Source: Dehalococcoidia bacterium
Lineage (GTDB): Bacteria > Chloroflexota > Dehalococcoidia > Lucifugimonadales > Lucifugimonadaceae
Assembly: GCA_029940375.1 (NCBI GenBank)
Contig: JAPYUX010000001.1
Span: forward strand, 33,641 to 97,640
Length of the DNA stretch: 64,000 bases
Direction: 5' to 3'
Under the pieces are notes generated by a model that saw only the letters and a list, made by a program, of their open reading frames with translations, searched no databases and was not told where the DNA came from. The translations under genes were made by a program, and so were the position numbers. The first letter of the stretch is position 1. The number at the start of each line of letters is the position of its first letter. Below, piece after piece: positions 1 to 64,000 of the stretch.

Positions 1-170
1 CAAAAGAAGAGCCAAAAGCTGAAACTCCAAAAGAAGAGCCAAAAGCTAAAACTCCAAAAGAAGAGCCAAAAGCTGAAACTCCAAAAGAAGAGCCAAAAGC
101 TGAAACTCCAAAAGAAGAGCCAAAAGCTAAAACTCCTGAAGAAAAAAATAAAGAAGAAGATAAAAAATAA
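1..170 (+). CDS. 3' end of an unidentified gene with a repetitive Lys/Glu/Pro tail
   Basis: Only the C-terminal tail is present; the frame is open from base 3 and stops at TAA 168-170. It consists of about five copies of a nine-residue unit of the type PKEEPKAET or PKEEPKAKT, followed by a short tail ending in EEDKK. The tail is hydrophilic, strongly charged and probably disordered. The stop lies 29 bases before the peptidyl-prolyl isomerase gene, so the two are probably co-transcribed. Charged tails of this kind occur on chaperones such as trigger factor, but the conserved part of the gene is outside the window and I do not assign a function. Confidence 0.7.
   Translation, partial: KEEPKAETPKEEPKAKTPKEEPKAETPKEEPKAETPKEEPKAKTPEEKNKEEDKK
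3..137 (+). repeat. Tandem 27-nt coding repeat, about five copies
   Basis: A 27-base unit recurs head to tail in frame with the coding sequence, so each copy adds nine residues. Copies are nearly identical; the main difference is GAA versus AAA at one codon (Glu or Lys). The near-identity suggests recent expansion by slippage or unequal recombination. The array may extend left of the window. Confidence 0.85.
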
Positions 171-199
171 AAAATTATTTAATCTGTATCTAAATTTTT

Positions 200-1381
200 A
201 TGGTAAATGATAAGCAAAATCTTCATGATAAAGAGAAAAAGGATTCTTTTGATATTGGCAGTCGTAGTATTATTGGATCAAAAAATCGAAGTAGATTTGA
301 ATTATTGGCTAAAAATAAAGATGAATCTATTTTATTTAAACCTTTTTTTTATGTGGGCTTTTCTTTGTTTTTGATAATTTGTTCTGTATTTATCTTTTTT
401 TATGTTGTAACTTACGTGATTCCACCTATGAAACAAGCAATAAAAGTAGGTGAAATTACTTATTCAAGAGGAGATGTTGTAAGATTCATAAGATTTAATC
501 AAAGAATGAGTGAAGATTTAGGAGTAGATTTTGAAATTGGAAATTCAGTATTTGAAGCATTGAAAACAATTCTTGAGGGAGAATTAGCGTATCAAGTAGC
601 TCCCAGATACGGCATATCTGTTTCAAATGAAAGGCTAGATAAACAAATTGAAATTTTAATGGGATATATTGATAATGCTGAAGGAGTAGAAGGAAGTAAA
701 GAACATAAAAAAAACATTGAAGAATCTTACAGACAATTTTTAAACAAAACTTCCCTTTCTGATTATGAGTATAGAGAATATGTTAAAAGGACGATCTTTA
801 GAGAAGAACTTCGATCAATTGTATCAAGAGATGTTTCACGAATACAGCCTCATGTAAATGTTTATGAAATAATATTTGAAACTCCTGATTTGTCACTAGT
901 TAATGCAATTGAGAAGCAAATTACTCTTGGAAATAATATTGAAGAAATATCATTAGAATTTTCAGAAGATAAAGGAGTTCTTAGGACAAATGGGAATTTG
1001 GGTTGGTTCCCCAAGGGTATTAATCAAGAGTTAGATAGAATTTTTTTTGGACTTAATGAAGATGGATCGAGAACTTTACCTATAGGTCAATTAAGTAAAC
1101 AGCCCTATTATAAAAATGAAGAGCAGGTATATGCCTTCTACTATGTTTCTGATTATTTAGAAGCAAGAGAAGTAACGGATAAAAATTTTGATCTACTTAC
1201 TAACGTAGAATTTGATCAATTTATTAATTCTTTCACAGATGAATATAATTTATGGATGGATATAGATAGTGATATTTATAATTGGATTAATTCTAAAGTC
1301 CTTTCAGCATCAAATTCAGAATTTATGAAAGATGGAGAAACTATATCTGAATCAGAAGGATTACAAACATACCCCAATTGA
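200..1381 (+). CDS. Membrane-anchored peptidyl-prolyl isomerase (PpiC/SurA-like)
   Basis: This 393-residue protein has a charged N-terminal cytoplasmic part of about 45 residues, one strongly hydrophobic membrane segment near residues 48-75, and a long extracytoplasmic part. Residues about 85-200 resemble the helical SurA N-terminal chaperone region. Residues about 215-330 carry parvulin features, with HVNVYEIIF at the start and GNLGWFPKG in the core. The family catalyses cis-trans isomerisation of prolyl bonds in exported proteins. The ATG at 200 lacks a clear Shine-Dalgarno sequence and lies 29 bases after the previous stop, so coupled translation is possible. Family assignment is good; the substrate is unknown. 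Confidence 0.75.
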   Translation: MVNDKQNLHDKEKKDSFDIGSRSIIGSKNRSRFELLAKNKDESILFKPFFYVGFSLFLIICSVFIFFYVVTYVIPPMKQAIKVGEITYSRGDVVRFIRFNQRMSEDLGVDFEIGNSVFEALKTILEGELAYQVAPRYGISVSNERLDKQIEILMGYIDNAEGVEGSKEHKKNIEESYRQFLNKTSLSDYEYREYVKRTIFREELRSIVSRDVSRIQPHVNVYEIIFETPDLSLVNAIEKQITLGNNIEEISLEFSEDKGVLRTNGNLGWFPKGINQELDRIFFGLNEDGSRTLPIGQLSKQPYYKNEEQVYAFYYVSDYLEAREVTDKNFDLLTNVEFDQFINSFTDEYNLWMDIDSDIYNWINSKVLSASNSEFMKDGETISESEGLQTYPN

Positions 1382-1440
1382 TTTATCATGTAAATTATAA
1401 TTATTCATAAAATTTATTTGATAAATCAAAAAAATAATAC

Positions 1441-2493
1441 ATGCAAAAAAATTTATTTAATTATTATCAAAAATATCTACCTATAAACGAAAATACCCCT
1501 TTTGTGTCTATAGGAGAAGGTTTCACTCCATTAGTAAAGAGTGAGAATTTAAGTGATAAATATAATTGTAATATATTTTTTAAATTAGAAGGCTCTAATC
1601 CATCTGGTTCTTTTAAAGACCGTGGTATGTTCCTTACAGTAGCAAAAACTTTAGAGAAAAAGAAAAAAAAGATTATATGTGCTTCCACAGGGAATACTTC
1701 TGCTTCAGCTGCAGCGTATGGAGCAAGATACAATCTAGAAACCGTAGTTATAATTCCTAAAGGTAAAATTGCATTAGGGAAGCTAATCCAAGCAATGGCA
1801 TATGGAGCTAAAATAATATCTATAAATGGTAATTTTGATGAATCTCTACTTGCTGTCAAAGAAATATCTGATTCATTAGATTTTGAAATTGTAAATTCTA
1901 TAAATCCTTATAGACTTGAGGGGCAAAAAACTGGAGCTTTTGAGATTATAGAACAGCTGGGATTTTCACCAGACTTTCAATTTATCCCAGTAGGGAATGC
2001 TGGAAATATAAGCTCCTACTGGAAGGGATATAAACAATTTTATGATTCCAAAATATGTAATAAATTACCCGTTCTTTATGGTATTCAAGCGGATGGGGCA
2101 GCTCCTTTAGTAGATAACAAAATTATCAAGAATCCTAATACCATTGCTAGTGCCATAAGAATTGGGAACCCTGCTAGTGCCGATTTGGCAAAGGATTCTA
2201 TAAATGAATCTTCAGGTGAATTTATTAAAGTTTCAGATGACAACATCTTAGATGCTCAAAAAATAATTGCGAGAAAAGAAGGCATCTTTTGTGAACTCGC
2301 TTCTGCCGCTTCTGTAGCAGGCTTGATAAAATTAATTTCAAAAGGGTATGATTTTTCTAATAAAAATATAGTGTGCATTCTTACTGGCAATGGTCTAAAA
2401 GATCCCGAGAATGCTCAACAATATCTAAAATCCAACATAATAAAAGCCTCATCTGATCCTGATGAAATCAAGGAAGCAATTTTAAAATACTAA
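1441..2493 (+). CDS. thrC: Threonine synthase
   Basis: This pyridoxal-phosphate enzyme converts O-phosphohomoserine to threonine and phosphate. The 350-residue protein shows the PLP lysine in GSNPSGSFKDRGM (Lys59), the phosphate-binding stretch around STGNTSASAAAYGARY, and a glycine-rich GNAGNIS segment near residue 185. The length fits the short threonine synthases of Gram-positives and Chloroflexi. Threonine is the precursor for the usual isoleucine route, but no threonine dehydratase is in the window. The following acetyltransferase gene begins 28 bases downstream. Confidence 0.93.
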   Translation: MQKNLFNYYQKYLPINENTPFVSIGEGFTPLVKSENLSDKYNCNIFFKLEGSNPSGSFKDRGMFLTVAKTLEKKKKKIICASTGNTSASAAAYGARYNLETVVIIPKGKIALGKLIQAMAYGAKIISINGNFDESLLAVKEISDSLDFEIVNSINPYRLEGQKTGAFEIIEQLGFSPDFQFIPVGNAGNISSYWKGYKQFYDSKICNKLPVLYGIQADGAAPLVDNKIIKNPNTIASAIRIGNPASADLAKDSINESSGEFIKVSDDNILDAQKIIARKEGIFCELASAASVAGLIKLISKGYDFSNKNIVCILTGNGLKDPENAQQYLKSNIIKASSDPDEIKEAILKY

Positions 2494-2521
2494 AATAATA
2501 ATTTGTAATTAAAGAATAAAA

Positions 2522-3469
2522 TTGGAATATAAAAATATCACAAAATATATAATTTCCAAATGGAAACAGAGTATTTCAGATTCAATTTTTTTGACGCCAT
2601 TTGATTTAATAAGTTGGAAAAAAACATGGATTGATAACTATGGAAAAGACTTTCAAGAGTCGTTTTTTTTTGGCGATAATTATTTTGCTCCTCTAATGAA
2701 AAATAATGGAGAAGTGTCATTTATTGCTAGTAAAGATCTATGTGATTATAATAATATTTTGATTTCTGATCCAGATATATCTATAATTCAATCCCTTATT
2801 CAGGAAATATTTAAAGATTCAGACACCAAAAAAATTTTTCTTGAATCAATACCTGGAGAATCTCATTTGTTTAACTATTTTAATAATCTTAGCAATGAAT
2901 TTAAAATAGAGATAATAAATGAGGATGTTGCCCCTTTTCTAGTTCTTCCTAGCTCATGGGAAGAATATTTGAGTTCATTAAGAAAAAAACATCGTCACGA
3001 ATTACGCAGAAAAATACGACGGTTAGAAGAAACGGTAGAGTTCTCGTCTGGTGATATTTATGATCCAGACGAAATAAATAAAAATTTAGATGAATTTATT
3101 TATTTACATAAAATAAGTTCAAAAGAAAAAGAAAATTTTATGAATGAAAATAGAGAAAAGTTTTTTAAAGAACTAATACTTAATCTATCAAAGGAGAACA
3201 AAATTATTTATTCTTATTTAAAAGTTGAAAATAAAACCGTTTCTAGTTCAATTTCTTTTTATTTAAGAGACACAAGATATTTATATAATTCAGGATTTGA
3301 TCCAAAATATAATTATCTTTCCGTAGGTCTATTAAATCATGCATTCGCTATAAAGAGATCTATTGCTAAAACATTTAAGATATTTGATTTTATGAGAGGC
3401 AATGAAAGATATAAATATGAACTTGGAGGAATAGATAAATTAATCTATTCAATAACAATTTCTAAATAA
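2522..3469 (+). CDS. FemAB/CelD-like GNAT acetyltransferase
   Basis: The 315-residue protein belongs to the BioF2/CelD-type GNAT-fold acyltransferases. The typical signature is the basic run LRKKHRHELRRKIRRLEE near residues 155-172, followed by a second domain with SSSISFYLRDTRYLYNSGFD and DFMRGNERYKYELG. Relatives transfer acyl or aminoacyl groups during cell-wall or polysaccharide synthesis. The start is TTG at 2522; I see no better in-frame ATG nearby. The stop overlaps the ATG of the glycosyltransferase gene (TAATG), so the two are translationally coupled and probably act on the same surface glycan. The substrate is unknown. Confidence 0.75.
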   Translation: MEYKNITKYIISKWKQSISDSIFLTPFDLISWKKTWIDNYGKDFQESFFFGDNYFAPLMKNNGEVSFIASKDLCDYNNILISDPDISIIQSLIQEIFKDSDTKKIFLESIPGESHLFNYFNNLSNEFKIEIINEDVAPFLVLPSSWEEYLSSLRKKHRHELRRKIRRLEETVEFSSGDIYDPDEINKNLDEFIYLHKISSKEKENFMNENREKFFKELILNLSKENKIIYSYLKVENKTVSSSISFYLRDTRYLYNSGFDPKYNYLSVGLLNHAFAIKRSIAKTFKIFDFMRGNERYKYELGGIDKLIYSITISK

Positions 3470-4590
3470 TGAAAAAAAAAGTCACAATTGTTTCAATACA
3501 CTCTTGTCCAAATGAAAAAATAGGTTTGGGAAATGCTGGAGGATTAAATATGTATGTGAAAAATTTACATTCATATTTATTGAGTAACAAATTTGAATCA
3601 AATCTAATTACTCGAAACCATGGAAATTGTGACTTTGATAAATATTCTAGTAAAGTTCTTCATATAGATAGTAAAAAATCATTTATAGAAAAAGATAAAA
3701 TTTTCAATAGAATTAAATCAAATACTGATATTTTGATATCTAATTATTGGACCTCAGCAGTTTTTTCTAATCATCATTTTAAATCCGTAAATAAAAAATA
3801 TCATATTCCCCATACACTTGAGTACCTTAAGAAAAAACATTTTCCTAAATATGAAATGGATTTTACTCGTTATGAATTAGAAAAAAAATCAATGAAAAAT
3901 TTTGATAAAATAATTTGTTTTTCAAGCTTAGAAAAAAAAGTTCTAATTGAAAATTATAATATTCTACCGCCTAAAATTTTATCATCATCTCCAGGATTTG
4001 ATTCGAACCTTTTTTTTAAAATTTCAAAAGAAAAAAGTAGAGAAAAAATAAATTTACATATAAAAGATAAATTAATTTTATTTGTAGGTAGATTAGATTT
4101 TTTGAAAGGCTTAGATATTGCTATTAATACAATTGTAATTATTAAAAAATTTCATCCTAATATAAAGTTGGGCATTGTTGGAGGGGATTACGGTTCTGAA
4201 GCTCAAAAAATTATAGAAAAGGATCTAAATAAAAACAACTTGACTGATAATATAATTTGGTTTGGATCCATTGATCATCAAAAATTGAATTATATATATA
4301 ATGCCTCAAATATCGTTATCATTCCCTCACGTTCAGAAAGCTTTGGAATGGTTGCACTAGAAGCTTTGGCTTCAAAAACCCCTTTTATAATATCAAATGT
4401 TGGTGGAATGGCAGAAATTATACAAAGTAACAAAAAATGTATTTTAGTTGATAAAATTACACCTGAAACTTTTGCTGAGTTACTTTTAAAATTTTTTGAA
4501 AATAAATTAAAAATTAATAAAGATGAAGAGAGTAGAATAAACATTCAAGATTATAATTGGGATAAAATTTTTGATAGAATGCTAAATTAA
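3469..4590 (+). CDS. Glycosyltransferase family 4
   Basis: A 373-residue GT-B retaining glycosyltransferase. The N-terminal domain has the acceptor loop GLGNAGGLNMYVKNL. The C-terminal donor domain has LFVGRLDFLKGLDIA and the nucleotide-sugar signature PSRSESFGMVALEALA, followed by ISNVGGMAEII. No membrane segment is visible, so it probably acts at the cytoplasmic face. Its one-base overlap with the preceding acetyltransferase suggests joint work on a lipid-linked or surface polysaccharide. Donor and acceptor cannot be told from sequence. The 3' end overlaps the convergent GNAT gene by 9 bases. Confidence 0.88.
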   Translation: MKKKVTIVSIHSCPNEKIGLGNAGGLNMYVKNLHSYLLSNKFESNLITRNHGNCDFDKYSSKVLHIDSKKSFIEKDKIFNRIKSNTDILISNYWTSAVFSNHHFKSVNKKYHIPHTLEYLKKKHFPKYEMDFTRYELEKKSMKNFDKIICFSSLEKKVLIENYNILPPKILSSSPGFDSNLFFKISKEKSREKINLHIKDKLILFVGRLDFLKGLDIAINTIVIIKKFHPNIKLGIVGGDYGSEAQKIIEKDLNKNNLTDNIIWFGSIDHQKLNYIYNASNIVIIPSRSESFGMVALEALASKTPFIISNVGGMAEIIQSNKKCILVDKITPETFAELLLKFFENKLKINKDEESRINIQDYNWDKIFDRMLN

Positions 4591-5484
4591 TTCTGGATTA
4601 ACTTTATACCAATTTATGTTGTCATAAGTTTTAAAACCCATTGCAGAATAAATCTTTTTAGCAGCGTGATTTTCATTGTCTACTTCTAGTATGACTTTAT
4701 TTAATCCTTGATCAAATAAATTTTGGATCGCTATATTTATTATTTTCTGAGCTATGCCTAGTGATCGAAATTGTTTTCTTACACCACACATAGATAACTT
4801 ACCCGTCGCTTTTTCTTTATAAACGAACATCCAGGCATATGCTATCCATTTTTTTTCCTCATTACATATTACATGAACATTTTTATATGAAGTAGATTTG
4901 AGGTTGAGTTCATTTTTTATACTTTCGTAAGTATTGATTTCATAACCGTGATGATCATTAAAACATTCGTTTTGTATTTTAACTAGGCTCTTTATGTCTT
5001 CAGAGTTCTCAATATTTTTTAATATTAGGTTATGTAGACTATTTACGTGATTTGTTTCCACATAATCTATTTTTTTTAAATCCATGAGGTTGTAACGTTT
5101 AAATATTTTGAAATAGCTACTGTTTTTATTAAACTTGGAAATTTCAGAATCTCTTAATCCTATTTCTATGGAATAATTCTTTTTATTTTTTAATTCTAAT
5201 AAATATTTACTGTACTCAATTAAATCTTCCGGATTGTAAGACTGAAAAATAATCCTATTTATAGATTTTTCAAATTTAATATAAAAATAATTAAGTATTG
5301 TTTTAGATTCTGTTAAAAGATATAAAAATGATTTCTTTTCGAATAGTTCATTTGTTAAACTACCGCAAAATTCCTCTTTTATTTCAGGCCAATCTTTATG
5401 ACCATGAGGCTTATGATTTTTCATAAAATAAAAAAAATCATCTAAGAGGGTTTCATTATTAGAATTTACTTTTAATAAATCCAT
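4582..5484 (-). CDS. GNAT family N-acetyltransferase
   Basis: A 300-residue protein whose last 130 residues form a recognisable GNAT domain: MCGVRKQFRSLGIAQKII is the acetyl-CoA pyrophosphate-binding loop (Arg/Gln-x-x-Gly-x-Gly/Ala type) and NHAAKKIYSAMGFK is the end of the fold. The N-terminal half is divergent and may be a second, degenerate GNAT copy, as in mycothiol synthase-like proteins. The substrate is unknown. It converges on the glycosyltransferase gene and its start backs onto the T-box leader region. Confidence 0.8.
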   Translation of the reverse strand: MDLLKVNSNNETLLDDFFYFMKNHKPHGHKDWPEIKEEFCGSLTNELFEKKSFLYLLTESKTILNYFYIKFEKSINRIIFQSYNPEDLIEYSKYLLELKNKKNYSIEIGLRDSEISKFNKNSSYFKIFKRYNLMDLKKIDYVETNHVNSLHNLILKNIENSEDIKSLVKIQNECFNDHHGYEINTYESIKNELNLKSTSYKNVHVICNEEKKWIAYAWMFVYKEKATGKLSMCGVRKQFRSLGIAQKIINIAIQNLFDQGLNKVILEVDNENHAAKKIYSAMGFKTYDNINWYKVNPELI

Positions 5485-5507
5485 ATTTATAACTAGAAAA
5501 TAACACT

Positions 5508-5546
5508 TTTACATTTATAGCTATTTGAATTATATAGTTATATAAT
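5508..5546 (+). promoter_or_regulatory. Candidate promoter of the ilv-leu operon
   Basis: TTTACA at 5508-5513 is followed after 17 bases by TATATA at 5531-5536; a better -10 match, TATAAT, lies at 5541-5546 but without a good -35. Both lie just upstream of the structured T-box leader, where its promoter must be. The region is AT-rich, so chance matches are likely. Confidence 0.35.
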
Positions 5547-5554
5547 GGATTTAA

Positions 5555-5794
5555 CATTAAGAACAGGAGTAGTATATATTTTTTGGTTCTAAGAGAGTTG
5601 ATATTTGCTGAAAATCAATAACCAAAACTATAGAACTCGTCTGGGAGTGGTCTTTCTGAATTTATTAAGAAAGAACGTTGGCTACGAAATAGCAAAATAA
5701 GAGGTGCAATTGATATAAAAAATATATCTAAGTGCAAAAAAGGTGGTAACGCGGGTAATCTCGTCCTTAAGTTTTTTTGGGCGAGTTTTTTTTT
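5555..5794 (+). promoter_or_regulatory. T-box riboswitch (probable leucine specifier)
   Basis: The leader holds the elements of a T-box in order. Stem I is closed by AGAGAG near 5592 pairing with CTTTCT near 5652. The specifier-loop region contains GAACTCG, giving a candidate CUC leucine codon at 5636-5638. The T-box proper, AGGTGGTAACGCGG (5741-5754), includes UGGU, which can pair with a tRNA 3' end whose discriminator is A. An intrinsic terminator follows. Uncharged tRNA should stabilise the antiterminator and switch the operon on. The T-box departs slightly from consensus (AACGCG in place of ACCGCG). The class is firm; the codon is inferred by position relative to GAA and could be disputed, for example GUC two bases downstream. 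Confidence 0.9.
5760..5794 (+). terminator. Intrinsic terminator of the T-box leader
   Basis: CTCGTCC (5760-5766) pairs with GGGCGAG (5779-5785) over seven base pairs including one G-U, followed by a run of nine T. The left arm lies directly after the T-box sequence, as expected for mutually exclusive antiterminator and terminator structures. The ilvB Shine-Dalgarno GGAG follows immediately. Confidence 0.88.
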
Positions 5795-5804
5795 GGAGAA
5801 TAAT

Positions 5805-7502
5805 ATGAGTGAGAATTTGTATAAAGGAAGTGAAATAGTTTGTCAGGCTTTGATAAATGAAGGCGTAGAAGTTGCCTTTGGTATCCCTGGTGGAGCAATT
5901 TTGCCTTTATATGGTACTTTGAATAAATATCCTGAAATAAAACATATTTTAACAAGACACGAGCAAGGAGCATCTCATGCAGCTGATGGCTATGCTAGAA
6001 CTACTGGTAAAGTTGGAGTTGCATTCGCTACTTCAGGTCCCGGTTCAACAAACCTAATAACTGGCTTAGCAACAGCTATGATGGATTCCGTTCCTATTGT
6101 TGCTATTACAGGACAAGTAGGAAGAGCAGCAATAGGCACAGATGCATTTCAGGAAACTGATATAACTGGAGCCACATTGCCTGTTACAAAACATAACTAT
6201 TTGGTTATGAATGCAAAAGATATTGGAAAAACAATCCATGAAGCTTTCTATATTGCAAGGACTGGACGGCCAGGTCCGGTATTAATAGATATTCCAAAAG
6301 ATGTTTTTGATGAAATGTCGATTTACGATTATAAGAAAGATTCAAAAGTGGAGATTCTAGGATACAACACTTTTGAGAAAATAGATGAATCTCAATTGCA
6401 AGATGCAGCAAAATTAATAAATAATTCTAAGAAACCTGTTATTTTAGCTGGGCATGGAGTGATCATTTCTAAAGCCCAAACGAAATTACTTGAACTTGCA
6501 GAAAAAGCTCAAATTCCTGTTGTTACAACACTTCTAGGAATTTCATCATTTCCAGAAGATCATATTTTATTTACCGGATTTCCAGGAATGCATGGAATGG
6601 CGTATGCTTCTATTACCCTTGATGAAGCTGATTTGATTATTGGAATTGGTTCTAGATTTGATGATAGAATAGTCGGAAATGCTAAAAGATTTGGTATAAA
6701 TTCAAAAAAAATTCACATAGATATTGATCCTGCAGAAATTGGGAAGACTATAAAAATTGATGCACCTATCATTGGTGATGTAGATACAGTATTAAGGCTT
6801 CTAAATCCAAAAATAAACACAAAAACTCACCCTCAATGGTTAAAAAGGGTTGAACATATAAAATCAGAGCATCCTTCATTACTTATACCAGAGACTGATC
6901 GTTTATTGGGACAACAGGTTATAAAAACATTGTCAGATATAACAAAAGGACAAGCAATTATATGTACTGGAGTGGGCCAACATCAAATGTGGACTGCCCA
7001 ACATTATAAATTTATAAATTCAAATTCATGGTTATCATCCGGAGGATTAGGAACTATGGGTTATGAAATTCCTAGTGCTATAGGTGCTCAAATAGGAGCT
7101 CCTGATAAGACAATTTGGTCTATTTGTGGTGATGGCGGATTCCAAATGACTATAGGAGAATTAGCTACTGTAGCTGAAAATAAATTACCAATAAAATATG
7201 CTATTTTAAATAATAATCATTTAGGTATGATTACGCAGTGGCAAGATATGTTTTATGACGGGGAAAGAAATTCTGAAACTTATACTGGAAATCCCGATTT
7301 TGTAAAATTGGCTGAAGCTTATGGAATTAAAGGTATGAGAGTTAAAGATCAAAATGAATTATCAAAAGCTATAATTGAAGCAAATAATCATAATGGCCCA
7401 GTAATAATTGATTTTGTTATTGAGAAAGTAGACTATGTATATCCTATGATTCCTGCAGGACAAAGTGTTGATCAATTGATAGAAGAAAATAAGAGTAAAT
7501 AA
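5805..7502 (+). CDS. ilvB: Acetolactate synthase large subunit
   Basis: This ThDP- and FAD-dependent enzyme condenses two pyruvates to 2-acetolactate, or pyruvate with 2-oxobutyrate, as the first common step of branched-chain amino acid synthesis. Visible features are the N-terminal ThDP-activating glutamate in RHEQGASHAADGYAR (Glu53), the FAD-domain segment IGIGSRFDDRIVGN, and the C-terminal ThDP/Mg motif GDGGFQM followed by NNNHLGM. The length of 565 residues is normal. I chose ATG 5805 because GGAG sits seven bases upstream; an in-frame TTG at 5793 lies in the terminator T-run and is unlikely. The stop overlaps ilvN by one base. Confidence 0.96.
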   Translation: MSENLYKGSEIVCQALINEGVEVAFGIPGGAILPLYGTLNKYPEIKHILTRHEQGASHAADGYARTTGKVGVAFATSGPGSTNLITGLATAMMDSVPIVAITGQVGRAAIGTDAFQETDITGATLPVTKHNYLVMNAKDIGKTIHEAFYIARTGRPGPVLIDIPKDVFDEMSIYDYKKDSKVEILGYNTFEKIDESQLQDAAKLINNSKKPVILAGHGVIISKAQTKLLELAEKAQIPVVTTLLGISSFPEDHILFTGFPGMHGMAYASITLDEADLIIGIGSRFDDRIVGNAKRFGINSKKIHIDIDPAEIGKTIKIDAPIIGDVDTVLRLLNPKINTKTHPQWLKRVEHIKSEHPSLLIPETDRLLGQQVIKTLSDITKGQAIICTGVGQHQMWTAQHYKFINSNSWLSSGGLGTMGYEIPSAIGAQIGAPDKTIWSICGDGGFQMTIGELATVAENKLPIKYAILNNNHLGMITQWQDMFYDGERNSETYTGNPDFVKLAEAYGIKGMRVKDQNELSKAIIEANNHNGPVIIDFVIEKVDYVYPMIPAGQSVDQLIEENKSK

Positions 7503-8083
7503 TGAATAAAGATACTTTTAGTAGAAGAATAATTGTTGCGTTGGTTAAAGATAATCCAGGAGTTTTGGCAGCTATAGTTGGAGTAATAAGACGTAGAGGT
7601 ATAAATATTGCTAGTTTGGCTGTGGGACATTCTGAGAAGAATCAATTTTCCAGAATGACTTTTGTGGTAGAAGGCCAAGAAAAATCTGTTGCAAACATAT
7701 CTTCTCAATTAAATAAACTGATCGATGTTGTAGAAGCATCAGATATTAGTGATAAAAATATAGTTTGGAGAGAATTGGCTTTAATAAAGGTTTCTTGTAA
7801 TCAATCAAAGCGTGTTGAATTATTAGAATTATCTAAAATATTTAGAGTTAATGTCATTGATGTTGGTCTAAATAACATTACATTTGAAATTTCTGGCAGT
7901 GATTCTAAGATAGATGCATTTGTTGAATTATTGGAAGAATTTGGTATAGAAGAATTAATGCGGACTGGAAGAATTGCAACTCTAAGAGGAGCTACTAAAG
8001 TAGGAATGAAAGAAGGCGAATTTAATTCAAAACATAACTCTGATATTTATTTGTCTAAAGAGGGAGAAACTGGTTCGGTATAA
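7502..8083 (+). CDS. ilvN: Acetolactate synthase small (regulatory) subunit
   Basis: The regulatory partner of IlvB, conferring valine feedback inhibition and stimulating the catalytic subunit. The N-terminal ACT domain is seen in the stretch VALVKDNPGVLAAIVGVIRR followed by RGINIASLAVG; the second half is the ALS small-subunit C-terminal domain, ending with the ELMRTGRIATLRG segment. At 193 residues it has the length of the long IlvN/IlvH type. The ATG overlaps the ilvB stop (TAATG), giving stoichiometric coupled translation. Confidence 0.95.
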   Translation: MNKDTFSRRIIVALVKDNPGVLAAIVGVIRRRGINIASLAVGHSEKNQFSRMTFVVEGQEKSVANISSQLNKLIDVVEASDISDKNIVWRELALIKVSCNQSKRVELLELSKIFRVNVIDVGLNNITFEISGSDSKIDAFVELLEEFGIEELMRTGRIATLRGATKVGMKEGEFNSKHNSDIYLSKEGETGSV

Positions 8084-8104
8084 ATTAAATAAAAAGAAAG
8101 CATT

Positions 8105-9103
8105 ATGGCTAAATTATATTATGATAAAGATATAAATGATGAAGTATTAAGAGACAAAATTGTTTCTATTATAGGATACGGATCTCAAGGGCATGCACAT
8201 GCTCAAAATCTTAAAGACTCAGGTTTTAATGTAATTGTTGGATTATATAGTGGTTCTAAATCTAAAGATCAAGCTGAAGCTGATGGATTTGAAGTATATA
8301 GTATCGCTGAAGCAGTAAAAAAATCAGATTTAATAAGTATGTGTATACCTGATCCAACTATGAAAAAAGTTTTTAATGAAGATATTAAGGAAAATTTATC
8401 AGAAGGTAATATTTTATTGTTTGCACATGGATTTGCGATTCTTTACGAAGAGGTAAAACCTCCTGATGGTATTGATGTAGTGATGATTGCTCCAAAAGCA
8501 CCAGGTCATAGAGTTAGAGCTGTTTATGAAAGAGATTTAGGAGTACCTTGTTTAATAGCTGTTGAGCAGGATTTTTCTGGATCAGCATATAACATTGCTC
8601 TTGCTTATGGTAAAGGTATAGGTGGTGGAAGAGCAGGAATATTAGAAACTACATTTAAAGAAGAAACTGAAACTGATTTATTCGGTGAACAAGCTGTTCT
8701 ATGTGGTGGAGTAACGGCTTTAATTAAAGCTGGATTTGAAGTATTAACTGAAGCTGGTTATCAACCAGAATCTGCTTATTTTGAAGTTTTGCATGAATTG
8801 AAACTTATAGTTGATTTGATCTATCAAGGAGGACTTGAAGGAATGAGATACTCTGTTTCTACTACAGCCGAATATGGAGATTATACAGTGGGTCCTAGAA
8901 TAATTAATGACTCAGTAAAAGATGCTATGAAAGAAGTTTTGGATGATATTCAAAGTGGTAGGTTTGCTAAAGAGTGGATAGCTGAAAACGATGAAGGACT
9001 TCATAAATATAATGAGTTACGAGATGCTGATTTAGAACACCCAGTAGAAAAAATAGGTAAAGAATTAAGAGATATGATGCCATGGCTGGAATCAACTACC
9101 TAA
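8105..9103 (+). CDS. ilvC: Ketol-acid reductoisomerase (class I)
   Basis: It converts 2-acetolactate or 2-aceto-2-hydroxybutyrate to the dihydroxy acid using Mg and NAD(P)H. The Rossmann motif is [13 protein letters not shown], and the metal-binding C-terminal knotted domain shows [10 protein letters not shown] and the ExxxE-containing stretch near residues 225-235. The length of 332 residues is typical for class I. In the cofactor loop the usual Leu-Arg is Leu-Tyr (GLYSGSKS, Tyr48), while both phosphate-contacting serines (Ser51, Ser53) are kept. NADPH use is therefore likely but not certain. Confidence 0.96.
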
Positions 9104-9121
9104 TTTCATGAAAGGCTTGAA

Positions 9122-10660
9122 TTGAATACTAAAAATAACGACAAGTTAATAGTTTTTGATACTACATTGAGAGATGGAGAACAGTCTGCTGGTGCTTCGT
9201 TAACGTCACAAGATAAATTTAGAATAGCTGGACAACTTCAGAAACTAAATGTTGATGTTATTGAAGCGGGATTTGCAGCAAGTTCACCTGGCGATTTTGC
9301 TGCAGTTAGAAAAATTTCATTAGAAATTGAAGGACCTACTATATGTACTTTAGCCCGAGCTGTAAAATCTGATATTAATTCTGCAATTGAATGTGTAAAA
9401 GATGGACTGAAACCTAGAATTCATACTTTTTTATCTACTTCAGATATACATCTTCTACATCAAATGAAAAAAGACAGAGAATCGATAATGTTAATGGCTG
9501 TAGATGCTGTAAAAAGAGCAAAAGAATTTATTGAAGATATTGAATTTTCTCCAATGGATGCTTCGAGGTCTGACCCTGAATATCTATACATAATGCTTGA
9601 AAAGGCAATAGATGCTGGAGCTACTACTGTAAATATTCCTGATACCGTAGGATATTCAAATCCAAAAGAATTTGGAAATTTGATTTCAGGAGTTTTTAAC
9701 AATGTTTCCAACATAAATAAAGCGATTGTAAGTGTTCATTGTCATAATGATTTAGGAATGGCTGTTGCAAATAGTTTATCAGCCCTAGAAAATGGAGCAA
9801 GACAGATTGAAGGATGCGTTAATGGATTAGGAGAGCGAGCAGGTAATGCAGCCCTGGAAGAAGTCATTATGGCTGTTAAGACAAGACCTGATCACTATGA
9901 AATTTCTTCCGATATAAATACTGAAGAAATAGGTGCAACTAGCAGATTAATATCAAATATTTTTGGATTTCCAATCCAATATAATAAAGCAATAACAGGG
10001 CAAAATGCATTTAGACATTCTTCGGGTATTCATCAAGATGCTTATTTAAAAGAAAGAACTACCTTTGAAATCATGCATCCAGATGAAGTAGGTTGGAGAG
10101 GTGATGCAATAGTTTTAACAAAAGTTTCAGGCAGAGCAGGCCTTAAATCTCGACTGGAATATTTAGGATATAAAATAGACGATGAAGAACTAATAGAAAT
10201 ATTTAAAAATTTTAAAAATTTAGCTGATCAAAAAAAGGAAATAACAGATCAAGATTTAGAAGCTTTAATGAGTGAATTCCATAGAGAACTAGATACCACT
10301 GAAAGATTTAAAGTTGTAGATTTGGATGTAATATGCGGAAATAAACAAAATCCTTCATCTACTATAACTCTAGAACTTCCCAATGGAAAAACTAAAACTA
10401 GTACCAAATCAGGAACAGGTCCTGTTGATGCGGTATGTAATTCTATTGATTCAATAATAAATGAAAATATTACTCTTACTGAATTTGCTGTATCTTCAGT
10501 AACTGAAGGGATAGATGCTTTAGGAGAAGTTACTATAAGAATTGAGAAAGATGGAACAATTTACACAGGACAAGGATCTGATACTGATATTATTGTTGCT
10601 AGTGCAAAAGCCTATGTCAATGCAATAAATAGATATTTGATCATCCAATCATCAAATTAA
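9122..10660 (+). CDS. leuA: 2-Isopropylmalate synthase
   Basis: It condenses acetyl-CoA with 3-methyl-2-oxobutanoate, the committed step to leucine. The TIM-barrel motif DTTLRDGEQSAGASL, the metal-binding HCHNDLGMAVAN and the glycine-rich NGLGERAGNAALEE are present. The C-terminal LeuA regulatory domain (about residues 380-510) includes GTGPVDAVCNSID and supports leucine feedback inhibition. The 512-residue length is standard. The start is TTG at 9122, preceded by AAAGG six bases upstream; no in-frame ATG competes. Confidence 0.95.
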   Translation: MNTKNNDKLIVFDTTLRDGEQSAGASLTSQDKFRIAGQLQKLNVDVIEAGFAASSPGDFAAVRKISLEIEGPTICTLARAVKSDINSAIECVKDGLKPRIHTFLSTSDIHLLHQMKKDRESIMLMAVDAVKRAKEFIEDIEFSPMDASRSDPEYLYIMLEKAIDAGATTVNIPDTVGYSNPKEFGNLISGVFNNVSNINKAIVSVHCHNDLGMAVANSLSALENGARQIEGCVNGLGERAGNAALEEVIMAVKTRPDHYEISSDINTEEIGATSRLISNIFGFPIQYNKAITGQNAFRHSSGIHQDAYLKERTTFEIMHPDEVGWRGDAIVLTKVSGRAGLKSRLEYLGYKIDDEELIEIFKNFKNLADQKKEITDQDLEALMSEFHRELDTTERFKVVDLDVICGNKQNPSSTITLELPNGKTKTSTKSGTGPVDAVCNSIDSIINENITLTEFAVSSVTEGIDALGEVTIRIEKDGTIYTGQGSDTDIIVASAKAYVNAINRYLIIQSSN

Positions 10661-10693
10661 AAAAATCTAAAGGTTACGATAGGAGAGATAAGA

Positions 10694-12103
10694 ATGGATG
10701 AAAATTTAACTATGTTTGAAAAAATATGGAGAAAACATATTGTTTCTGAACCCACAAATCAACCTTCTATCTTATATATAGATTTGCATTTAGTTCATGA
10801 AGTAACTTCGCCCCAAGCATTTGAAAGCCTGAGATTAAACAAACGAGAAGTGAGAAGACCTGATTTAACAATAGCAACTGTTGATCATAATATAACTACA
10901 GATGAAACAAGAACTCAAATTATAAAAGATAAAATAGCTAGAAAACAAGTAGAAACTATCAGAGAAAATTGTAAAGAAAATAATATTGAGCTATTTGACG
11001 TTTGGGATAATGAACAGGGAATTGTACACGTAATTGGTCCTGAACAAGGATATACCCAGCCTGGGATGACTATCGTTTGTGGTGATTCTCACACATCAAC
11101 TCATGGAGCTTTTGGAGCTTTAGCTTTTGGAATTGGAACTTCTGAAGTCGAACATGTCTTGGCAACACAAACTCTAAGACAAAGAAAACCAAAAACCATG
11201 AAAGTGGATTTTAAAGGTACGCTGTCTAAGGGAGTAACAGCTAAGGATATGATTTTAAAATTAATTGGACAAATTGGTACTGCTGGAGGAACAGGTTATG
11301 TTATAGAGTATTCAGGAGAAGCAGTTCAAAATCTTTCAATGGAAGGAAGGATGACAATTTGTAACATGTCAATTGAAGGAGGGGCTAGAGCTGGTATGAT
11401 TGCTCCTGATAAAATTACTTTTGACTGGATGAAAGGTAGAAATAAAGTACCTAAAGGTAATGACTGGGATAAAAGTGTTAAAGAATGGAAACAACTAGAA
11501 ACTGATAACAAAGCAAAATTTGATTCCTATATTGATTTAGATTGTGATAATTTAGAACCTTATGTAAGTTGGGGTACTAATCCATCACAAGTTTTGCCGA
11601 TATCAGGTGTAATACCTTCCCCGGATGATTTTAAAGAAATACTTGATGCTCAATCATGTCAAAATGCTTTAGTATATATGGGATTAAATACGGGATCAAA
11701 AATAACAGATATCAAATTGGATAGAGTTTTTATTGGGTCATGTACAAATGCAAGAATTACTGATTTAAGAAGTGCGGCGAGTATAGTAGAAGGTAAAAAA
11801 GTAAATAATAATGTAAGAGCTCAAGTTATGCCTGGTTCTACCCTAACTAAATTACAAGCGGAAAAAGAAGGAATTGATAAAATATTTAAGTCTGCTGGGT
11901 TTGAGTGGAGAGAGTCGGGATGTTCAATGTGTTTAGGAATGAATCCAGACATACTTTCTCCGCGAGAAAGGTGTGCATCCACTTCTAATAGAAATTTTGA
12001 AGGTAGACAAGGTAAAGATGGTCGCACGCATTTGGTTAGTCCTGAAATGGCAGCAGCAGCAGCAATAGAAGGTCATTTTGTTGATGTAAGAGATTGGAAA
12101 TAA
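10694..12103 (+). CDS. leuC: 3-Isopropylmalate dehydratase large subunit
   Basis: The aconitase-family large subunit isomerises 2-isopropylmalate to 3-isopropylmalate with LeuD. The [4Fe-4S] cysteines are seen in [12 protein letters not shown] and in [30 protein letters not shown] is the substrate-binding segment. The 469 residues match the long bacterial LeuC. An AGGAGA ribosome site precedes ATG 10694. With the citramalate synthase gene in this window, the same enzyme could also act on citramalate. Confidence 0.96.
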
Positions 12104-12116
12104 TAAAGGTTCATTT

Positions 12117-13181
12117 GTGAAAAAGGATAGAATAAAAAAATTCGACCGACCGTCAAATTATTCATCAAAAATTAATAAAAAAGAGACGAATCGAATATCA
12201 CTACTTGGAAGAATTTTTGGTTCACAAAAAGAATTAGATGTAGCAAGAGAAGGCTTTTTTAGCAAATATAATTTTGAGTCAAATCTTAATCCATTACGAA
12301 TCTTATCTATATTATTTGTTGTCTTGATAGTGATGTCAATCTCTTTGTTGTTTGTAGAGAGAAGCAATAAAAATACTTATATATATTGGAAAAATAGTGG
12401 TATATCAAATGTTCCTCCACAGAGTATATTAGAATTTGATGAAGTTATTACTTTTTCTCAAAAGGAAAATTATAATAAATGTAATACAAATAATCCAATT
12501 AACATATTAGAAGGAATTTGTGATGAACCACTAAAATATGTAAATAAAATGAATGAAACTCAATCGAGAGCTCAATTATTTTATGTATTTCATTTTATTA
12601 TCCTTTTCTTAATTTTTTTCCCGTTGGGTTCATATGTGCATCGCGCTATAAGAAATATAAAAACACTAAAATATAATACAAATATATCTGCAGAGAAAAG
12701 TCTAATTTGGACTTATTTTTCTTTCTTTATATTCATTTTTTTAATTTTTTTGGCGCCTATCATTTCAAGTAATTTTTATATTCAGTTTTCCGTTATATCT
12801 GTCTCTTTTTTGTTTCTCTTTCAAAAGGTTTATAAAATTATACAAGAGTTATATTTAGGAAGTAATATGAACAATAATTTTGATAAAAGTAATTTTATTT
12901 TAAAGAATTTTGGAATTATTACTTTCCGAGGAAAACTTTGGATTCTTTTATTTATAATGACATCTTTTTTTAATCCATCTATTATATCTAGGTTATGGAT
13001 TAATGAAATTATAACAATTAATGATTTGATAGTTGCGACTGATTATATGATTTATTCCACAATTTTGATGGCGAGCTTTGCATTTATTTCAATCTTATTT
13101 ATAATAGATATTTATAAGTTACAAGAAATAAAACGTCACTTAAATGGTTCCATAACTATTGACCCTCTAGAAACGAGTTAA
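12117..13181 (+). CDS. Unknown multi-pass membrane protein, weakly DUF4328-like
   Basis: A 354-residue protein placed between leuC and leuD. It has a basic N-terminus of about 55 residues, a first membrane segment near residues 60-80, then an extracytoplasmic loop, and about five more hydrophobic segments at roughly 150-172, 190-212, 213-232, 275-295 and 305-330. The stretch VHRAIRNIKTLKY followed by two membrane helices and KVYKIIQELYLGS recalls DUF4328 proteins, but I cannot confirm this. The start is GTG 12117 with AAAGG seven bases upstream. Its place inside the leucine operon suggests co-regulation by the T-box; a role in amino acid transport or sensing is only a guess. Confidence 0.7.
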   Translation: MKKDRIKKFDRPSNYSSKINKKETNRISLLGRIFGSQKELDVAREGFFSKYNFESNLNPLRILSILFVVLIVMSISLLFVERSNKNTYIYWKNSGISNVPPQSILEFDEVITFSQKENYNKCNTNNPINILEGICDEPLKYVNKMNETQSRAQLFYVFHFIILFLIFFPLGSYVHRAIRNIKTLKYNTNISAEKSLIWTYFSFFIFIFLIFLAPIISSNFYIQFSVISVSFLFLFQKVYKIIQELYLGSNMNNNFDKSNFILKNFGIITFRGKLWILLFIMTSFFNPSIISRLWINEIITINDLIVATDYMIYSTILMASFAFISILFIIDIYKLQEIKRHLNGSITIDPLETS

Positions 13182-13185
13182 GATT

Positions 13186-13782
13186 TTGGAAAAATTTATA
13201 AAACATACTGGATTAGTTGTACCTTTAGATAGAGTTAATGTAGATACTGATCAGATCATTCCAAAACAATTTTTAAAAAGAATTGAAAGGACGGGATTTG
13301 GTATATTTGCCTTTTATGATTGGAGATATTTAGAAGACGGAGTCCCAAATCCAGATTTTATTCTCAATAATAAGAAATATGTAGGTTCATCAATACTCAT
13401 AGCAGGACCAAATTTTGGATCCGGATCAAGTAGAGAACATGCACCCTGGGCACTTTCAGAATATGGATTTAAAGTAATAATTTCTAACAGTTTCGCAGAT
13501 ATTTTTCGTAATAACTGTATGCAGAATGGACTGATTACTATTGAATTGTCAAATGATAAAATTGATCTTCTTATGAGTAATGCCATTAAAATAGATAATT
13601 ATAAATTAACAGTTGATTTAGAAAATCAACAGATTTATGATCAATTTGGATTTGAATCTATATTTGATTTTGATGAATTTAGAAAAGAATCTATACTAAA
13701 AGGATTAGATGATATAGGCCTTACTCTTAAATTTGAAGAGGATATTAAAAGATACGAAATTAACGATGCAAAAATCAGTTAA
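13186..13782 (+). CDS. leuD: 3-Isopropylmalate dehydratase small subunit
   Basis: The swivel-domain partner of LeuC. It begins with the typical VVPLDRVNVDTDQIIPKQFL and carries GPNFGSGSSREHAPWAL, the substrate-recognition loop. At 198 residues it is of normal length for the bacterial LeuD that pairs with long LeuC. The start is TTG 13186, four bases after the stop of the preceding membrane protein, so re-initiation by coupled translation is probable since no strong Shine-Dalgarno is visible. Confidence 0.95.
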   Translation: MEKFIKHTGLVVPLDRVNVDTDQIIPKQFLKRIERTGFGIFAFYDWRYLEDGVPNPDFILNNKKYVGSSILIAGPNFGSGSSREHAPWALSEYGFKVIISNSFADIFRNNCMQNGLITIELSNDKIDLLMSNAIKIDNYKLTVDLENQQIYDQFGFESIFDFDEFRKESILKGLDDIGLTLKFEEDIKRYEINDAKIS

Positions 13783-13842
13783 TTCATATTTCGTATAAAT
13801 ATTGATAAAATAGAGTAGTTTGATAAAAATTTAAGGAGTTTT

Positions 13843-14964
13843 ATGGAAGCAAGAGTATGTGTTTTAGCCGGAGATGGTGTAGGAAAAGAAGTAACAACAG
13901 AATCGATGAAAGTATTAGAGGCTATTTGTAAAAAATATGACCATAATTTTGAATTCATTCATGCAATTGTTGGAGGGGCAGCAATTGACAAATTTAATAA
14001 TCCTTTACCGGCCGAATCAATGAATCTTGCACTAGGTTCCGATGCTATTTTGTTTGGAGCAGTAGGTGGACCAAAATGGGATGATCCTCTTTCAGAAATT
14101 AGACCAGAAGATGCTATACTCCAATTAAGAAAAAGATTAGGATTGTTTGCAAATCTAAGACCAGTAAAAGTTTATCCGGAATTATTGCATTCGAGTCCGT
14201 TAAAACCTGAATATCTAAAAGATGTTGATTTTGTAATAGTTAGGGAGTTAACGGGAGGTCTTTATTTTGGAAGACCTAAAAGACGAAGTGCTAGTACAAG
14301 AGGCAGAAGAGCTGTAGATACTTTGGCTTATTCGGAAAAGGAAATTGCTAGAGTAGTTCGTGTAGCATTTGAATTGGCAAAGTCTAGAAGAAATAGACTC
14401 CATTCTCTAGATAAAATGAATGTACTGGAAACAGGGAGATTATGGAGAGAAATAACAAACGAAGTAGCTCGAGATTATCCTGAAGTTGAATTAATTCATA
14501 TGTTGGCTGATAATGCCGCTATGAAAATAATTACTGAACCAAGTGTTTTTGATGTAATAGTAACAGAGAATAGCTTGGGTGATATTTTATCTGATGAAGC
14601 TTCTGTGATCACTGGTTCAATGGGAATGCTCCCATCAGCTAGTTTGGCAGCTTCACCTCCTCCTCCAGGGAAAAGACGAGGTAGAAGAGGAAGACCTGCT
14701 TTATATGAGCCTATTCATGGATCTGCCCCCGATATAGCTGGAAATAATATTGCAAATCCAGTGGCTTCTTTTTTGTCTGCTTCTTTAATGCTTCGTTGGT
14801 CATTCGGTTTACATGATGAAGCTAATGAGATAGAAGATGCTATTAACAAAATCATAAGAGAAGGCTATAGAACTGTAGATATCGCAGGAAAAAATGATCA
14901 TAAGTTATCTACAAGTCAAATGGGAGATCTTGTTGCTGGATTAATTACTAATGGAGCAAAGTGA
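13843..14964 (+). CDS. leuB: 3-Isopropylmalate dehydrogenase with a basic insertion
   Basis: It oxidises and decarboxylates 3-isopropylmalate to 4-methyl-2-oxopentanoate using NAD. Recognisable elements are VLAGDGVGKEV at the N-terminus, ELTGGLYFGRPK, KMNVLETGRLWRE, DNAAMKII and the NAD-site signature YEPIHGSAPDIAGNN. An unusual Pro/Arg/Gly-rich insertion lies at about residues 270-286, between MLPSASLA and LYEPIHG; most LeuB proteins have only a few residues there. AAGGAG at 13833-13838 sits just before ATG 13843. CimA-derived methylmalate could be a second substrate. Confidence 0.94.
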   Translation: MEARVCVLAGDGVGKEVTTESMKVLEAICKKYDHNFEFIHAIVGGAAIDKFNNPLPAESMNLALGSDAILFGAVGGPKWDDPLSEIRPEDAILQLRKRLGLFANLRPVKVYPELLHSSPLKPEYLKDVDFVIVRELTGGLYFGRPKRRSASTRGRRAVDTLAYSEKEIARVVRVAFELAKSRRNRLHSLDKMNVLETGRLWREITNEVARDYPEVELIHMLADNAAMKIITEPSVFDVIVTENSLGDILSDEASVITGSMGMLPSASLAASPPPPGKRRGRRGRPALYEPIHGSAPDIAGNNIANPVASFLSASLMLRWSFGLHDEANEIEDAINKIIREGYRTVDIAGKNDHKLSTSQMGDLVAGLITNGAK

Positions 14965-14973
14965 TAAAGTAAA

Positions 14974-17301
14974 ATGTTAAAACCAGATAACTTTTTACCA
15001 AATTTAGATACTAATTATATTATTAAAGAATTATCTGATGATGTTAGAATTTTTAGGGATAAATGGGGGATCCCTCATATTAAATCAAATAAATCTGAAG
15101 AACTTTTTTTTGCTCAAGGTTTTGTAACTGGTCAAGATAGATTGTTTCAGATGGATTTAGATAGATTGAGATGTCTTGGTAAATCTTCTGAGTACATAGG
15201 GAAAAAAGGTGTTTCAAACGATAAATTAAACTTAAAAAGAAATTTTGAATCTGTAGCCAAGGCTGATTTAGCTAAAGCATCTATTGAAGCAAAAGAAATG
15301 ATTCAAAATTTCACCAAGGGTGTTAATTTTTACATTTCTCATCTTGAAAAATTACCATTAGAATATCAACTGATTCAAAAAGAACCAGAAAAATGGGAAG
15401 ACTGGCATTCTATATTAGTCTATAAAATTCGTAATGCTGCAGAAGGTTCATTCAATGGCAAATTATTTTATTCACAATTAGCTAGTGTTGTAGGTGGTGA
15501 AAAAGCTGCTAAGTTGATTCCTGGTTATTTTCCAGGAGCTTTGTTAACACTACCGCCTGGGAGTAAATTTAAAGGAGAAATAGAAAATGCTGTTAAAGAA
15601 CTAACTGAAGCCGCAGAAAACTTTCAATCTATTGGAGCAATTGATGGAGAGTCGAATGGATGGGCTATTTCAGGAGATAGGACTTATTCAGGGACTCCAC
15701 TAGTTGGAGGTGATTCTCATAGGAATTTGGATACTCCTAATGTATATTATCAAGTTCATCTCAAGTGTGATGAATTTGAAGGAATGGGTCATACGATTCC
15801 TGGTTATCCTGGATTTATGCATTTTGCTCATAATGAATATGTTGCTTGGGGAATGACTCACGGGGGTGCAGATACTCAAGATCTTTTTTTAGAAAAACTA
15901 AGATATTCAGAAAAAAAAATTCAACAATTCTACAATAATGAATGGATAGATACTAAAAATTTCAAGAAAAAAATAAAACCTAAAAATATGAATGAAATTG
16001 AAGTAGAAATTATTGAAACAAAAAATGGTAATGTGATATTTGGAGGCCCAAACAAAGGATTGGGAATTTCTTTATCTGATCCAGGAGGAAAAAAAGATGG
16101 AACATATTGGATAGACTCTGCTTACCAAGCGATGGTTTCCAAATCTGCTGATGATTTGGAACAAGCTTTTGATAAATGGACTGATAGAACTAACAATTAT
16201 CCATACGCTGATGTAAATAAAAATTATGGATATAAATTTGCAGGAGCTGTTCCTATTAGAGACATTCAACATCAATGGGGGATAGCAAAAGGATGGGAAA
16301 ACAAATATTCAGTTAATCATGAAATTCCTCGTGAAGAATTGCCTAAATCAAGAAACCCTGAATCCGGTTGGGTAGTAACATGCAATCAAAAAGTTGTCGA
16401 TTATGATTATCCATATTTTATGTCAGTAGCTTTTGCTCCGGAGTATCGCGCGAAAGTTTTAATAGAATATATAAATAAAAACACCAAAAATCTTAAGATA
16501 GAAAATATGCTTGAAATGCATAATCAAACATTTTCTATCCCTGCTAAAAAAATAATTTCTTTTTCTAAAACAATAAATTATGATGTAATCAACCTAACTG
16601 AATTAGAAAAAATGATTGTAAAAAAAATGCATAATTGGGATTTTTTGATGGATAAAAGTAGCCCTGAAGCTTCTATATATTCTGTAACTAAAGAAAAAAT
16701 TATAGAAGAAGTTATAAATTTAAATTATGGTACATTAAATAAAGAAACCAATGAATGGAAAAATGTTGGTGCTGTTTCACACGTTAGGAGATTTTTAGTA
16801 CCTTTGATTAATGAACACATTGGTAATCCGCAGAGCCATTTAATAAATGGAAATAATAATTGGGAAGATATGTTTGTTAGATCATTCCGTAAAGCTATAG
16901 AATTTTTGAAGAAAAAATTTGGTGAAAATGTCAATGAATGGAAATGGGGAAATTTACATACAACAAATCATGAACACCCTTTGAGCAGTGAATTCGTAGC
17001 ATATGCAAATATTCTAAATCCTAAAAAAGTACCTGCAAGTGGTGATGGGGATACTCCATTAGCTGGAAGCACTGACAAGAATTTCAAAATTGTAGCAGCT
17101 TCGGTAAATAGATATGCTCATGATCCAAGTAATTGGGGAAATAGTAGATGGATTGTTCCTCTAGGATCATCCGGAAATCCTGGTTCAAAAAACTATAGTG
17201 ATCAATTAGAACTTTGGGCAGAAGGTAAAACTATACCACAGTTATGGAATTGGGAAGAAATTATGAAAACATGTACTGAACAAAAATTAATTGCAGGTTA
17301 A
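14974..17301 (+). CDS. Penicillin acylase family N-terminal-nucleophile hydrolase
   Basis: A 775-residue precursor of the penicillin amidase family, which self-cleaves to alpha and beta chains and hydrolyses amide bonds, for example in acyl-homoserine lactones, lipoamino acids or penicillins. The N-terminus has RDKWGIPHI and GFVTGQDRLFQMDL. The beta chain should start at Ser227 in DGESNGWAISG; a later catalytic Asn is expected near the NGNNNWEDMF region. No signal peptide is visible, unlike secreted relatives, so it may be cytoplasmic. It starts nine bases after leuB and is the last gene of the T-box operon. The substrate is unknown. Confidence 0.85.
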   Translation: MLKPDNFLPNLDTNYIIKELSDDVRIFRDKWGIPHIKSNKSEELFFAQGFVTGQDRLFQMDLDRLRCLGKSSEYIGKKGVSNDKLNLKRNFESVAKADLAKASIEAKEMIQNFTKGVNFYISHLEKLPLEYQLIQKEPEKWEDWHSILVYKIRNAAEGSFNGKLFYSQLASVVGGEKAAKLIPGYFPGALLTLPPGSKFKGEIENAVKELTEAAENFQSIGAIDGESNGWAISGDRTYSGTPLVGGDSHRNLDTPNVYYQVHLKCDEFEGMGHTIPGYPGFMHFAHNEYVAWGMTHGGADTQDLFLEKLRYSEKKIQQFYNNEWIDTKNFKKKIKPKNMNEIEVEIIETKNGNVIFGGPNKGLGISLSDPGGKKDGTYWIDSAYQAMVSKSADDLEQAFDKWTDRTNNYPYADVNKNYGYKFAGAVPIRDIQHQWGIAKGWENKYSVNHEIPREELPKSRNPESGWVVTCNQKVVDYDYPYFMSVAFAPEYRAKVLIEYINKNTKNLKIENMLEMHNQTFSIPAKKIISFSKTINYDVINLTELEKMIVKKMHNWDFLMDKSSPEASIYSVTKEKIIEEVINLNYGTLNKETNEWKNVGAVSHVRRFLVPLINEHIGNPQSHLINGNNNWEDMFVRSFRKAIEFLKKKFGENVNEWKWGNLHTTNHEHPLSSEFVAYANILNPKKVPASGDGDTPLAGSTDKNFKIVAASVNRYAHDPSNWGNSRWIVPLGSSGNPGSKNYSDQLELWAEGKTIPQLWNWEEIMKTCTEQKLIAG

Positions 17302-17312
17302 AGGAACCTTTG

Positions 17313-18077
17313 TCATTCAAATTTCACTTTAACATTTCCTATTTCTTCTATTTCTATTTCAATAGTGTCATTTTTTTCGACCCAGTACGTTTGTACTAGT
17401 GATCCTAAAGAAATTAAGTCCCCAGCTTTTGGATAATTATTTTCAGAAAAGTTGAAATTTAAAAACCATTTAAGAGCATTAATAGGGTCTTCCAAGATAT
17501 CAGATCCGATTCCTTTTCCAATATTTTGTTGATTGGTTTTCATACCTCCTTTAAGATTTTTTAAATTTTCAAGTTTAATTTTTTTTGAACCCTTCCCAAA
17601 AACAATTGAGGATGCAAAAAAATCATCTGCTATAAGAAGAGAAGTTTTTTCATTATTATAATTTTCCCATCTATTATCTACTATCTCAATTGAGGGAACA
17701 ACTCTTTCAACGATTTCATCTAATTTATTATTATTTTTGGAGTAAACATAATCATCTGAAAGTATCACTGCAATTTCACATTCTACACCAGGATGAACAA
17801 ATTCATCAAATTTAAGAATGGTATCGTTTTCAGTTACATCCTTTGTCATAACTCTACCAAGGCATGGAGAAGGTATATTTAAATATTTTTGCATAACTGG
17901 GGTGGTACATCCTATTTTCCATCCAGAATAGGAGTAATTTTTTGAGAAATGTTTAAAGATATCATTTTGTATTTCATAACCCTGAGTTATACTTATATTT
18001 TTCTTTTTGTCTTCAGGTATAGAAATTTTAATTTTGTTTTGCCTAGAATTGATAATAGTTTTTGAAATAATATTCAT
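17313..18077 (-). CDS. 2-Keto-4-pentenoate hydratase / oxohexenedioate decarboxylase family protein
   Basis: A 254-residue member of the fumarylacetoacetase superfamily, MhpD/DmpH branch. The family signature is seen in GWKIGCTTPVMQKYL, PGVECEIAVIL and the acidic PSIEIVDNRW. Relatives hydrate 2-hydroxypenta-2,4-dienoate or decarboxylate 4-oxalocrotonate in aromatic catabolism, using a divalent metal. No other aromatic-degradation gene is adjacent, so the physiological substrate is open. It is divergent from the JAMM peptidase gene with only 24 bases between starts, and it converges on the penicillin acylase gene. Confidence 0.82.
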   Translation of the reverse strand: MNIISKTIINSRQNKIKISIPEDKKKNISITQGYEIQNDIFKHFSKNYSYSGWKIGCTTPVMQKYLNIPSPCLGRVMTKDVTENDTILKFDEFVHPGVECEIAVILSDDYVYSKNNNKLDEIVERVVPSIEIVDNRWENYNNEKTSLLIADDFFASSIVFGKGSKKIKLENLKNLKGGMKTNQQNIGKGIGSDILEDPINALKWFLNFNFSENNYPKAGDLISLGSLVQTYWVEKNDTIEIEIEEIGNVKVKFE

Positions 18078-18101
18078 AAAAAAATAATTTATACTGTAAT
18101 T

Positions 18102-18551
18102 ATGAAAATAATAATACCTAGAATAATAATTTCAAAGTTATTTGAGCATTCCTTATTAGAAGATCCTAATGAATGCTGTGGATTGTTATTAGGAAATGAT
18201 GAAAAAGTAATAGAAATTAGAAGTCTTAAGAATGTTCATGATAAACCTATGACTAGATATGAAATAGATAGTAAAGAAATAGATAAAGCTCAAAAATATT
18301 GTGATAATAATAATATGGATATTTTGGGAGTTTATCATTCTCATACTCATTCACAAGCATATCCGTCGCAAACTGATATAGGGAAAGCACGAGAAATTAA
18401 GGATTTTTTTGATCCATACTACATATTAATTTCATTAATAGAAAAAACAAGACCAATCATAAGGGGATATAAAATTGATTTAGAAGGTGTCACTGAAATT
18501 ATTGTTGAACACGATGGAGAAGCTTACATAAGTACTACAATGAATTCTTAA
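18102..18551 (+). CDS. M67 family JAMM metallopeptidase
   Basis: A compact 149-residue JAB1/MPN+ domain protein. The zinc site is complete: Glu24 in PNECCGLLLG, and the H-x-H-x7-S-x2-D motif formed by His79, His81, Ser89 and Asp92 (HSHTHSQAYPSQTD). Bacterial stand-alone JAMM proteins cleave C-terminal extensions from ubiquitin-like sulfur carriers (for example CysO-cysteine) or other isopeptides. No ubiquitin-like carrier gene is adjacent, so the partner is unknown. It converges on the citramalate synthase gene with a 17-base overlap. Confidence 0.85.
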   Translation: MKIIIPRIIISKLFEHSLLEDPNECCGLLLGNDEKVIEIRSLKNVHDKPMTRYEIDSKEIDKAQKYCDNNNMDILGVYHSHTHSQAYPSQTDIGKAREIKDFFDPYYILISLIEKTRPIIRGYKIDLEGVTEIIVEHDGEAYISTTMNS

Positions 18552-20157
18552 TAAGAAACCACTCTAAAGAATCTGACAAAGCAATCCAACTAGCTTCAAT
18601 AATGTTACTCGATGCACCTACTGTAGTCCATGATGATTTATCGTCTGAAGATTCAATAATAACTCTTACTGTAGCACCAGTCCCAGTTCCTTCTTCAACG
18701 ACTCTAACACTATAATCAGTAAGTCGTACAACATTTATTTCGGGATATATATCTATTAAAGATTTTCGTAAAGCATTATCTAATGCTGCTACTGGGCCAT
18801 TTCCTTCTGCAGCCGTGTGTAATTGCTTATCATTAGTTTTTATTTTCATTGTTGCTTCTGATAATATTGGATGTTCTGAATTATCTTCTCTCCAACCTGT
18901 ACCTAAAGAAGATCTTCTTTTGTTTTCTACTAAAACCATAAAATCAATAAGTTCAAATTTTGGTTCATAATTAGGTAAATTTCTATAAATCAGTAAATCT
19001 AAAGATGAGGCGGCCAATTCAAAGGCATAACCTTCAGATTCTTTTTCTTTAATTTTTTTTATTATCTTTTCAGCATCATTGGAATCCAAAATATTATCTA
19101 AACCAAGCTTTTCTATTCGCGTCATAACGCTTTTTCTTCCAGACAATTCTGAAATTGATATCGAAGAATTATTACCAACCTCATGAGGATCTATATGTTG
19201 AAATGATTTTGGGTCAATTAAAAATCCTGCTGCATGCATTCCTCCTTTATGTGTGAAGGCATTTTTCCCTACATATGGTTGAAAAGGAAATGGTCTTTTA
19301 TTTGCAACTTCTGAGACGAAATGAGAAACTTCAGTTAGAAGTTTTAATTTATTTTTTGACTTAACAGCATTTTTACCCATTTTCATCTCTAAGTTGCCTA
19401 TTATGCTTATCATATTGGCATTTCCAGTTCTTTCTCCATATCCATTTATACAACCCTGTACTTGATAAGCTCCAGCATCTACCGCTGCTATGGTGGACGC
19501 TACTGCTGTATCAGTATCGTTATGAGCGTGTATACCAATCAAAGTCTTACTATCAAAAAGTTTACAAATTTCTCTAGTTATTCTAGCGATTTCATCAGGT
19601 AAAGTCCCTCCATTCGTATCACATAAAATCAATCGTTCAGCTCCAGCTTTATAAGCAGCTTTTAGACATTGAATAGCATATTCGGGATTTTCTTTATAGC
19701 CATCAAAAAAATGCTCTGCATCAAAGAATACTTTTTTATTTTTAGAATGAAGAAATTTTACTGAGTCTGAAATCATGTTGATATTTTCTTCCAAAGAAGT
19801 TTTCACTATTTTTTCTGCTTGATAAGCACTAGCCTTTCCAACCAATGCAACATAGTCAGTATCAGCTGACAATAATGCGTTTATAAAAATATCTTCTTCT
19901 ATTTTTATATTTGGTTTCCTAGTTTGTCCAAAAGAAATTATTTTTGAATTCTTTAAATTTAACTTTTTAACCCTCTTGAAGTATTCATCATCTTTAGGAT
20001 TAGAACCAGCAAATCCTCCTTCGATAAAGTCCACACCTAGTTCATCTAATTTTTCTGTAATCAATAATTTTTCTTCTAGAGATAAATTTACTCCACTTTG
20101 TTGAGTTCCATCTCTAAGAGTTGTATCGTATAATTCTATTTTTATATTATTTTGCAT
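18535..20157 (-). CDS. cimA: (R)-Citramalate synthase
   Basis: A 540-residue member of the LeuA/CimA/NifV family that condenses pyruvate and acetyl-CoA to citramalate, the first step of threonine-independent isoleucine synthesis. It shows YDTTLRDGTQQSGVNLS, the metal motif GIHAHNDTDTAVA, and NGYGERTGNANM, the last being typical of TIGR00977-type CimA. The TRP-rich end and GNGPVAALDNALRK mark the C-terminal regulatory domain. Downstream conversion to 2-oxobutyrate would use LeuC, LeuD and LeuB, all encoded close by. Divergent from the DUF3090 gene across 112 bases. Confidence 0.88.
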   Translation of the reverse strand: MQNNIKIELYDTTLRDGTQQSGVNLSLEEKLLITEKLDELGVDFIEGGFAGSNPKDDEYFKRVKKLNLKNSKIISFGQTRKPNIKIEEDIFINALLSADTDYVALVGKASAYQAEKIVKTSLEENINMISDSVKFLHSKNKKVFFDAEHFFDGYKENPEYAIQCLKAAYKAGAERLILCDTNGGTLPDEIARITREICKLFDSKTLIGIHAHNDTDTAVASTIAAVDAGAYQVQGCINGYGERTGNANMISIIGNLEMKMGKNAVKSKNKLKLLTEVSHFVSEVANKRPFPFQPYVGKNAFTHKGGMHAAGFLIDPKSFQHIDPHEVGNNSSISISELSGRKSVMTRIEKLGLDNILDSNDAEKIIKKIKEKESEGYAFELAASSLDLLIYRNLPNYEPKFELIDFMVLVENKRRSSLGTGWREDNSEHPILSEATMKIKTNDKQLHTAAEGNGPVAALDNALRKSLIDIYPEINVVRLTDYSVRVVEEGTGTGATVRVIIESSDDKSSWTTVGASSNIIEASWIALSDSLEWFLIKNSL

Positions 20158-20269
20158 GGTATAAAATTTATTACGTAAAACGTTTTTTTGTTAATAATAA
20201 TAATATCGTCAAATATGAAAATAATCTAACATTTTTTAGATAAATACATTTGTAAATAAGGAAAATATT

Positions 20270-20773
20270 TTGAGTGAAAATTTTAAAAACCTAAATTTTG
20301 CTAAATGTTTTGAAATGCGTTCTAGTACTATAGGAGAACCTGGGAATAGAACTTTTTCATTAGATTTTTTTTGTTTAGATGCAACAGTTAAAATTTGGAT
20401 TGAAAAACAGCAATTAGCCTTATTAGCTCGAGAAATAACAAAAAACCAACATAAAGAAATAGATAAAAAAACTAATACAAAATATCAGAAAAGCTCCTTG
20501 GAATATGAATTTAAACTTGTAGATTTTTTAATTTCTAATAAAACGGAGAATAATAATATAGAGTTCCAATTTTTAGGAGAGAATAAAGAACAAGAATCTT
20601 TTGTAATAAAATTTGAATTTAACAATTTTTTATCACAAAAATTTGCCGAAAAGAGTTTTGATTTGATTTCAAAAGGCAGACCTATTTGCATGCTTTGCTT
20701 CAATCCTATTGATGACGATGGTCATTTTTGCATAAAAATGAATGGACATATTGAAAATGTCAAAATTAAATGA
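20270..20773 (+). CDS. DUF3090 family protein
   Basis: A 167-residue member of the DUF3090/TIGR03847 family known mainly from Actinobacteria and Chloroflexi. Recognition rests on the N-terminal stretch around GEPGNRTFSLDFFC, QQLALLAREI, and the C-terminal metal-binding-like CMLCFNPIDDDGHFC followed by KMNGH. The function is unknown. The start is TTG 20270 with AAGGA about eight bases upstream. It overlaps the next gene, an SCO1664 homologue, and this pair is conserved in Actinobacteria, often with a histidine phosphatase gene that is absent here. Confidence 0.82.
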   Translation: MSENFKNLNFAKCFEMRSSTIGEPGNRTFSLDFFCLDATVKIWIEKQQLALLAREITKNQHKEIDKKTNTKYQKSSLEYEFKLVDFLISNKTENNNIEFQFLGENKEQESFVIKFEFNNFLSQKFAEKSFDLISKGRPICMLCFNPIDDDGHFCIKMNGHIENVKIK

Positions 20774-21485
20774 AAAATACATTGATTTAGAGACTAAACT
20801 CTTGAATTTTCATATAAAAAGTACTCAAGAATTTAAAAGAGGTTCTAATCATATTTTTTTATGTAAAATGTCTAATTTGAAAGAAAATTTTTATGCTATA
20901 TATAAACCAAAAATAGGCGAAAAACCATTAAGAGATTTTAAGTATGGAACGTTATATAAAAGAGAAATAGCTTCCTATAAAATTTCAAAATTTTTAAATT
21001 GGCCTAATTTACCTCCTATTGTTATTCGGGATGGAATCTATGGAGAAGGAAGTTTCCAATTTTATATTCACCACGATCCTTCAAATAATTATTTTGACCT
21101 TTATAAAAAATATAAAAAAGAACTAGAATTAGTAGCATTATTTGATTTGATAATTTTAAATACCGATAGAAAAGCTGGTTCTATTTTGATAGACGAAGAT
21201 AGGCAGATTTGGTCGATAGATCAAGCTCTAACGTTCAATGCTTATACAAGAATACGAACAGTAATGTTTGAATATAACAATAGATTAATTCAAGACAAAC
21301 AAATTAAAGAAATAAAAATTTTGATTGATAATCTAGAATCTGAATCGATACTCTTAAATTCACTTAATGGCTTACTTGATAAAGAGGAAATTTTATCTTT
21401 GTTAAAAAGATGTAAACAAATAGTTAATTCTAAATTTTTTCCAGATCTAGATCCCTATTATAATGTTCCATATCCCTTAATATAA
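20742..21485 (+). CDS. SCO1664 family protein, PI3/4-kinase-like fold
   Basis: A 247-residue protein resembling the SCO1664/TIGR03843 family. The N-terminal stretch YAIYKPKIGEKPLRDF followed by LYKREIASYKIS looks like a kinase-type ATP-binding region, and LFDLIILNTDRKAGSILID plus IWSIDQALTF look like the catalytic and metal-binding loops (Asn-Asp-Arg-Lys and an acidic residue). It may be a small-molecule or protein kinase, but no substrate is known. The start could be ATG 20742 or ATG 20757; both overlap DUF3090, implying translational coupling. Confidence 0.78.
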   Translation: MDILKMSKLNEKYIDLETKLLNFHIKSTQEFKRGSNHIFLCKMSNLKENFYAIYKPKIGEKPLRDFKYGTLYKREIASYKISKFLNWPNLPPIVIRDGIYGEGSFQFYIHHDPSNNYFDLYKKYKKELELVALFDLIILNTDRKAGSILIDEDRQIWSIDQALTFNAYTRIRTVMFEYNNRLIQDKQIKEIKILIDNLESESILLNSLNGLLDKEEILSLLKRCKQIVNSKFFPDLDPYYNVPYPLI

Positions 21486-21490
21486 TTTAT

Positions 21491-22381
21491 TTAAAATAAA
21501 TTTATAAAAGGGAACTTTTTTTTTCTTCCATTCGGTTTGATATTATTCAATAAAAATTCTGCATGTTCTCTTTGACATGCCATAAATTTACCTCTCCAAT
21601 TTTTCAATTTATCTAATTCATATAAACCGTTGTTGAAATATTTATGCCATGGGTTTATATCTTGCCATGTATTATCATTCATATTTCCAAAAAATATTTT
21701 TTTATTAGATTCTTTTACTAATATCCAAGCTGCGGCAAAATCCCAGATGAACGCATATCCACTTAAAGCCAATTGTGCATTACCGTTTGCAACTAAAGCT
21801 AATTCTGCAGCTGTAGAACCTAAATTTCTCATTTCTCCAGAAAATTTTAAAAAATTTCTTTTTATTCTATAACTCCTTTGAAAATAAGTTGGAGCAAATG
21901 TAATTAAACCAGCAGAAGGTTTGAAGTCTTCTACCAAATGTTTTTTAAGAGAACTAGATTGTAACCCTGAGCCTTCATAAGCAGATATAATAAAATTATT
22001 TTTCCAAGGTAAACCAATTCCTCCAGCTACAATATTTCCCTTAAACATAACCGCTATAGATACCGAATACAAAGGTAAAGAATTTATGAAATTTTTTGTC
22101 CCATCTATTGGATCTATAATCCATAAATAATCAGATTTAACATTTTTTTTCGATTCTCCCTCTTCTCCTAAAATTGCATGCTTAGGAAACTTACTATAGA
22201 TTGTTGAAATTATTAGATTCTGAGTTTTTAAGTCAATCTCAGTAACTGGATTGTCTCCAGTTATTTTATTCTTATCTTTTATTTTGTAATCGATATTTTC
22301 AGATTTTTTTATTAAATTTAATGACTCATCAATGACTTCAATTAATAAATCTTTTATACCACTAAGGCTTTCAGTTATCAT
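21491..22381 (-). CDS. Inositol monophosphatase family protein
   Basis: A 296-residue Mg-dependent, Li-sensitive phosphatase fold. The three metal motifs are present: EEGE, DPIDGTKNF and WDFAAAWIL. Family members dephosphorylate inositol 1-phosphate, 3'-phosphoadenosine 5'-phosphate (CysQ), fructose 1,6-bisphosphate or histidinol phosphate (HisN), and sequence alone does not separate these. Position next to DUF3090 and SCO1664-family genes recalls the actinobacterial cysQ-like gene near mshC. It converges on the SCO1664-family gene with only six bases between stops. Confidence 0.87.
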   Translation of the reverse strand: MITESLSGIKDLLIEVIDESLNLIKKSENIDYKIKDKNKITGDNPVTEIDLKTQNLIISTIYSKFPKHAILGEEGESKKNVKSDYLWIIDPIDGTKNFINSLPLYSVSIAVMFKGNIVAGGIGLPWKNNFIISAYEGSGLQSSSLKKHLVEDFKPSAGLITFAPTYFQRSYRIKRNFLKFSGEMRNLGSTAAELALVANGNAQLALSGYAFIWDFAAAWILVKESNKKIFFGNMNDNTWQDINPWHKYFNNGLYELDKLKNWRGKFMACQREHAEFLLNNIKPNGRKKKFPFINLF

Positions 22382-22456
22382 TTTTAAATTTCTTTCATCA
22401 CTATAATAATAATTAATAAATTATTTAATAAACAAAGAAACATTCTTTTTTTTATA

Positions 22457-23053
22457 ATGTTTAAGCTATTTAGTAAAAATTTTCTTAATGACTTATGGGC
22501 AAATTTACAAATTCTTGCTTCCATTGATGACTTACAATCAAATGAAGTAATAATTGAGTCTAAATCTGGTATATTAATAGATGCTCTTTTGAAAATTAAC
22601 TATCCAAATATAAAAAATAAAAAAGTTTCAAATATTAATAATTTTTTAGAAGATATTTTATATGATCAAAAAGAATCACAACGTACAAAATTTGAATTAA
22701 TTGAAGATTCACATAATATGAATTGGATAATTTTGAATGATGCAAATCCACACAAACTCTTTTCTTCATTGTACACGGTTATAAATGCTTTATTATCAAA
22801 CAATTCGATTAAAAGTATCATAGGATTTGTTATTAAAGTGACAATAAATTATAAAAATATTCATAATGAAACAATTTATTTAATTTATCGAATGGATACA
22901 AAGTCATTTTATCCTTTTTGTTCTACCTCTGATGAAATTGGAGAACAAGATAGAGAAAAAGAAAATTTGGTTTACCTTTATTTAAAGAAAAGTAAATTTA
23001 AATTGGAAAATAATAAGAAGAAATGGTTAGGTATATGGGGGATACCATTTTGA
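22457..23053 (+). CDS. PspA-associated PspAB-like protein
   Basis: A 198-residue protein that I match to the PspAB family described next to PspA-type envelope-stress genes in Actinobacteria. Shared features are the mid-protein EDSHNMNWIILND, the FVIKVT strand, YLIYRMDTKSFYPFC (usual form Y-K-R-G-T-F-Y-P-F) and the C-terminal KKWLGIWGIPF (usual W-x-P-L-W-G-x-P). No PspA or HtpX gene is adjacent here. The downstream amidotransferase-like gene starts at its stop codon. Function is unknown; the family match is from memory of its pattern. Confidence 0.7.
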   Translation: MFKLFSKNFLNDLWANLQILASIDDLQSNEVIIESKSGILIDALLKINYPNIKNKKVSNINNFLEDILYDQKESQRTKFELIEDSHNMNWIILNDANPHKLFSSLYTVINALLSNNSIKSIIGFVIKVTINYKNIHNETIYLIYRMDTKSFYPFCSTSDEIGEQDREKENLVYLYLKKSKFKLENNKKKWLGIWGIPF

Positions 23054-23604
23054 GTATATCAGTAATAGGGGGAAATATTAATTTGCGTGATATTTCAAAA
23101 TTTTCTAAAAGATACAAAACTGAATTTATTGATAATTTTTGTTTAGATAATCCACCAAAAGGTTTAATTATTTCTGAAAAATTAAACCTTCGAACTAAAT
23201 TATATATAAAATCAGCTTTAAAAAATAAAATCCCTATTCTTGCTTATCAAAAAGGTTTTACTGCTCTTATTGAAAATTCTATGAACAAAACATATGAAAA
23301 TAATAACAAACAATCAGACTACTTATTTCTTAGTCCTGGAGCAAAAATCTCTCATATTATTGGTGGTTCTGGGTGGATTAAAACAAATTTTTTGCCTGTT
23401 AGAGAATTGAAACTTAATAATTTACCAGAAAATTTTTTTGGCTCAATTATGTCAAAAACAGGGAATATAATAGCTTACGAAAGATCAGGTAGTGTTTGGA
23501 TATTTGGTATTTCTTGGGATATTTTTGATTCTATAAATTTACCTAAAGGATTTAATAAGATATTTACAGTATTTATAGATAAATGTTACGATAAGTCGCT
23601 TTAA
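23050..23604 (+). CDS. Degenerate class I glutamine amidotransferase-like protein
   Basis: About 184 residues with the outline of a class I/peptidase C26 amidotransferase: an initial strand ISVIGGN, LIISEKL, a nucleophile-elbow region YQKGFTALIEN, and near the end SVWIFGISWDIF where active enzymes have G-V-Q-W-H-P-E. Neither the nucleophilic Cys nor the catalytic His is present, so it is probably inactive as a glutaminase. I prefer TTG 23050, which overlaps the preceding TGA and has a GGGGG-containing site about nine bases upstream; an upstream ATG at 23023 would add nine residues. Function unknown. Confidence 0.65.
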   Translation: MSISVIGGNINLRDISKFSKRYKTEFIDNFCLDNPPKGLIISEKLNLRTKLYIKSALKNKIPILAYQKGFTALIENSMNKTYENNNKQSDYLFLSPGAKISHIIGGSGWIKTNFLPVRELKLNNLPENFFGSIMSKTGNIIAYERSGSVWIFGISWDIFDSINLPKGFNKIFTVFIDKCYDKSL

Positions 23605-23624
23605 TTTATCATATTACATGATCT

Positions 23625-23644
23625 CGCGCGCTTGCGCGCGCGCG
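23625..23644. repeat. Alternating CG palindrome upstream of gyrA
   Basis: Twenty bases made almost wholly of alternating C and G, with a central TT. CGCGCGC (23625-23631) and GCGCGCG (23634-23640) are exact inverted repeats, giving a very stable hairpin with a C-TT-G apex, and CGCG continues to 23644. In DNA this tract favours Z-form or cruciform. It lies 20 bases after the preceding stop and 52 bases before gyrA. There is no T-run, so a standard intrinsic terminator is not evident. Confidence 0.8.
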
Positions 23645-23658
23645 TGGGAAAATATAAC
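23632..23658 (+). promoter_or_regulatory. Possible gyrA promoter overlapping the CG palindrome
   Basis: TATAAC at 23653-23658 could be a -10 element; TTGCGC at 23632-23637, at the apex of the CG palindrome, is a partial -35 match with a 15-base spacer. Initiation near 23665 would give a short leader ending in the GAGG ribosome site before ATG 23697. The short spacer and weak -35 make this tentative. Confidence 0.3.
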
Positions 23659-23696
23659 TTTATTAACATAAGTTTATTTTTTTTAATGAGGTAAGA

Positions 23697-26312
23697 ATGG
23701 TAACTGATAATATAGGTGAGATAAAAAAAGTTGAAATTCAAGATGAGATGCGTACCTCTTATCTAGATTATGCAATGAGTGTTATAATTTCTCGTGCTCT
23801 TCCTGATGTAAGAGATGGATTGAAACCAGTACAAAGAAGAGTTTTGTACGCTATGTACGACCAAGGAATGAGACCTAACTCTTCTTTTAAGAAAAGTGCT
23901 AGATTAGTCGGTGAAGTTTTAGGTAAATATCATCCTCACGGTGATAGCTCTGTTTATGCTGCTCAAGTACGAATGGCTCAGCCTTTTTCAATGAGACATC
24001 CCTTAGTAGATGGACAAGGAAATTATGGTAGTGTTGATGGTGATACTCCTGCTGCAATGCGTTATACCGAATGTAAACTTTCTCCTATCACAGAAACTTT
24101 ATTGAATGATATCGAAAAAGAAACTGTTGATTGGACTGATAATTTTGATCAATCATTGAAAGAACCTTCTGTTTTACCTGCTATATTACCTAATCTATTA
24201 GTTAATGGGGCCTCTGGAATTGCGGTGGGAATGGCTACCAATATTCCTCCTCACAATCTGAGTGAGATATGTGATGGTATTTCCTTGGTTATAGACAATC
24301 CTCAAGCCAATGTAGATGATTTACTCACTGTTGTAAAAGGCCCTGATTTTCCTACAGGTGCAGAAATATGGGGTACTTCAGGAATAAGAGATGCTTTTTC
24401 TACAGGTAGGGGAAAGGTTATGGTTCAAGCAAAGCATTTAATTGAAGAAATGAAAAACCAAGATAGAGAAAGAATAGTTTTTACTGAAATTCCTTTTCAA
24501 GTTAATAAATCTACTTTGGTTATGAAAATTGCTGAATTAATGAAAACAAAAAAAATTGAAGGAATCTCTGAAGTTAGAGATGAATCCGACAGAAAAGGTA
24601 TGAGGGTAGTTCTTGAACTTAGAAAAGGGGCATCTTCAAGTCTAATTCTAAACACCCTTTATAAACATACTCAATTAAGATCTTCATTTTCTGTGAATAT
24701 GATTGCATTAGTTGATGGAACTCCACAAGTTATCAATTTAAAGCAGTCAATTTCCTATTACATTAAATTTAGAGAAGAAGTTATACGAAGACGTTCTGAG
24801 TATGATTTAAAACGAGCTCAGGCTAGATTGCATGTGTTAGAAGGTTTAAGAATCGCTATTGAAAACCTTGATAAAGTTATTGCGTTAATAAGAGGTTCAG
24901 CTGATGTGGAATCTGCTAGAAATTCTCTTATTCAGGAGTTTAATTTAACTCAAATTCAATCACAAGCTATTTTGGATATGCAACTTAGAAGATTAGCTGC
25001 TTTGGAAATAGAAAAAATAGAAAAAGAATATAAAGAATTATCAGAATTGATTGAAGATCTCGAAGATTTACTTTCAAATCAAATACGTATAATGAATTTG
25101 ATAAAAACCGAAACTTTACAATTAAAAAGAAAATATGGTGAAGAGCGAAGATCTATAATCCATGAGATGGATTTGAAAGAATGGAAAAGAGAAGACATGG
25201 AGCCACATCAAGAAGTGGTCATAACTTTGTCTATGGGTGGGTACGTAAAGAGGATATTGTCTAGCACATATAAGGCTCAGCATAGAGCAGGGAAAGGTGT
25301 TAAAGGTCAACGAATGACCAAAGATGGTGATATAGTCCCCTATATACAAGTGACTGATACCCATGATACTTTACTGTTTTTTACTGATAAAGGTCGAGTA
25401 TTCTCACTTAGAGTATTTGAACTTTCAGCTGATCAATCTAGAAATTCCAGAGGAACACCTATTGCAAATGTTTTGAATTTGTCAGTGAATGAGAAAGTTA
25501 CAGCAATGCTTGCTGTATCTAGTCTTCTTGAGAATATCTATTTAGTCATGGTTACGAAGCAAGGAAAAATAAAAAGAATGCATTTACCTTTGCTTAGAAA
25601 TATGAATAGAGCTGGACTTAATACTTTTAAACTTACTAAAGATGATCAGTTGGTTTCTGTATCTTTGGCTGACCCAGATGAAGATATAGCAATTATAACT
25701 AGAGATGGCTTGTCAATAAGATTCCCTTCTTCACAAGTAAGACCCACACAAAGAGGGGCTGGAGGAATTAGAGGAATCCGAATAAATTTAAAAGATATTG
25801 TGGTCTTTAGTGATGTAGTAAATCCTGATGGATATCTTCTAATTATTGGGCGTAGAGGAAAAGGTAAATTGAGTGCCTTTAGACATTATAAATCTCAAAA
25901 CAGAGGTGGAAAAGGATTATTAACCTTAAAAGTTACATCTAATACTGGAAAAGTTGCCGCAGCAGCGATAGTAAGTCCAGAAACCTATGAAGATGAAAAA
26001 GATAACATAAGTGAAACAAATGGTACAAAGAAGACTGATGGGAACCTTTTTGTTCTTACTGATAAAGCCCAAGTTATTAGGACAAGATTGAGCGAAATAA
26101 AAACAACAGGAAGGGTTACTCAGGGTGTAAATGTTTTAACTCCTGCTCCAGGAGATGCAATAAGCGGAGCAAGAGTTTTGGAGAGTAGAAGAGAGACAAG
26201 AGAAGAGATAGATCCAAAAGATTTAGAAATAAACAACTCATCAGATGAAATAGAAGACTCATCAGATGAAATAGAAGACTCTGACGAGGAATCAAAAAAA
26301 GATGAAGAATGA
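23697..26312 (+). CDS. gyrA: DNA gyrase subunit A
   Basis: The breakage-reunion subunit of gyrase, 871 residues. The catalytic tyrosine is Tyr123 in [10 protein letters not shown], and the quinolone-pocket region reads [13 protein letters not shown]. The C-terminal beta-pinwheel wraps DNA; the first GyrA-box position reads QHRAGKG (canonical Q-R-R-G-G-R/K-G), while a later blade has QNRGGKG. The last 35 residues are acidic and include a duplicated SSDEIED unit. A GAGG site precedes ATG 23697. The acidic tail coding sequence overlaps the next gene by 11 bases. Gyrase rather than topoisomerase IV is inferred from length and the box-like motif. Confidence 0.95.
26237..26278 (+). repeat. Two-copy 21-nt direct repeat in the gyrA tail
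   Basis: A 21-base unit is present twice without interruption (26237-26257 and 26258-26278), encoding the repeated acidic heptad SSDEIED. A partial third copy begins at 26279. Confidence 0.8.
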
Positions 26313-26781
26313 AGAACTTTATCGTGAATCTTGGTCTTTGTTCCCTACTGGTGTCTCTGTTGTAGCAGTTCTAGATAATAATAAGAACATTCATGGAATG
26401 ACGGCTAATTCTATTTCAAGTATTTCCTTGAATCCAAATATAGTTATGGTTTCAATTGGTATGGAACGATCCATAAAAGATCATTTCTCAAAGTCTAATT
26501 CTATTTCAATTTCTGTTTTGGCAAGTGATCAGACTGGAATTTCAAATCATTTTGCAATTTCAAATCGTACAAATTTTTTGGAAAATAACAAATTTTTTCA
26601 ATTTTCAAATGAATACTTTTTTATTAAAAAATGTTTAAGTTTTTATTTTGGGAAAATAATCAAAAAGCATAATATAGGTGACCATGAAATTTATTTCATC
26701 CAAGTGAAATATTTTAACTTGTTTAAAAAGAAAGAACCCTTAGTATGGTACAAAGGAAAATTATCTAAACCAATATGTTAA
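26302..26781 (+). CDS. Flavin reductase-like FMN-binding protein
   Basis: A 159-residue protein of the flavin reductase-like split-barrel family. The typical opening is [11 protein letters not shown], followed by [20 protein letters not shown] and a C-terminal [12 protein letters not shown] strand. Members reduce FMN with NAD(P)H or bind FMN as partners of monooxygenases. No monooxygenase gene is adjacent, so the partner is unknown. It overlaps gyrA by 11 bases and the following glycosyltransferase by 7, so it is part of the gyrA transcript. Confidence 0.83.
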
Positions 26782-28115
26782 AAGTTGCTTGTTTTTCATT
26801 GGCTCCACTATATCAAGATATAGTTTTGGGGGGTAGTCAAACTATTTTAAACCACATTATATTAGGTTTCAAAAAGCACGGATTTCTTGTAAGAGTATTT
26901 TCACCTTTAACAAATGATTCATCCAATACTTTTATAGGTGATGTGAAAATTGAATCTATTCTTAAATTAAAAGATTCATTCCCATCTCCATTTGAAGTTC
27001 CACTTTTTGATATAAATCAAGTCGGAGAAACTGTAAAAGAAATAAGTAATTGGGCTGATAGAATATATTTACATGGTGATGGATGGATTTTGAGAAAAGA
27101 TTTTGCAAATAACCAAATTATAAGTTCAATACATGATTTGATTTATCAAGAAGCGATTACTTCTGTATATGAATTGCCATCCAATAAAATCATCGTTCCC
27201 TCGCAGTATCTTTATGACACTATAAAAGGATCTTTAACTGAAGAAAAATTTAATTCAAAGAATTTAACTATTATAGAGAATTGTATAACTAATTATTCTA
27301 TAAATCCAAAATCAAATGATTCGAAAAACCTTACTCTTTTATTTCCTCATAGACCTGATCCTCGTAAAGGTTTAAATCTAGCTATTGAAATAGCTTTAGG
27401 ATTTTCAAAAATGAATCATTGGAATAAAGTCATACTGAAAGTACCAAAATTTAATGTAATTTATGATAAAGATTCCAAAAACTCATCCAATTATGACGAT
27501 GATTTATATGAAGAATTTATTAATAATGATGGAATATTATTATTCCATGATTGGATCCCTTCTAATAAAATGGCGGAATATTATTCTTCGGGAGATCTTA
27601 CCTTGTGTCCAGGAAACTTTATAGAATCTTTTGGCATAGTACCCTTGGAATCTGTAGCTAATTTAACGCCTGTCCTTTGTAGTTCAGTCGGATCTTTACG
27701 AGACTATAAAAATATATCTGGGATAGAAATAATACCTTATTCAGACGTCAAAGAATTTGTAAGAAAAGGCGAATTGCTCTTACAAAATGAAAACAAAATT
27801 ATTGAAGGCAAAGAACAAATACTAAATAATTTTTCATTAGATAAAATGATTGAAAAATACATATTAGCTATTACTTTCCCAAATAAAAAAACAAATGAGA
27901 AATTTTCTTTTGATTATAAATTAGAACTTAATAACGAAACATATTATTTAGCTCCTTGGTGTTCAATAGAAAATACAAAAATATATCATGATTATTATGG
28001 TTGGATGGATAAATTTGATGATCAAATAAAAATTACTTCAAAAAATAAAATAATTATAAATAATAACTTACTGAAAGAAGCTTTGAAAGAAAGAATTTTA
28101 ATACAACAATCTTAG
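26775..28115 (+). CDS. Glycosyltransferase family 4-like protein
   Basis: A 446-residue GT-B protein. The N-terminal domain has GGSQTILNHIILGF; the C-terminal domain has LLFPHRPDPRKGLNLAI and the donor-site signature SFGIVPLESVANLTPVL followed by SVGSLRDY. About 75 residues after the GT domain are not typical and have no clear family. Donor and acceptor are unknown. It overlaps the flavin reductase gene, and the ribosomal protein cluster begins 73 bases later. Confidence 0.82.
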   Translation: MLKVACFSLAPLYQDIVLGGSQTILNHIILGFKKHGFLVRVFSPLTNDSSNTFIGDVKIESILKLKDSFPSPFEVPLFDINQVGETVKEISNWADRIYLHGDGWILRKDFANNQIISSIHDLIYQEAITSVYELPSNKIIVPSQYLYDTIKGSLTEEKFNSKNLTIIENCITNYSINPKSNDSKNLTLLFPHRPDPRKGLNLAIEIALGFSKMNHWNKVILKVPKFNVIYDKDSKNSSNYDDDLYEEFINNDGILLFHDWIPSNKMAEYYSSGDLTLCPGNFIESFGIVPLESVANLTPVLCSSVGSLRDYKNISGIEIIPYSDVKEFVRKGELLLQNENKIIEGKEQILNNFSLDKMIEKYILAITFPNKKTNEKFSFDYKLELNNETYYLAPWCSIENTKIYHDYYGWMDKFDDQIKITSKNKIIINNNLLKEALKERILIQQS

Positions 28116-28188
28116 CTTATGAACCCAAAGCAAATTTACTCAATTTTGTGTACAATTAAACTTTGGTTAATAACAATAAGGTGATTTC

Positions 28189-28533
28189 ATGGATTATGCC
28201 ATAATGAAAACGGGTGGTAAACAATATCGAGTCAGAGAGGGAGATACTCTAGATGTTGAAAAAATAATTGGAGATACAGGTGATAAAATTATTTTTGATC
28301 AAGTTTTAATGACTTCCATAAAAGGGAAAATTGATATAGGTAAGCCTATAGTTAATGGAGCAATAGTTAATGCAACTATACAAAATCAAACCAAAGCGAA
28401 TAAGAAAATTTCTTTAAGATTTAAAAATAAGACACGACATAGAGTTAAGACAGGTCATAGACAAAAAATTACAAATCTTTTTATCGATTCAATCAGTCTG
28501 AAAAAAACAAAGGTTAAATTAAATGGCTCATAA
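28189..28533 (+). CDS. rplU: 50S ribosomal protein L21
   Basis: A 114-residue L21, beginning with [19 protein letters not shown], the family signature, and ending with the RNA-binding [13 protein letters not shown] segment. It binds 23S rRNA domain and neighbours L20. AAGGTG upstream is a usable ribosome site. It overlaps rpmA by 11 bases, the conserved rplU-rpmA order, although the often intervening small ysxB-type gene is absent. Confidence 0.97.
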
Positions 28534-28792
28534 AAAAGGTGGAGGAACAAGTCGAAATGGTAGAGACAGTAATAGCAAACGACTAGGAGTTAAGGCATTT
28601 GGTGGAAAATTTGTAACTGCAGGTTCTATTGTTATTAGACAAAGAGGAACAAAATTTGTTCCTGGAGAAAATGTTGGGATGGGTAGAGATCATACTTTAT
28701 TTTCAAAAATTGATGGAATAGTTTCTTTTGACTGGGTTTCCAAAGATAAGAAAAGATTGAATGTACTTTCAACAAATGGAGATAGTAAATGA
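28523..28792 (+). CDS. rpmA: 50S ribosomal protein L27
   Basis: An 89-residue L27 reaching the peptidyl transferase centre with its N-terminus. It starts directly with [20 protein letters not shown], so no cleavable N-terminal extension of the Firmicutes kind is present. [21 protein letters not shown] is the remainder of the signature. It overlaps rplU by 11 bases and rpmE by 4. Confidence 0.97.
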
Positions 28793-28986
28793 AAAAAGAT
28801 ATTCATCCAAAACTTTATGAAGCTGAAGTAGTCTGTATGTGTGATAATAAATGGACAACTTTATCAACTAAAGAAAAATTAACCGTTGAAATATGCAGTA
28901 ACTGCCATCCAGCCTGGACGGGTGAACAGAGGATTGTTGATACTGAAGGTAGGGTTGATAGAATGAAAAGACGATATAACCTTTGA
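28789..28986 (+). CDS. rpmE: 50S ribosomal protein L31, zinc-binding type
   Basis: A 65-residue L31. The four zinc cysteines of the C+ form are present as VCMC near residue 16 and ICSNC near residue 37, followed by [22 protein letters not shown] overlaps the rpmA stop (ATGA). L31 bridges the subunits at the central protuberance. Confidence 0.96.
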
Positions 28987-28998
28987 TAATTTATAAGA

Positions 28999-29904
28999 AT
29001 GAATAATAAGCATTTTTATGGAGGGCAAGCAGTTATCGAAGGAGTGATGATTAGAGGAAAGAATAACTGTGTTGTTGCCGTAAGAAACAACGAAAATAGC
29101 ATAGTTTTAAATCAAATAAAATTACCATCTATTTCTAAGTCATATTTAAAAAAAATCCCTTTCATTCGTGGATTTATAATTTTAATAGAGATGATGATTA
29201 TAGGTTATAGATCATTAACCAAATCATCAGAAATTATTGAAGAAGATGATCTTGAAGATATTTCAACAATCAATAAGATTTTTTCATTTGTTTTTAGTAC
29301 CTTTTTTCTATTGATTATTTTAACCTTTTTCTTTTTAGTACCTTTGTTTTTATCTGATCGATATGTTTTTTTTAATGATAATTTTATTGTAAATAATTTT
29401 ATAGAAGGAATGATTAGATTTTTATTTTTTATAGCATACATTTTTTTAATAGGATTGAATAAGGATGTAAAACGAGTATTTGCATATCATGGTGCTGAAC
29501 ACAAAACTATCGCCGCTTATGAAAAAGAGTTATCGACAAAGATGATTGCTAGTGAAGAAAATATAAATATTATTCAAAAATATAAAAAAGAACACCCAAG
29601 ATGCGGGACTAGTTTCTTGATGACAGTTATCTTAGTTTCAATAATAGTTCATGTATTCATTCCAAGAGAACCTGTCGCACTTTTATATTCTTCTCGTTTG
29701 TTTTTATTTCCAATAATTGCTGCTTTATCTTATGAGATAATTAGATTTTCTAGTGTTTACTCTAACTCAATGATTTCAAAATTTATATCCTATCCAAATT
29801 TAATGATGCAAAAACTGACTACCGCTGAACCAGATGATGATATGGTTGAGGTTGCGATATCAGCTATAAATGAATCAATCAAATTAGATGAAGAAAATAA
29901 CTAA
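28999..29904 (+). CDS. DUF1385 family membrane protein
   Basis: A 301-residue DUF1385 protein. The signature GGQAVIEGVMIRG is at the N-terminus and AYHGAEHKTIAAYE plus HPRCGTSFL lie in the middle. Four to five hydrophobic segments are seen at about residues 95-118, 130-152, 208-225 and 233-250. The family is conserved next to rpmE and prfA in many Gram-positive-type bacteria; its function is unknown, and His/Cys conservation suggests metal binding. Here prfA does not follow: the gene converges on hisIE. Confidence 0.88.
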   Translation: MNNKHFYGGQAVIEGVMIRGKNNCVVAVRNNENSIVLNQIKLPSISKSYLKKIPFIRGFIILIEMMIIGYRSLTKSSEIIEEDDLEDISTINKIFSFVFSTFFLLIILTFFFLVPLFLSDRYVFFNDNFIVNNFIEGMIRFLFFIAYIFLIGLNKDVKRVFAYHGAEHKTIAAYEKELSTKMIASEENINIIQKYKKEHPRCGTSFLMTVILVSIIVHVFIPREPVALLYSSRLFLFPIIAALSYEIIRFSSVYSNSMISKFISYPNLMMQKLTTAEPDDDMVEVAISAINESIKLDEENN

Positions 29905-29917
29905 TCAATTTGAATAA

Positions 29918-30526
29918 TCATTCTTTTTTGTTTCTTTCATGAAGTTTTAAAATTATTTCTGATAAAGATATGTTTTCATTGGAAAGCAAAACAAGTAAGT
30001 GATAGAGTAAGTCTGCTGATTCTTCAATAAGATTTATTTTATTTTCTGCTAGTGCAGCAACAATAACTTCAGTAGCTTCCTCACCTATTTTTTGAGTTAT
30101 TTTATTCTTTCCCTCATTGAAAAGTTTAGCAGTATATGAATTTTTTGGTTTTTCTTCTTTTCTTTTTTGAATAATATCTTCTAGAATGCCAAGAGAAAAT
30201 TCTTTCTCTAATACTGATTCGTCAAGAAATTTAAAACAAGAATAATTTGAAGTATGGCATGTAGGACCTTTTGGATTAGCTAATATTAATATTGCGTCGT
30301 AATCACAATCAATAAGTATTTTTTTTACCTCTAAATAATTTTTAGATTTTTCACCCTTTTCCCATAGACGTTTTCTAGAACGTGAGTAAAACCATACATT
30401 TGGACCTTTAAGTGTCAATTTATATGCTTCGTCGTTCATGTAGCCTAGCATAAGAATAGTTTTAGAGTTTTCATCTTGTACAATTACTGGCAAAATTTCA
30501 TTGTTTTTAAAATCTGGATAAATCAT
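29918..30526 (-). CDS. hisIE: Phosphoribosyl-AMP cyclohydrolase / phosphoribosyl-ATP pyrophosphatase
   Basis: A bifunctional 202-residue enzyme for histidine steps 2 and 3. The N-terminal HisI domain has VWFYSRSRKRLWEKGE and the metal cysteines in GPTCHTSNYSCF. The C-terminal HisE domain (about residues 110-202) has KIGEEATEVIVAALA and ESADLLYHLLVLL, typical of the MazG-like fold. It is the last gene of the minus-strand histidine run and overlaps the HAD gene by 4 bases. Confidence 0.95.
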   Translation of the reverse strand: MIYPDFKNNEILPVIVQDENSKTILMLGYMNDEAYKLTLKGPNVWFYSRSRKRLWEKGEKSKNYLEVKKILIDCDYDAILILANPKGPTCHTSNYSCFKFLDESVLEKEFSLGILEDIIQKRKEEKPKNSYTAKLFNEGKNKITQKIGEEATEVIVAALAENKINLIEESADLLYHLLVLLSNENISLSEIILKLHERNKKE

Positions 30527-31245
30527 AAATTTTTGAATAATTCTAATATTTGTGTTAGGTTTGAAACAACCAAATAACCATTATTGATATATTTCTCATT
30601 ATATACTTTTCTGGTTATCAAAATCGGTTTCATTCCGATACTACTTGACCCTATGACATCATCATATTCTTTATCTCCGACATACCAACAATCTTTTGAT
30701 GCAAATCCTATTGTACATAACATTTGATTAAATATTGTTGGATCGGGTTTGTAACATTTTGCAGATTCAGATGATAATAAATACTTAAAATCAAAATCTA
30801 TTTTATTTATAGCAGGATTTAAAAATGCATTGTCTGCATTTGAGATTATGCCAATATTTGTATATTTAGATAATTCATTTAATATTTCAGATGTATCGTT
30901 ATAAGGAACGTTATTAGCCATCAATTCGATACATTTTTCAGCGGCTTTTTCAGAAGAATATTTAAAGTTTAATTTTTCAAATACAAGATCAAAGCAATTT
31001 TCCCATGCTTCTTTGTAAGTTTTAAAAGGAGGGTTTTTATCTATGTTTAATATATTGGTTCTTGTTTCCCTAAATTTATTTTCTTCAACCTTCCAAATCT
31101 CCCATAATTTTTTTCCTGTTATATTCCATTTTCCGTCTTTTACCATTCTTTCAAAAACAAGTATCCATTTCTCAGTCTCATTATTTATTAAAGTTTCAAA
31201 ACAATCGAAGAGTATTATTTTGGGGATTTCTAAATAATTTTTCAT
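30523..31245 (-). CDS. HAD family hydrolase, candidate histidinol phosphatase
   Basis: A 240-residue haloacid dehalogenase-like phosphatase. Motif I is LFDCFETL (nucleophile Asp14), motif II ISNAD, motif III Lys in CYKPDPTIF, and motif [13 protein letters not shown] helical cap domain lies between motifs I and II. It is sandwiched between hisF and hisIE with 4-base overlaps on both sides, so it is translated with the histidine enzymes. No hisB, hisK or hisN phosphatase is recognised within this cluster; supplying histidinol-phosphate phosphatase is an inference from position. The motif I form is that of general subfamily I HADs rather than HisB. Confidence 0.85.
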
Positions 31246-32000
31246 TTCCTAATATTTATATTATTTTTTTTTAGAAAATCTTTTGTTTCTTTAATTGTAA
31301 ATTTACCATAATGAAATGTACTAGCAGCTAGTACTGCGTCTGCCTTGCCTTTTATAAGTGCATCAAGGAAATGCTGCAGTTTACCAGCCCCACCGGACGC
31401 TATAACCGGAATGCTGACAATTGTATTGACCTTATATAATAATTCATTATCATAACCTTCATGAGAACCATCTCTGTCCATACTAGTCAATAAAATTTCT
31501 CCAGCTCCTCTTTCTTGTACTTCCTTTACCCATTCAAATGCATCAATTTCAGTTTCTGTTCTACCTCCATGTGTATAAACTAACCATTTATTGTTATTTA
31601 TTTTTTTTACATCAATAGCTGCAACAACACATTGGGAGCCAAATTGTTTGGAACATATATTTATCAATTTAGGATTATTGACAGCCGCAGTATTGACTGA
31701 AACTTTATCTGCTCCTGCTTCTAACATAAGTCCCATATCTATAGAATTTTGGATTCCTCCTCCTACTGTTAGAGGAATAAATACATTTGAAGAAACTTTT
31801 TTTACTACATCAACAATTGTTTTTCTTTTTTCGTGACTAGCAGTTATGTCTAGAAAAACCAATTCATCAGCACCTTCCTTATTGTAGAAAACTGCTAATT
31901 CTGTTGGGTCTCCAGCATCTTTAATGTTCTTGAATTTTATGCCTTTTACCACTCTTCCTTGATCTACATCTAGACAAGGTATTATTCTTTTAGTCAACAT
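31242..32000 (-). CDS. hisF: Imidazole glycerol phosphate synthase cyclase subunit
   Basis: A 252-residue TIM barrel that uses ammonia from HisH to form imidazole glycerol phosphate and AICAR. It has the catalytic Asp near residue 11 in [16 protein letters not shown], the second catalytic Asp in VVAAIDVKK, and the phosphate-binding ends TVGGGI and ASGGAGKL. It overlaps the HAD gene by 4 bases and follows hisA by 18. Confidence 0.97.
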
Positions 32001-32018
32001 ATTTCAATTATATAAATT

Positions 32019-32735
32019 TTATTCTAAATTTTTCAGAGCGTTTTTTAGATTGATTTGATTAGTGTATAATGCCATGCCTATTATTGCACCATCAATGTTG
32101 ATTTTTTTTAATTTAAATATATCCTCTATTGATGAAATCCCACCAGCTATTATTAATTCCTTTTTACTTAATTCTCTAAATTTTTTTATGTATTCAAAAT
32201 TGGGTGCTGATAAAGTTCCATCTTTTTCTATATCTGTATATATGAATGATTGAACACCAATTATTTCTAGTTCTGAAATCAAATTCTTGATACTTTTTTT
32301 TGTATTTTTTAACCAACCAGATGTTTTAATTTTTCCTTTTAATGCATCTATACTCACCACAATTTTATTGGAATTAAATTCATTAATAGTTTTTATAATT
32401 TCTTGTTGATTATAAATAGCGGATGTACCAAAGATTATTCTATCAACTCCTATGTCCAAATATAGTTTAGCTTGTTCATAAATTCTTATACCACCTCCAA
32501 TTTGGATCTTTAAACTTGTTTCTTGTATAATTTTTTCTACAATTGTAATTATTTTTGTTTCACCTTCTTTTGCACCATCAAGGTCTATAATGTGAAGGTA
32601 TTTACTACCTGCATCTTCAAATTCTTTCACAACATCTAAGGGATTTTTGTTGAAAACTATCTCGTCATTGTAATTACCTTTAATGAGTCTTACACATTTT
32701 CCGTTTTTAATATCTAGTGCAGGATAAATTTTCAT
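32019..32735 (-). CDS. hisA: ProFAR isomerase
   Basis: A 238-residue TIM-barrel isomerase of step 4 in histidine synthesis. It begins MKIYPALDIKNGKCVRL with the catalytic Asp near residue 8, continues with IQIGGGIR, SGW and YTDIEKDGTLSAPN (second Asp), and ends with IAGGISSIEDI. It overlaps hisH by 4 bases. Some Actinobacteria use a dual PriA enzyme instead; I see no trpF evidence bearing on that here. Confidence 0.96.
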   Translation of the reverse strand: MKIYPALDIKNGKCVRLIKGNYNDEIVFNKNPLDVVKEFEDAGSKYLHIIDLDGAKEGETKIITIVEKIIQETSLKIQIGGGIRIYEQAKLYLDIGVDRIIFGTSAIYNQQEIIKTINEFNSNKIVVSIDALKGKIKTSGWLKNTKKSIKNLISELEIIGVQSFIYTDIEKDGTLSAPNFEYIKKFRELSKKELIIAGGISSIEDIFKLKKINIDGAIIGMALYTNQINLKNALKNLE

Positions 32736-33367
32736 TTCAAACCTGACACTAATTCACTGAAATTTTTATAAATTTTCAATCCATCAAAAGAACTTTTTTC
32801 AGGGTGAAATTGAAATGCATATAGATTATTGATTTTTATGCCAGAACACATTGATACTGAATATTCAGTTGAACTTATTATTAAATTTTGATCTTCAGGG
32901 ACACAATGATAAGAGTGAACAAAATAAAATTCAGAATTATCTTTTATATCATGAAATATCTTATCTTTCTTTACAATTTCTACTTGATTCCAGCCCATAT
33001 GAGGAACCTTAAATTCTTTTTCATTAGAATTTTTTTGAGGAATTTTTTTTACTTCTCCTTTTAGAATGCCCAAACCTTCAATTTGGCCTTCTTCAGATCT
33101 TTCAAATAAAATTTGCATTCCAACACAAATACATAAAATAGGCTTACCTGAATTATAAAAATCCAAAATAACCTTATCTAATTTCAATTGGGATAAGTTT
33201 TGTAATACGGTATCTGTTGAACTTACACCTGGAATAATTATACCCTTACTGTTTTTTATTTCTTGTTGTGATGAAGTTACTAATGTATCAGGATTGTAAA
33301 GATCTATGGCTTTTTTAACACTATGAAAATTTGCTGATTTTGTGTTTATTATGGATATTTCTGGCAT
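32732..33367 (-). CDS. hisH: Imidazole glycerol phosphate synthase glutaminase subunit
   Basis: A 211-residue class I glutamine amidotransferase partner of HisF. The nucleophile is Cys81 in PILCICVGMQ, and the catalytic His188 and Glu190 are in AFQFHPEKSS. The opening of the fold (SIINTKSANFHSVKKA) matches HisH. It overlaps hisA by 4 bases and starts one base before the end of the adenosyltransferase gene upstream. Confidence 0.96.
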   Translation of the reverse strand: MPEISIINTKSANFHSVKKAIDLYNPDTLVTSSQQEIKNSKGIIIPGVSSTDTVLQNLSQLKLDKVILDFYNSGKPILCICVGMQILFERSEEGQIEGLGILKGEVKKIPQKNSNEKEFKVPHMGWNQVEIVKKDKIFHDIKDNSEFYFVHSYHCVPEDQNLIISSTEYSVSMCSGIKINNLYAFQFHPEKSSFDGLKIYKNFSELVSGLK

Positions 33368-33368
33368 A

Positions 33369-33920
33369 TTACTCTGTGGCTTTAAGGTATTCTTTTTCTC
33401 TATCTACATATCTAGCTAAAGTATAGAGTAGATCACTTAGTCGGTTAAGGTATGAAAGAATCATTTTATTATTCAGGAGATTCATATTTTCTATGGAAAC
33501 AGCTATTCTTTCGGCTCTTCTACATATAGTTCTAGATATATCTATGTAGGATGACAATTCACTAGTTCCTGGTAAGACAAAATAATTTATTTCTGGGAAT
33601 AATTTTTGATATTTATCTATTGATTTTTCTAATTGATCTATCATTGTTTTTTTTGTAGTTTTGTATTTTGTTTTCAATTTGTTATATTTTTCTTTTGTAC
33701 ATGCTATTTCAGTTGATAATATAAATAAATTTCTTTGTATTTTTATTATTATTTCTGAAATATTTTTTTCAGTTGATACTGAATATGCTAATCCTAAAAA
33801 AGAAATACATTCATCAATAGTTCCATAACATTCTACTCTTATATCATTTTTTGCTACTTTTTCACCAAAAAGTAAAAATGTGGACCCATTGTCTCCGTTT
33901 TTTGTATATATTCTAGTCAA
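33369..33920 (-). CDS. PduO-type cob(I)alamin adenosyltransferase
   Basis: A 183-residue ATP:cob(I)alamin adenosyltransferase that makes coenzyme B12. Family marks are TKNGDNGSTFLLFGE (ATP site), RVECYGTIDECISFLGLA, ISRTICRRAERIAV and SYLNRLSDLLYTLAR. It heads the minus-strand histidine run, with hisH beginning one base downstream; the link is probably only transcriptional. It implies that the cell uses an adenosylcobalamin enzyme such as methylmalonyl-CoA mutase or ribonucleotide reductase II, neither of which is in this window. Confidence 0.92.
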   Translation of the reverse strand: MTRIYTKNGDNGSTFLLFGEKVAKNDIRVECYGTIDECISFLGLAYSVSTEKNISEIIIKIQRNLFILSTEIACTKEKYNKLKTKYKTTKKTMIDQLEKSIDKYQKLFPEINYFVLPGTSELSSYIDISRTICRRAERIAVSIENMNLLNNKMILSYLNRLSDLLYTLARYVDREKEYLKATE

Positions 33921-34011
33921 AACTTTATTTTATATTTTTTTTTTTTGTATAATAATTATTATATTGTCTTAAATATAAAATAATACAAGTTATATTATTT
34001 AGAAATAAATT

Positions 34012-34365
34012 ATGAATAAAACAGAACATATTCCTCTAAATACAATAAAAATATCTCAAAAAGCAATTAATAAAGTTAAAGAGTTTGCAAAACGAGATTC
34101 TCGAGAGAAATTTGGTCTAAAGGTAGCTGTTCAAGGTGGAGGATGTTCTGGGTTGCAGTATTTGCTTGAAATAGTTGATGGTCCTGATAAAGATGACAAA
34201 ATTATAATTGAAGATGGCCTTCAAATATATGTTCCAAAGAAAGCCTATGTTTTTCTGGCTGGAACCCTTTTAGACTATTCTGACGGACTTAATGGAAAAG
34301 GTTTTGAGTTTATGAATCCAAATGCAAAATCATCTTGTGGATGCGGAGATTCTTTTTCAGTATAA
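34012..34365 (+). CDS. Iron-sulfur cluster carrier, ErpA/IscA family
   Basis: A 117-residue A-type carrier that delivers Fe-S clusters to apoproteins. The three cluster cysteines are Cys45 (QGGGCSGLQY), Cys109 and Cys111 (SSCGCGDSF), in the canonical arrangement. It is divergent from the adenosyltransferase gene across a very AT-rich 91-base region and is followed three bases later by a YgfZ homologue, which works in the same Fe-S pathway. ErpA, IscA and SufA are not distinguishable here. Confidence 0.93.
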   Translation: MNKTEHIPLNTIKISQKAINKVKEFAKRDSREKFGLKVAVQGGGCSGLQYLLEIVDGPDKDDKIIIEDGLQIYVPKKAYVFLAGTLLDYSDGLNGKGFEFMNPNAKSSCGCGDSFSV

Positions 34366-34368
34366 TTT

Positions 34369-35238
34369 ATGAATCCTATAGAAGAAATTTTAAAAGAAAT
34401 TCCAACTCCCAGTTTTTCTGTAGATAAATCGACGATTATGTATCGTATGGAAGGGAAACAATCCATTGATTTTTTGGATAGAATTTCAACAAACAAAATA
34501 TCTGAAAAATCAAAAAATATTTCATCAAAAACAATAATTACTGATAATAAAGGATCCATTGTAGATGTTTTGTCTTATTCAATAATAAATGAAAATCAAA
34601 TCAATTTTGTTATAAAGAAAAATAATGTAAAAAAAACACTAAATCATATAAGAAATTTTATAATTTTAGAAGATATTGATTTTATCGTAGATCAACCCAT
34701 TTTAAGACTTTCAACCTTTAATATAGATGATTTTAAAATTCAAAAATTACAAAAACAATCTTTACTATCGTTCAAATATGAAAAAGATTTAATAAATTCA
34801 AGAGAGTTTTTCATTTATGATAATGATTTTGAAAAATTATCAATAAATGTTTTACAAGATAATAAAACACATAAAATTTCTAATAAAGAAGCAAATTTGA
34901 TAGATCTTTATACCAAAAAAATAAAGTTCGATAACAAGGTGAGTAAGATAAATCCCCTTGAATGCGGATTATATGAATATATCTCTTTTGACAAAGGTTG
35001 CTATATAGGACAAGAAGTAATTGCCAGGTTGCATAACTATGAAAAAATCAGCAGGAAATTAACATATTTTATATCCGAGAACCCGGTGAAAAAAAATGAA
35101 AACATTAAGATAAATAATAAATCTGTCGGGAAAATTCTTGATTTTGAATATTATAAAGAATTTTTTTTTGGTATTTCTTTAATTAAGACAAAAGCTCTTG
35201 ATAATTTTGTTAATAATGGACTTATTTATTTACCTTAA
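34369..35238 (+). CDS. ygfZ: Folate-binding YgfZ/GcvT-like protein
   Basis: A 289-residue member of the COG0354 family, folate-dependent proteins that help build or repair Fe-S clusters. The diagnostic K-G-C-Y-x-G-Q-E motif is present in FDKGCYIGQEVIARLHNY. The N-terminal half is GcvT-like but divergent (FLDRISTNKIS). Linked directly to the ErpA/IscA gene, so the two form a Fe-S maturation pair. Its 3' end overlaps the convergent fabL gene by 9 bases. Confidence 0.88.
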   Translation: MNPIEEILKEIPTPSFSVDKSTIMYRMEGKQSIDFLDRISTNKISEKSKNISSKTIITDNKGSIVDVLSYSIINENQINFVIKKNNVKKTLNHIRNFIILEDIDFIVDQPILRLSTFNIDDFKIQKLQKQSLLSFKYEKDLINSREFFIYDNDFEKLSINVLQDNKTHKISNKEANLIDLYTKKIKFDNKVSKINPLECGLYEYISFDKGCYIGQEVIARLHNYEKISRKLTYFISENPVKKNENIKINNKSVGKILDFEYYKEFFFGISLIKTKALDNFVNNGLIYLP

Positions 35239-35982
35239 AACTAAATTTGCTCCACCATCTATAATTATATTTTGGCCAACTATCATATTAGACTTTTCCT
35301 GACACAATAATACCGCCACTTCAGCAATGTCATCTGGAGTTAATTTCTTTCCCTTTGGATTTTTTCTTTCTAAAATACTTTTTATATCTTCTTGATTAGG
35401 GAAATATTTTAAAGCATCCGTTTCAACCAAAGATGCAGAAATTGAATTTACATTTATGCCCTTTGGTGCTAAATCTACTGCCATGTATCTAGTTAGAGAT
35501 TCCAATGCAGCTTTAGAAACCCCTATTGAAAAATAATTATTTAAAACCTTAGATGATCCAGGAGAAGTTATATTTATAATCCTACTATTTTTGGGCATTA
35601 TTTTGGCTATTTTTTTTGATAAAATCCAAGGGGCCTTTGCATTTATATCTAAAGTCCAATCCCAATGTTTTTCTGTTGTGTCCAATGAATTTTTCATTAC
35701 TCCTGAAGCAGCATTGTTAATCAAGAAATTAACCTTCATTTTTTTTGAAACTATATAGTCATATAATTTTTCTATTTCCTTTGTTGATTTAAGGTTAATT
35801 TTAATTGATTCAACCTCAACTCCTATCTCTTTCATTTCTTTTGTTAACTTTTCAGATTCTGTTTTACTTCTTAAGTAAGTGAAAATGATATTACATCCAT
35901 TTTTTGCAAATGCTAGACATAACGATTTGCCAATACCTCTAGAACCACCTGTAATAAGCACGGTTTTATCTTTAAAAATCAT
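35230..35982 (-). CDS. fabL: Enoyl-ACP reductase III (FabL type)
   Basis: A 250-residue short-chain dehydrogenase/reductase that reduces the enoyl-ACP double bond at the end of each fatty acid elongation cycle. The Rossmann motif is TGGSRGIGKS. The active site is not Y-x3-K: Tyr150 and Lys157 in NNYFSIGVSKAALE form the Y-x6-K of FabL. The C-terminal ETDALKYFPNQEDI and GQNIIIDGGANLVL also match Bacillus FabL. It overlaps fabG by 4 bases. The alternative call, a generic FabG-like SDR, fits the active-site spacing less well. Confidence 0.85.
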   Translation of the reverse strand: MIFKDKTVLITGGSRGIGKSLCLAFAKNGCNIIFTYLRSKTESEKLTKEMKEIGVEVESIKINLKSTKEIEKLYDYIVSKKMKVNFLINNAASGVMKNSLDTTEKHWDWTLDINAKAPWILSKKIAKIMPKNSRIINITSPGSSKVLNNYFSIGVSKAALESLTRYMAVDLAPKGINVNSISASLVETDALKYFPNQEDIKSILERKNPKGKKLTPDDIAEVAVLLCQEKSNMIVGQNIIIDGGANLVLR

Positions 35983-36722
35983 ATGGCCATTCCACCATCT
36001 ACACGTATTATATCTCCAGTTATGTATCTTGCTTCTTCTGTAGAAAGAAAAGTTGCTAAGGGAGCAATTTCATCTGGGTCACCAAATCTTTGCATTGGAA
36101 TCCAAGCCATAACTGCTTTTTTTTGTTTTTCAGTCAAAACATCTGTTGTTGCAGTTGATATATATCCCGGAGCTACAACATTAACAGTTATATTTCTTGT
36201 TGCAACCTCTTTGGCTACGGATTTTGTAAAAGCATGAATGCCTGCTTTGGAAGCAGAATAATTAGATTGACCAACATTTCCTCTAAGTCCAACTACAGAA
36301 GAGATATTTATTATTCTTCCCCAACGATTTTTAATCATGTTATTCAGACAGAATTTTGTACAATAAAACGTTCCTTTTAAATTTGTATCAATCACTCTCT
36401 CAAATTCCTCTATTTTCAAACGCATTAATAATGAATCAGATATAATTCCTGCGTTATTATAAAGTATTTCTATAGAACCTAAATTTTCTTCCACATTCTT
36501 TATCATAAATTCTACTTCATCTTTTTTTGATACATCCGCTTTGACGATAATTCCTTCTGAACCAGAACTTTTAATATTATTAAGAACTTCAATTGCATCG
36601 TTTTTATGAGAATTATAATTGATAGCAATTTTATGACCAGCTTTTGCTAGCCTGATCGCAATAGCTCTACCTATACCTCTTGATGCACCAGTTATTAAAG
36701 CTACTCTTTTTTTGTTATCCAT
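35979..36722 (-). CDS. fabG: 3-Oxoacyl-ACP reductase
   Basis: A 247-residue SDR that reduces 3-oxoacyl-ACP with NADPH. It has TGASRGIGRA, NNAG, the catalytic Ser about 142, Tyr155 and Lys159 (YSASKAG), and a GDIIRVDGG end. The start lies 13 bases after plsX. Together with FabL and the hot-dog dehydratases upstream it supplies three of the four elongation reactions; no ketosynthase or ACP gene is in the window. Confidence 0.95.
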   Translation of the reverse strand: MDNKKRVALITGASRGIGRAIAIRLAKAGHKIAINYNSHKNDAIEVLNNIKSSGSEGIIVKADVSKKDEVEFMIKNVEENLGSIEILYNNAGIISDSLLMRLKIEEFERVIDTNLKGTFYCTKFCLNNMIKNRWGRIINISSVVGLRGNVGQSNYSASKAGIHAFTKSVAKEVATRNITVNVVAPGYISTATTDVLTEKQKKAVMAWIPMQRFGDPDEIAPLATFLSTEEARYITGDIIRVDGGMAI

Positions 36723-36735
36723 AAATACATCCTTG

Positions 36736-37734
36736 TCAATTAATTTCTGACCTTATTTTTTTAATCGCAATTCGTTGTCTTTCTATCCAGTTATTTTCTA
36801 TTACCATATCTGATGTTTTTATTGCATTACATATAGTTGAAACATTTGAACTACCATGACCTATGATTGCAACTCCATTTAGGCCATAAATAGGTCCACC
36901 TCCATAAAATTCTCCTACTAAATTTGTTTTATGATATATCTTGTCTGAAAGTTCTTTATTTTTAGTTATTTCCAATATTTCTTTAGATATCACTTTCCCC
37001 AATCCTTCAGTAAGTTTTAGAACAATATTACCAACAAATCCATCACATACTACCGCGTCTACTTTTGAATTAAAAAGTTCATTTGCCTCAATATTTCCAA
37101 TGAAATTCAAAGAACTTTTTGATAATAATTCGTAAGTTTCTTTTACTAACAAGTTACCTTTACCTTTTTCAGAACCAATTGATAACAATCCTATTTTAGG
37201 GTTCTTTTTATTAAAAATAATTTTTGAAACCTCACATGATATAGCTGCAAAATCAACTAATTGATTCGGTCTAGTATCAACATTTGAACCAAGATCTATA
37301 ATGACCATTTCTGGAGAATAACCTATGACAGGGCCACCTACTGATCCTCTTTCTATTCCTTCAATTGTTCCAAATAGTAATGTTGCTGCTGCCATGGTTG
37401 CTCCTGAAGAGCCCATACTTACAAATCCATCAGCAAATCCTTTTTTTACTAATCCTGCAGCAACAAACACCGATGCGTTTGGTTTGTTACGATATGCACT
37501 TACGGGACTTTCACCTTCAAGTACAACCCCATCTGCAGGAATTATTTTTAATTTTTCTGTTATTTCTTTAGGAAAATTCTTAAATTCATTTTTTATTTTC
37601 GTTTCATCTCCTACCAAAACAACATTTATATCATTTTCAGTGATGGATTTTATTGTAGCTGGAACAGTCACCTTAGGGCCATAATCTCCACCCATAGCAT
37701 CTAAAGCAATTATTTTAGTAGATTTATTTGTCAT
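36736..37734 (-). CDS. plsX: Phosphate acyltransferase PlsX
   Basis: A 332-residue enzyme forming acyl-phosphate from acyl-ACP, the first committed step of PlsX/PlsY phospholipid synthesis. It shows IALDAMGGDYGPKVTVPA at the N-terminus, GSSGATMAAATLLFG, and the C-terminal GAPIYGLNG-like segment reading GGGPIYGLNGVAIIGHGSS. A fatty acid synthesis neighbourhood (fabG, fabL) agrees. It follows the MaoC-type gene by 12 bases. Confidence 0.95.
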   Translation of the reverse strand: MTNKSTKIIALDAMGGDYGPKVTVPATIKSITENDINVVLVGDETKIKNEFKNFPKEITEKLKIIPADGVVLEGESPVSAYRNKPNASVFVAAGLVKKGFADGFVSMGSSGATMAAATLLFGTIEGIERGSVGGPVIGYSPEMVIIDLGSNVDTRPNQLVDFAAISCEVSKIIFNKKNPKIGLLSIGSEKGKGNLLVKETYELLSKSSLNFIGNIEANELFNSKVDAVVCDGFVGNIVLKLTEGLGKVISKEILEITKNKELSDKIYHKTNLVGEFYGGGPIYGLNGVAIIGHGSSNVSTICNAIKTSDMVIENNWIERQRIAIKKIRSEIN

Positions 37735-37746
37735 AATGATCTCCTA

Positions 37747-38106
37747 TTATAATACTAATACCGTAGTAAGTATTTCATCTCCATTTTCTTTATGACATTT
37801 AACTATAATTTTATTATTTTTAGGTAATTTATTTAGATCATATTCAATTATGAGTTTTTCATTTGGATATACCGGATTTTTAAATCTAGTTTCTAATATT
37901 GAGTTTTTATACCATTCATTATTGAAATTTTTATATAGAAATTCCATAACAATAGATAAAGTAAGCATGCCGTGTGCAATTCTTGATTTAAATATAGACT
38001 TTTTTGCAAATTCTTCATCAATGTGAATTGGATTAAAATCTTTAGATGCTTCAGCATAATCATCTATCATTTTTTGAGTAATGATTATTTCTAATTTAGT
38101 TTTCAT
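37747..38106 (-). CDS. MaoC-like (R)-hydroxyacyl dehydratase, HadB-like
   Basis: About 119 residues of a single hot-dog fold. The hydratase motif is present with the catalytic Asp/His in DFNPIHIDEEFAKKS and the IAHGMLTLSIVM helix. It probably dehydrates (R)-3-hydroxyacyl-ACP together with the partner encoded just upstream, as HadB does with HadA in mycobacteria. I place the start at ATG 38106, preceded by GGGA; an in-frame ATG at 38118 would add four residues. Either start overlaps the partner gene. No fabZ is seen nearby, which supports the role. Confidence 0.8.
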   Translation of the reverse strand: MKTKLEIIITQKMIDDYAEASKDFNPIHIDEEFAKKSIFKSRIAHGMLTLSIVMEFLYKNFNNEWYKNSILETRFKNPVYPNEKLIIEYDLNKLPKNNKIIVKCHKENGDEILTTVLVL

Positions 38107-38482
38107 GATTATTCCCATTTATTAGTATCGTACTTACAGATTCTGCTATTTTTCTTGAATCACTTAAATAATCAATTTTAATTTTTATAAAGATATTATT
38201 TTTGCGCTCCGTTTTAGAAACTACCATAGCATTAGCAAAAATTGTTTTTTTCTCATCAAATTTTTCTATCCATGATACAGATTGATTTATGTGAATAGCT
38301 CCATTTTCTAACTCTACTTTCTTTAAAAGCATTCCTAAAGCTACTGAAATTACTGCAAAAGGTGAATGGAAGTCTTTTGTTCTATTTGGAATTGCTTTAC
38401 TAAATAGATTAGAAATTTTTTCATCAATAGATAATTTGTACGTATTAAATTTATGCCCAACAGGGAAAGAATTAATGCTCAT
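38096..38482 (-). CDS. FAS1-like/MaoC N-type dehydratase, HadA-like
   Basis: A 128-residue hot-dog protein lacking the catalytic D-x-N-P-x-H loop; it resembles the non-catalytic MaoC N-terminal or HadA type, with FHSPFAVISVALGMLL and a central helix. In HadAB pairs this subunit shapes the acyl tunnel while the other holds the active site. Overlap with the HadB-like gene and with the thioredoxin gene (4 bases) supports a heterodimer made in equal amounts. Confidence 0.65.
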   Translation of the reverse strand: MSINSFPVGHKFNTYKLSIDEKISNLFSKAIPNRTKDFHSPFAVISVALGMLLKKVELENGAIHINQSVSWIEKFDEKKTIFANAMVVSKTERKNNIFIKIKIDYLSDSRKIAESVSTILINGNNHEN

Positions 38483-39060
38483 TTATTTTTTTTATCTTCG
38501 TTTAATAGTCTAACAATATAACCATCTAAAGAATCTTTATTATTTGGACCATTTATCTTGAAGGCAAAAGATCCATCGCTATAAATAAAAAATTTTTCTG
38601 GAACGGCTACGATTCCAAAATCTACTGCTGTTCTTCCAGAATTATCCATAGCTATATTATATTGAATATTATATTTATCCTTAAAGGCTTTTATATTTTG
38701 TTCATTATCCCAAATTGCTATGCCTATAAATTCAACTCCCTCACTACTCCATTCAATATATGCATCAGATAATATCTGTGCTTCTTGTATACATGGACCA
38801 CACCACGACGACCAGAAATCTAACACCACTGGTCTTCCTAAATATTTTGATAATTGTAGCTCATTACCATCAATATTTTTTAATATAAAGTCAGAATTTT
38901 CAGGAGCAGAGATACTTACTTCTCCTCTTTGTGTATTTACACCCATATTGATTTTAGGAGTAGAGGTATTTAAACTTCCCAAAATTAATATTATAAAAAT
39001 AGAAAAAAATACCAAAACAATTATGATTTGAAAAATATTTCTTTTGATAAATTCTTTCAT
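38479..39060 (-). CDS. Membrane-anchored TlpA/CcmG-like thioredoxin
   Basis: A 193-residue thiol-disulfide oxidoreductase. One N-terminal membrane anchor is at residues 9-29, and the thioredoxin domain has the active site DFWSSWCGPC (Cys87, Cys90) and the cis-Pro region near VAVPEKFF. It probably keeps apocytochrome CxxCH cysteines or CcmH reduced outside the membrane. The position between the Ccm genes and the fatty acid genes, with a 4-base overlap on each side, supports a CcmG/ResA role. Confidence 0.85.
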   Translation of the reverse strand: MKEFIKRNIFQIIIVLVFFSIFIILILGSLNTSTPKINMGVNTQRGEVSISAPENSDFILKNIDGNELQLSKYLGRPVVLDFWSSWCGPCIQEAQILSDAYIEWSSEGVEFIGIAIWDNEQNIKAFKDKYNIQYNIAMDNSGRTAVDFGIVAVPEKFFIYSDGSFAFKINGPNNKDSLDGYIVRLLNEDKKNK

Positions 39061-39812
39061 GCTTTTTTTGATTTTTTAAATATATATAAAGTAATTGTAA
39101 TCATGATTATTGAACTCATTGAAATTATGATTGCTAGATTAATCATCCTGTAGTCTAAATTTCTAAATATATCGAGGAAAAAATTTGTTGGAAGGTTATA
39201 TATTTTTAGGTTTAAATATTCACCATTTTTATAATTTTCACCAAAATATTCATAAAAAATATTATCGGAAATATTTACTTCTCCAGCTAAATTTATCTTA
39301 TCTCCTTCTATCTTTCCTCCACCACGTGGGATGATGATTTTTACTGATTTTGCCCCATGTGGTAAATGAATAGGTAGTATTAATTGATCAGATTTATACT
39401 TAAGTTCATAGTTAAATATTAAATGTTGTTCCCCAGGAGGGATTGAAGCAGTTAATGCAAAACCTTCGTTCATCTCAATAAATCCTCCTTCAGGTAAAGT
39501 GGATTCCAAATACAAATTTGAAAAACCTTCTGGGATACTAAATCTTATAAAATCCATTTTATTATTTTTACTTACATCAAAATTTGGGACAAAAGGTTCT
39601 TCATTCATATTATTTAATTTTATTGCTGTAATAACTGAAATTAATTTTTTATTGGAATCAATTGTTAATATTGACATATTATATTCCTCAATTGATATTT
39701 CATTTAATTGATCTACTGATTGGGATGACAAATATTTCTCTTCATATGAAAAGATAATTAAATAAAAGAAAATATTCGCTATTATTGTTACTGTGAAAAT
39801 CTTATTTTTCAT
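39057..39812 (-). CDS. Unknown protein with signal/anchor, beta domain and C-terminal membrane segment
   Basis: A 251-residue protein. Residues 5-22 form an N-terminal hydrophobic segment or signal peptide, residues about 25-215 look like an extracytoplasmic beta-rich domain (alternating short hydrophobic strands such as HLIFNYELKY), and residues about 225-245 form a membrane helix followed by a basic end. It sits between the CcmD-like gene and the CcmG-like gene with overlaps on both sides, so a part in cytochrome c maturation is likely by context. I do not recognise the family. Confidence 0.7.
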   Translation of the reverse strand: MKNKIFTVTIIANIFFYLIIFSYEEKYLSSQSVDQLNEISIEEYNMSILTIDSNKKLISVITAIKLNNMNEEPFVPNFDVSKNNKMDFIRFSIPEGFSNLYLESTLPEGGFIEMNEGFALTASIPPGEQHLIFNYELKYKSDQLILPIHLPHGAKSVKIIIPRGGGKIEGDKINLAGEVNISDNIFYEYFGENYKNGEYLNLKIYNLPTNFFLDIFRNLDYRMINLAIIISMSSIIMITITLYIFKKSKKA

Positions 39813-39912
39813 TTTTATTTTTTTTCTCTTCCTTATTGAAAAAAGGTTTTAAAATAAAAATAGTAGAGATTAAAAAAATAATTAAAATCAATAATGTTAC
39901 TAATAATTCCAT
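39802..39912 (-). CDS. 36-residue single-span membrane protein, CcmD-like
   Basis: A short reading frame starting at ATG (complement of 39910-39912) and ending at TAA (complement of 39802-39804). The product starts MELLVTLLILIIFL, continues with one more hydrophobic turn to about residue 22, and ends in a Lys/Glu-rich tail. This is the layout of CcmD, a small one-span protein needed in cytochrome c maturation. The start follows the ccmF stop by a single base and the 3' end overlaps the next gene by 11 bases, the spacing used throughout this operon. Function is inferred from size, topology and place. Confidence 0.6.
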   Translation of the reverse strand: MELLVTLLILIIFLISTIFILKPFFNKEEKKNKNEK

Positions 39913-39913
39913 T

Positions 39914-41872
39914 TTAATTTTTTTCTTTTGAATTTTCTGGCCATAAAGCGACCACCGTGCCTATGATAAAAATTGGTCCAGAAACCCAAATCCACCAAGC
40001 TAATGGATTGATGGCTATTCTTACTGTCATATTTTTGGAATTTATAAAATCTTTTGGGATTATATATAAATCTTCAATTGGATTACTCATTATTCCAGAT
40101 CTAACACTAATTTGATTATGTTTTGGATAATAAGAGTGTGTAGCAATTAAATCACCTAGATACTTTTGTTTATCTTTTTCTTCTTTATATATTTCGAAAG
40201 TAGCTTTTGTGATTTCGTTATTGTTTATCGAACTGTTTTGAATTTCTTTGAAATGTATTCTATAATCTCTAAAGCTTACGCTTTCAGAAGTATTAATGGA
40301 TACATCTATTCTTTGATCATAAAATTTTGTTCCAATTATACCTAATGCAAGAGATAATATAGCTATGTGTACAATGTATCCTCCATTTCTTCCTCTATTT
40401 GAAACAATCATAGTTATAAAAGCTTTAAATGGGTTAGAGTTGTTTTTCATCCTCAACTTAGTCCCGTTAAACCATTCGGTAACAACAATAAAAAAAACAA
40501 ATATTATTGATCCAATCGAAATTAAAGGGAAGAAATTCTTTATATTATAAAGTAATAAAATAACGATTGATATCATCGAAAATATTAGAGGGATAGAGAT
40601 TTTTTTTAATATTACTTTATAAGAAGTTTTATTCCAAGATAAAACGGGACCTATACCCATTAACAATACTACTGTTAAGAGTAGTGGTCCTGCGGTTTTA
40701 TTAAAGTAAGGAGCAGAAACACTTATTTCAGTACCGGTAAATAAAATCGAAATCACAGGGAAAATTACACCCCATAAAACAACTAATGATGTTGCAACTA
40801 ATAAGATGTTATTTAACAAAAAAGAAACCTCTCGTGATAAATAAGAATTTATTTTATTTTGATCATTTTTCAAACGTCTATAATTAATCATAATTGTCAT
40901 TAAAGCGAATAGAGACATAGCAATTAAATAAGATAAAAACAAAAAACCTAAAGTGGAAGCAGCAAATGAATGTACAGAAACAACTGGACCTCCTCTGTTA
41001 ATAAATATTCCTAAAAGCGCGAGTATGTAAGCAATAGAAATTAATATTATATTCCACAATCTAAACATTCCCCTTCTTTCTTCAACAATTATAGAATGTA
41101 TAAAAGCAGTGAGTACTAACCAGGGCATTAAGCCAACATTTTCTATAGGATCCCAACCCCAATATCCTCCCCATCCCAAAATTGTATATGCCCACCAGGC
41201 ACCTATTAATAAACCAGCTCCTAATACTGCCCAAGAAATTAAAGCCCAAGTTCTCAAATATTTTTTCCATTCAGGATTATTTGTTGTGTCATATATAGAA
41301 CCATGACTTAGAACGAATGGTATTGAAATCAATGAAAGTCCAGACATTAATAAAGGAGGATGTATATACATTCCGGGGTGTCTAAGAAGTGGATTGATTC
41401 CTTTACCATCAATAGGTAATGTATTTATAGCTTCAAATGGATTTGCAAAAAAAATCAATACAAAAAAATAAAATGAGCTCATAGCATTTATTGTTGCTAA
41501 AGGATAATTTAGTTTTGTTTTATTTTTTTTTGATACAAATTTGAACATTGCTATTGATGCAATAATATGAACCAAAAGTATGAATAACAAAGATCCTTCA
41601 TTCCCGGCATAAAAAGCAACAAATGTCAGAAATGGGTTCATGTCGATACTCGAATGATTAAACACATAAATATTCGAAAAATCATTTCTTAGGAAATTTA
41701 TTATCAAAGAAATCGAACTTATAAAAATCATCAAACCTGTTAGATAAAAACTTCTTGTAGCACTTTTTATAACTTTATTATCTTTACTTTTTTCACCATA
41801 AATAAAAGTTAAAACTGAATATATTGATAGAGTTAAACCTATTATTAATATGTAAAAACCAAAATTATTCAT
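39914..41872 (-). CDS. ccmF: Cytochrome c heme lyase CcmF
   Basis: A 652-residue polytopic membrane protein that attaches heme to apocytochromes c. The tryptophan-rich heme-handling motif WGGYWGWDPIENVGLMPWL is present near residue 230-250, with the conserved HPGMYIHPPLL and further His residues in the loops. About 14-15 membrane segments are predictable, plus a C-terminal extracytoplasmic domain. It lies six bases after ccmH and provides System I maturation for the cytochromes of complex III encoded directly upstream. CcmA, B, C and E are not in this window. Confidence 0.94.
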   Translation of the reverse strand: MNNFGFYILIIGLTLSIYSVLTFIYGEKSKDNKVIKSATRSFYLTGLMIFISSISLIINFLRNDFSNIYVFNHSSIDMNPFLTFVAFYAGNEGSLLFILLVHIIASIAMFKFVSKKNKTKLNYPLATINAMSSFYFFVLIFFANPFEAINTLPIDGKGINPLLRHPGMYIHPPLLMSGLSLISIPFVLSHGSIYDTTNNPEWKKYLRTWALISWAVLGAGLLIGAWWAYTILGWGGYWGWDPIENVGLMPWLVLTAFIHSIIVEERRGMFRLWNIILISIAYILALLGIFINRGGPVVSVHSFAASTLGFLFLSYLIAMSLFALMTIMINYRRLKNDQNKINSYLSREVSFLLNNILLVATSLVVLWGVIFPVISILFTGTEISVSAPYFNKTAGPLLLTVVLLMGIGPVLSWNKTSYKVILKKISIPLIFSMISIVILLLYNIKNFFPLISIGSIIFVFFIVVTEWFNGTKLRMKNNSNPFKAFITMIVSNRGRNGGYIVHIAILSLALGIIGTKFYDQRIDVSINTSESVSFRDYRIHFKEIQNSSINNNEITKATFEIYKEEKDKQKYLGDLIATHSYYPKHNQISVRSGIMSNPIEDLYIIPKDFINSKNMTVRIAINPLAWWIWVSGPIFIIGTVVALWPENSKEKN

Positions 41873-41878
41873 AGTTCC

Positions 41879-42277
41879 CTAATTTTTTGATTTTCCACCT
41901 CTTACAAAAACCACAAAAGTTATAAATGCAGTAATTAATATAAATATGGGTACCAAATATGCAATGATATTAAAACCTCTTATAGGAGGATAAGCTATAA
42001 TTGATTCCCCGTATCTTTCTATAAAGTAGTTTTTTATTTCTTTTTCATTGTAGCCTTCAGATATTTTTAGCTTTATTATTTTTTTCATATCCTCGGCTAT
42101 CAATGATTGTGATTGATCTAAGGTTTGTCCCTGACAAACGGGACACATGATTTCTTTTTCGAGTTTTAAGTATAATTTGTCATTAGATTTTTGTTCATAA
42201 ATACAAGAGTTTAAGACAAATAATAAAATGAATAATAAAGAATAAATGTGAGGTTTAGTTAATTTAGTGTAAATCAT
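41879..42277 (-). CDS. ccmH: Cytochrome c maturation protein CcmH
   Basis: A 132-residue CcmH/CycL family protein. The redox motif is MCPVCQGQTLDQSQS (Cys45, Cys48), a variant of the usual R-C-x-x-C-Q-N-Q. The N-terminal segment LLFILLFVLNSC looks like a lipoprotein signal with Cys25, and a second membrane helix is near residues 103-125. It presents apocytochrome thiols to CcmF. It overlaps the actE gene by 14 bases. Confidence 0.9.
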   Translation of the reverse strand: MIYTKLTKPHIYSLLFILLFVLNSCIYEQKSNDKLYLKLEKEIMCPVCQGQTLDQSQSLIAEDMKKIIKLKISEGYNEKEIKNYFIERYGESIIAYPPIRGFNIIAYLVPIFILITAFITFVVFVRGGKSKN

Positions 42278-42779
42278 CCCAGATATAGTTTACTATAGCA
42301 GTAATTTCTTCTTCTGATAACATATTTTTGTATGCAGGCATTAATCCAGCACCTCCTTTTACGAATATGATGGCATTATCCTTGCTCAATTCAGATTGTA
42401 GTAAGTTTGCTGGGGCCTTATGAGGTTCACCTGTTACTGAATACCAATAATTATTACTACTGGTTATTTTTTCTAATGCAGGTCCATTACCTTCTGCATT
42501 AGCCCCATGGCAAAATGAACAGTTCACTGTGTATAGATGTTGAGCATTATTTGGAATGGGGGATTTTATTGTTAAGTCCAATGTTTGTTTATACTCCATT
42601 GAGGAATAAGGTACACTATCGGGATGAGCAGAAATTCTAGGTGGTTCTTGATATTTTTGAGCCTGACTATAGTGCATCTCACTAAATATCTCCACAGGGT
42701 ACGTATTAGATTGTTGAAGACAGCTTGTTAGTATAAACAAACTGAAAGAAACAATTATTATTTGAAATTTTATTTTCAT
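42264..42779 (-). CDS. actE: Monoheme cytochrome c of alternative complex III (ActE)
   Basis: A 171-residue lipoprotein cytochrome. The lipobox LTSC ends at Cys20, the heme site is CSFCH (Cys87, Cys90, His91), and a likely Met ligand is in GLMPAYKN. Complex III oxidises menaquinol and passes electrons through this subunit type towards a terminal oxidase. The location after actD and two NrfD-type genes supports the assignment. It lies 30 bases after the actD stop. Confidence 0.88.
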   Translation of the reverse strand: MKIKFQIIIVSFSLFILTSCLQQSNTYPVEIFSEMHYSQAQKYQEPPRISAHPDSVPYSSMEYKQTLDLTIKSPIPNNAQHLYTVNCSFCHGANAEGNGPALEKITSSNNYWYSVTGEPHKAPANLLQSELSKDNAIIFVKGGAGLMPAYKNMLSEEEITAIVNYIWDDLH

Positions 42780-42809
42780 AAAAATGATTTTTCCTTTTTT
42801 TAATGTAAT

Positions 42810-43313
42810 CTAAACTACTTTAACCTCTTCTGAGCCTGTTTTTTCAAAAACAGCTTTTGCTTTATTTAAATCCTTATCTTCAACTGATATCACCACACCA
42901 ATATAGCCTTCAGTTATTCTTGGGTCATAAGCACTAGGATGTATATTAGGTAACCTAGATTCAAAAATGATACCAATTACACTAAATATTACCGCTGATA
43001 ACATGGTCATCTCATACATTATTATCAACATGGCAAATATTGATAAAATAGGTTTCCCACCAGTTATTAGAGGATAAGCAAGTTGTGTAGCACTTGTTAG
43101 GAACAATGATGCACTAAATCCTATAATAGCCCCAAAAGCTGGGAATCTAAATAATCTATGTTGAGGGACATGCTCTCCAAATGCCCCTTCAGGATATGGA
43201 GTCCCTGTTAAAACATCAAAACTTCCTTGTTCAAACCCCGATTCCTTTAGACCATCCATGGCATCTGCAGCTGAATTTGGATCCAAAAATAACCCTAATA
43301 TACTTTTACTCAT
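42810..43313 (-). CDS. actD: Alternative complex III subunit ActD (DUF3341)
   Basis: A 167-residue DUF3341 protein with two central membrane segments (about residues 60-80 and 92-118) flanked by ferredoxin-like soluble parts; typical fragments are ILGLFLDPNSAADAMDGL and PQHRLFRFPAFGAIIGF. I chose ATG 43313 because AGGAGG lies six bases upstream and the product starts MSKSILGLF as in the family; a longer frame from 43361 would overlap the preceding gene. It anchors the complex in the membrane without a cofactor. Confidence 0.9.
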   Translation of the reverse strand: MSKSILGLFLDPNSAADAMDGLKESGFEQGSFDVLTGTPYPEGAFGEHVPQHRLFRFPAFGAIIGFSASLFLTSATQLAYPLITGGKPILSIFAMLIIMYEMTMLSAVIFSVIGIIFESRLPNIHPSAYDPRITEGYIGVVISVEDKDLNKAKAVFEKTGSEEVKVV

Positions 43314-43314
43314 T

Positions 43315-44697
43315 TTATTCCTCCTCTTCTCTAAATATAGTTGGAACATTTGCTCTTCCAATCTTTACTGAATCACTAAATACTTCACTTTCTTTTTGTT
43401 CAAACAAAGGCACTAACGGGAAAACCTTAGAGAATAATAACATCAATAGAGTTACCCAACAAAAAGACCAAAATAAAATATACCATTCAAACCAACTTGG
43501 CGTGTAAGACTCCCATGTAAAAACAAAAGGTGTTTTTCTAGATAGTCCAGGAACAATGATAAGAAATCTCTCTAACCACATTCCAATATTAACCATAATT
43601 GAACTCCAAAACATTAAGGCAATGTTTGTTCTTACTCTTTTAAATAGCCACATAGGCACTGGTATTATGAATCCTGTTAATAAAAATAGAAGAAATAACA
43701 TATTCCAAGGGTATTGGAATATTTGCATTTCTCTTAACGCTATTTCTGGAGCATCCAATCCATATAAACTAAAAAGCAATTCTAAAAATGTAAATCCTAA
43801 CCAAGCAGTTGCAACTACGGTTAGAAGTCGAGCGAGAGCATCAAAGTGTTCTGGTCTTATAAAATCATTCCATCCCCAACCCCATCTCATAAGAGCCATC
43901 ATAGTAACCACAGCAGATACTCCAGAATGGACTGCCCCTATAACAAAATATGGAGCAAAAATTGTTGAATGCCATCCTTCTACTCCTATAGTAACAGCGA
44001 AATCCCAAGAAACAATTGAGTGCACCGAAACGAAAATAGGCAACATTAAAGCTGATAGTAATATCCCTCCTACAACTTGCATTTTCCATTGTCTTGGGTT
44101 ACCTCTCCAACCCATTGCCAAAATGGTATAAAATCCCTTTCTTAGTCCTGTTGTTCTATCTCTAAGAACAGCCAAATCTGGTATAAGTGCGACAAAAAGA
44201 AATAATGTTGATCCCGTTAAATAAGTTCCAATGGCTATAGGATCCATAAAAAGAGGAGATCTTATGTTTGGCCAAATTCCTCTAGCAAAATCAAATGGTA
44301 GAAGCCAGTAAATAATTCTCCATGTCCTTCCCGCATGAATTAAAGGAAACACTAGTGCTGTAAGTAAAGAAAAAATAGTAAGAATTTCTGCTGCCCTTGT
44401 TACTGGTCTTCTCCATTCAGCTTGAGTTAATCTTAAAATCGCAGAAATCATTATTCCTGCATGAGATATTCCGACCCAAAAAACAAAAGTAGTAATATAA
44501 AGTCCCCAATATACTGGTCGACTTAAACCAGTCACACCTAATCCATAATAAATTTGTACGAAAAATAGACCAATTCCTACAAGAACAAAAAACGACAAAA
44601 TTGAAACCAAATAAGGCCACCATTTAGGAGTCTCTAAAGTTCCATTTAGCAATACAGAATTCGTATATTCCTGAGTTACTGATTTTCTTTGTTGCAT
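43315..44697 (-). CDS. NrfD-like quinol-binding subunit of alternative complex III (ActF or ActC)
   Basis: A 460-residue polysulfide reductase NrfD-family protein with about ten membrane segments. Typical parts are FWVGISHAGIMISAILRL, YWLLPFDFARGIWPNIRSP and HSIVSWDFAVT. NrfD subunits bind menaquinol. It is the second of two adjacent NrfD genes; since ActC usually follows ActB directly, this copy is more likely ActF, though position in the operon is not the usual one. It is two bases upstream of actD and 21 bases after the other NrfD gene. Confidence 0.88.
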   Translation of the reverse strand: MQQRKSVTQEYTNSVLLNGTLETPKWWPYLVSILSFFVLVGIGLFFVQIYYGLGVTGLSRPVYWGLYITTFVFWVGISHAGIMISAILRLTQAEWRRPVTRAAEILTIFSLLTALVFPLIHAGRTWRIIYWLLPFDFARGIWPNIRSPLFMDPIAIGTYLTGSTLFLFVALIPDLAVLRDRTTGLRKGFYTILAMGWRGNPRQWKMQVVGGILLSALMLPIFVSVHSIVSWDFAVTIGVEGWHSTIFAPYFVIGAVHSGVSAVVTMMALMRWGWGWNDFIRPEHFDALARLLTVVATAWLGFTFLELLFSLYGLDAPEIALREMQIFQYPWNMLFLLFLLTGFIIPVPMWLFKRVRTNIALMFWSSIMVNIGMWLERFLIIVPGLSRKTPFVFTWESYTPSWFEWYILFWSFCWVTLLMLLFSKVFPLVPLFEQKESEVFSDSVKIGRANVPTIFREEEE

Positions 44698-44718
44698 ATT
44701 TTCCTCTTAATTTTTAGT

Positions 44719-46101
44719 CTAATCTGGTTTTGCTACCCTGATTCCATGAGCTTTCATAAATTTTCCTGGTTTAGATAACAAATTTAATTGATGAATCTCC
44801 CAAACACCAATTAAAGGTAAAATTCTTGACAATCCTATTATTATTAAAAATACTAAACTTATAGATCCGATGAAAATCATAACATCCCAGATATCCGGAT
44901 ACAAGATTTTTGGAATTTCTGTTAACCATTTGTCATGTATTAATTTGGGATTTACTGACCATGATGGAACATATAAACGAATTCTATCCAATAATAATCC
45001 AATAAGAACAATAATAGCACCTATAAAAGGTCCATTAAATGAGTTCCTTACTCTATTCCATATCAGCCACCACCAAGGGATTATAAAACTACATAGCATT
45101 GCAATTATAAAAACATACATCATTGGGCCTCTTATTAATAAATCAAGCCATGCTGCATCAGATTCTGAACGGCCATACCAGAAAACTATAAAAGCAGAAT
45201 AAAAAAAATATATCCACATAAGACTTGTAGCAAACATAATCCTACCTAGTGCCCAAAATTGGTTTATGGTTATGTAATTTTGATTTTTACCATATTTCCT
45301 CACAATCCAGCTCAAAATTATAACAGAAGCTACACCTCCCTGAATGCCGGACATTGTGTGATACATTGGATATATTGCATCCTTCCACCCAGGAACCATA
45401 CTCATACTTAGATCCACTGAAATAATAAAATGTACAAAAACCAAGACAAAGAAATATAATGTGCTCAGAATTCCTATTCTCATTCTGAGTTTACTCCACT
45501 GTACTGTGGTGCCAATAAATCCCCTAGACAATATTTTTCCAATTTTTTTTCTTATACCATCAGAACTATCTCTCATAACTGCAAAATCAGGGATTGAAGA
45601 AGAATATAATAATGCCATACCAGTAATTGCAAGCATTATTAAACCTAAAGTATCCCAAAAATGTGGGCTATAATTTGGAGCTTCAAACCATATTGATCTT
45701 CTTCTAGTACCATCAACTATAAGAGGAGGAAGCATCCTTAAAATTGGAATCATTATAATTATATTAACTATACTCACCGATCCAATGATATGAGCTATTC
45801 TCGATATTGGTCTTGCCCAACTTGCTTTGGCTATTAATGGAGCTATTGCTACCATTGGAGCTCCTCCCGTGGCACTTAAAATAAAAGCTAATATTGCAGC
45901 AACATACCCCCATTGAGTTTGATCATTACCATCAATTATGACTTTTCCAATAATTCCTACCATTATTAACAGAGAAAGTAGAACTAAAGAAACTACTATT
46001 GTCCTTAAGGTTGAACCTCCCTTTTTAGTATTGTTTATCAATTCGGTTCTAACCACTGCAGGATCAGATGGAGGCCAAAAATGTTTTTTTTGATTAATCA
46101 T
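44719..46101 (-). CDS. actC: NrfD-like quinol-binding subunit of alternative complex III (probable ActC)
   Basis: A 460-residue NrfD-family membrane protein with about ten membrane helices. Features include GAPMVAIAPLIAKASWARPISRIAHI and FVHFIISVDLSMSMVPGW, where His and Asp residues line the quinol site in homologues; the first of these is given only in part as a guide to the region near residues 75-100. The likely start is ATG 46101 (MINQKKHFWPP); a longer frame from 46167 would run deep into the ferredoxin gene. It follows the ActB2 gene directly, as actC does. Confidence 0.88.
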   Translation of the reverse strand: MINQKKHFWPPSDPAVVRTELINNTKKGGSTLRTIVVSLVLLSLLIMVGIIGKVIIDGNDQTQWGYVAAILAFILSATGGAPMVAIAPLIAKASWARPISRIAHIIGSVSIVNIIIMIPILRMLPPLIVDGTRRRSIWFEAPNYSPHFWDTLGLIMLAITGMALLYSSSIPDFAVMRDSSDGIRKKIGKILSRGFIGTTVQWSKLRMRIGILSTLYFFVLVFVHFIISVDLSMSMVPGWKDAIYPMYHTMSGIQGGVASVIILSWIVRKYGKNQNYITINQFWALGRIMFATSLMWIYFFYSAFIVFWYGRSESDAAWLDLLIRGPMMYVFIIAMLCSFIIPWWWLIWNRVRNSFNGPFIGAIIVLIGLLLDRIRLYVPSWSVNPKLIHDKWLTEIPKILYPDIWDVMIFIGSISLVFLIIIGLSRILPLIGVWEIHQLNLLSKPGKFMKAHGIRVAKPD

Positions 46102-46840
46102 GACTATTTGCCTTTTCCTCTTGAAATTCTTCTTTGTTCTCTTTGATTGAAGCCAAATATATAACATTAGGATCGGTATTCAAGTGAGGCATTAATGTAT
46201 AACTTCTATCATCTTTTGATAATTTAGAAACCTTACTTTCAGGATCATTTAAGTCTCCAAAAGTAATAGCTTGCGTTGAACAAGCATCTTGACAAGCTGT
46301 AGTTATCTCTCCATCTTCCAATTCTCTATTTTCTTCTTTGGCTTTTCGAGCACCTCTTCTAATTCTTTGTATACAAAAACTACATTTCTCCATAATTCCT
46401 CTACTCCGAACAGTTACGTCAGGATTTAGATGGTTTCTCATTTCTTCTGGCCAAATTGGTTCCCAATAATTAAAAAATCTAACAATATATGGACAGCCAT
46501 TAGCGCAATATCTTGTCCCTACACATCTATTATAAACTTGAATATTCATGCCTTCATTATTGTGATAAGTTGCGTATACGGGACATACAGGTTCACAGGG
46601 AGCATTAGCACAGTGTTGACAAGGAATTGGTATGAATCTTGCCTTAACTTCGGGAAATTCTCCTTCCCAATATCTTTCAACTCTCATCCAAGACATAACC
46701 CTTCCTCTTTCAAATTTATTTTGGTCATTAAGAGGTACATTATTTTCAACTTGACAAGCAATAACACAGCCATTGCAACCAGTACATTTGTCTGTGTCTA
46801 TTACCATTCCCCAATTTCTATCTTTGTTTTCTATAACCAT
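46094..46840 (-). CDS. Four-cluster ferredoxin subunit of alternative complex III (ActB2)
   Basis: A 248-residue iron-sulfur protein corresponding to the C-terminal half of fused ActB. Cysteine groups fit four clusters: CTGCNGCVIACQ near residue 18, CQHCANAPCEPVCP near 73, CVGTRYCANGCP near 107 and CSFCIQR near 153, with CQDACSTQAI closing the last group. It transfers electrons between quinol and heme subunits. AAGGGA sits about nine bases before ATG 46840 and the stop of ActB1 is 15 bases upstream, so the split from ActB1 is genuine. Confidence 0.9.
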   Translation of the reverse strand: MVIENKDRNWGMVIDTDKCTGCNGCVIACQVENNVPLNDQNKFERGRVMSWMRVERYWEGEFPEVKARFIPIPCQHCANAPCEPVCPVYATYHNNEGMNIQVYNRCVGTRYCANGCPYIVRFFNYWEPIWPEEMRNHLNPDVTVRSRGIMEKCSFCIQRIRRGARKAKEENRELEDGEITTACQDACSTQAITFGDLNDPESKVSKLSKDDRSYTLMPHLNTDPNVIYLASIKENKEEFQEEKANSHD

Positions 46841-46855
46841 ATTCTTTCCCTTAAA

Positions 46856-49174
46856 TTAATTTTTCTCACTGGAAATTCCATTGTGATTATTATTTTTATC
46901 CTTTTCAATCAAGTTTAATTTTTCTTGATATTTATGATGATTCTTTTTTTCTGCTTCATGTGCCGTTTCACCAGGTGCTACTATTAAAATAGGAAATCCA
47001 GGCTCAATAGGGAATGCCTCAACAGTTCCTTCAAATTTTGGAAATTTTTTATTACCTCCAGCTCTTTTTACTGATACTTTTGTAGACGCCCATGCTAATG
47101 ATCCTGTCTCGGGGTCTAATTTGTCAGATAATATTTTCAAAAGATTAGATCCTCTTTCTTCTGAATATCTTCCTCCACGTAAAGTTCCTTGGCCAGTTGG
47201 GACACAAATAGTATTTGGCTGGACTGCGGGATGAGGATATGCCAGACATTGTATTTCGCCTGCATCAGATTTTAAATAAATGATGTCTCCCTCTTTTATG
47301 CCCATTTCTTCCGCTTGATGAGAATTTATTTCAACCCAAGTTTGCCACGCAGCAGAAGTTATTGGATCTGGAATTTGTTGTGCAAATGGAATATTTGCCA
47401 ATTTCCCATTATTTAAATAATTGGTAAAAGGAATAAGATGGAATTCATTAGAATCATTAGTTGTTGAAAAAGTATTTTCGATACTGTGTTTAAAAGGATT
47501 TTTCAACCTTGGTGTTTTTTGATCTGATGTTTGTTTAATATTCCAAAAACCTCCTCTTTGTTGAACTCCGTTTAGAAACCCTCCCTTATCTCCAGCTTTT
47601 ACTGAACCGCCATTATCTGAATCGTTAAATTCATTGTCAAATATTTTTTTTACTAATGATTTGGCACTACTACCCAATGAAGATTCTAATTCAATTATTT
47701 TGTCTACGTAACTTGAAGTACTTTTTGTTCCTGGACTATTTTTTGTTACAACAGGTTGTTGCAATGAAATAGTTTTGAAACCTGGAAGGGGGTTAGGAAT
47801 TTCTGCACCCCAATCCTGAAAGAAAGTTGTTTCAGGAATAATGATATCAGATGCTTCTAAGGTCTCATTCATAGATGTTCCAAATGAAATAACATTTTCT
47901 ACATTAGCCAATGCTCCTTTTACATCCAGAGAATTTGGCATTGAATACACTAAATCTACCCCTTTAATAATCACTGTATCAACATAACCTGCTCTCCATT
48001 GCGCCAACTCTTCTTGCCAGTCCTTAATAGAATTACTTTTATTTGAGCCATCAATGTAATCAACTTCAACTTTGGGATTTAATATTATCCCACCTTCTTT
48101 ACCTACAGAGCCCAATAGAAAGTTCAGAGCATATATAACAAAGGTGTTATATTTACCATTTGTATAAGCTGAAGTAGATCCTCCGGCAAATACAACTGAC
48201 TTTCCTTTGGAGATTTTCCTCGCAATCTCAACAATTTTATCTGCACTAACTCCCGTTCTTTTTTCTACATCTGAAGGGTTGTATCCATATTCAATTTTTC
48301 CATCTGGAAATATTTTTAAAAAATCAGATATTTGTTGATCAGAAACTAATTTTTCATTAATAATAACATTAGCTATGCTTAAGGCAATTTCTGCTTCTGT
48401 TCCTGGGAAGGGAGAAAGCCATGTATCGGCCGCTGCTGAGGTTATAGAATGTCGTGGCTCAACATGTGCGAAGAAACCTCTGTTCTCTGATCGTAATTTT
48501 CCATAGCTAGATGAGTAATGTGCTGGAGATATCCATCCACCTATCCAATCTGCTCCAAAGGATAAAACATTTTCAGAATTAGAGATATCAATAATAGGTA
48601 AATCATACGAACCGAAAAGGTCATTTAATGCATCATATAAATTATATTGATCCAAGGGATCATACGTTAAATATCTACCACCTCTTGATTGAACAAATTT
48701 TTTTGAGACCCATCCTGATGTACTTTTAGTTGGATTAGTTACAATTACAATTTTTTTATTTTTTTTAGTTGCTTCAAATATTAATTTATTAGCTTCAGCT
48801 TCCGAAGTATTTGAGAGGATACCTTTTTTTGATCTTCTTACTTTATAGGTATTTAATCTGTCAGGATTATAATGTACCTGCAAGGCAGTATCATAAATAG
48901 TTCTGGAACCTTCCCGAGTAATTGGATGATCTGGATTGCCTTTTATTTTTTTTATTCTTCCTTCCATTACCCTTACTAAAATTCCATCACCAGGAGCTCC
49001 TTCACTCCAATTTGTTGCATACCACTGATCTACACCTCTTACAAGATCTTCAGGCATATCTACTGGACTTTGAACAATGAGTTCTTTTTCAGGAATTGAG
49101 CATGCGGCAAATAATACAGCACCAGCTGCAGATTTACCACTCAGCGTTAAAAATTCTCTCCTGTTTAGTTTCAT
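46856..49174 (-). CDS. actB: Molybdopterin-oxidoreductase-like subunit of alternative complex III (ActB1)
   Basis: A 772-residue protein related to the catalytic subunit of DMSO-reductase-type enzymes but, in complex III, expected to lack the molybdenum cofactor. The twin-arginine-type signal RREFLTLSGKSAAG with Cys in FAACS directs export. Recognisable parts are GDGILVRVMEGRIKKIKGNP, DPLDQYN, and the C-terminal beta-barrel IKEGDIIYLKSDAGEIQCLAY. No N-terminal Fe-S cysteines are visible. In Rhodothermus the B1 and B2 parts are fused; here they are separate genes. Confidence 0.9.
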   Translation of the reverse strand: MKLNRREFLTLSGKSAAGAVLFAACSIPEKELIVQSPVDMPEDLVRGVDQWYATNWSEGAPGDGILVRVMEGRIKKIKGNPDHPITREGSRTIYDTALQVHYNPDRLNTYKVRRSKKGILSNTSEAEANKLIFEATKKNKKIVIVTNPTKSTSGWVSKKFVQSRGGRYLTYDPLDQYNLYDALNDLFGSYDLPIIDISNSENVLSFGADWIGGWISPAHYSSSYGKLRSENRGFFAHVEPRHSITSAAADTWLSPFPGTEAEIALSIANVIINEKLVSDQQISDFLKIFPDGKIEYGYNPSDVEKRTGVSADKIVEIARKISKGKSVVFAGGSTSAYTNGKYNTFVIYALNFLLGSVGKEGGIILNPKVEVDYIDGSNKSNSIKDWQEELAQWRAGYVDTVIIKGVDLVYSMPNSLDVKGALANVENVISFGTSMNETLEASDIIIPETTFFQDWGAEIPNPLPGFKTISLQQPVVTKNSPGTKSTSSYVDKIIELESSLGSSAKSLVKKIFDNEFNDSDNGGSVKAGDKGGFLNGVQQRGGFWNIKQTSDQKTPRLKNPFKHSIENTFSTTNDSNEFHLIPFTNYLNNGKLANIPFAQQIPDPITSAAWQTWVEINSHQAEEMGIKEGDIIYLKSDAGEIQCLAYPHPAVQPNTICVPTGQGTLRGGRYSEERGSNLLKILSDKLDPETGSLAWASTKVSVKRAGGNKKFPKFEGTVEAFPIEPGFPILIVAPGETAHEAEKKNHHKYQEKLNLIEKDKNNNHNGISSEKN

Positions 49175-49201
49175 AAAATTACCTTAAATATTTTTGGTTT
49201 A

Positions 49202-49873
49202 TTAATGATGACAAGCAGCGCAATCTGTTGGTCCTCCATTTTCTCTATGACAATTAACACATTGACCCATCTTTAGAGGTTCCACTTGATGCACCTGTTC
49301 CATATTGGCTACATCTCCGTGACAAGTTGAACATACTTCTGAAGATAAAACATTTTCTTTTCCATAGATATTTAAATGCTCGGGTATATTTTTTATCGCA
49401 CCTGGATTGTTTGTTAAATAGTTAATGTGAGCTGAATGAACAAACCGAACATGATCAGGTAGCCTATGCACCCTTTTCCAGTTGATTGGTGATGCTTTTT
49501 TAGGATCAACGATCACTTGATTGTTTTCTGAATAAATACCCGCACTCTCTCTTAACTTTTTCAATTCTTCGCTATTTTCAGATCCAATAGCTCTATGGCA
49601 ACTAGCGCATAGTTCCACTGCAGGAACGTGTGCAGAGGAGGAATTTTCTACAGTTCTATGACAATAAGTGCAATCCATACCTAAACCACCTTCCGTTACC
49701 GGACCTGCATGTTTTGTGTGCGGGAAATTTATTGGTTGATCAAAGGTTTGCTCAAACCCTAATACGGGAAGAGGTTGTCCCAACCAAGCATTTATTAACC
49801 CAGCAAATAAGATTGCTAAAATTGCAATTGTGGAAAGCCCCCCTAATCCAATAATAGGTACTATAACTTTCAC
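49202..49873 (-). CDS. actA: Pentaheme cytochrome c of alternative complex III (ActA)
   Basis: A 223-residue cytochrome with five CxxCH sites: CTYCH (Cys68), CASCH (89), CSTCH (181), CVNCH (205) and CAACH (218). One membrane anchor lies at residues 3-28. The start is uncertain. The first usual start codon is GTG 49873, but the frame stays open for 33 codons upstream without ATG, GTG or TTG, and a GAGG motif at 49937-49940 precedes an in-frame ATA/ATC at 49928-49933. A basic N-terminal extension ending in KEKDKTTPTW may therefore be translated from a rare start. The stop is 27 bases before actB. Confidence 0.9.
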   Translation of the reverse strand: MKVIVPIIGLGGLSTIAILAILFAGLINAWLGQPLPVLGFEQTFDQPINFPHTKHAGPVTEGGLGMDCTYCHRTVENSSSAHVPAVELCASCHRAIGSENSEELKKLRESAGIYSENNQVIVDPKKASPINWKRVHRLPDHVRFVHSAHINYLTNNPGAIKNIPEHLNIYGKENVLSSEVCSTCHGDVANMEQVHQVEPLKMGQCVNCHRENGGPTDCAACHH

Positions 49874-49977
49874 CCATGTAGGAGTTGTCTTATCTTTTTC
49901 TTTTATAAATGCTATAAATGATTTTAAGATTATTTTCCTCGTATTTTTATTAATATGTTTTAATCGAATTTAAAATA

Positions 49978-50271
49978 TCACTGCCAAAAACTAGGATAAA
50001 TTTCTTTTAGAATTGCATAACTCTGAAATCCTGCTAAACAGAAGAAAAGAATTATACATGTTACTCCTATACCACCCATCAAATATAACCCAAGTCTTAG
50101 CTTGTTATATTTTTCATTGATTGTCTTAGTCGCTACGGCTGAAGGAATTATAGCGTGTGCTATTAGTAAAGTGGGTCCTGTGATAATAGCTGAAATCAGA
50201 GCTAGCCATAGAAAAGTTATAATAGTTCCTAAATTGTTCCAATCATTAGCATTAGGTGCCAATGGATCCAT
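49978..50271 (-). CDS. Small two-span membrane protein heading the complex III operon
   Basis: A 97-residue protein with membrane helices at about residues 16-40 and 62-85 and short polar ends. It is the first gene of the complex III run, with an AGGAG site before ATG 50271, and ActA follows about 100 bases later. It may be an accessory subunit of the complex, but I recognise no family. Its direction and place are the only functional evidence. Confidence 0.65.
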   Translation of the reverse strand: MDPLAPNANDWNNLGTIITFLWLALISAIITGPTLLIAHAIIPSAVATKTINEKYNKLRLGLYLMGGIGVTCIILFFCLAGFQSYAILKEIYPSFWQ

Positions 50272-50422
50272 TTTGATTTCTCCTCATCATACGGTAATAA
50301 TTACAGTAAAGAATAATAAAGTATTGCCTCATTAAACATACTTATCATTTAACCTTTAAAAGATTAAATATTTAAAACAAATAAAAAATCAGCCATACAA
50401 ATTTTACCTTCGTTCATATTAG

Positions 50423-50436
50423 AACTTCAAGAAGTT
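50423..50436. promoter_or_regulatory. Palindrome in the complex III / E1 divergent region
   Basis: AACTTC and GAAGTT form an inverted repeat with a two-base spacer, placed between the divergent complex III operon and the E1 dehydrogenase genes. A dimeric regulator could bind here. The 309-base region 50272-50580 otherwise shows no open frame of note. Confidence 0.35.
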
Positions 50437-50454
50437 TCAAGCCATCTTTAACGT

Positions 50455-50471
50455 AATAATTACCAATTATT
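50455..50471. promoter_or_regulatory. AT-rich inverted repeat in the complex III / E1 divergent region
   Basis: AATAATT and AATTATT are perfect inverted repeats with spacer ACC; a second, overlapping pairing TTACC (50460-50464) with GGTAA (50473-50477) is also possible. Such repeats are frequent by chance in AT-rich DNA, so this is a weak operator candidate. Confidence 0.3.
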
Positions 50472-50580
50472 CGGTAAAATATAAATAATGTCACTGTAGA
50501 CTATATTTATTATCAATACTCTAATAATAAAAATTGATTATATAAAGAATAAAATAATTGAATTAATATAAGGAATAACT

Positions 50581-51576
50581 TTGAAAATCGAAAATAAATT
50601 GGAATGGATCTATGAAACATTGATTAGAATCAGATTTTTCGAAGAAGCAATGTTGGAACAAACTTATAAGGGGAATTCTATGGGTGTGACACATCCTTCT
50701 GATGGACAAGAAGCGGTACCCACTGGAATCTGTGCACATTTAACGGAAAAGGACTGGATAGGATCAACTCATAGAGGGCATGGACATTGTATAGCAAAAG
50801 GATTAGAGACAAAAAAAATGATGGCAGAAATTATGGGAAAATTTACGGGAAATTGTAAAGGAAAAGGTGGTTCAATGCATATAGCAGATTTTTCAAAAGG
50901 GATGCTTGGTGCAAATGCAATTGTTGGAGCTTCTATTCCTTTGGCTGTTGGCGCAGCTTTAACGGCCAAATATCAAGGGAAAGAAAAAGATTCTATAGGT
51001 GTCGCATTTTTTGGAGATGGCGCCTCATCACAAGGAGTTCTTCATGAATCAATGAATTTAGCATCTATTTGGAAATTACCAGTAATATTTGCTTGTGAAA
51101 ACAACCAATATGCAGAAGCTACTCCTGCATGGTATGCTGTTTCTATCGAGGATATAGCTGATAGAGCAGCATCATACAATATACCTGGAGTAGTAGTCGA
51201 TGGTATGGATGTTTTTGCTGTTTATGATGCAGCTGAACAAGCAGTTAAAAGAGCAAGAGAAGGTAAAGGACCAACATTCTTAGAATTTAAAACTTACAGG
51301 TATCATGGTCATTTTCACGCTGATCAACCGGAGAAGTATAGGACATCAGAAGAAGAAAATTTATGGAAAAAAAGAGATTGTATTATAAATTTTGAAAAAA
51401 GGGTAATAAAGCAGAAACTTATTAATAAAAACAGACTAGATTCAATAAAGAAGAAGATTCAAAAAGAAATTGAAGATGCTGTAGAATTTGGACTCTCAAG
51501 CCCATTGCCCCCAGAAGAAACCCTATATGAAGATGTGTATGTTAATTATTCTAATGACCTAAGAGGTTTCAGATAA
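50581..51576 (+). CDS. ThDP-dependent 2-oxoacid/acetoin dehydrogenase E1 alpha subunit
   Basis: A 331-residue E1 alpha subunit of the AcoA/PdhA type. The ThDP-Mg motif is FFGDGASSQGVLHESMNLA with NN about 30 residues on, and the phosphorylation-loop-like segment YRYHGHFHADQPEKYR follows. It decarboxylates a 2-oxoacid or cleaves acetoin with its beta partner. The start is TTG 50581 with AAGG seven bases upstream. The length and acetoin-type look favour acetoin or pyruvate, but the substrate cannot be fixed. Confidence 0.9.
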   Translation: MKIENKLEWIYETLIRIRFFEEAMLEQTYKGNSMGVTHPSDGQEAVPTGICAHLTEKDWIGSTHRGHGHCIAKGLETKKMMAEIMGKFTGNCKGKGGSMHIADFSKGMLGANAIVGASIPLAVGAALTAKYQGKEKDSIGVAFFGDGASSQGVLHESMNLASIWKLPVIFACENNQYAEATPAWYAVSIEDIADRAASYNIPGVVVDGMDVFAVYDAAEQAVKRAREGKGPTFLEFKTYRYHGHFHADQPEKYRTSEEENLWKKRDCIINFEKRVIKQKLINKNRLDSIKKKIQKEIEDAVEFGLSSPLPPEETLYEDVYVNYSNDLRGFR

Positions 51577-51598
51577 GAATATTGAAAGGAAATTTATA

Positions 51599-52657
51599 TT
51601 GTTTAAAGATACAGATAAAATAGGACCTGGCAAAAATGTTGAAGGTACTGAAATGCGCTATCGAGATGCTTTCAATCAAGCTCTAAGAGATGAGTTGAAC
51701 AACGATAAAAACGTTTTAATTATAGGAGAAGATATTTCCGGAGGATTTGATAAAAAAACAAAAGAGCCTCTTGATGCTTGGGGAGGTCCTTTTGCAGCAA
51801 CAAAAGGATTGGTTCAAGATTTTGGTAAAGATAGAATCATGGATGCTCCGATTTCAGAAGCAGGTTTCGTAGGTGCAGCAATAGGTGCGGCTTTAACTGG
51901 GCTAAGGCCAGTAGTAGATTTAATGTACTTTGATTTCACTACTGTAGCATTCGATCAATTGTTATCAAATGCAGCTAAAAGTAGATATATGTTTGGAGGG
52001 CAAACAAAAGTTCCATTAACACTTTTTGCTAGATCTGGAGGAGGAACAGGCCATGCGGCACAACATTCAAGTGCATTTTATTCTATTCTTGCTCATATCC
52101 CGGGCCTAAAAGTTGTAACACCTTCAGATCCTTATTCAGTGAAAGGTTTGTTATCTTCAGCAATTAGAGATGATGATCCTGTTTTTGTTGTGAATGACAA
52201 AAAATTAATTAATATGACAGGTTTTGTCCCCAATGAAACTTACCAAATTCCTTTGGGTAAAGGAAGATATTTATCAGAAGGTAGTGATATTACTTTAGTG
52301 GGCATGAGTTATACATCAGTAGTTTGTATGGAAGCTGCTAAAGAGCTAAAGAAATTAAATATAAATGCAGAAGTAATAGATTTGCTATCCTTATCACCAC
52401 TTGATGAAGACATAATTCTTGAATCTGTTCAGAAAACTAATAGAATTGTTATAGTAGATGAAGATAACCCTCGTGCTAGTATGGCAAGTGAGGTTGCGGC
52501 TATAGTTTCAGATAAAGCCTTTGACTATCTGGATGCACCGGTCAAAAGAGTTACAGCCCCACATACACCGGTACCATATAGTAAAGGGTTGGAAGATGCT
52601 TTTTTGCCTAATAGTGAAGATGTTATTGGCACAGTAAAAATGATAATGGGCGCTTAA
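51599..52657 (+). CDS. ThDP-dependent 2-oxoacid/acetoin dehydrogenase E1 beta subunit
   Basis: A 352-residue transketolase-like E1 beta subunit. Typical parts are VLIIGEDISGGFDKK, DAPISEAGFVGAAIG (catalytic Glu region), RSGGGTGHAAQHS and the C-terminal VIDLLSLSPLDEDII. The start is probably TTG 51599 with AAAGGA upstream, 22 bases after the alpha gene. No E2 acyltransferase or E3 lipoamide dehydrogenase follows; the next gene is on the other strand and overlaps the stop by four bases. Confidence 0.92.
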   Translation: MFKDTDKIGPGKNVEGTEMRYRDAFNQALRDELNNDKNVLIIGEDISGGFDKKTKEPLDAWGGPFAATKGLVQDFGKDRIMDAPISEAGFVGAAIGAALTGLRPVVDLMYFDFTTVAFDQLLSNAAKSRYMFGGQTKVPLTLFARSGGGTGHAAQHSSAFYSILAHIPGLKVVTPSDPYSVKGLLSSAIRDDDPVFVVNDKKLINMTGFVPNETYQIPLGKGRYLSEGSDITLVGMSYTSVVCMEAAKELKKLNINAEVIDLLSLSPLDEDIILESVQKTNRIVIVDEDNPRASMASEVAAIVSDKAFDYLDAPVKRVTAPHTPVPYSKGLEDAFLPNSEDVIGTVKMIMGA

Positions 52658-53010
52658 TTTTCTTTAGAAAAACTATTGCCAAATTCTAATAGTTTTTTAA
52701 TATTATTACATTTTGCTTGTTCATCATTTAGTGCAAAATTTATTAAGCTTAAATATGGATAAATACCCGAGTCATGCGCATCAGACCAGAGAAATTGAAT
52801 AGCATACTTCCCTATGATAAGGTAATCTACTATTATAATATCATCACTAACCTGTGATACATTTAATAATTTTTTTCCTGTGAGTTCTTCAACACAATTT
52901 GCACATGCACATTGCAATCTTAGGTACTTATATGGGTAAAAACATACTAAATCATCATTCCAATAAATTTCTAACCCATCACTTAACCTATTTACAGTTT
53001 GTGGTTCCAT
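52654..53010 (-). CDS. DUF971 family protein
   Basis: A 118-residue DUF971/GBBH-N domain protein. It has the family layout: a short N-terminal strand LSDGLEIYWND, the Cys-rich LRLQCACANCVEEL, and the C-terminal YAIQFLWSDAHDSGIYPY. This domain is the N-terminal zinc-binding part of gamma-butyrobetaine hydroxylase and also occurs alone next to Fe-S or P-loop Mrp genes. Function is unknown. It is divergent from the Gfo/Idh gene. Confidence 0.87.
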   Translation of the reverse strand: MEPQTVNRLSDGLEIYWNDDLVCFYPYKYLRLQCACANCVEELTGKKLLNVSQVSDDIIIVDYLIIGKYAIQFLWSDAHDSGIYPYLSLINFALNDEQAKCNNIKKLLEFGNSFSKEN

Positions 53011-53112
53011 AAAATAATATTAATCCCAATATTTAGTTACTAAAAATATAATTTTTACAATTTTAAGTCTAAATTAAAATAAAATTAAAAGTAAACAATT
53101 GAGAGGTAACAT

Positions 53113-54174
53113 ATGTATGAAAAAATAAAAGTCGGAATTATAGGAGCTGGTGCAAATACAACTCTAAAACACATTCCTCTACTTCAAAAAATTCCTGGAG
53201 TTGAAGTGGTTTCTATTGCAAACAGATCTATTAAATCTTCTAGTGCTGTGGCCTCACAATTTGAAATTAAAAATTATTATGATAATTGGTTAAAAGTGAC
53301 TGAGGATAGCTCACTTGATGCAATAGTGATTGGTACTTGGCCGAATTTGCATAAAACATTATCAATAGAAGCTTTGCAATCGGGGAAACATGTTTTGTGT
53401 GAAGCAAGAATGTGTATGAATTCATTAGAAGCTGAAGAAATGCTTTCTTGCTCAAAAAATCATCCTAACTTAATTGCCCAAATAGTACCAGCCCCACATA
53501 CTCTTCCTATAGATAAGACTATAAAAAGATTGATTTCTTCAGAATATATAGGAGATTTGATTAATTTAAGAGGCATGGTTACAGCGAGCAATGATTTTCC
53601 AAAGAAAAATGAAGATTTTCATTGGAGAAATAATAGAGATTTATCAGGTAATAATATTATGCAAATGGGGATTTGGTATGAAGCAATTATGAGATGGGTT
53701 GGACCTGCCAAATCTGTTTTAGCAAATGCCCAAACTATTATGAATCCTCGGTTAGACGAAACGGGTAATTTTGTTTTCACTGACATTCCGGATCATTTGG
53801 ATGTATTATGTGAAATGATAGCAGGAGGAACAGCAAATTTACAATTTACTATGGTTTCAGGTATGGCACCTGAATCAGAAATGTGGATTCATGGTACTGA
53901 GGGAGTAATAGTAATTAAAACTGAACCTACTCAAGATGCGGGCGCTCCTAACCTAAAAATTTATGGTGCACAAAAAGGTCAAACTTCCCTCACTGAAATA
54001 TTAGTACGAGATGATGAACAAGGCTCTTGGAGGGTTGAAGAAGAATTTATAAATGCAATTCGTGGAAAAGAGGAAATTACCCATACATCTTTTAACGATG
54101 GCGTTAAGTATATGAAATTTACTGATGCAATTTTTGAATCCTATTCAAATGGAGTAAAGATTAATTTAGATTGA
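53113..54174 (+). CDS. Gfo/Idh/MocA family oxidoreductase lacking the usual EKP lysine
   Basis: A 353-residue NAD(P)-dependent sugar/polyol dehydrogenase-like protein. The Rossmann motif GIIGAGANTTLKHIP is at residues 8-22. The usual catalytic E-K-P motif reads CEARM (Glu97, Ala98, Arg99), so the conserved lysine is absent; redox activity may be changed or lost. The C-terminal domain has FHWRNNRDLSGNNIMQMG. GAGAGG precedes ATG 53113. It heads a nine-gene operon, with pxpA starting 11 bases after its stop. Confidence 0.87.
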   Translation: MYEKIKVGIIGAGANTTLKHIPLLQKIPGVEVVSIANRSIKSSSAVASQFEIKNYYDNWLKVTEDSSLDAIVIGTWPNLHKTLSIEALQSGKHVLCEARMCMNSLEAEEMLSCSKNHPNLIAQIVPAPHTLPIDKTIKRLISSEYIGDLINLRGMVTASNDFPKKNEDFHWRNNRDLSGNNIMQMGIWYEAIMRWVGPAKSVLANAQTIMNPRLDETGNFVFTDIPDHLDVLCEMIAGGTANLQFTMVSGMAPESEMWIHGTEGVIVIKTEPTQDAGAPNLKIYGAQKGQTSLTEILVRDDEQGSWRVEEEFINAIRGKEEITHTSFNDGVKYMKFTDAIFESYSNGVKINLD

Positions 54175-54185
54175 AGGTTTGATTA

Positions 54186-54950
54186 ATGAAAGAAAAAATA
54201 GATTTAAACGCTGACATTGGAGAATCTTTTGGAACCTATAAGCTTGGTGAAGATGAAAATATTGTTTCTTTTATATCTTCAGCAAATATAGCTACTGGTT
54301 TTCACGCAGGAGATCCTAATTGGATGAAAATAACAATAGATTTGTCACTTTCAAATAACGTGAAAATAGGAGCACATCCCTCTTATCCAGATTTAAATGG
54401 TTTTGGTCGTAGAAATATGGATTTAAATTCTTTGGAAATAGAAAATATTATTAAATATCAAGTTGGATCAATGATTGGATTTACAGGATTGAAAAATCTT
54501 CAACATGTGAAACCCCACGGTGCTTTATATAATAAAGCAGTAAACGACCCAATGGTCGCGAATTCTATAATTAAAGCTATTAAGTCTATAAGTTCAGAAA
54601 TTATTCATGTAGTTCTTGCAGGATCTTTATGGGAAAATTTGGCAGATGAATCAAATGTAAAATATGCTCGAGAAGCATATGCTGATCGAGAAATTATGTC
54701 AGATGGATCATTATGCCCAAGAAACATAGAAGGATCGGTTATAACTGATAAGGATTTAATAGCTAAAAGAAGTTTAGATATAGTATTAAATAAAAAAGTA
54801 CAATCATTTGAAGGAGATTATGTTAATGTTGTTGCAGATACAATTTGTCTTCATGGTGACACAAAAGGTGCCGTTCAGATTGCAAATGTAGTATTTAATA
54901 ATCTTAAAAAAAATCATATTGATATTGTACCAATGAGTGAAATTTTATGA
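54186..54950 (+). CDS. pxpA: 5-Oxoprolinase subunit A (LamB/YcsF family)
   Basis: A 254-residue protein with the full family signature: DLNADIGESFGTYKLG, ANIATGFHAGDP, VKIGAHPSYPDL and VKPHGALYN. PxpA with PxpB and PxpC hydrolyses 5-oxoproline to glutamate at the cost of ATP. It overlaps pxpB by four bases (ATGA). Here the set is followed by a biotin carrier and Na+-pump subunits, which is not the usual company. Confidence 0.93.
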   Translation: MKEKIDLNADIGESFGTYKLGEDENIVSFISSANIATGFHAGDPNWMKITIDLSLSNNVKIGAHPSYPDLNGFGRRNMDLNSLEIENIIKYQVGSMIGFTGLKNLQHVKPHGALYNKAVNDPMVANSIIKAIKSISSEIIHVVLAGSLWENLADESNVKYAREAYADREIMSDGSLCPRNIEGSVITDKDLIAKRSLDIVLNKKVQSFEGDYVNVVADTICLHGDTKGAVQIANVVFNNLKKNHIDIVPMSEIL

Positions 54951-55618
54951 TGATGGATTATGAAGTAATCCATCACGGAGAATCAACGATTGAAATTTCC
55001 TTAGGTAAATCTATTGATATGAAGATAAATTTGGTCATTCATTCCTTTTTTTCATTTTTAACTGATAATTTGGATAATCGTACCAATTATATTGTAGATT
55101 TTTATCCAACATATCATTCTATATTTATTGATTTCAATGAACTGAAAACAGATTTCTATCATATAAAACAAAAAATTGTTGAATTGATAAAAGAATTTGA
55201 AATTGTTGGTTTTGACGATAATTCCAAAAAAGAGATAATAGAAATCCCTGTTAATTATGGAGGTAAAGACGGATTTGATCTTGAAAAATTGTCCTCCATT
55301 GTTGGATTATCTGAAAAAGAAGTTATACAAATTCACACGAAACCTCTGTATAAAGTATTTATGATAGGTTTTATGCCAGGATTCCCTTATCTAGGAGGTC
55401 TAGATAAAAGAATTTCATGCTTAAGATTAGAAACTCCTAGACCAAAAATTCCAGAAGGATCTGTTGGAATAGCTGGTGACCAAACAGGAATTTATCCTTT
55501 TGCTACTCCTGGTGGTTGGAGAATCATAGGAAGAACAGAACTGAAACTGTTTGAAATAGACAAAACTCCACCAACAAAAATACCAACTGGATCTTTCGTA
55601 AAATTTATTGAGGTATAA
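54947..55618 (+). CDS. pxpB: 5-Oxoprolinase subunit B / KipI-AHS1 family
   Basis: A 223-residue AHS1 (carboxyltransferase subdomain) protein. The family core is visible in GFMPGFPYLGGLDKRI, TPRPKIPEGSVGIAGDQTGI and YPFATPGGWRIIGRT. AHS1 and AHS2 domains also make up the carboxyltransferase of urea carboxylase, which is homologous. It begins inside the pxpA stop and ends two bases before pxpC. Confidence 0.92.
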   Translation: MMMDYEVIHHGESTIEISLGKSIDMKINLVIHSFFSFLTDNLDNRTNYIVDFYPTYHSIFIDFNELKTDFYHIKQKIVELIKEFEIVGFDDNSKKEIIEIPVNYGGKDGFDLEKLSSIVGLSEKEVIQIHTKPLYKVFMIGFMPGFPYLGGLDKRISCLRLETPRPKIPEGSVGIAGDQTGIYPFATPGGWRIIGRTELKLFEIDKTPPTKIPTGSFVKFIEV

Positions 55619-55620
55619 AT

Positions 55621-56658
55621 ATGCTGGAAATATTAAAAAGTGGATTATTTTCTTCTTTTCAAGATATAGGTAGATTTGGACTAAAACAATATGGTGTTTC
55701 TAATTCGGGGTGTCAAGACCGATATTCTTTTACTTTTGCGAACCTTCTATTAAATAATGATATTAACGAAGCATGCATAGAGATAGTGGGCGGAAATTTT
55801 AAATGTAAATTTTTTGAAAAAGTTTCTATTGCTGTCACAGGTCCATCAGAACAATGTTTGATCAACAATGAAAAAAAATTGGAAACATATTCTTCTGCAA
55901 TTGTTGGAGTTGGTGATGTTTTAGAAATAAAACCAAGTAAAACGGGACGAATTCATTATTTAAGTGTAAGTGGTGGATTTGATTTAAATAAAATTTTAGG
56001 ATCTTATTCTTATCATTCTCCATCAAGTATTACTGATGAATATAAGCTTAAGAGTAATCAAAAGATAAAGTTTAAAAGACCAAAAATAACGACCCCAGTG
56101 ATTTTCAATAAAGATTTTTATAAGAAATATATCGAATCAAAAGGGATCATTAAAATTATTTATAACCAGGATATTAATAAACAACTTCAGAATCAGATAG
56201 AATCACGAGAATATATTGTAAATATTAATTCAAATCGACAAGCAATAAAGTTAGAATCAGATCCAGTAAAAGAATTTTTCAAACAGAACGAAATCTCTAA
56301 TGGAGTTACTTTGGGAACTGTTCAAATACCTCCTGATGGCCTTCCTATAATTTTAATGCAGGACTCACAAACTGTAGGAGGATATAAAACAATTGGAGTT
56401 GTCCCTAAATACCAAATTCCAAGCATAGCTCAAATTCAACCAAATATTCCTATAAAATTTCAAGGTGTTACGCTCTCAGAAGCCAGTAGAATTAATAGAA
56501 ATATAAATGATGAAATTAATAGAAGTAATTTTATTAAATATCAATTTACTGAGCTATATGTTAATAACAAAAAAATTTCAGTAAAGATTACAGAAAATGA
56601 TAGTATAATAGCCATAGTTGATGATGATGTTTTTGAAGTATATAAGGAAATAAATTGA
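55621..56658 (+). CDS. pxpC: 5-Oxoprolinase subunit C / KipA-AHS2 family (biotin-dependent carboxyltransferase-like)
   Basis: A 345-residue AHS2 protein. The opening LKSGLFSSFQDIGRFGLKQ and GVSNSGCQDRYSFTFANLLL are typical, as is VTLGTVQIPPDGLPIILMQD in the C-terminal half with TVGGYKTIGVV. Proteins of this family are often labelled biotin-dependent carboxyltransferases from homology to urea carboxylase. In this operon the next genes encode OadG and a biotin carrier, so a true carboxyltransferase role is plausible. Its stop overlaps the OadG start. Confidence 0.92.
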   Translation: MLEILKSGLFSSFQDIGRFGLKQYGVSNSGCQDRYSFTFANLLLNNDINEACIEIVGGNFKCKFFEKVSIAVTGPSEQCLINNEKKLETYSSAIVGVGDVLEIKPSKTGRIHYLSVSGGFDLNKILGSYSYHSPSSITDEYKLKSNQKIKFKRPKITTPVIFNKDFYKKYIESKGIIKIIYNQDINKQLQNQIESREYIVNINSNRQAIKLESDPVKEFFKQNEISNGVTLGTVQIPPDGLPIILMQDSQTVGGYKTIGVVPKYQIPSIAQIQPNIPIKFQGVTLSEASRINRNINDEINRSNFIKYQFTELYVNNKKISVKITENDSIIAIVDDDVFEVYKEIN

Positions 56659-56978
56659 ATGTTATGATAGATGGTTTGTATCTAACTCTTGTTGGCTTAT
56701 GTGTAGTTTTTGTAGTTTTAATTTTATTGATGCTTTCCATTTACTTTCTAAATTTATTTGAAGGGAAGTTCTTTTCAAATGATAATAAGCTTGTTGCTAA
56801 AGCGGCTACAGGAATCAACAATTCAATAACTAAAGATATAGCAGCTGCTGTAGCAGTAGCGCTCTACAATAAAAACAAAATTAAACAAAATGTCAATCTT
56901 GAATATGTAATCAAAGATAACTCTTGGATTACTGTAAATAGATCAAGAATATTATTGAAAAGATCTGCAAGGAAGTAA
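56655..56978 (+). CDS. Na+-transporting decarboxylase gamma subunit (OadG family)
   Basis: A 107-residue protein with one N-terminal membrane helix (about residues 9-33, LVGLCVVFVVLILLMLSI), then a polar region, the layout of OadG, which links alpha and beta subunits of oxaloacetate-type decarboxylases. The AHS-like AAAVAVALYNKNK is typical of OadG in such pumps. I prefer TTG 56655, overlapping the pxpC stop, with AAGGA seven bases upstream; ATG 56664 is an alternative. Confidence 0.83.
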   Translation: MNVMIDGLYLTLVGLCVVFVVLILLMLSIYFLNLFEGKFFSNDNKLVAKAATGINNSITKDIAAAVAVALYNKNKIKQNVNLEYVIKDNSWITVNRSRILLKRSARK

Positions 56979-56980
56979 TT

Positions 56981-57415
56981 TTGAATCAATTTGAATTTAT
57001 GATAAATAACGAAAAATTTCATGTTGAAATTTTGGAAGAAACTTCAGAAACCTACAAGGTAAAAGTTAATGAAGAGATTATTATTGTAAATAAATCAAAA
57101 TATGAAAAAGAAAAAGATTTTTCAACGGAAGATTTGATAAAATCTAAGCTAGAGAATCAGGATTCAAAAGTTAAAACTCCTATTAGTCCTCCTGGTAATA
57201 AAGCTGGGGATATAACAGCATTAATGCCTGGGAAAGTGATTCAGATAATAGTAAAAGAAGGTCAAAAAATAAAGGTCGGTGACCCTCTTATAGTAATTGA
57301 ATCAATGAAAATGGAAAACACCATTTCATCTGAGGTAAATGGTACTATCAAATCTATAAATATTCAAATTGATGAAAATGTACAATTTGATCAAGTTTTA
57401 TTCACGGTTATTTAA
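56981..57415 (+). CDS. Biotin carboxyl carrier protein
   Basis: A 144-residue protein. Residues about 75-144 form a biotinyl domain with the biotin lysine Lys110 in VIESMKMENTI; before it are a Pro/Gly linker (TPISPPGNKAG) and an N-terminal domain of about 60 residues. It starts at TTG 56981, two bases after oadG. It should shuttle the carboxyl group to OadB, which decarboxylates carboxybiotin and exports Na+. It resembles the C-terminal part of OadA or MmdC. Confidence 0.92.
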   Translation: MNQFEFMINNEKFHVEILEETSETYKVKVNEEIIIVNKSKYEKEKDFSTEDLIKSKLENQDSKVKTPISPPGNKAGDITALMPGKVIQIIVKEGQKIKVGDPLIVIESMKMENTISSEVNGTIKSINIQIDENVQFDQVLFTVI

Positions 57416-57434
57416 AATGATGAAGGTTATATAA

Positions 57435-58634
57435 ATGATTGATTATATTGAGCCTATATTTGAAGGATTGAAAAGTTTATTTTACGACCCCAAAATAATA
57501 ATTATGTGGTTTGTTTCCGCTATTTTATTTTACTTTGGAATTGTCAAAAAAAAGGAACCTTTGTTACTAATTCCTATTTCTTCGGGGATTTTGTTTGCTA
57601 ATTTACCGATGGGAGAATTAATAAGAGTCGGAGGTAATGGTGAACCAGATGGTTTCATAAAAATTTTTCAAGATATAGGATTATCTACCGATATTTTACC
57701 ATTGCTGGTATTTTTGGGTATGGGAGCTCTAACTGACTTTGAGCCAGTTCTGTCAAACCCCAAAACTTTATTACTTGGAGCTGCTGCACAAGTAGGTGTT
57801 TTTGCTGCTTTATTGGGAGCATTATTATTAGGTATGACCCCTTGGTTTAACTTTGGACTCTTAGAAGCTTCTTCAATTGGAATTATAGGAGGTGCTGATG
57901 GCCCTACTACTATTTTTATTTCGACTAGGATGAGAGAAATTGGTCAGAGCATTCCAAATTTAAATATTATGGATATAGTTGGTGCAACTGCTGTTGCCGC
58001 ATATTCTTACATGGCTCTGGTTCCAATAATTCAACCACCTATTATAAGACTATTCACTACAAAAAAGGAAAGAAAAATCAGAATGGATTATGCTTCCAAA
58101 AAAATATCTAAAAGAACAAAAATTATTTTTCCTATAGCAACATTAATTATAGTGAGTGTTTTGGTTCCTGATGCTTCTCCATTGATATCGATTATGATGT
58201 TTGGGAATTTATTGAGAGAAAGTGGAGTAGTTGATAGATTGGCTAAGACTGCACAAAATGATTTGATGAATATAGTTATAATTTTATTGGGACTATCTGT
58301 TGGAGCGACTATGCCAGCAAATGTGTTTTTGAAATTAGAAACAATTTCTATATTCATTTTGGGATTATTTTCATTTGTATTTGCTACAATTTCTGGAATT
58401 TTATTAGCAAAATTTATGAATCTCTTTTTATCCAAACCAATTAATCCAATGATTGGAGCTGCAGGAGTTTCAGCTGTTCCAATGGCAGCTAGAGTAGTCC
58501 AAAATGAAGCTATAAAAGAAGATCCTAGTAATTTTTTGCTAATGCATGCGATGGGTCCTAATGTTGCTGGTGTAATTGGAACAGCTACTGTTGCGGGTGT
58601 CTTATTAGCCATAGTTCCAAATTTAGTTAGATAA
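57435..58634 (+). CDS. oadB: Na+-translocating decarboxylase beta subunit (OadB family)
   Basis: A 399-residue membrane protein with about 11 hydrophobic segments. The Na+/carboxybiotin site signature GGADGPTTIF lies near residue 152, followed by MDIVGATAVAAYSYMALVPIIQPP; the second repeat has IGAAGVSAVPMAARVVQNEA. OadB decarboxylates carboxybiotin and pumps Na+ out. Neighbouring genes supply OadG and a biotin carrier but no OadA/MmdA-type carboxyltransferase. Confidence 0.95.
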   Translation: MIDYIEPIFEGLKSLFYDPKIIIMWFVSAILFYFGIVKKKEPLLLIPISSGILFANLPMGELIRVGGNGEPDGFIKIFQDIGLSTDILPLLVFLGMGALTDFEPVLSNPKTLLLGAAAQVGVFAALLGALLLGMTPWFNFGLLEASSIGIIGGADGPTTIFISTRMREIGQSIPNLNIMDIVGATAVAAYSYMALVPIIQPPIIRLFTTKKERKIRMDYASKKISKRTKIIFPIATLIIVSVLVPDASPLISIMMFGNLLRESGVVDRLAKTAQNDLMNIVIILLGLSVGATMPANVFLKLETISIFILGLFSFVFATISGILLAKFMNLFLSKPINPMIGAAGVSAVPMAARVVQNEAIKEDPSNFLLMHAMGPNVAGVIGTATVAGVLLAIVPNLVR

Positions 58635-58644
58635 GAAGATTGCC

Positions 58645-59538
58645 ATGAGACATCTAAATTTTAAAGGTATATTCCCTATAATTTCCACCCCTTTTAATGC
58701 TAAAGAGGAAATTGTATATGAAGATGTTCGACGTCAAGTAGACTGGCTCATAGACAATGGAGTTGATGGAATAGGAATAGCTATAGCAAGCGAAATTTAT
58801 AAACTTAATGATAATGAAAAATTTGATTTATTAAGTACAGTTGTTGATCAAGCATCTTCTAGGGTTCCTATAATTATGAACACTGGGGCTGAAAGTACTT
58901 TTTCTACTATTTTTTATTCTAAAAAAGCTGAAGAATTAGGTGCAAATGGATTAATGATAAGACCTCCCTCTTTTATAAAAACCTCACCTTTTTTACACGA
59001 AGAATTTTATTTCAATATTGCAAATTCAGTTGATATTCCAATCTTTATGCAAGACCAAAATGACGCAAGCATCTCAAGTGAACAGGCACTCAAAATTTCA
59101 AATTTACATGAAAATTTATCTTATATTAAATTAGAAAGTATGCCTACTATACCTAAATTCGATTTTTGTAACAATAATTCTTCTCGTGAAAAATTAATCT
59201 TATTTGGCGGCGCCGGCGGATTATTTTTTTTGGAAGAGTTAAGACGAGGATCATCAGGTACAATGCCGGGTTCTACATTGCCAGATGTTTTTGTAAAAGT
59301 TTGGAATTTATGGCAAAAAAAAGATTTTGAAAAAGCCCTTTCATTTTATTCTAATTATTCTCAGTTGATAAAAATATTAGCGCAATCTCAAGGTTTATCC
59401 AATTGGATTTATAAATATATTATGTATAAAAGAGGTATATTTAGTAAATCATCAATACATGCTAGAAATCCGGCAATGAAACCAAGTAAATTACATTTCC
59501 AAGAAATTGATAAACTTTTAGATATAAATAATTTATAA
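58645..59538 (+). CDS. Dihydrodipicolinate synthase family lyase
   Basis: A 297-residue DapA/NanA-type TIM barrel that forms a Schiff base with a 2-oxo acid. The Schiff-base lysine is Lys162 in SYIKLES. The usual tyrosine region Y-N-x-P reads FMQDQND (residues 135-140), and the T-T-G-E loop reads AIASE, so this is not a genuine DapA and probably acts as an aldolase or dehydratase on another oxo acid. It sits 10 bases after oadB, in the same operon. Confidence 0.85.
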   Translation: MRHLNFKGIFPIISTPFNAKEEIVYEDVRRQVDWLIDNGVDGIGIAIASEIYKLNDNEKFDLLSTVVDQASSRVPIIMNTGAESTFSTIFYSKKAEELGANGLMIRPPSFIKTSPFLHEEFYFNIANSVDIPIFMQDQNDASISSEQALKISNLHENLSYIKLESMPTIPKFDFCNNNSSREKLILFGGAGGLFFLEELRRGSSGTMPGSTLPDVFVKVWNLWQKKDFEKALSFYSNYSQLIKILAQSQGLSNWIYKYIMYKRGIFSKSSIHARNPAMKPSKLHFQEIDKLLDINNL

Positions 59539-59539
59539 C

Positions 59540-60301
59540 ATGGAAAACTTATTTATCATTTATTTTTTACTTTCCTTTTTATGCCTACTCATTGGATTTT
59601 TAGGAGGAATGATGGGGATTGCTTTAGGTAGTGTTCGATTACCCATCATAATTTTTTTAGGATTTGAGCCGATCATAGCTTCATCAACTAATTTGATTGC
59701 GGTGATTTTTGGTTCAATATCAGGTCTTATCCCTGCAATAAAACAGAAAAGAGTCCCAATAAAATCTTCAATGAAAATAGCTTTTCCTTCAATAATTGCT
59801 GCGTTTTTGGGAGGATATTATGCCATACATTTTTCTGAAAGATTTATAATTATAACTATTTCCATTTGTCTATTTATTTCTGGATTTGTTTTATTTTTGA
59901 ACAAATCTTATGAACAAGAAGATAATTTAAATCAAAGTAAATTAAATTCAATAAAAGAAATATTTTTGGGAGTTTTTATAGCATATTTTGGAGGGCTTAT
60001 TGGAATCGCACTTGGGGTTTTACGTGTCCCAGCTTTAGTTTATTTTCTGAAAATGAATATTAAAACTGCTGGAGGGATTAATTTGTTACTGACAGTATTT
60101 GTAGGATCAGCTGCATTTTTGGGGCATTTATCTGCTGCAGCATTAGACTACAATTTAATTTCTGTAGTTGTTTTTCCAACAATTATTGGTATGTACTTAG
60201 GATCAAGAAAAGTTATGGATTTAAATCAAAACTTCCTAAATAAATTTGTAGGTATATTTTTAGTATTATTATCAATAATATTTTGTATTAAATTCATCTA
60301 A
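59540..60301 (+). CDS. TauE/SafE family membrane transporter
   Basis: A 253-residue protein with about eight membrane helices and two repeats of the family motif: GFLGGMMGIALGSVRLPIII at the N-terminus and GGLIGIALGVLRVPAL in the middle. The family moves sulfite, sulfonates, thiosulfate or other anions. As the last gene of the Gfo-Pxp-Oad operon it is a candidate for taking up or exporting the anionic substrate or product of the pathway. It starts one base after the lyase stop. Confidence 0.88.
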   Translation: MENLFIIYFLLSFLCLLIGFLGGMMGIALGSVRLPIIIFLGFEPIIASSTNLIAVIFGSISGLIPAIKQKRVPIKSSMKIAFPSIIAAFLGGYYAIHFSERFIIITISICLFISGFVLFLNKSYEQEDNLNQSKLNSIKEIFLGVFIAYFGGLIGIALGVLRVPALVYFLKMNIKTAGGINLLLTVFVGSAAFLGHLSAAALDYNLISVVVFPTIIGMYLGSRKVMDLNQNFLNKFVGIFLVLLSIIFCIKFI

Positions 60302-60347
60302 AGGATGAAATAAATTACCCTTTAGATAGATTAATCTACTTTTTTGT
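60297..60347 (+). terminator. Probable terminator of the Gfo-Pxp-Oad operon
   Basis: TCTAAAGG (60297-60304) and CCTTTAGA (60319-60326) form an eight-base-pair stem with a 14-base loop; it is followed by the palindrome TAGATTAATCTA (60327-60338) and CTTTTTT. The stem includes the TauE stop and the T-run overlaps the sodN 3' end, so it may serve both convergent units. Confidence 0.5.
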
Positions 60348-60761
60348 TTCCCAAAATATGTCACCGATTTCTTCTAAAGCTGCTTTGAATTCATTAGCTT
60401 TTTCCATATCAACATTTTGTTTTACAAATGAACCTAATTTACATGCATTCCATATTTTTGAATGTAAATCAGGATATTTTTCTAAATGTTCAGGCTTGAA
60501 ATAATCAGTCCAAATAATCAATATGTCATCCTTGGCTTTTTTAGCATGTTCTTCTTTAACAGAGACATATCTAGCCATAGAATTTCCAAGATTTGCTGAT
60601 GGTCCTTTTGAAAAATCTAATTCTTCAAGTAACTCAGTCATTCTTATTACTGTCTGTGCTGCCTGGATAGCGTCTCTTGGATCGTATATCCCACATGGGA
60701 TATCACAGTGACAGCTGACTTTTTTTGCAGGTGAAATTTTATTTATAATGTTAGTTATCAT
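60336..60761 (-). CDS. sodN: Nickel superoxide dismutase
   Basis: A 141-residue NiSOD. The nickel hook is HCDIPCGIYDP: His18, Cys19 and Cys23 become His1, Cys2 and Cys6 after removal of a 17-residue propeptide. The residue before the cut is Cys17, where other NiSODs often have Ala. The rest is the four-helix bundle expected (TELLEELDF, HLEKYPDLHSKIWN). The divergent neighbour encodes the maturation protease. It acts in the cytoplasm and needs nickel but not iron. Confidence 0.95.
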   Translation of the reverse strand: MITNIINKISPAKKVSCHCDIPCGIYDPRDAIQAAQTVIRMTELLEELDFSKGPSANLGNSMARYVSVKEEHAKKAKDDILIIWTDYFKPEHLEKYPDLHSKIWNACKLGSFVKQNVDMEKANEFKAALEEIGDIFWETKK

Positions 60762-60809
60762 TTTTACTCCTTTTGTACTTAATTTCTGTTTGTTTATAGA
60801 ATATATATT

Positions 60810-61274
60810 ATGTCATATTTTAAAAAAATAATTCTGATTTTTATCAAAAATCCGTTAAATATTTTCTTATATCGAAGAAGATTTTTACGCATTGAAACTT
60901 TTGGAGAAAGTATGAAACCTAATTTTTCCCCAGGGGAATTTTACTTGGTAAAAAGGAATTTTAATCCTTATTTATTTGAGAGATTTGATATTGTTGTTAT
61001 GCATTGTCACATACACAATAGTATTCATTTAAAACGTATTGTTGGTATTTCTAAAGAAAAAATTTCATATAAGAAAGGAATTTTGTATATTAACGGAGAA
61101 AAAATTCTAGAGAAAAATGTGACACACAATAAAAAAATAAACATTTCAATTATTCTTGGAGAAAATGAATATTTTGTAATGTCTGATAACAGAGAAAATT
61201 ATAACTTTAACTGCGACTCATTCAACACAGGACCTGTTAAAGTTGATCATGTTTTAGGTAAAGTTATTACCTAA
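60810..61274 (+). CDS. sodX: Nickel superoxide dismutase maturation protease (SodX)
   Basis: A 154-residue S26/S24-type signal peptidase-like protease that trims the NiSOD propeptide. The Ser/Lys pair is Ser34 in FGESMKP and Lys75 in HLKRIVGI, with the box FVMSDNRENYNFNCDSF near the end. A hydrophobic, basic stretch at residues 5-27 may be a membrane-associated segment. Start at ATG 60810, 48 bases from the divergent sodN start, which is the conserved sodN-sodX arrangement. Confidence 0.9.
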   Translation: MSYFKKIILIFIKNPLNIFLYRRRFLRIETFGESMKPNFSPGEFYLVKRNFNPYLFERFDIVVMHCHIHNSIHLKRIVGISKEKISYKKGILYINGEKILEKNVTHNKKINISIILGENEYFVMSDNRENYNFNCDSFNTGPVKVDHVLGKVIT

Positions 61275-61295
61275 TTATTTTATAAAAAATTTACA

Positions 61296-62567
61296 TTAAA
61301 AGTATTTTTCTGAAATTTTTTTCCCAGATAAAGCTGCTGCCTCCATGGTGTTAGGTAGTTCTTCAATCGTCCAATCACCACATACGAACACACTCTTAAG
61401 TTGATTATTTATTTTTCTATTAGTAAGTACTGTTGCCTTTGGTGATCTAATTACCAGAGACTTTGTGGTTTCAACCTCTCTCTCTATATCAAATTGTTTT
61501 CTTACTTCTTGTTCATATGAATTTATTAAATCTTCATTACTGTGCTTTAATAATTTATTTGCATCACTTAAAGAAATTATTAATCTTTGTGTAGTATCTT
61601 TGTTTTTTTTATTGTAATAATCTGAGAATACCCACTCTATTTTAGAGTCAGTGAAAACTTTAAAATCTTCATGCATTACAATTGAATCAAACCAAAAATA
61701 GATATTTATTATTGCAGATCTATTGGACTGATTTTCATTTGATACAATTCCCAAAATTGAGCTTGTAGATTCATAATCAGTTGCAAGGATTAAGTTTTCT
61801 GTTTCAAATTGTATTTTTTTCTTAGCATTGATCTTAATTATTCCATTTTTCTTATTTTCTATGCTTTCAATTTTTATACCAAAGTGAATATTTGAATTAT
61901 TTTTTTTTAGGTATTTAGTAAAAGAATTCATAAAAATGTTTTGAAATGATTCTTTGGCATAACAAATAAAGAATGTGTTTTTTGAGTTAAAAATCATATA
62001 GTTGAAAAGATTTATTGCAGAATTGTAACTTATCTTATCTATATCGATATTGAATGCTGGAGTACATATGATTTTCCAAAATTTCTCTATAATTTGATCA
62101 TTTTGTTTGTTTATTTTTAGCCATTGTAAAAATGAAGAATCATTTATGGATTTTTTTGCCAGTTTTAATTTTGCTAAACCATAAATAAGTTTAAACCTGT
62201 TAATTAAATTTAAATTTTTGTAATTAATAACTCCAAATAATATTGAAAAAGGATATTTAATAATATTCGATTTGATATAGTAGGTCTTTTTATCTGTAGA
62301 AACTGGAATATTTAAAATTTTATTCAAGATAAATTTTTTTTCTAAATTTAATGTTTTTATTATATGTATAAAATTTTGATATGAACTCAAAAAAACATGT
62401 TGTCCTATATCAATAAACGTATCTTCAACTTTAATTGATCCAGCTCTTCCTCCTATAAATTTTTTAGCTTCTATAACAGAAACTATATGTCCTTTTTCGA
62501 TTAAATGTATTGCAGCAGAAATACCTGCTATCCCTCCTCCTATTATTGTTATTCTATTTTTTTTCAT
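61296..62567 (-). CDS. hpnE: Hydroxysqualene dehydroxylase HpnE
   Basis: A 423-residue FAD-dependent amine-oxidase/phytoene-desaturase-like protein. It has the dinucleotide motif ITIIGGGIAGISAAIHL, the following GGRAGSI, and the C-terminal FAD box VFVCGDWTIEELPNTMEAA. HpnE reduces hydroxysqualene to squalene. The gene overlaps the hpnD start by one base, which supports the squalene rather than the carotenoid reading. Confidence 0.87.
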   Translation of the reverse strand: MKKNRITIIGGGIAGISAAIHLIEKGHIVSVIEAKKFIGGRAGSIKVEDTFIDIGQHVFLSSYQNFIHIIKTLNLEKKFILNKILNIPVSTDKKTYYIKSNIIKYPFSILFGVINYKNLNLINRFKLIYGLAKLKLAKKSINDSSFLQWLKINKQNDQIIEKFWKIICTPAFNIDIDKISYNSAINLFNYMIFNSKNTFFICYAKESFQNIFMNSFTKYLKKNNSNIHFGIKIESIENKKNGIIKINAKKKIQFETENLILATDYESTSSILGIVSNENQSNRSAIINIYFWFDSIVMHEDFKVFTDSKIEWVFSDYYNKKNKDTTQRLIISLSDANKLLKHSNEDLINSYEQEVRKQFDIEREVETTKSLVIRSPKATVLTNRKINNQLKSVFVCGDWTIEELPNTMEAAALSGKKISEKYF

Positions 62568-63466
62568 TATTTCAGAATGGAAATTTTTACAATTGCTTTT
62601 GCTATTATGAAAATTTTTTCTAATTTATTTGTTTTGGGTTTATCAACCAGTATTTTGTGTTTATTTCTTTCAATTTTGTCTAAAATGTTTCTTCCTGAAT
62701 CGACAAACACTTGAATTAAAATAGCTTGTCTTTTTTTCAAATTGTGTACAAGTTTTTCTCCATCGTCGTATAAAGTTCTGTTATAAAGTACCATTTCTTT
62801 CAAAAAGTTGTCAAAATCGTGAAAACTTTTATTGTCAAATACATATTTTTCTTCAAAAGAATCTATTCCTATAGAATGTTTTTTCATAATATCAAGTGGT
62901 AAGTACACTCTTCCTTTTTTTTTATCTATTTTGATATCTTGAAGGAAATTTGTAATTTGAAGAGCAGAACAAATTTTATTAGATAAACTTATATTTTTTT
63001 TACTTTTATAACCTAATATATTTAAAACTATTTCACCTACTGGATTTGCTGAATATCTGCAATAATCCATTACCTCTGAGATATTAGCATATAATTTTTT
63101 ACTCTGATCCAATATATTTGCCTTGATTAATTTTTTAAATGGTAAAATATCTAGGTTATGTTTTAAGATTGTTTTTTTAAGTGCTATGAAAATAGGAATC
63201 CTTGTTTTCTCTGTGAATAACATAGATAATTCTTTTTCCCATAACTTTAATTTTTCTAATCTGTTCCCTTTAGCTTCATCCCCTAAAAAGTCTACTCCTC
63301 TGCAAAATGCATAAACGGATGCGAGATCGTCCATCAATTTATCATCTATAAAAAAAAATCTTAAGGGAAAATTTTCGTAATTATTTTTTAAAATTTCATA
63401 ACAAAACTTTATTGAATCTTCATAGCTAAAACTACTTGGATTTTGTGGGACCAACAGTTTTTCCAT
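62567..63466 (-). CDS. hpnD: Squalene/phytoene synthase family protein (HpnD-like)
   Basis: A 299-residue head-to-head prenyl transferase. The first Asp-rich motif reads CRGVDFLGDEAKG (usual form D-D-x-x-D) and the second QDIKIDKKKGRVYLP; YCRYSANPVGEIVL is also conserved. HpnD makes presqualene diphosphate from farnesyl diphosphate; HpnC then makes hydroxysqualene and HpnE squalene. Alternatively it is a phytoene synthase. Adjacency to hpnE favours HpnD. HpnC may be just outside the window. Confidence 0.8.
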   Translation of the reverse strand: MEKLLVPQNPSSFSYEDSIKFCYEILKNNYENFPLRFFFIDDKLMDDLASVYAFCRGVDFLGDEAKGNRLEKLKLWEKELSMLFTEKTRIPIFIALKKTILKHNLDILPFKKLIKANILDQSKKLYANISEVMDYCRYSANPVGEIVLNILGYKSKKNISLSNKICSALQITNFLQDIKIDKKKGRVYLPLDIMKKHSIGIDSFEEKYVFDNKSFHDFDNFLKEMVLYNRTLYDDGEKLVHNLKKRQAILIQVFVDSGRNILDKIERNKHKILVDKPKTNKLEKIFIIAKAIVKISILK

Positions 63467-63471
63467 TTTAT

Positions 63472-64000
63472 TTAAATTTCTAAAATTGTTTTGATCAATT
63501 CATCATTATGAGATTTTAATATATTTTTATCTACAAAATTATAAAACAAACTATTTGTAATATAATTTTTCACTTTTTTTATCATTTTTTTTGGTTTGTT
63601 TTGTTCAAATAATGGGGTTTTATTATTGATAATTCTTATAATGGAAAATTCTTTCGATAGTTCTTTACATAATTTAGATATTTCCCATGCAGAATTATCA
63701 ACGAAACTACTTTGAACATTTTTGAACAGCCATTCTTTAGCGTAATCTTTATTCTTTATACTGTGAATGTGTTCTAGAATCATTCCAGAAACTACACTAT
63801 GTTCTACTAGATTTTTTTCTAATACATTAGATATGGACTTATTAAGGTATTTTGAAGTTTCAATCCATCTATCAGATCTTGGAACAGCCCAGCTTATAGG
63901 CGGAGAATTCAATAGGATAATTTCTTTGGCAATTACTATGGTATTATTTTTTATAGAATCAGATAATGGTACTGCAAAATCTAAAGAGATAATTTTTTCT
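63472..64000 (-). CDS. Unidentified protein, cut by the window edge
   Basis: The frame is open through the right edge, so the N-terminus is missing; a TTG at 63912 is only an internal candidate start. At least 175 residues are visible, with fragments such as DRWIETSKYLNKS, VSGMILEHIHSI and KKMIKKVKNYIT. The visible part looks mainly helical and basic towards the end, without the Asp-rich motifs of HpnC in what can be seen. It ends five bases before hpnD and is probably in the same operon. I do not recognise the family. Confidence 0.65.
   Translation of the reverse strand, partial: EKIISLDFAVPLSDSIKNNTIVIAKEIILLNSPPISWAVPRSDRWIETSKYLNKSISNVLEKNLVEHSVVSGMILEHIHSIKNKDYAKEWLFKNVQSSFVDNSAWEISKLCKELSKEFSIIRIINNKTPLFEQNKPKKMIKKVKNYITNSLFYNFVDKNILKSHNDELIKTILEI

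Follow-up and report, generated by a model that had tools for sequence, protein, structure and literature searches.

PxpABC, a biotin carrier and a Na+-pump share a conserved operon in Lucifugimonadaceae: a possible Na+-coupled source of carboxybiotin

Characterized OadB pumps come mostly from anaerobes and run outward, and Dimroth and Hilpert are said to have established in 1984 that OAD and MMD can be reversed by a Na+ gradient. The known biotin carboxylases (BC) are, to our knowledge, ATP-grasp enzymes. The Na+-translocating methylmalonyl-CoA decarboxylase, OAD and GCD resemble the locus described here in OadB, OadG/MmdD, the separate biotin carrier, the gene order and the Na+-site residues, but here PxpABC takes the position of the mmdA of other Chloroflexota, the MmdA-like gene is found at another locus and the genome is without a detected BC. 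Clusters of the type pxpB-pxpC-BCCP-AccC, which with annotated plasmids included are found in lactobacilli, rhizobia, Paracoccus and a Klebsiella plasmid, share with this locus PxpBC, an adjacent gene for the biotin carboxyl carrier protein (BCCP) and, probably, biotin-dependent activation; one fused form adjoins pyroglutamyl-peptidase. Compared with these clusters, OadG and OadB here replace the ATP-dependent BC, and OadGB thus occupies the place of AccC. For M. smegmatis, PDB 9yx5 contains the PxpBC-like pair MSMEG_0435-0436 attached to the AccA3 long-chain acyl-CoA carboxylase complex, likewise a PxpBC-type pair together with a protein carrying BC and BCCP domains, although that complex is ATP-driven and soluble. 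The ATP-dependent prokaryotic 5-oxoprolinase PxpABC has all three subunits seen here, but in this operon PxpC scores below the curated equivalog cut-off (NF045499, 155.8 bits against 500) and the biotin-carrier and Na+-pump neighbors are conserved. Ring opening costs energy, with a Keq for Glu/5-oxoproline of about 0.035 (PMC13274462).

All coordinates refer to the window, the 64,000-nt stretch of contig JAPYUX010000001.1 that was analyzed from a Dehalococcoidia bacterium of the Lucifugimonadaceae (GCA_029940375.1). The original prediction of a tight nine-gene operon was confirmed: all genes lie on the + strand where it had placed them, in the order Gfo/Idh-PxpA-PxpB-PxpC-OadG-BCCP-OadB-DapA-TauE (53113-60301), with PxpA, PxpB and PxpC encoded side by side and intergenic gaps of -4 to 19 bases (in gene order 11, -4, 2, -4, 2, 19, 10 and 1). 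The nine products were assigned by Pfam/NCBIfam profiles (Table 1). The Gfo/Idh/MocA gene keeps its position near the operon only within the family.

Table 1. Features of the operon, with positions in the window and the supporting profile match or motif.
Feature	Position	Strand	Evidence
Gfo/Idh/MocA oxidoreductase, operon gene 1	53113..54174	+	GFO_IDH_MocA 4.5e-20
PxpA (LamB/YcsF)	54186..54950	+	LamB_YcsF 4.7e-84; NF003814 311 bits, cut-off 226
PxpB (AHS1, carboxyltransferase subdomains C/D)	54947..55618	+	CT_C_D 2.3e-61; TIGR00370 194 bits, cut-off 145.6
PxpC (AHS2, carboxyltransferase subdomains A/B)	55621..56658	+	CT_A_B 7.6e-54
OadG/MmdD-like subunit	56655..56978	+	OAD_gamma 2.6e-9
Biotin carboxyl carrier protein (BCCP)	56981..57415	+	Biotin_lipoyl 4.4e-18
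Biotinylation lysine codon, K110 in ESMKMEN of BCCP	57308..57310	+	sequence motif
OadB, Na+-translocating carboxybiotin decarboxylase subunit	57435..58634	+	OAD_beta 1e-140
DapA/NAL-family lyase; companion at family level	58645..59538	+	DHDPS 5e-25
TauE/SafE membrane transporter; companion at family level	59540..60301	+	TauE 8.3e-39

The biotin lysine, the OadB Na+ site and the OadG helix are all present, as had been read from the sequence at the outset. In an alignment to 6iva/6iww the Na+ site of OadB is intact, with D155, N337, G341 and S346 equivalent to D203, N373, G377 and S382 of Salmonella OadB, residues whose roles have been described (PMC7274780). OadG matches OAD_gamma at 38 bits against a cut-off of 27, and its alignment indicates a single membrane helix and a cytosolic tail (AAAVAVAL ... 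SWITVNRSR). This tail was considered as a hallmark of PxpBC binding, which is unsupported because canonical mmdA operons show the same tail motif. BCCP is the sole biotin-type carrier detected in the genome.

The PxpC model matches E. coli YbgK, MSMEG_0435 and the carboxyltransferase (CT) domain of urea carboxylase, and aligns with the KlUC structures 3va7/5i8i over 298 residues at Z 24.6 and 33.3. From this model PxpC is predicted to adopt a urea-carboxylase-type CT fold, in agreement with the likeness claimed by the original prediction; it differs from KlUC in that identity is 26%, the subunits are split, there is no BC domain and PxpA stands instead of allophanate hydrolase. Two observations count against a biotin-linked reading: the SAR202 PxpC profile gives its top score to E. 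coli YbgK and not to urea carboxylase, and in many bacteria PxpABC sets have no biotin gene among their neighbors. A separate clade of biotin-linked PxpC joined by SAR202 is unsupported as well, since linked and unlinked PxpC are intermixed in a tree with long branches.

Among 100 relatives, 71 carry both OadB and PxpB, 5 only OadB, 7 only PxpB and 17 neither, and in a set with one genome from each of 39 other families in the order the corresponding counts are 16, 4, 3 and 16 (p=9e-5). The two genes lie less than 5 kb apart in 64 of the 71 genomes with both, 51 times in the same-strand arrangement that characterizes the family and 13 times in a divergent arrangement that is found in 13 other families. 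An operon peculiar to one MAG, or produced by misassembly, is rejected because it is kept in the genus, the family and these other families. Genera that carry no OadB (g3 and g7) retain pxpABC, BCCP and an OadG tail without its membrane helix (hmmsearch E 1.4e-8, 5.8e-8 and 1e-7), and in two genomes with a stand-alone BC (G010 and G014) the pxp-linked BCCP is apparently the sole BCCP. The linkage in two arrangements, the survival of pxpABC-BCCP where OadB has been lost, the pxpBC-BCCP-AccC clusters and 9yx5 support the functional tie of PxpABC, BCCP and OadBG that had been proposed. Other Chloroflexota mostly have an mmdA-oadG-bccp-oadB operon instead, with pxp adjoining oadB at none of the 40 loci examined elsewhere in the phylum, and none of the papers in the literature collection searched ties 5-oxoprolinase to Na+ pumps.

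We scored BC as a PF02785 or PF00289 match above cut-off, and no such match was found in this genome or its 8 congeners, nor altogether in 61 of the 76 OadB+ relatives (this genome and 60 others), single-contig genomes among them. BC is present, by contrast, in 19 of the 24 OadB- relatives (OadB vs BC p=2e-7, and p=2e-4 over the 39 other families), and at least two PF01039 carboxyltransferase matches occur in 53 of the 61 OadB+ genomes without BC. Across the relatives OadB and BC thus tend to be mutually exclusive, although 15 OadB+ genomes carry both, which counts against the reading favored below. The exclusion agrees with OadBG supplying carboxybiotin, with Na+ moving inward, at least as well as with decarboxylation and Na+ export.

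We tentatively favor, with rather less than even confidence, a biotin-linked PxpABC whose carboxybiotin partner is the Na+-coupled OadBG in place of an ATP-dependent BC. OadB, tethered by OadG, would carboxylate the biotin of BCCP with CO2 on Na+ influx; PxpBC, as a urea-carboxylase-type carboxyltransferase, would transfer the carboxyl group from BCCP to a lactam, the likeliest candidate being 5-oxoproline, and thereby activate it; and PxpA would then open the lactam ring. A role of PxpBC as a biotin carboxyltransferase is the favored one, and we propose its action on the carboxybiotin of BCCP from the genomic context and the precedent of 9yx5. The physical PxpBC-BCCP-OadBG complex, the direction of the reaction and the substrate are what we infer from the genes. 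OadBG most likely runs in reverse mode and supplies carboxybiotin from the Na+ gradient. The opposite direction, an energy-conserving decarboxylase in which PxpBC moves a carboxyl group from a substrate to BCCP and OadB frees CO2 and exports Na+, draws on the same conserved operon and the same predicted PxpC fold, and it agrees with characterized pumps, in which OadB couples decarboxylation to Na+ export (PMC7274780, PMC8473912). We consider it improbable, however: no substrate is known for a urea-carboxylase-type CT in the decarboxylating direction, OadB is swapped with an ATP-driven BC across the relatives, and the retention of AccDA without BC requires a source of carboxybiotin and not a sink.

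The absence of OadA, MmdA and GcdA, as originally predicted, holds for the operon but not for the genome, and the claim that no other carboxyltransferase is open to the pump is not supported, because the genome encodes an OadA-like protein (C6:40583; 503 aa, without a biotin domain), an MmdA/PccB-like protein (C6:159607) and a fused AccDA (C14:167719), to which the single BCCP is apparently common. Two OadA genes were rejected, the second copy (C14:294888) being a repeat within an identical 19.8-kb contig overlap. A serious rival, if an unlikely one, is that OadG-BCCP-OadB pairs with the MmdA/PccB-like protein as a split methylmalonyl-CoA decarboxylase or, in reverse, a Na+-driven propionyl-CoA carboxylase, and that PxpABC is an ordinary ATP-dependent 5-oxoprolinase merely sharing the operon. 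The protein is of MmdA type (TIGR01117 786 bits, under the strict cut-off of 998.8), PF01039 is found in 100 of 100 relatives, the usual Chloroflexota operon combines mmdA with an OadG of identical tail motif, a single BCCP was found for all carboxyltransferases, and SAR202 has been reported with propionyl-CoA carboxylase, epimerase and mutase (PMC5395668). Against this, the MmdA-like gene has isocitrate and malate dehydrogenase genes as neighbors in relatives, and malate dehydrogenase here, rather than the pump; its clade contains relatives with BC but without OadB; and the linkage of pxpABC to bccp/oadB outlasts rearrangement and even the loss of oadB, so that mere neighborhood is insufficient as an explanation. 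Pairing with the OadA-like protein, as an oxaloacetate decarboxylase or an oxaloacetate-to-acyl-CoA transcarboxylase, appears very improbable. That protein would need a separate BCCP because its own biotin domain is missing; its gene occurs throughout the genus (9 of 9 genomes) and adjoins the MmdA-like gene in other families; but in the rest of the family it occurs in only 6 of 47 OadB+ genomes, although the pxp-oad operon is present there, and its association with OadB is not significant (p=0.09). An OadA elsewhere as the universal partner, the free subunit for which a check of the genome had been suggested, is rejected, since most of the family is without it.

In the favored reading, with OadBG as a Na+-coupled partner of PxpABC, the AccDA and MmdA/PccB-like carboxyltransferases probably draw on the same BCCP and pump as well. 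A wider version, which we regard as possible but doubtful, is that OadBG is the only carboxybiotin source, a BC driven by Na+-motive force that replaces AccC and feeds one common BCCP for PxpBC, for the MmdA/PccB-like enzyme and for AccDA, which makes the malonyl-CoA of fatty acids. Because BC is missing even in single-contig genomes, the question is directly testable. The pxpABC-BCCP-pump cluster in genomes without ATP-driven BC suggests that a Na+ gradient may power biotin chemistry instead of ATP. If true, PxpBC-type proteins would gain a role as biotin carboxyltransferases. A widespread marine SAR202 clade that combines OadB and a single BCCP with several biotin carboxyltransferases in the absence of BC would then demonstrate that the cost of biotin-dependent carboxylation can be met by a Na+ gradient rather than by ATP.

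All nine genes of the operon are confirmed, each name being upheld by family searches, and successive intergenic gaps measure 11, -4, 2, -4, 2, 19, 10 and 1 bases. In profile searches PxpA scores above its subfamily cut-off and PxpB above its equivalog cut-off, while PxpC, at 155.8 bits vs 500, lies below the curated PxpC equivalog cut-off. The biotin lysine noted earlier in the carrier (BCCP) is lysine 110 in the motif ESMKMEN, and the Na+ site of OadB is also intact, with equivalents of Salmonella D203, N373, G377 and S382 (roles in PMC7274780) all kept. The source is a 1.47-Mb MAG (completeness 92.9%); among named records the nearest come from Chloroflexi/SAR202 MAGs, in which OadB is 82-93% identical and the operon is conserved, the DapA gene being absent from it in five of the six nearest. 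A Ni-superoxide dismutase gene adjoins the operon, a position conserved within the genus, with a divergent signal-peptidase-like ORF (+) beside it.

Coordinates of the operon and of other features in this genome and in relative G099
Feature	Location	Strand	Remark
Gfo/Idh-PxpA-PxpB-PxpC-OadG-BCCP-OadB-DapA-TauE operon	window 53113-60301	+	nine genes
Ni-superoxide dismutase (-) with signal-peptidase-like ORF (+)	window 60336-61274	- / +	adjoins operon
OadA-like protein	contig C6:40583		503 aa, no biotin domain
Protein between MmdA/PccB-like and malate dehydrogenase genes	L062 (contig C6):6221-7582		454 aa
Split biotin carboxylase gene, G099 (OadB+)	L160:7792-8970		at least 2 frames; pieces of 144 and 196 aa

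Among 100 relatives, OadB and PxpB occur together in 71, OadB alone in 5, PxpB alone in 7 and neither in 17 (p=9e-10); because relatives are not independent, we recounted one genome from each of 39 other families of the order and obtained 16/4/3/16 (p=9e-5). Of the 71 genomes having both genes, 64 place them no more than 5 kb apart: in 51, all from the window's family, they share a strand, and in the other 13, drawn from 13 different other families, they are on opposite strands. For the rest of the sampled phylum, 40 OadB loci were inspected; none has a pxp gene beside it, and the usual neighbour is an MmdA/PccB-type or OadA-type carboxyltransferase, indicating that PxpABC here occupies the place that MmdA holds in the gene order of other Chloroflexota. 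OadB is missing from two genera of the window's family (G010 and G029; G014), and in these pxpABC is followed by BCCP with a short OadG-profile ORF between (E 1.4e-8 to 1e-7) that keeps the cytosolic tail and has lost the membrane helix; the pxpABC-BCCP linkage thus outlasts loss of the pump. Both G010 and G014 encode a stand-alone biotin carboxylase; going by open-frame size, they seem to have no BCCP besides the pxp-linked one.

The original observation that no OadA-, MmdA- or GcdA-type carboxyltransferase is present holds for the operon and fails for the genome as a whole, which encodes a fused AccDA, an OadA-like protein and an MmdA/PccB-like one scoring 786 bits against TIGR01117. The separate OadA/MmdA gene that would have refuted the original reading if paired with OadBG thus exists elsewhere, as a putative partner of the pump only. 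The OadA-like gene was rejected as a universal partner, occurring in 9/9 genomes of the genus but in 6/47 of the family's other OadB+ genomes. Its second copy, on contig C14, was rejected as a separate gene: C6 and C14 (L060 and L061) share an identical 19.8 kb, and gene copies there are assembly overlap. In G067, of the same order, thirteen PF02436 (PYC_OADA) matches are spread over several contigs, and the open frames that hold them measure about 490-555 aa. It is rather unlikely, in our estimate, that the pump belongs to a split methylmalonyl-CoA enzyme with the oxoprolinase as a bystander; the MmdA-like clade includes relatives with biotin carboxylase and without OadB, and in relatives the gene is accompanied by isocitrate and malate dehydrogenase genes. 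The 454-aa protein, whose place is taken by isocitrate dehydrogenase in relatives, has no match in Pfam or NCBIfam.

Neither biotin carboxylase domain (PF02785, PF00289) gave a match in this genome or eight congeners, and the same search found matches in 13 of 14 control genomes. Biotin carboxylase is absent from 61 of 76 OadB+ relatives and present in 19 of 24 OadB- relatives (p=2e-7). These genomes are mostly MAGs and not independent; the absence rests on many of them rather than one, and the tendency to exclusion holds when each of the 39 other families contributes a single genome (p=2e-4) and by genus majority (p=1.3e-5). Biotin carboxylase was likewise not found in the single-contig genomes G009, G019, G035 and G092. 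The split gene in G099 is either a decaying biotin carboxylase or a product of sequencing errors. Genus g9 (G016, G025, G034, G041, G046, G051, G056) has frames of about 1100 aa fusing biotin carboxylase and carboxyltransferase domains, and also keeps OadB. The control Thermotoga maritima has OadB and PYC_OADA/Carboxyl_trans matches and no biotin carboxylase match, resembling this clade; Thermotogales without ACC were reported by Lombard and Moreira (PMC3199775). No biotin-type carrier other than the window's BCCP turned up in the genome; its remaining Biotin_lipoyl matches are an HlyD-like protein and two lipoyl E2 proteins. Of the 61 OadB+ genomes lacking biotin carboxylase, 53 retain two or more PF01039 (carboxyltransferase) matches, so that another source of carboxybiotin is needed, candidates being OadBG in reverse or transcarboxylation from a donor. 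A Na+ gradient is said to reverse OAD and MMD (Dimroth and Hilpert, 1984).

PxpBC-type proteins occur with biotin proteins elsewhere: pxpB-pxpC-BCCP-AccC clusters lie on annotated plasmids of other bacteria, one fused form adjoining a pyroglutamyl-peptidase gene, and in PDB 9yx5 the pair MSMEG_0435-0436 is bound to an AccA3-containing long-chain acyl-CoA carboxylase complex. Other bacterial pxpABC sets have no biotin neighbours. Whether urea carboxylase CT homologues work with other biotin carboxylases was already asked by Lombard and Moreira (PMC3199775). Our PxpC model (pLDDT 88.7) matches YbgK (Z 36.0), MSMEG_0435 (Z 33.9) and the urea carboxylase CT domain (Z 24.6 and 33.3).

The outward, energy-conserving decarboxylase first proposed, with PxpBC passing a substrate's carboxyl group to BCCP and OadB exporting Na+, appears to us improbable. 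Tentatively, we favour the inward direction, in which OadBG-charged BCCP would serve PxpBC, despite three points against it: the window's PxpC is akin in sequence to plain E. coli PxpC, biotin-linked and unlinked PxpC are intermixed in the tree, and the OadG tail motif is generic. The literature consulted yielded no biochemistry on this clade. Ring opening is uphill (Keq Glu/5-oxoproline ~0.035; PMC13274462) and therefore requires energy input. In the favoured inward route, OadB and OadG would load BCCP with CO2 at the expense of Na+ influx, PxpBC would transfer the carboxyl from BCCP onto a lactam, 5-oxoproline being the likeliest, and PxpA would then open the ring; urea carboxylase with allophanate hydrolase offers a chemical analogue of this route.
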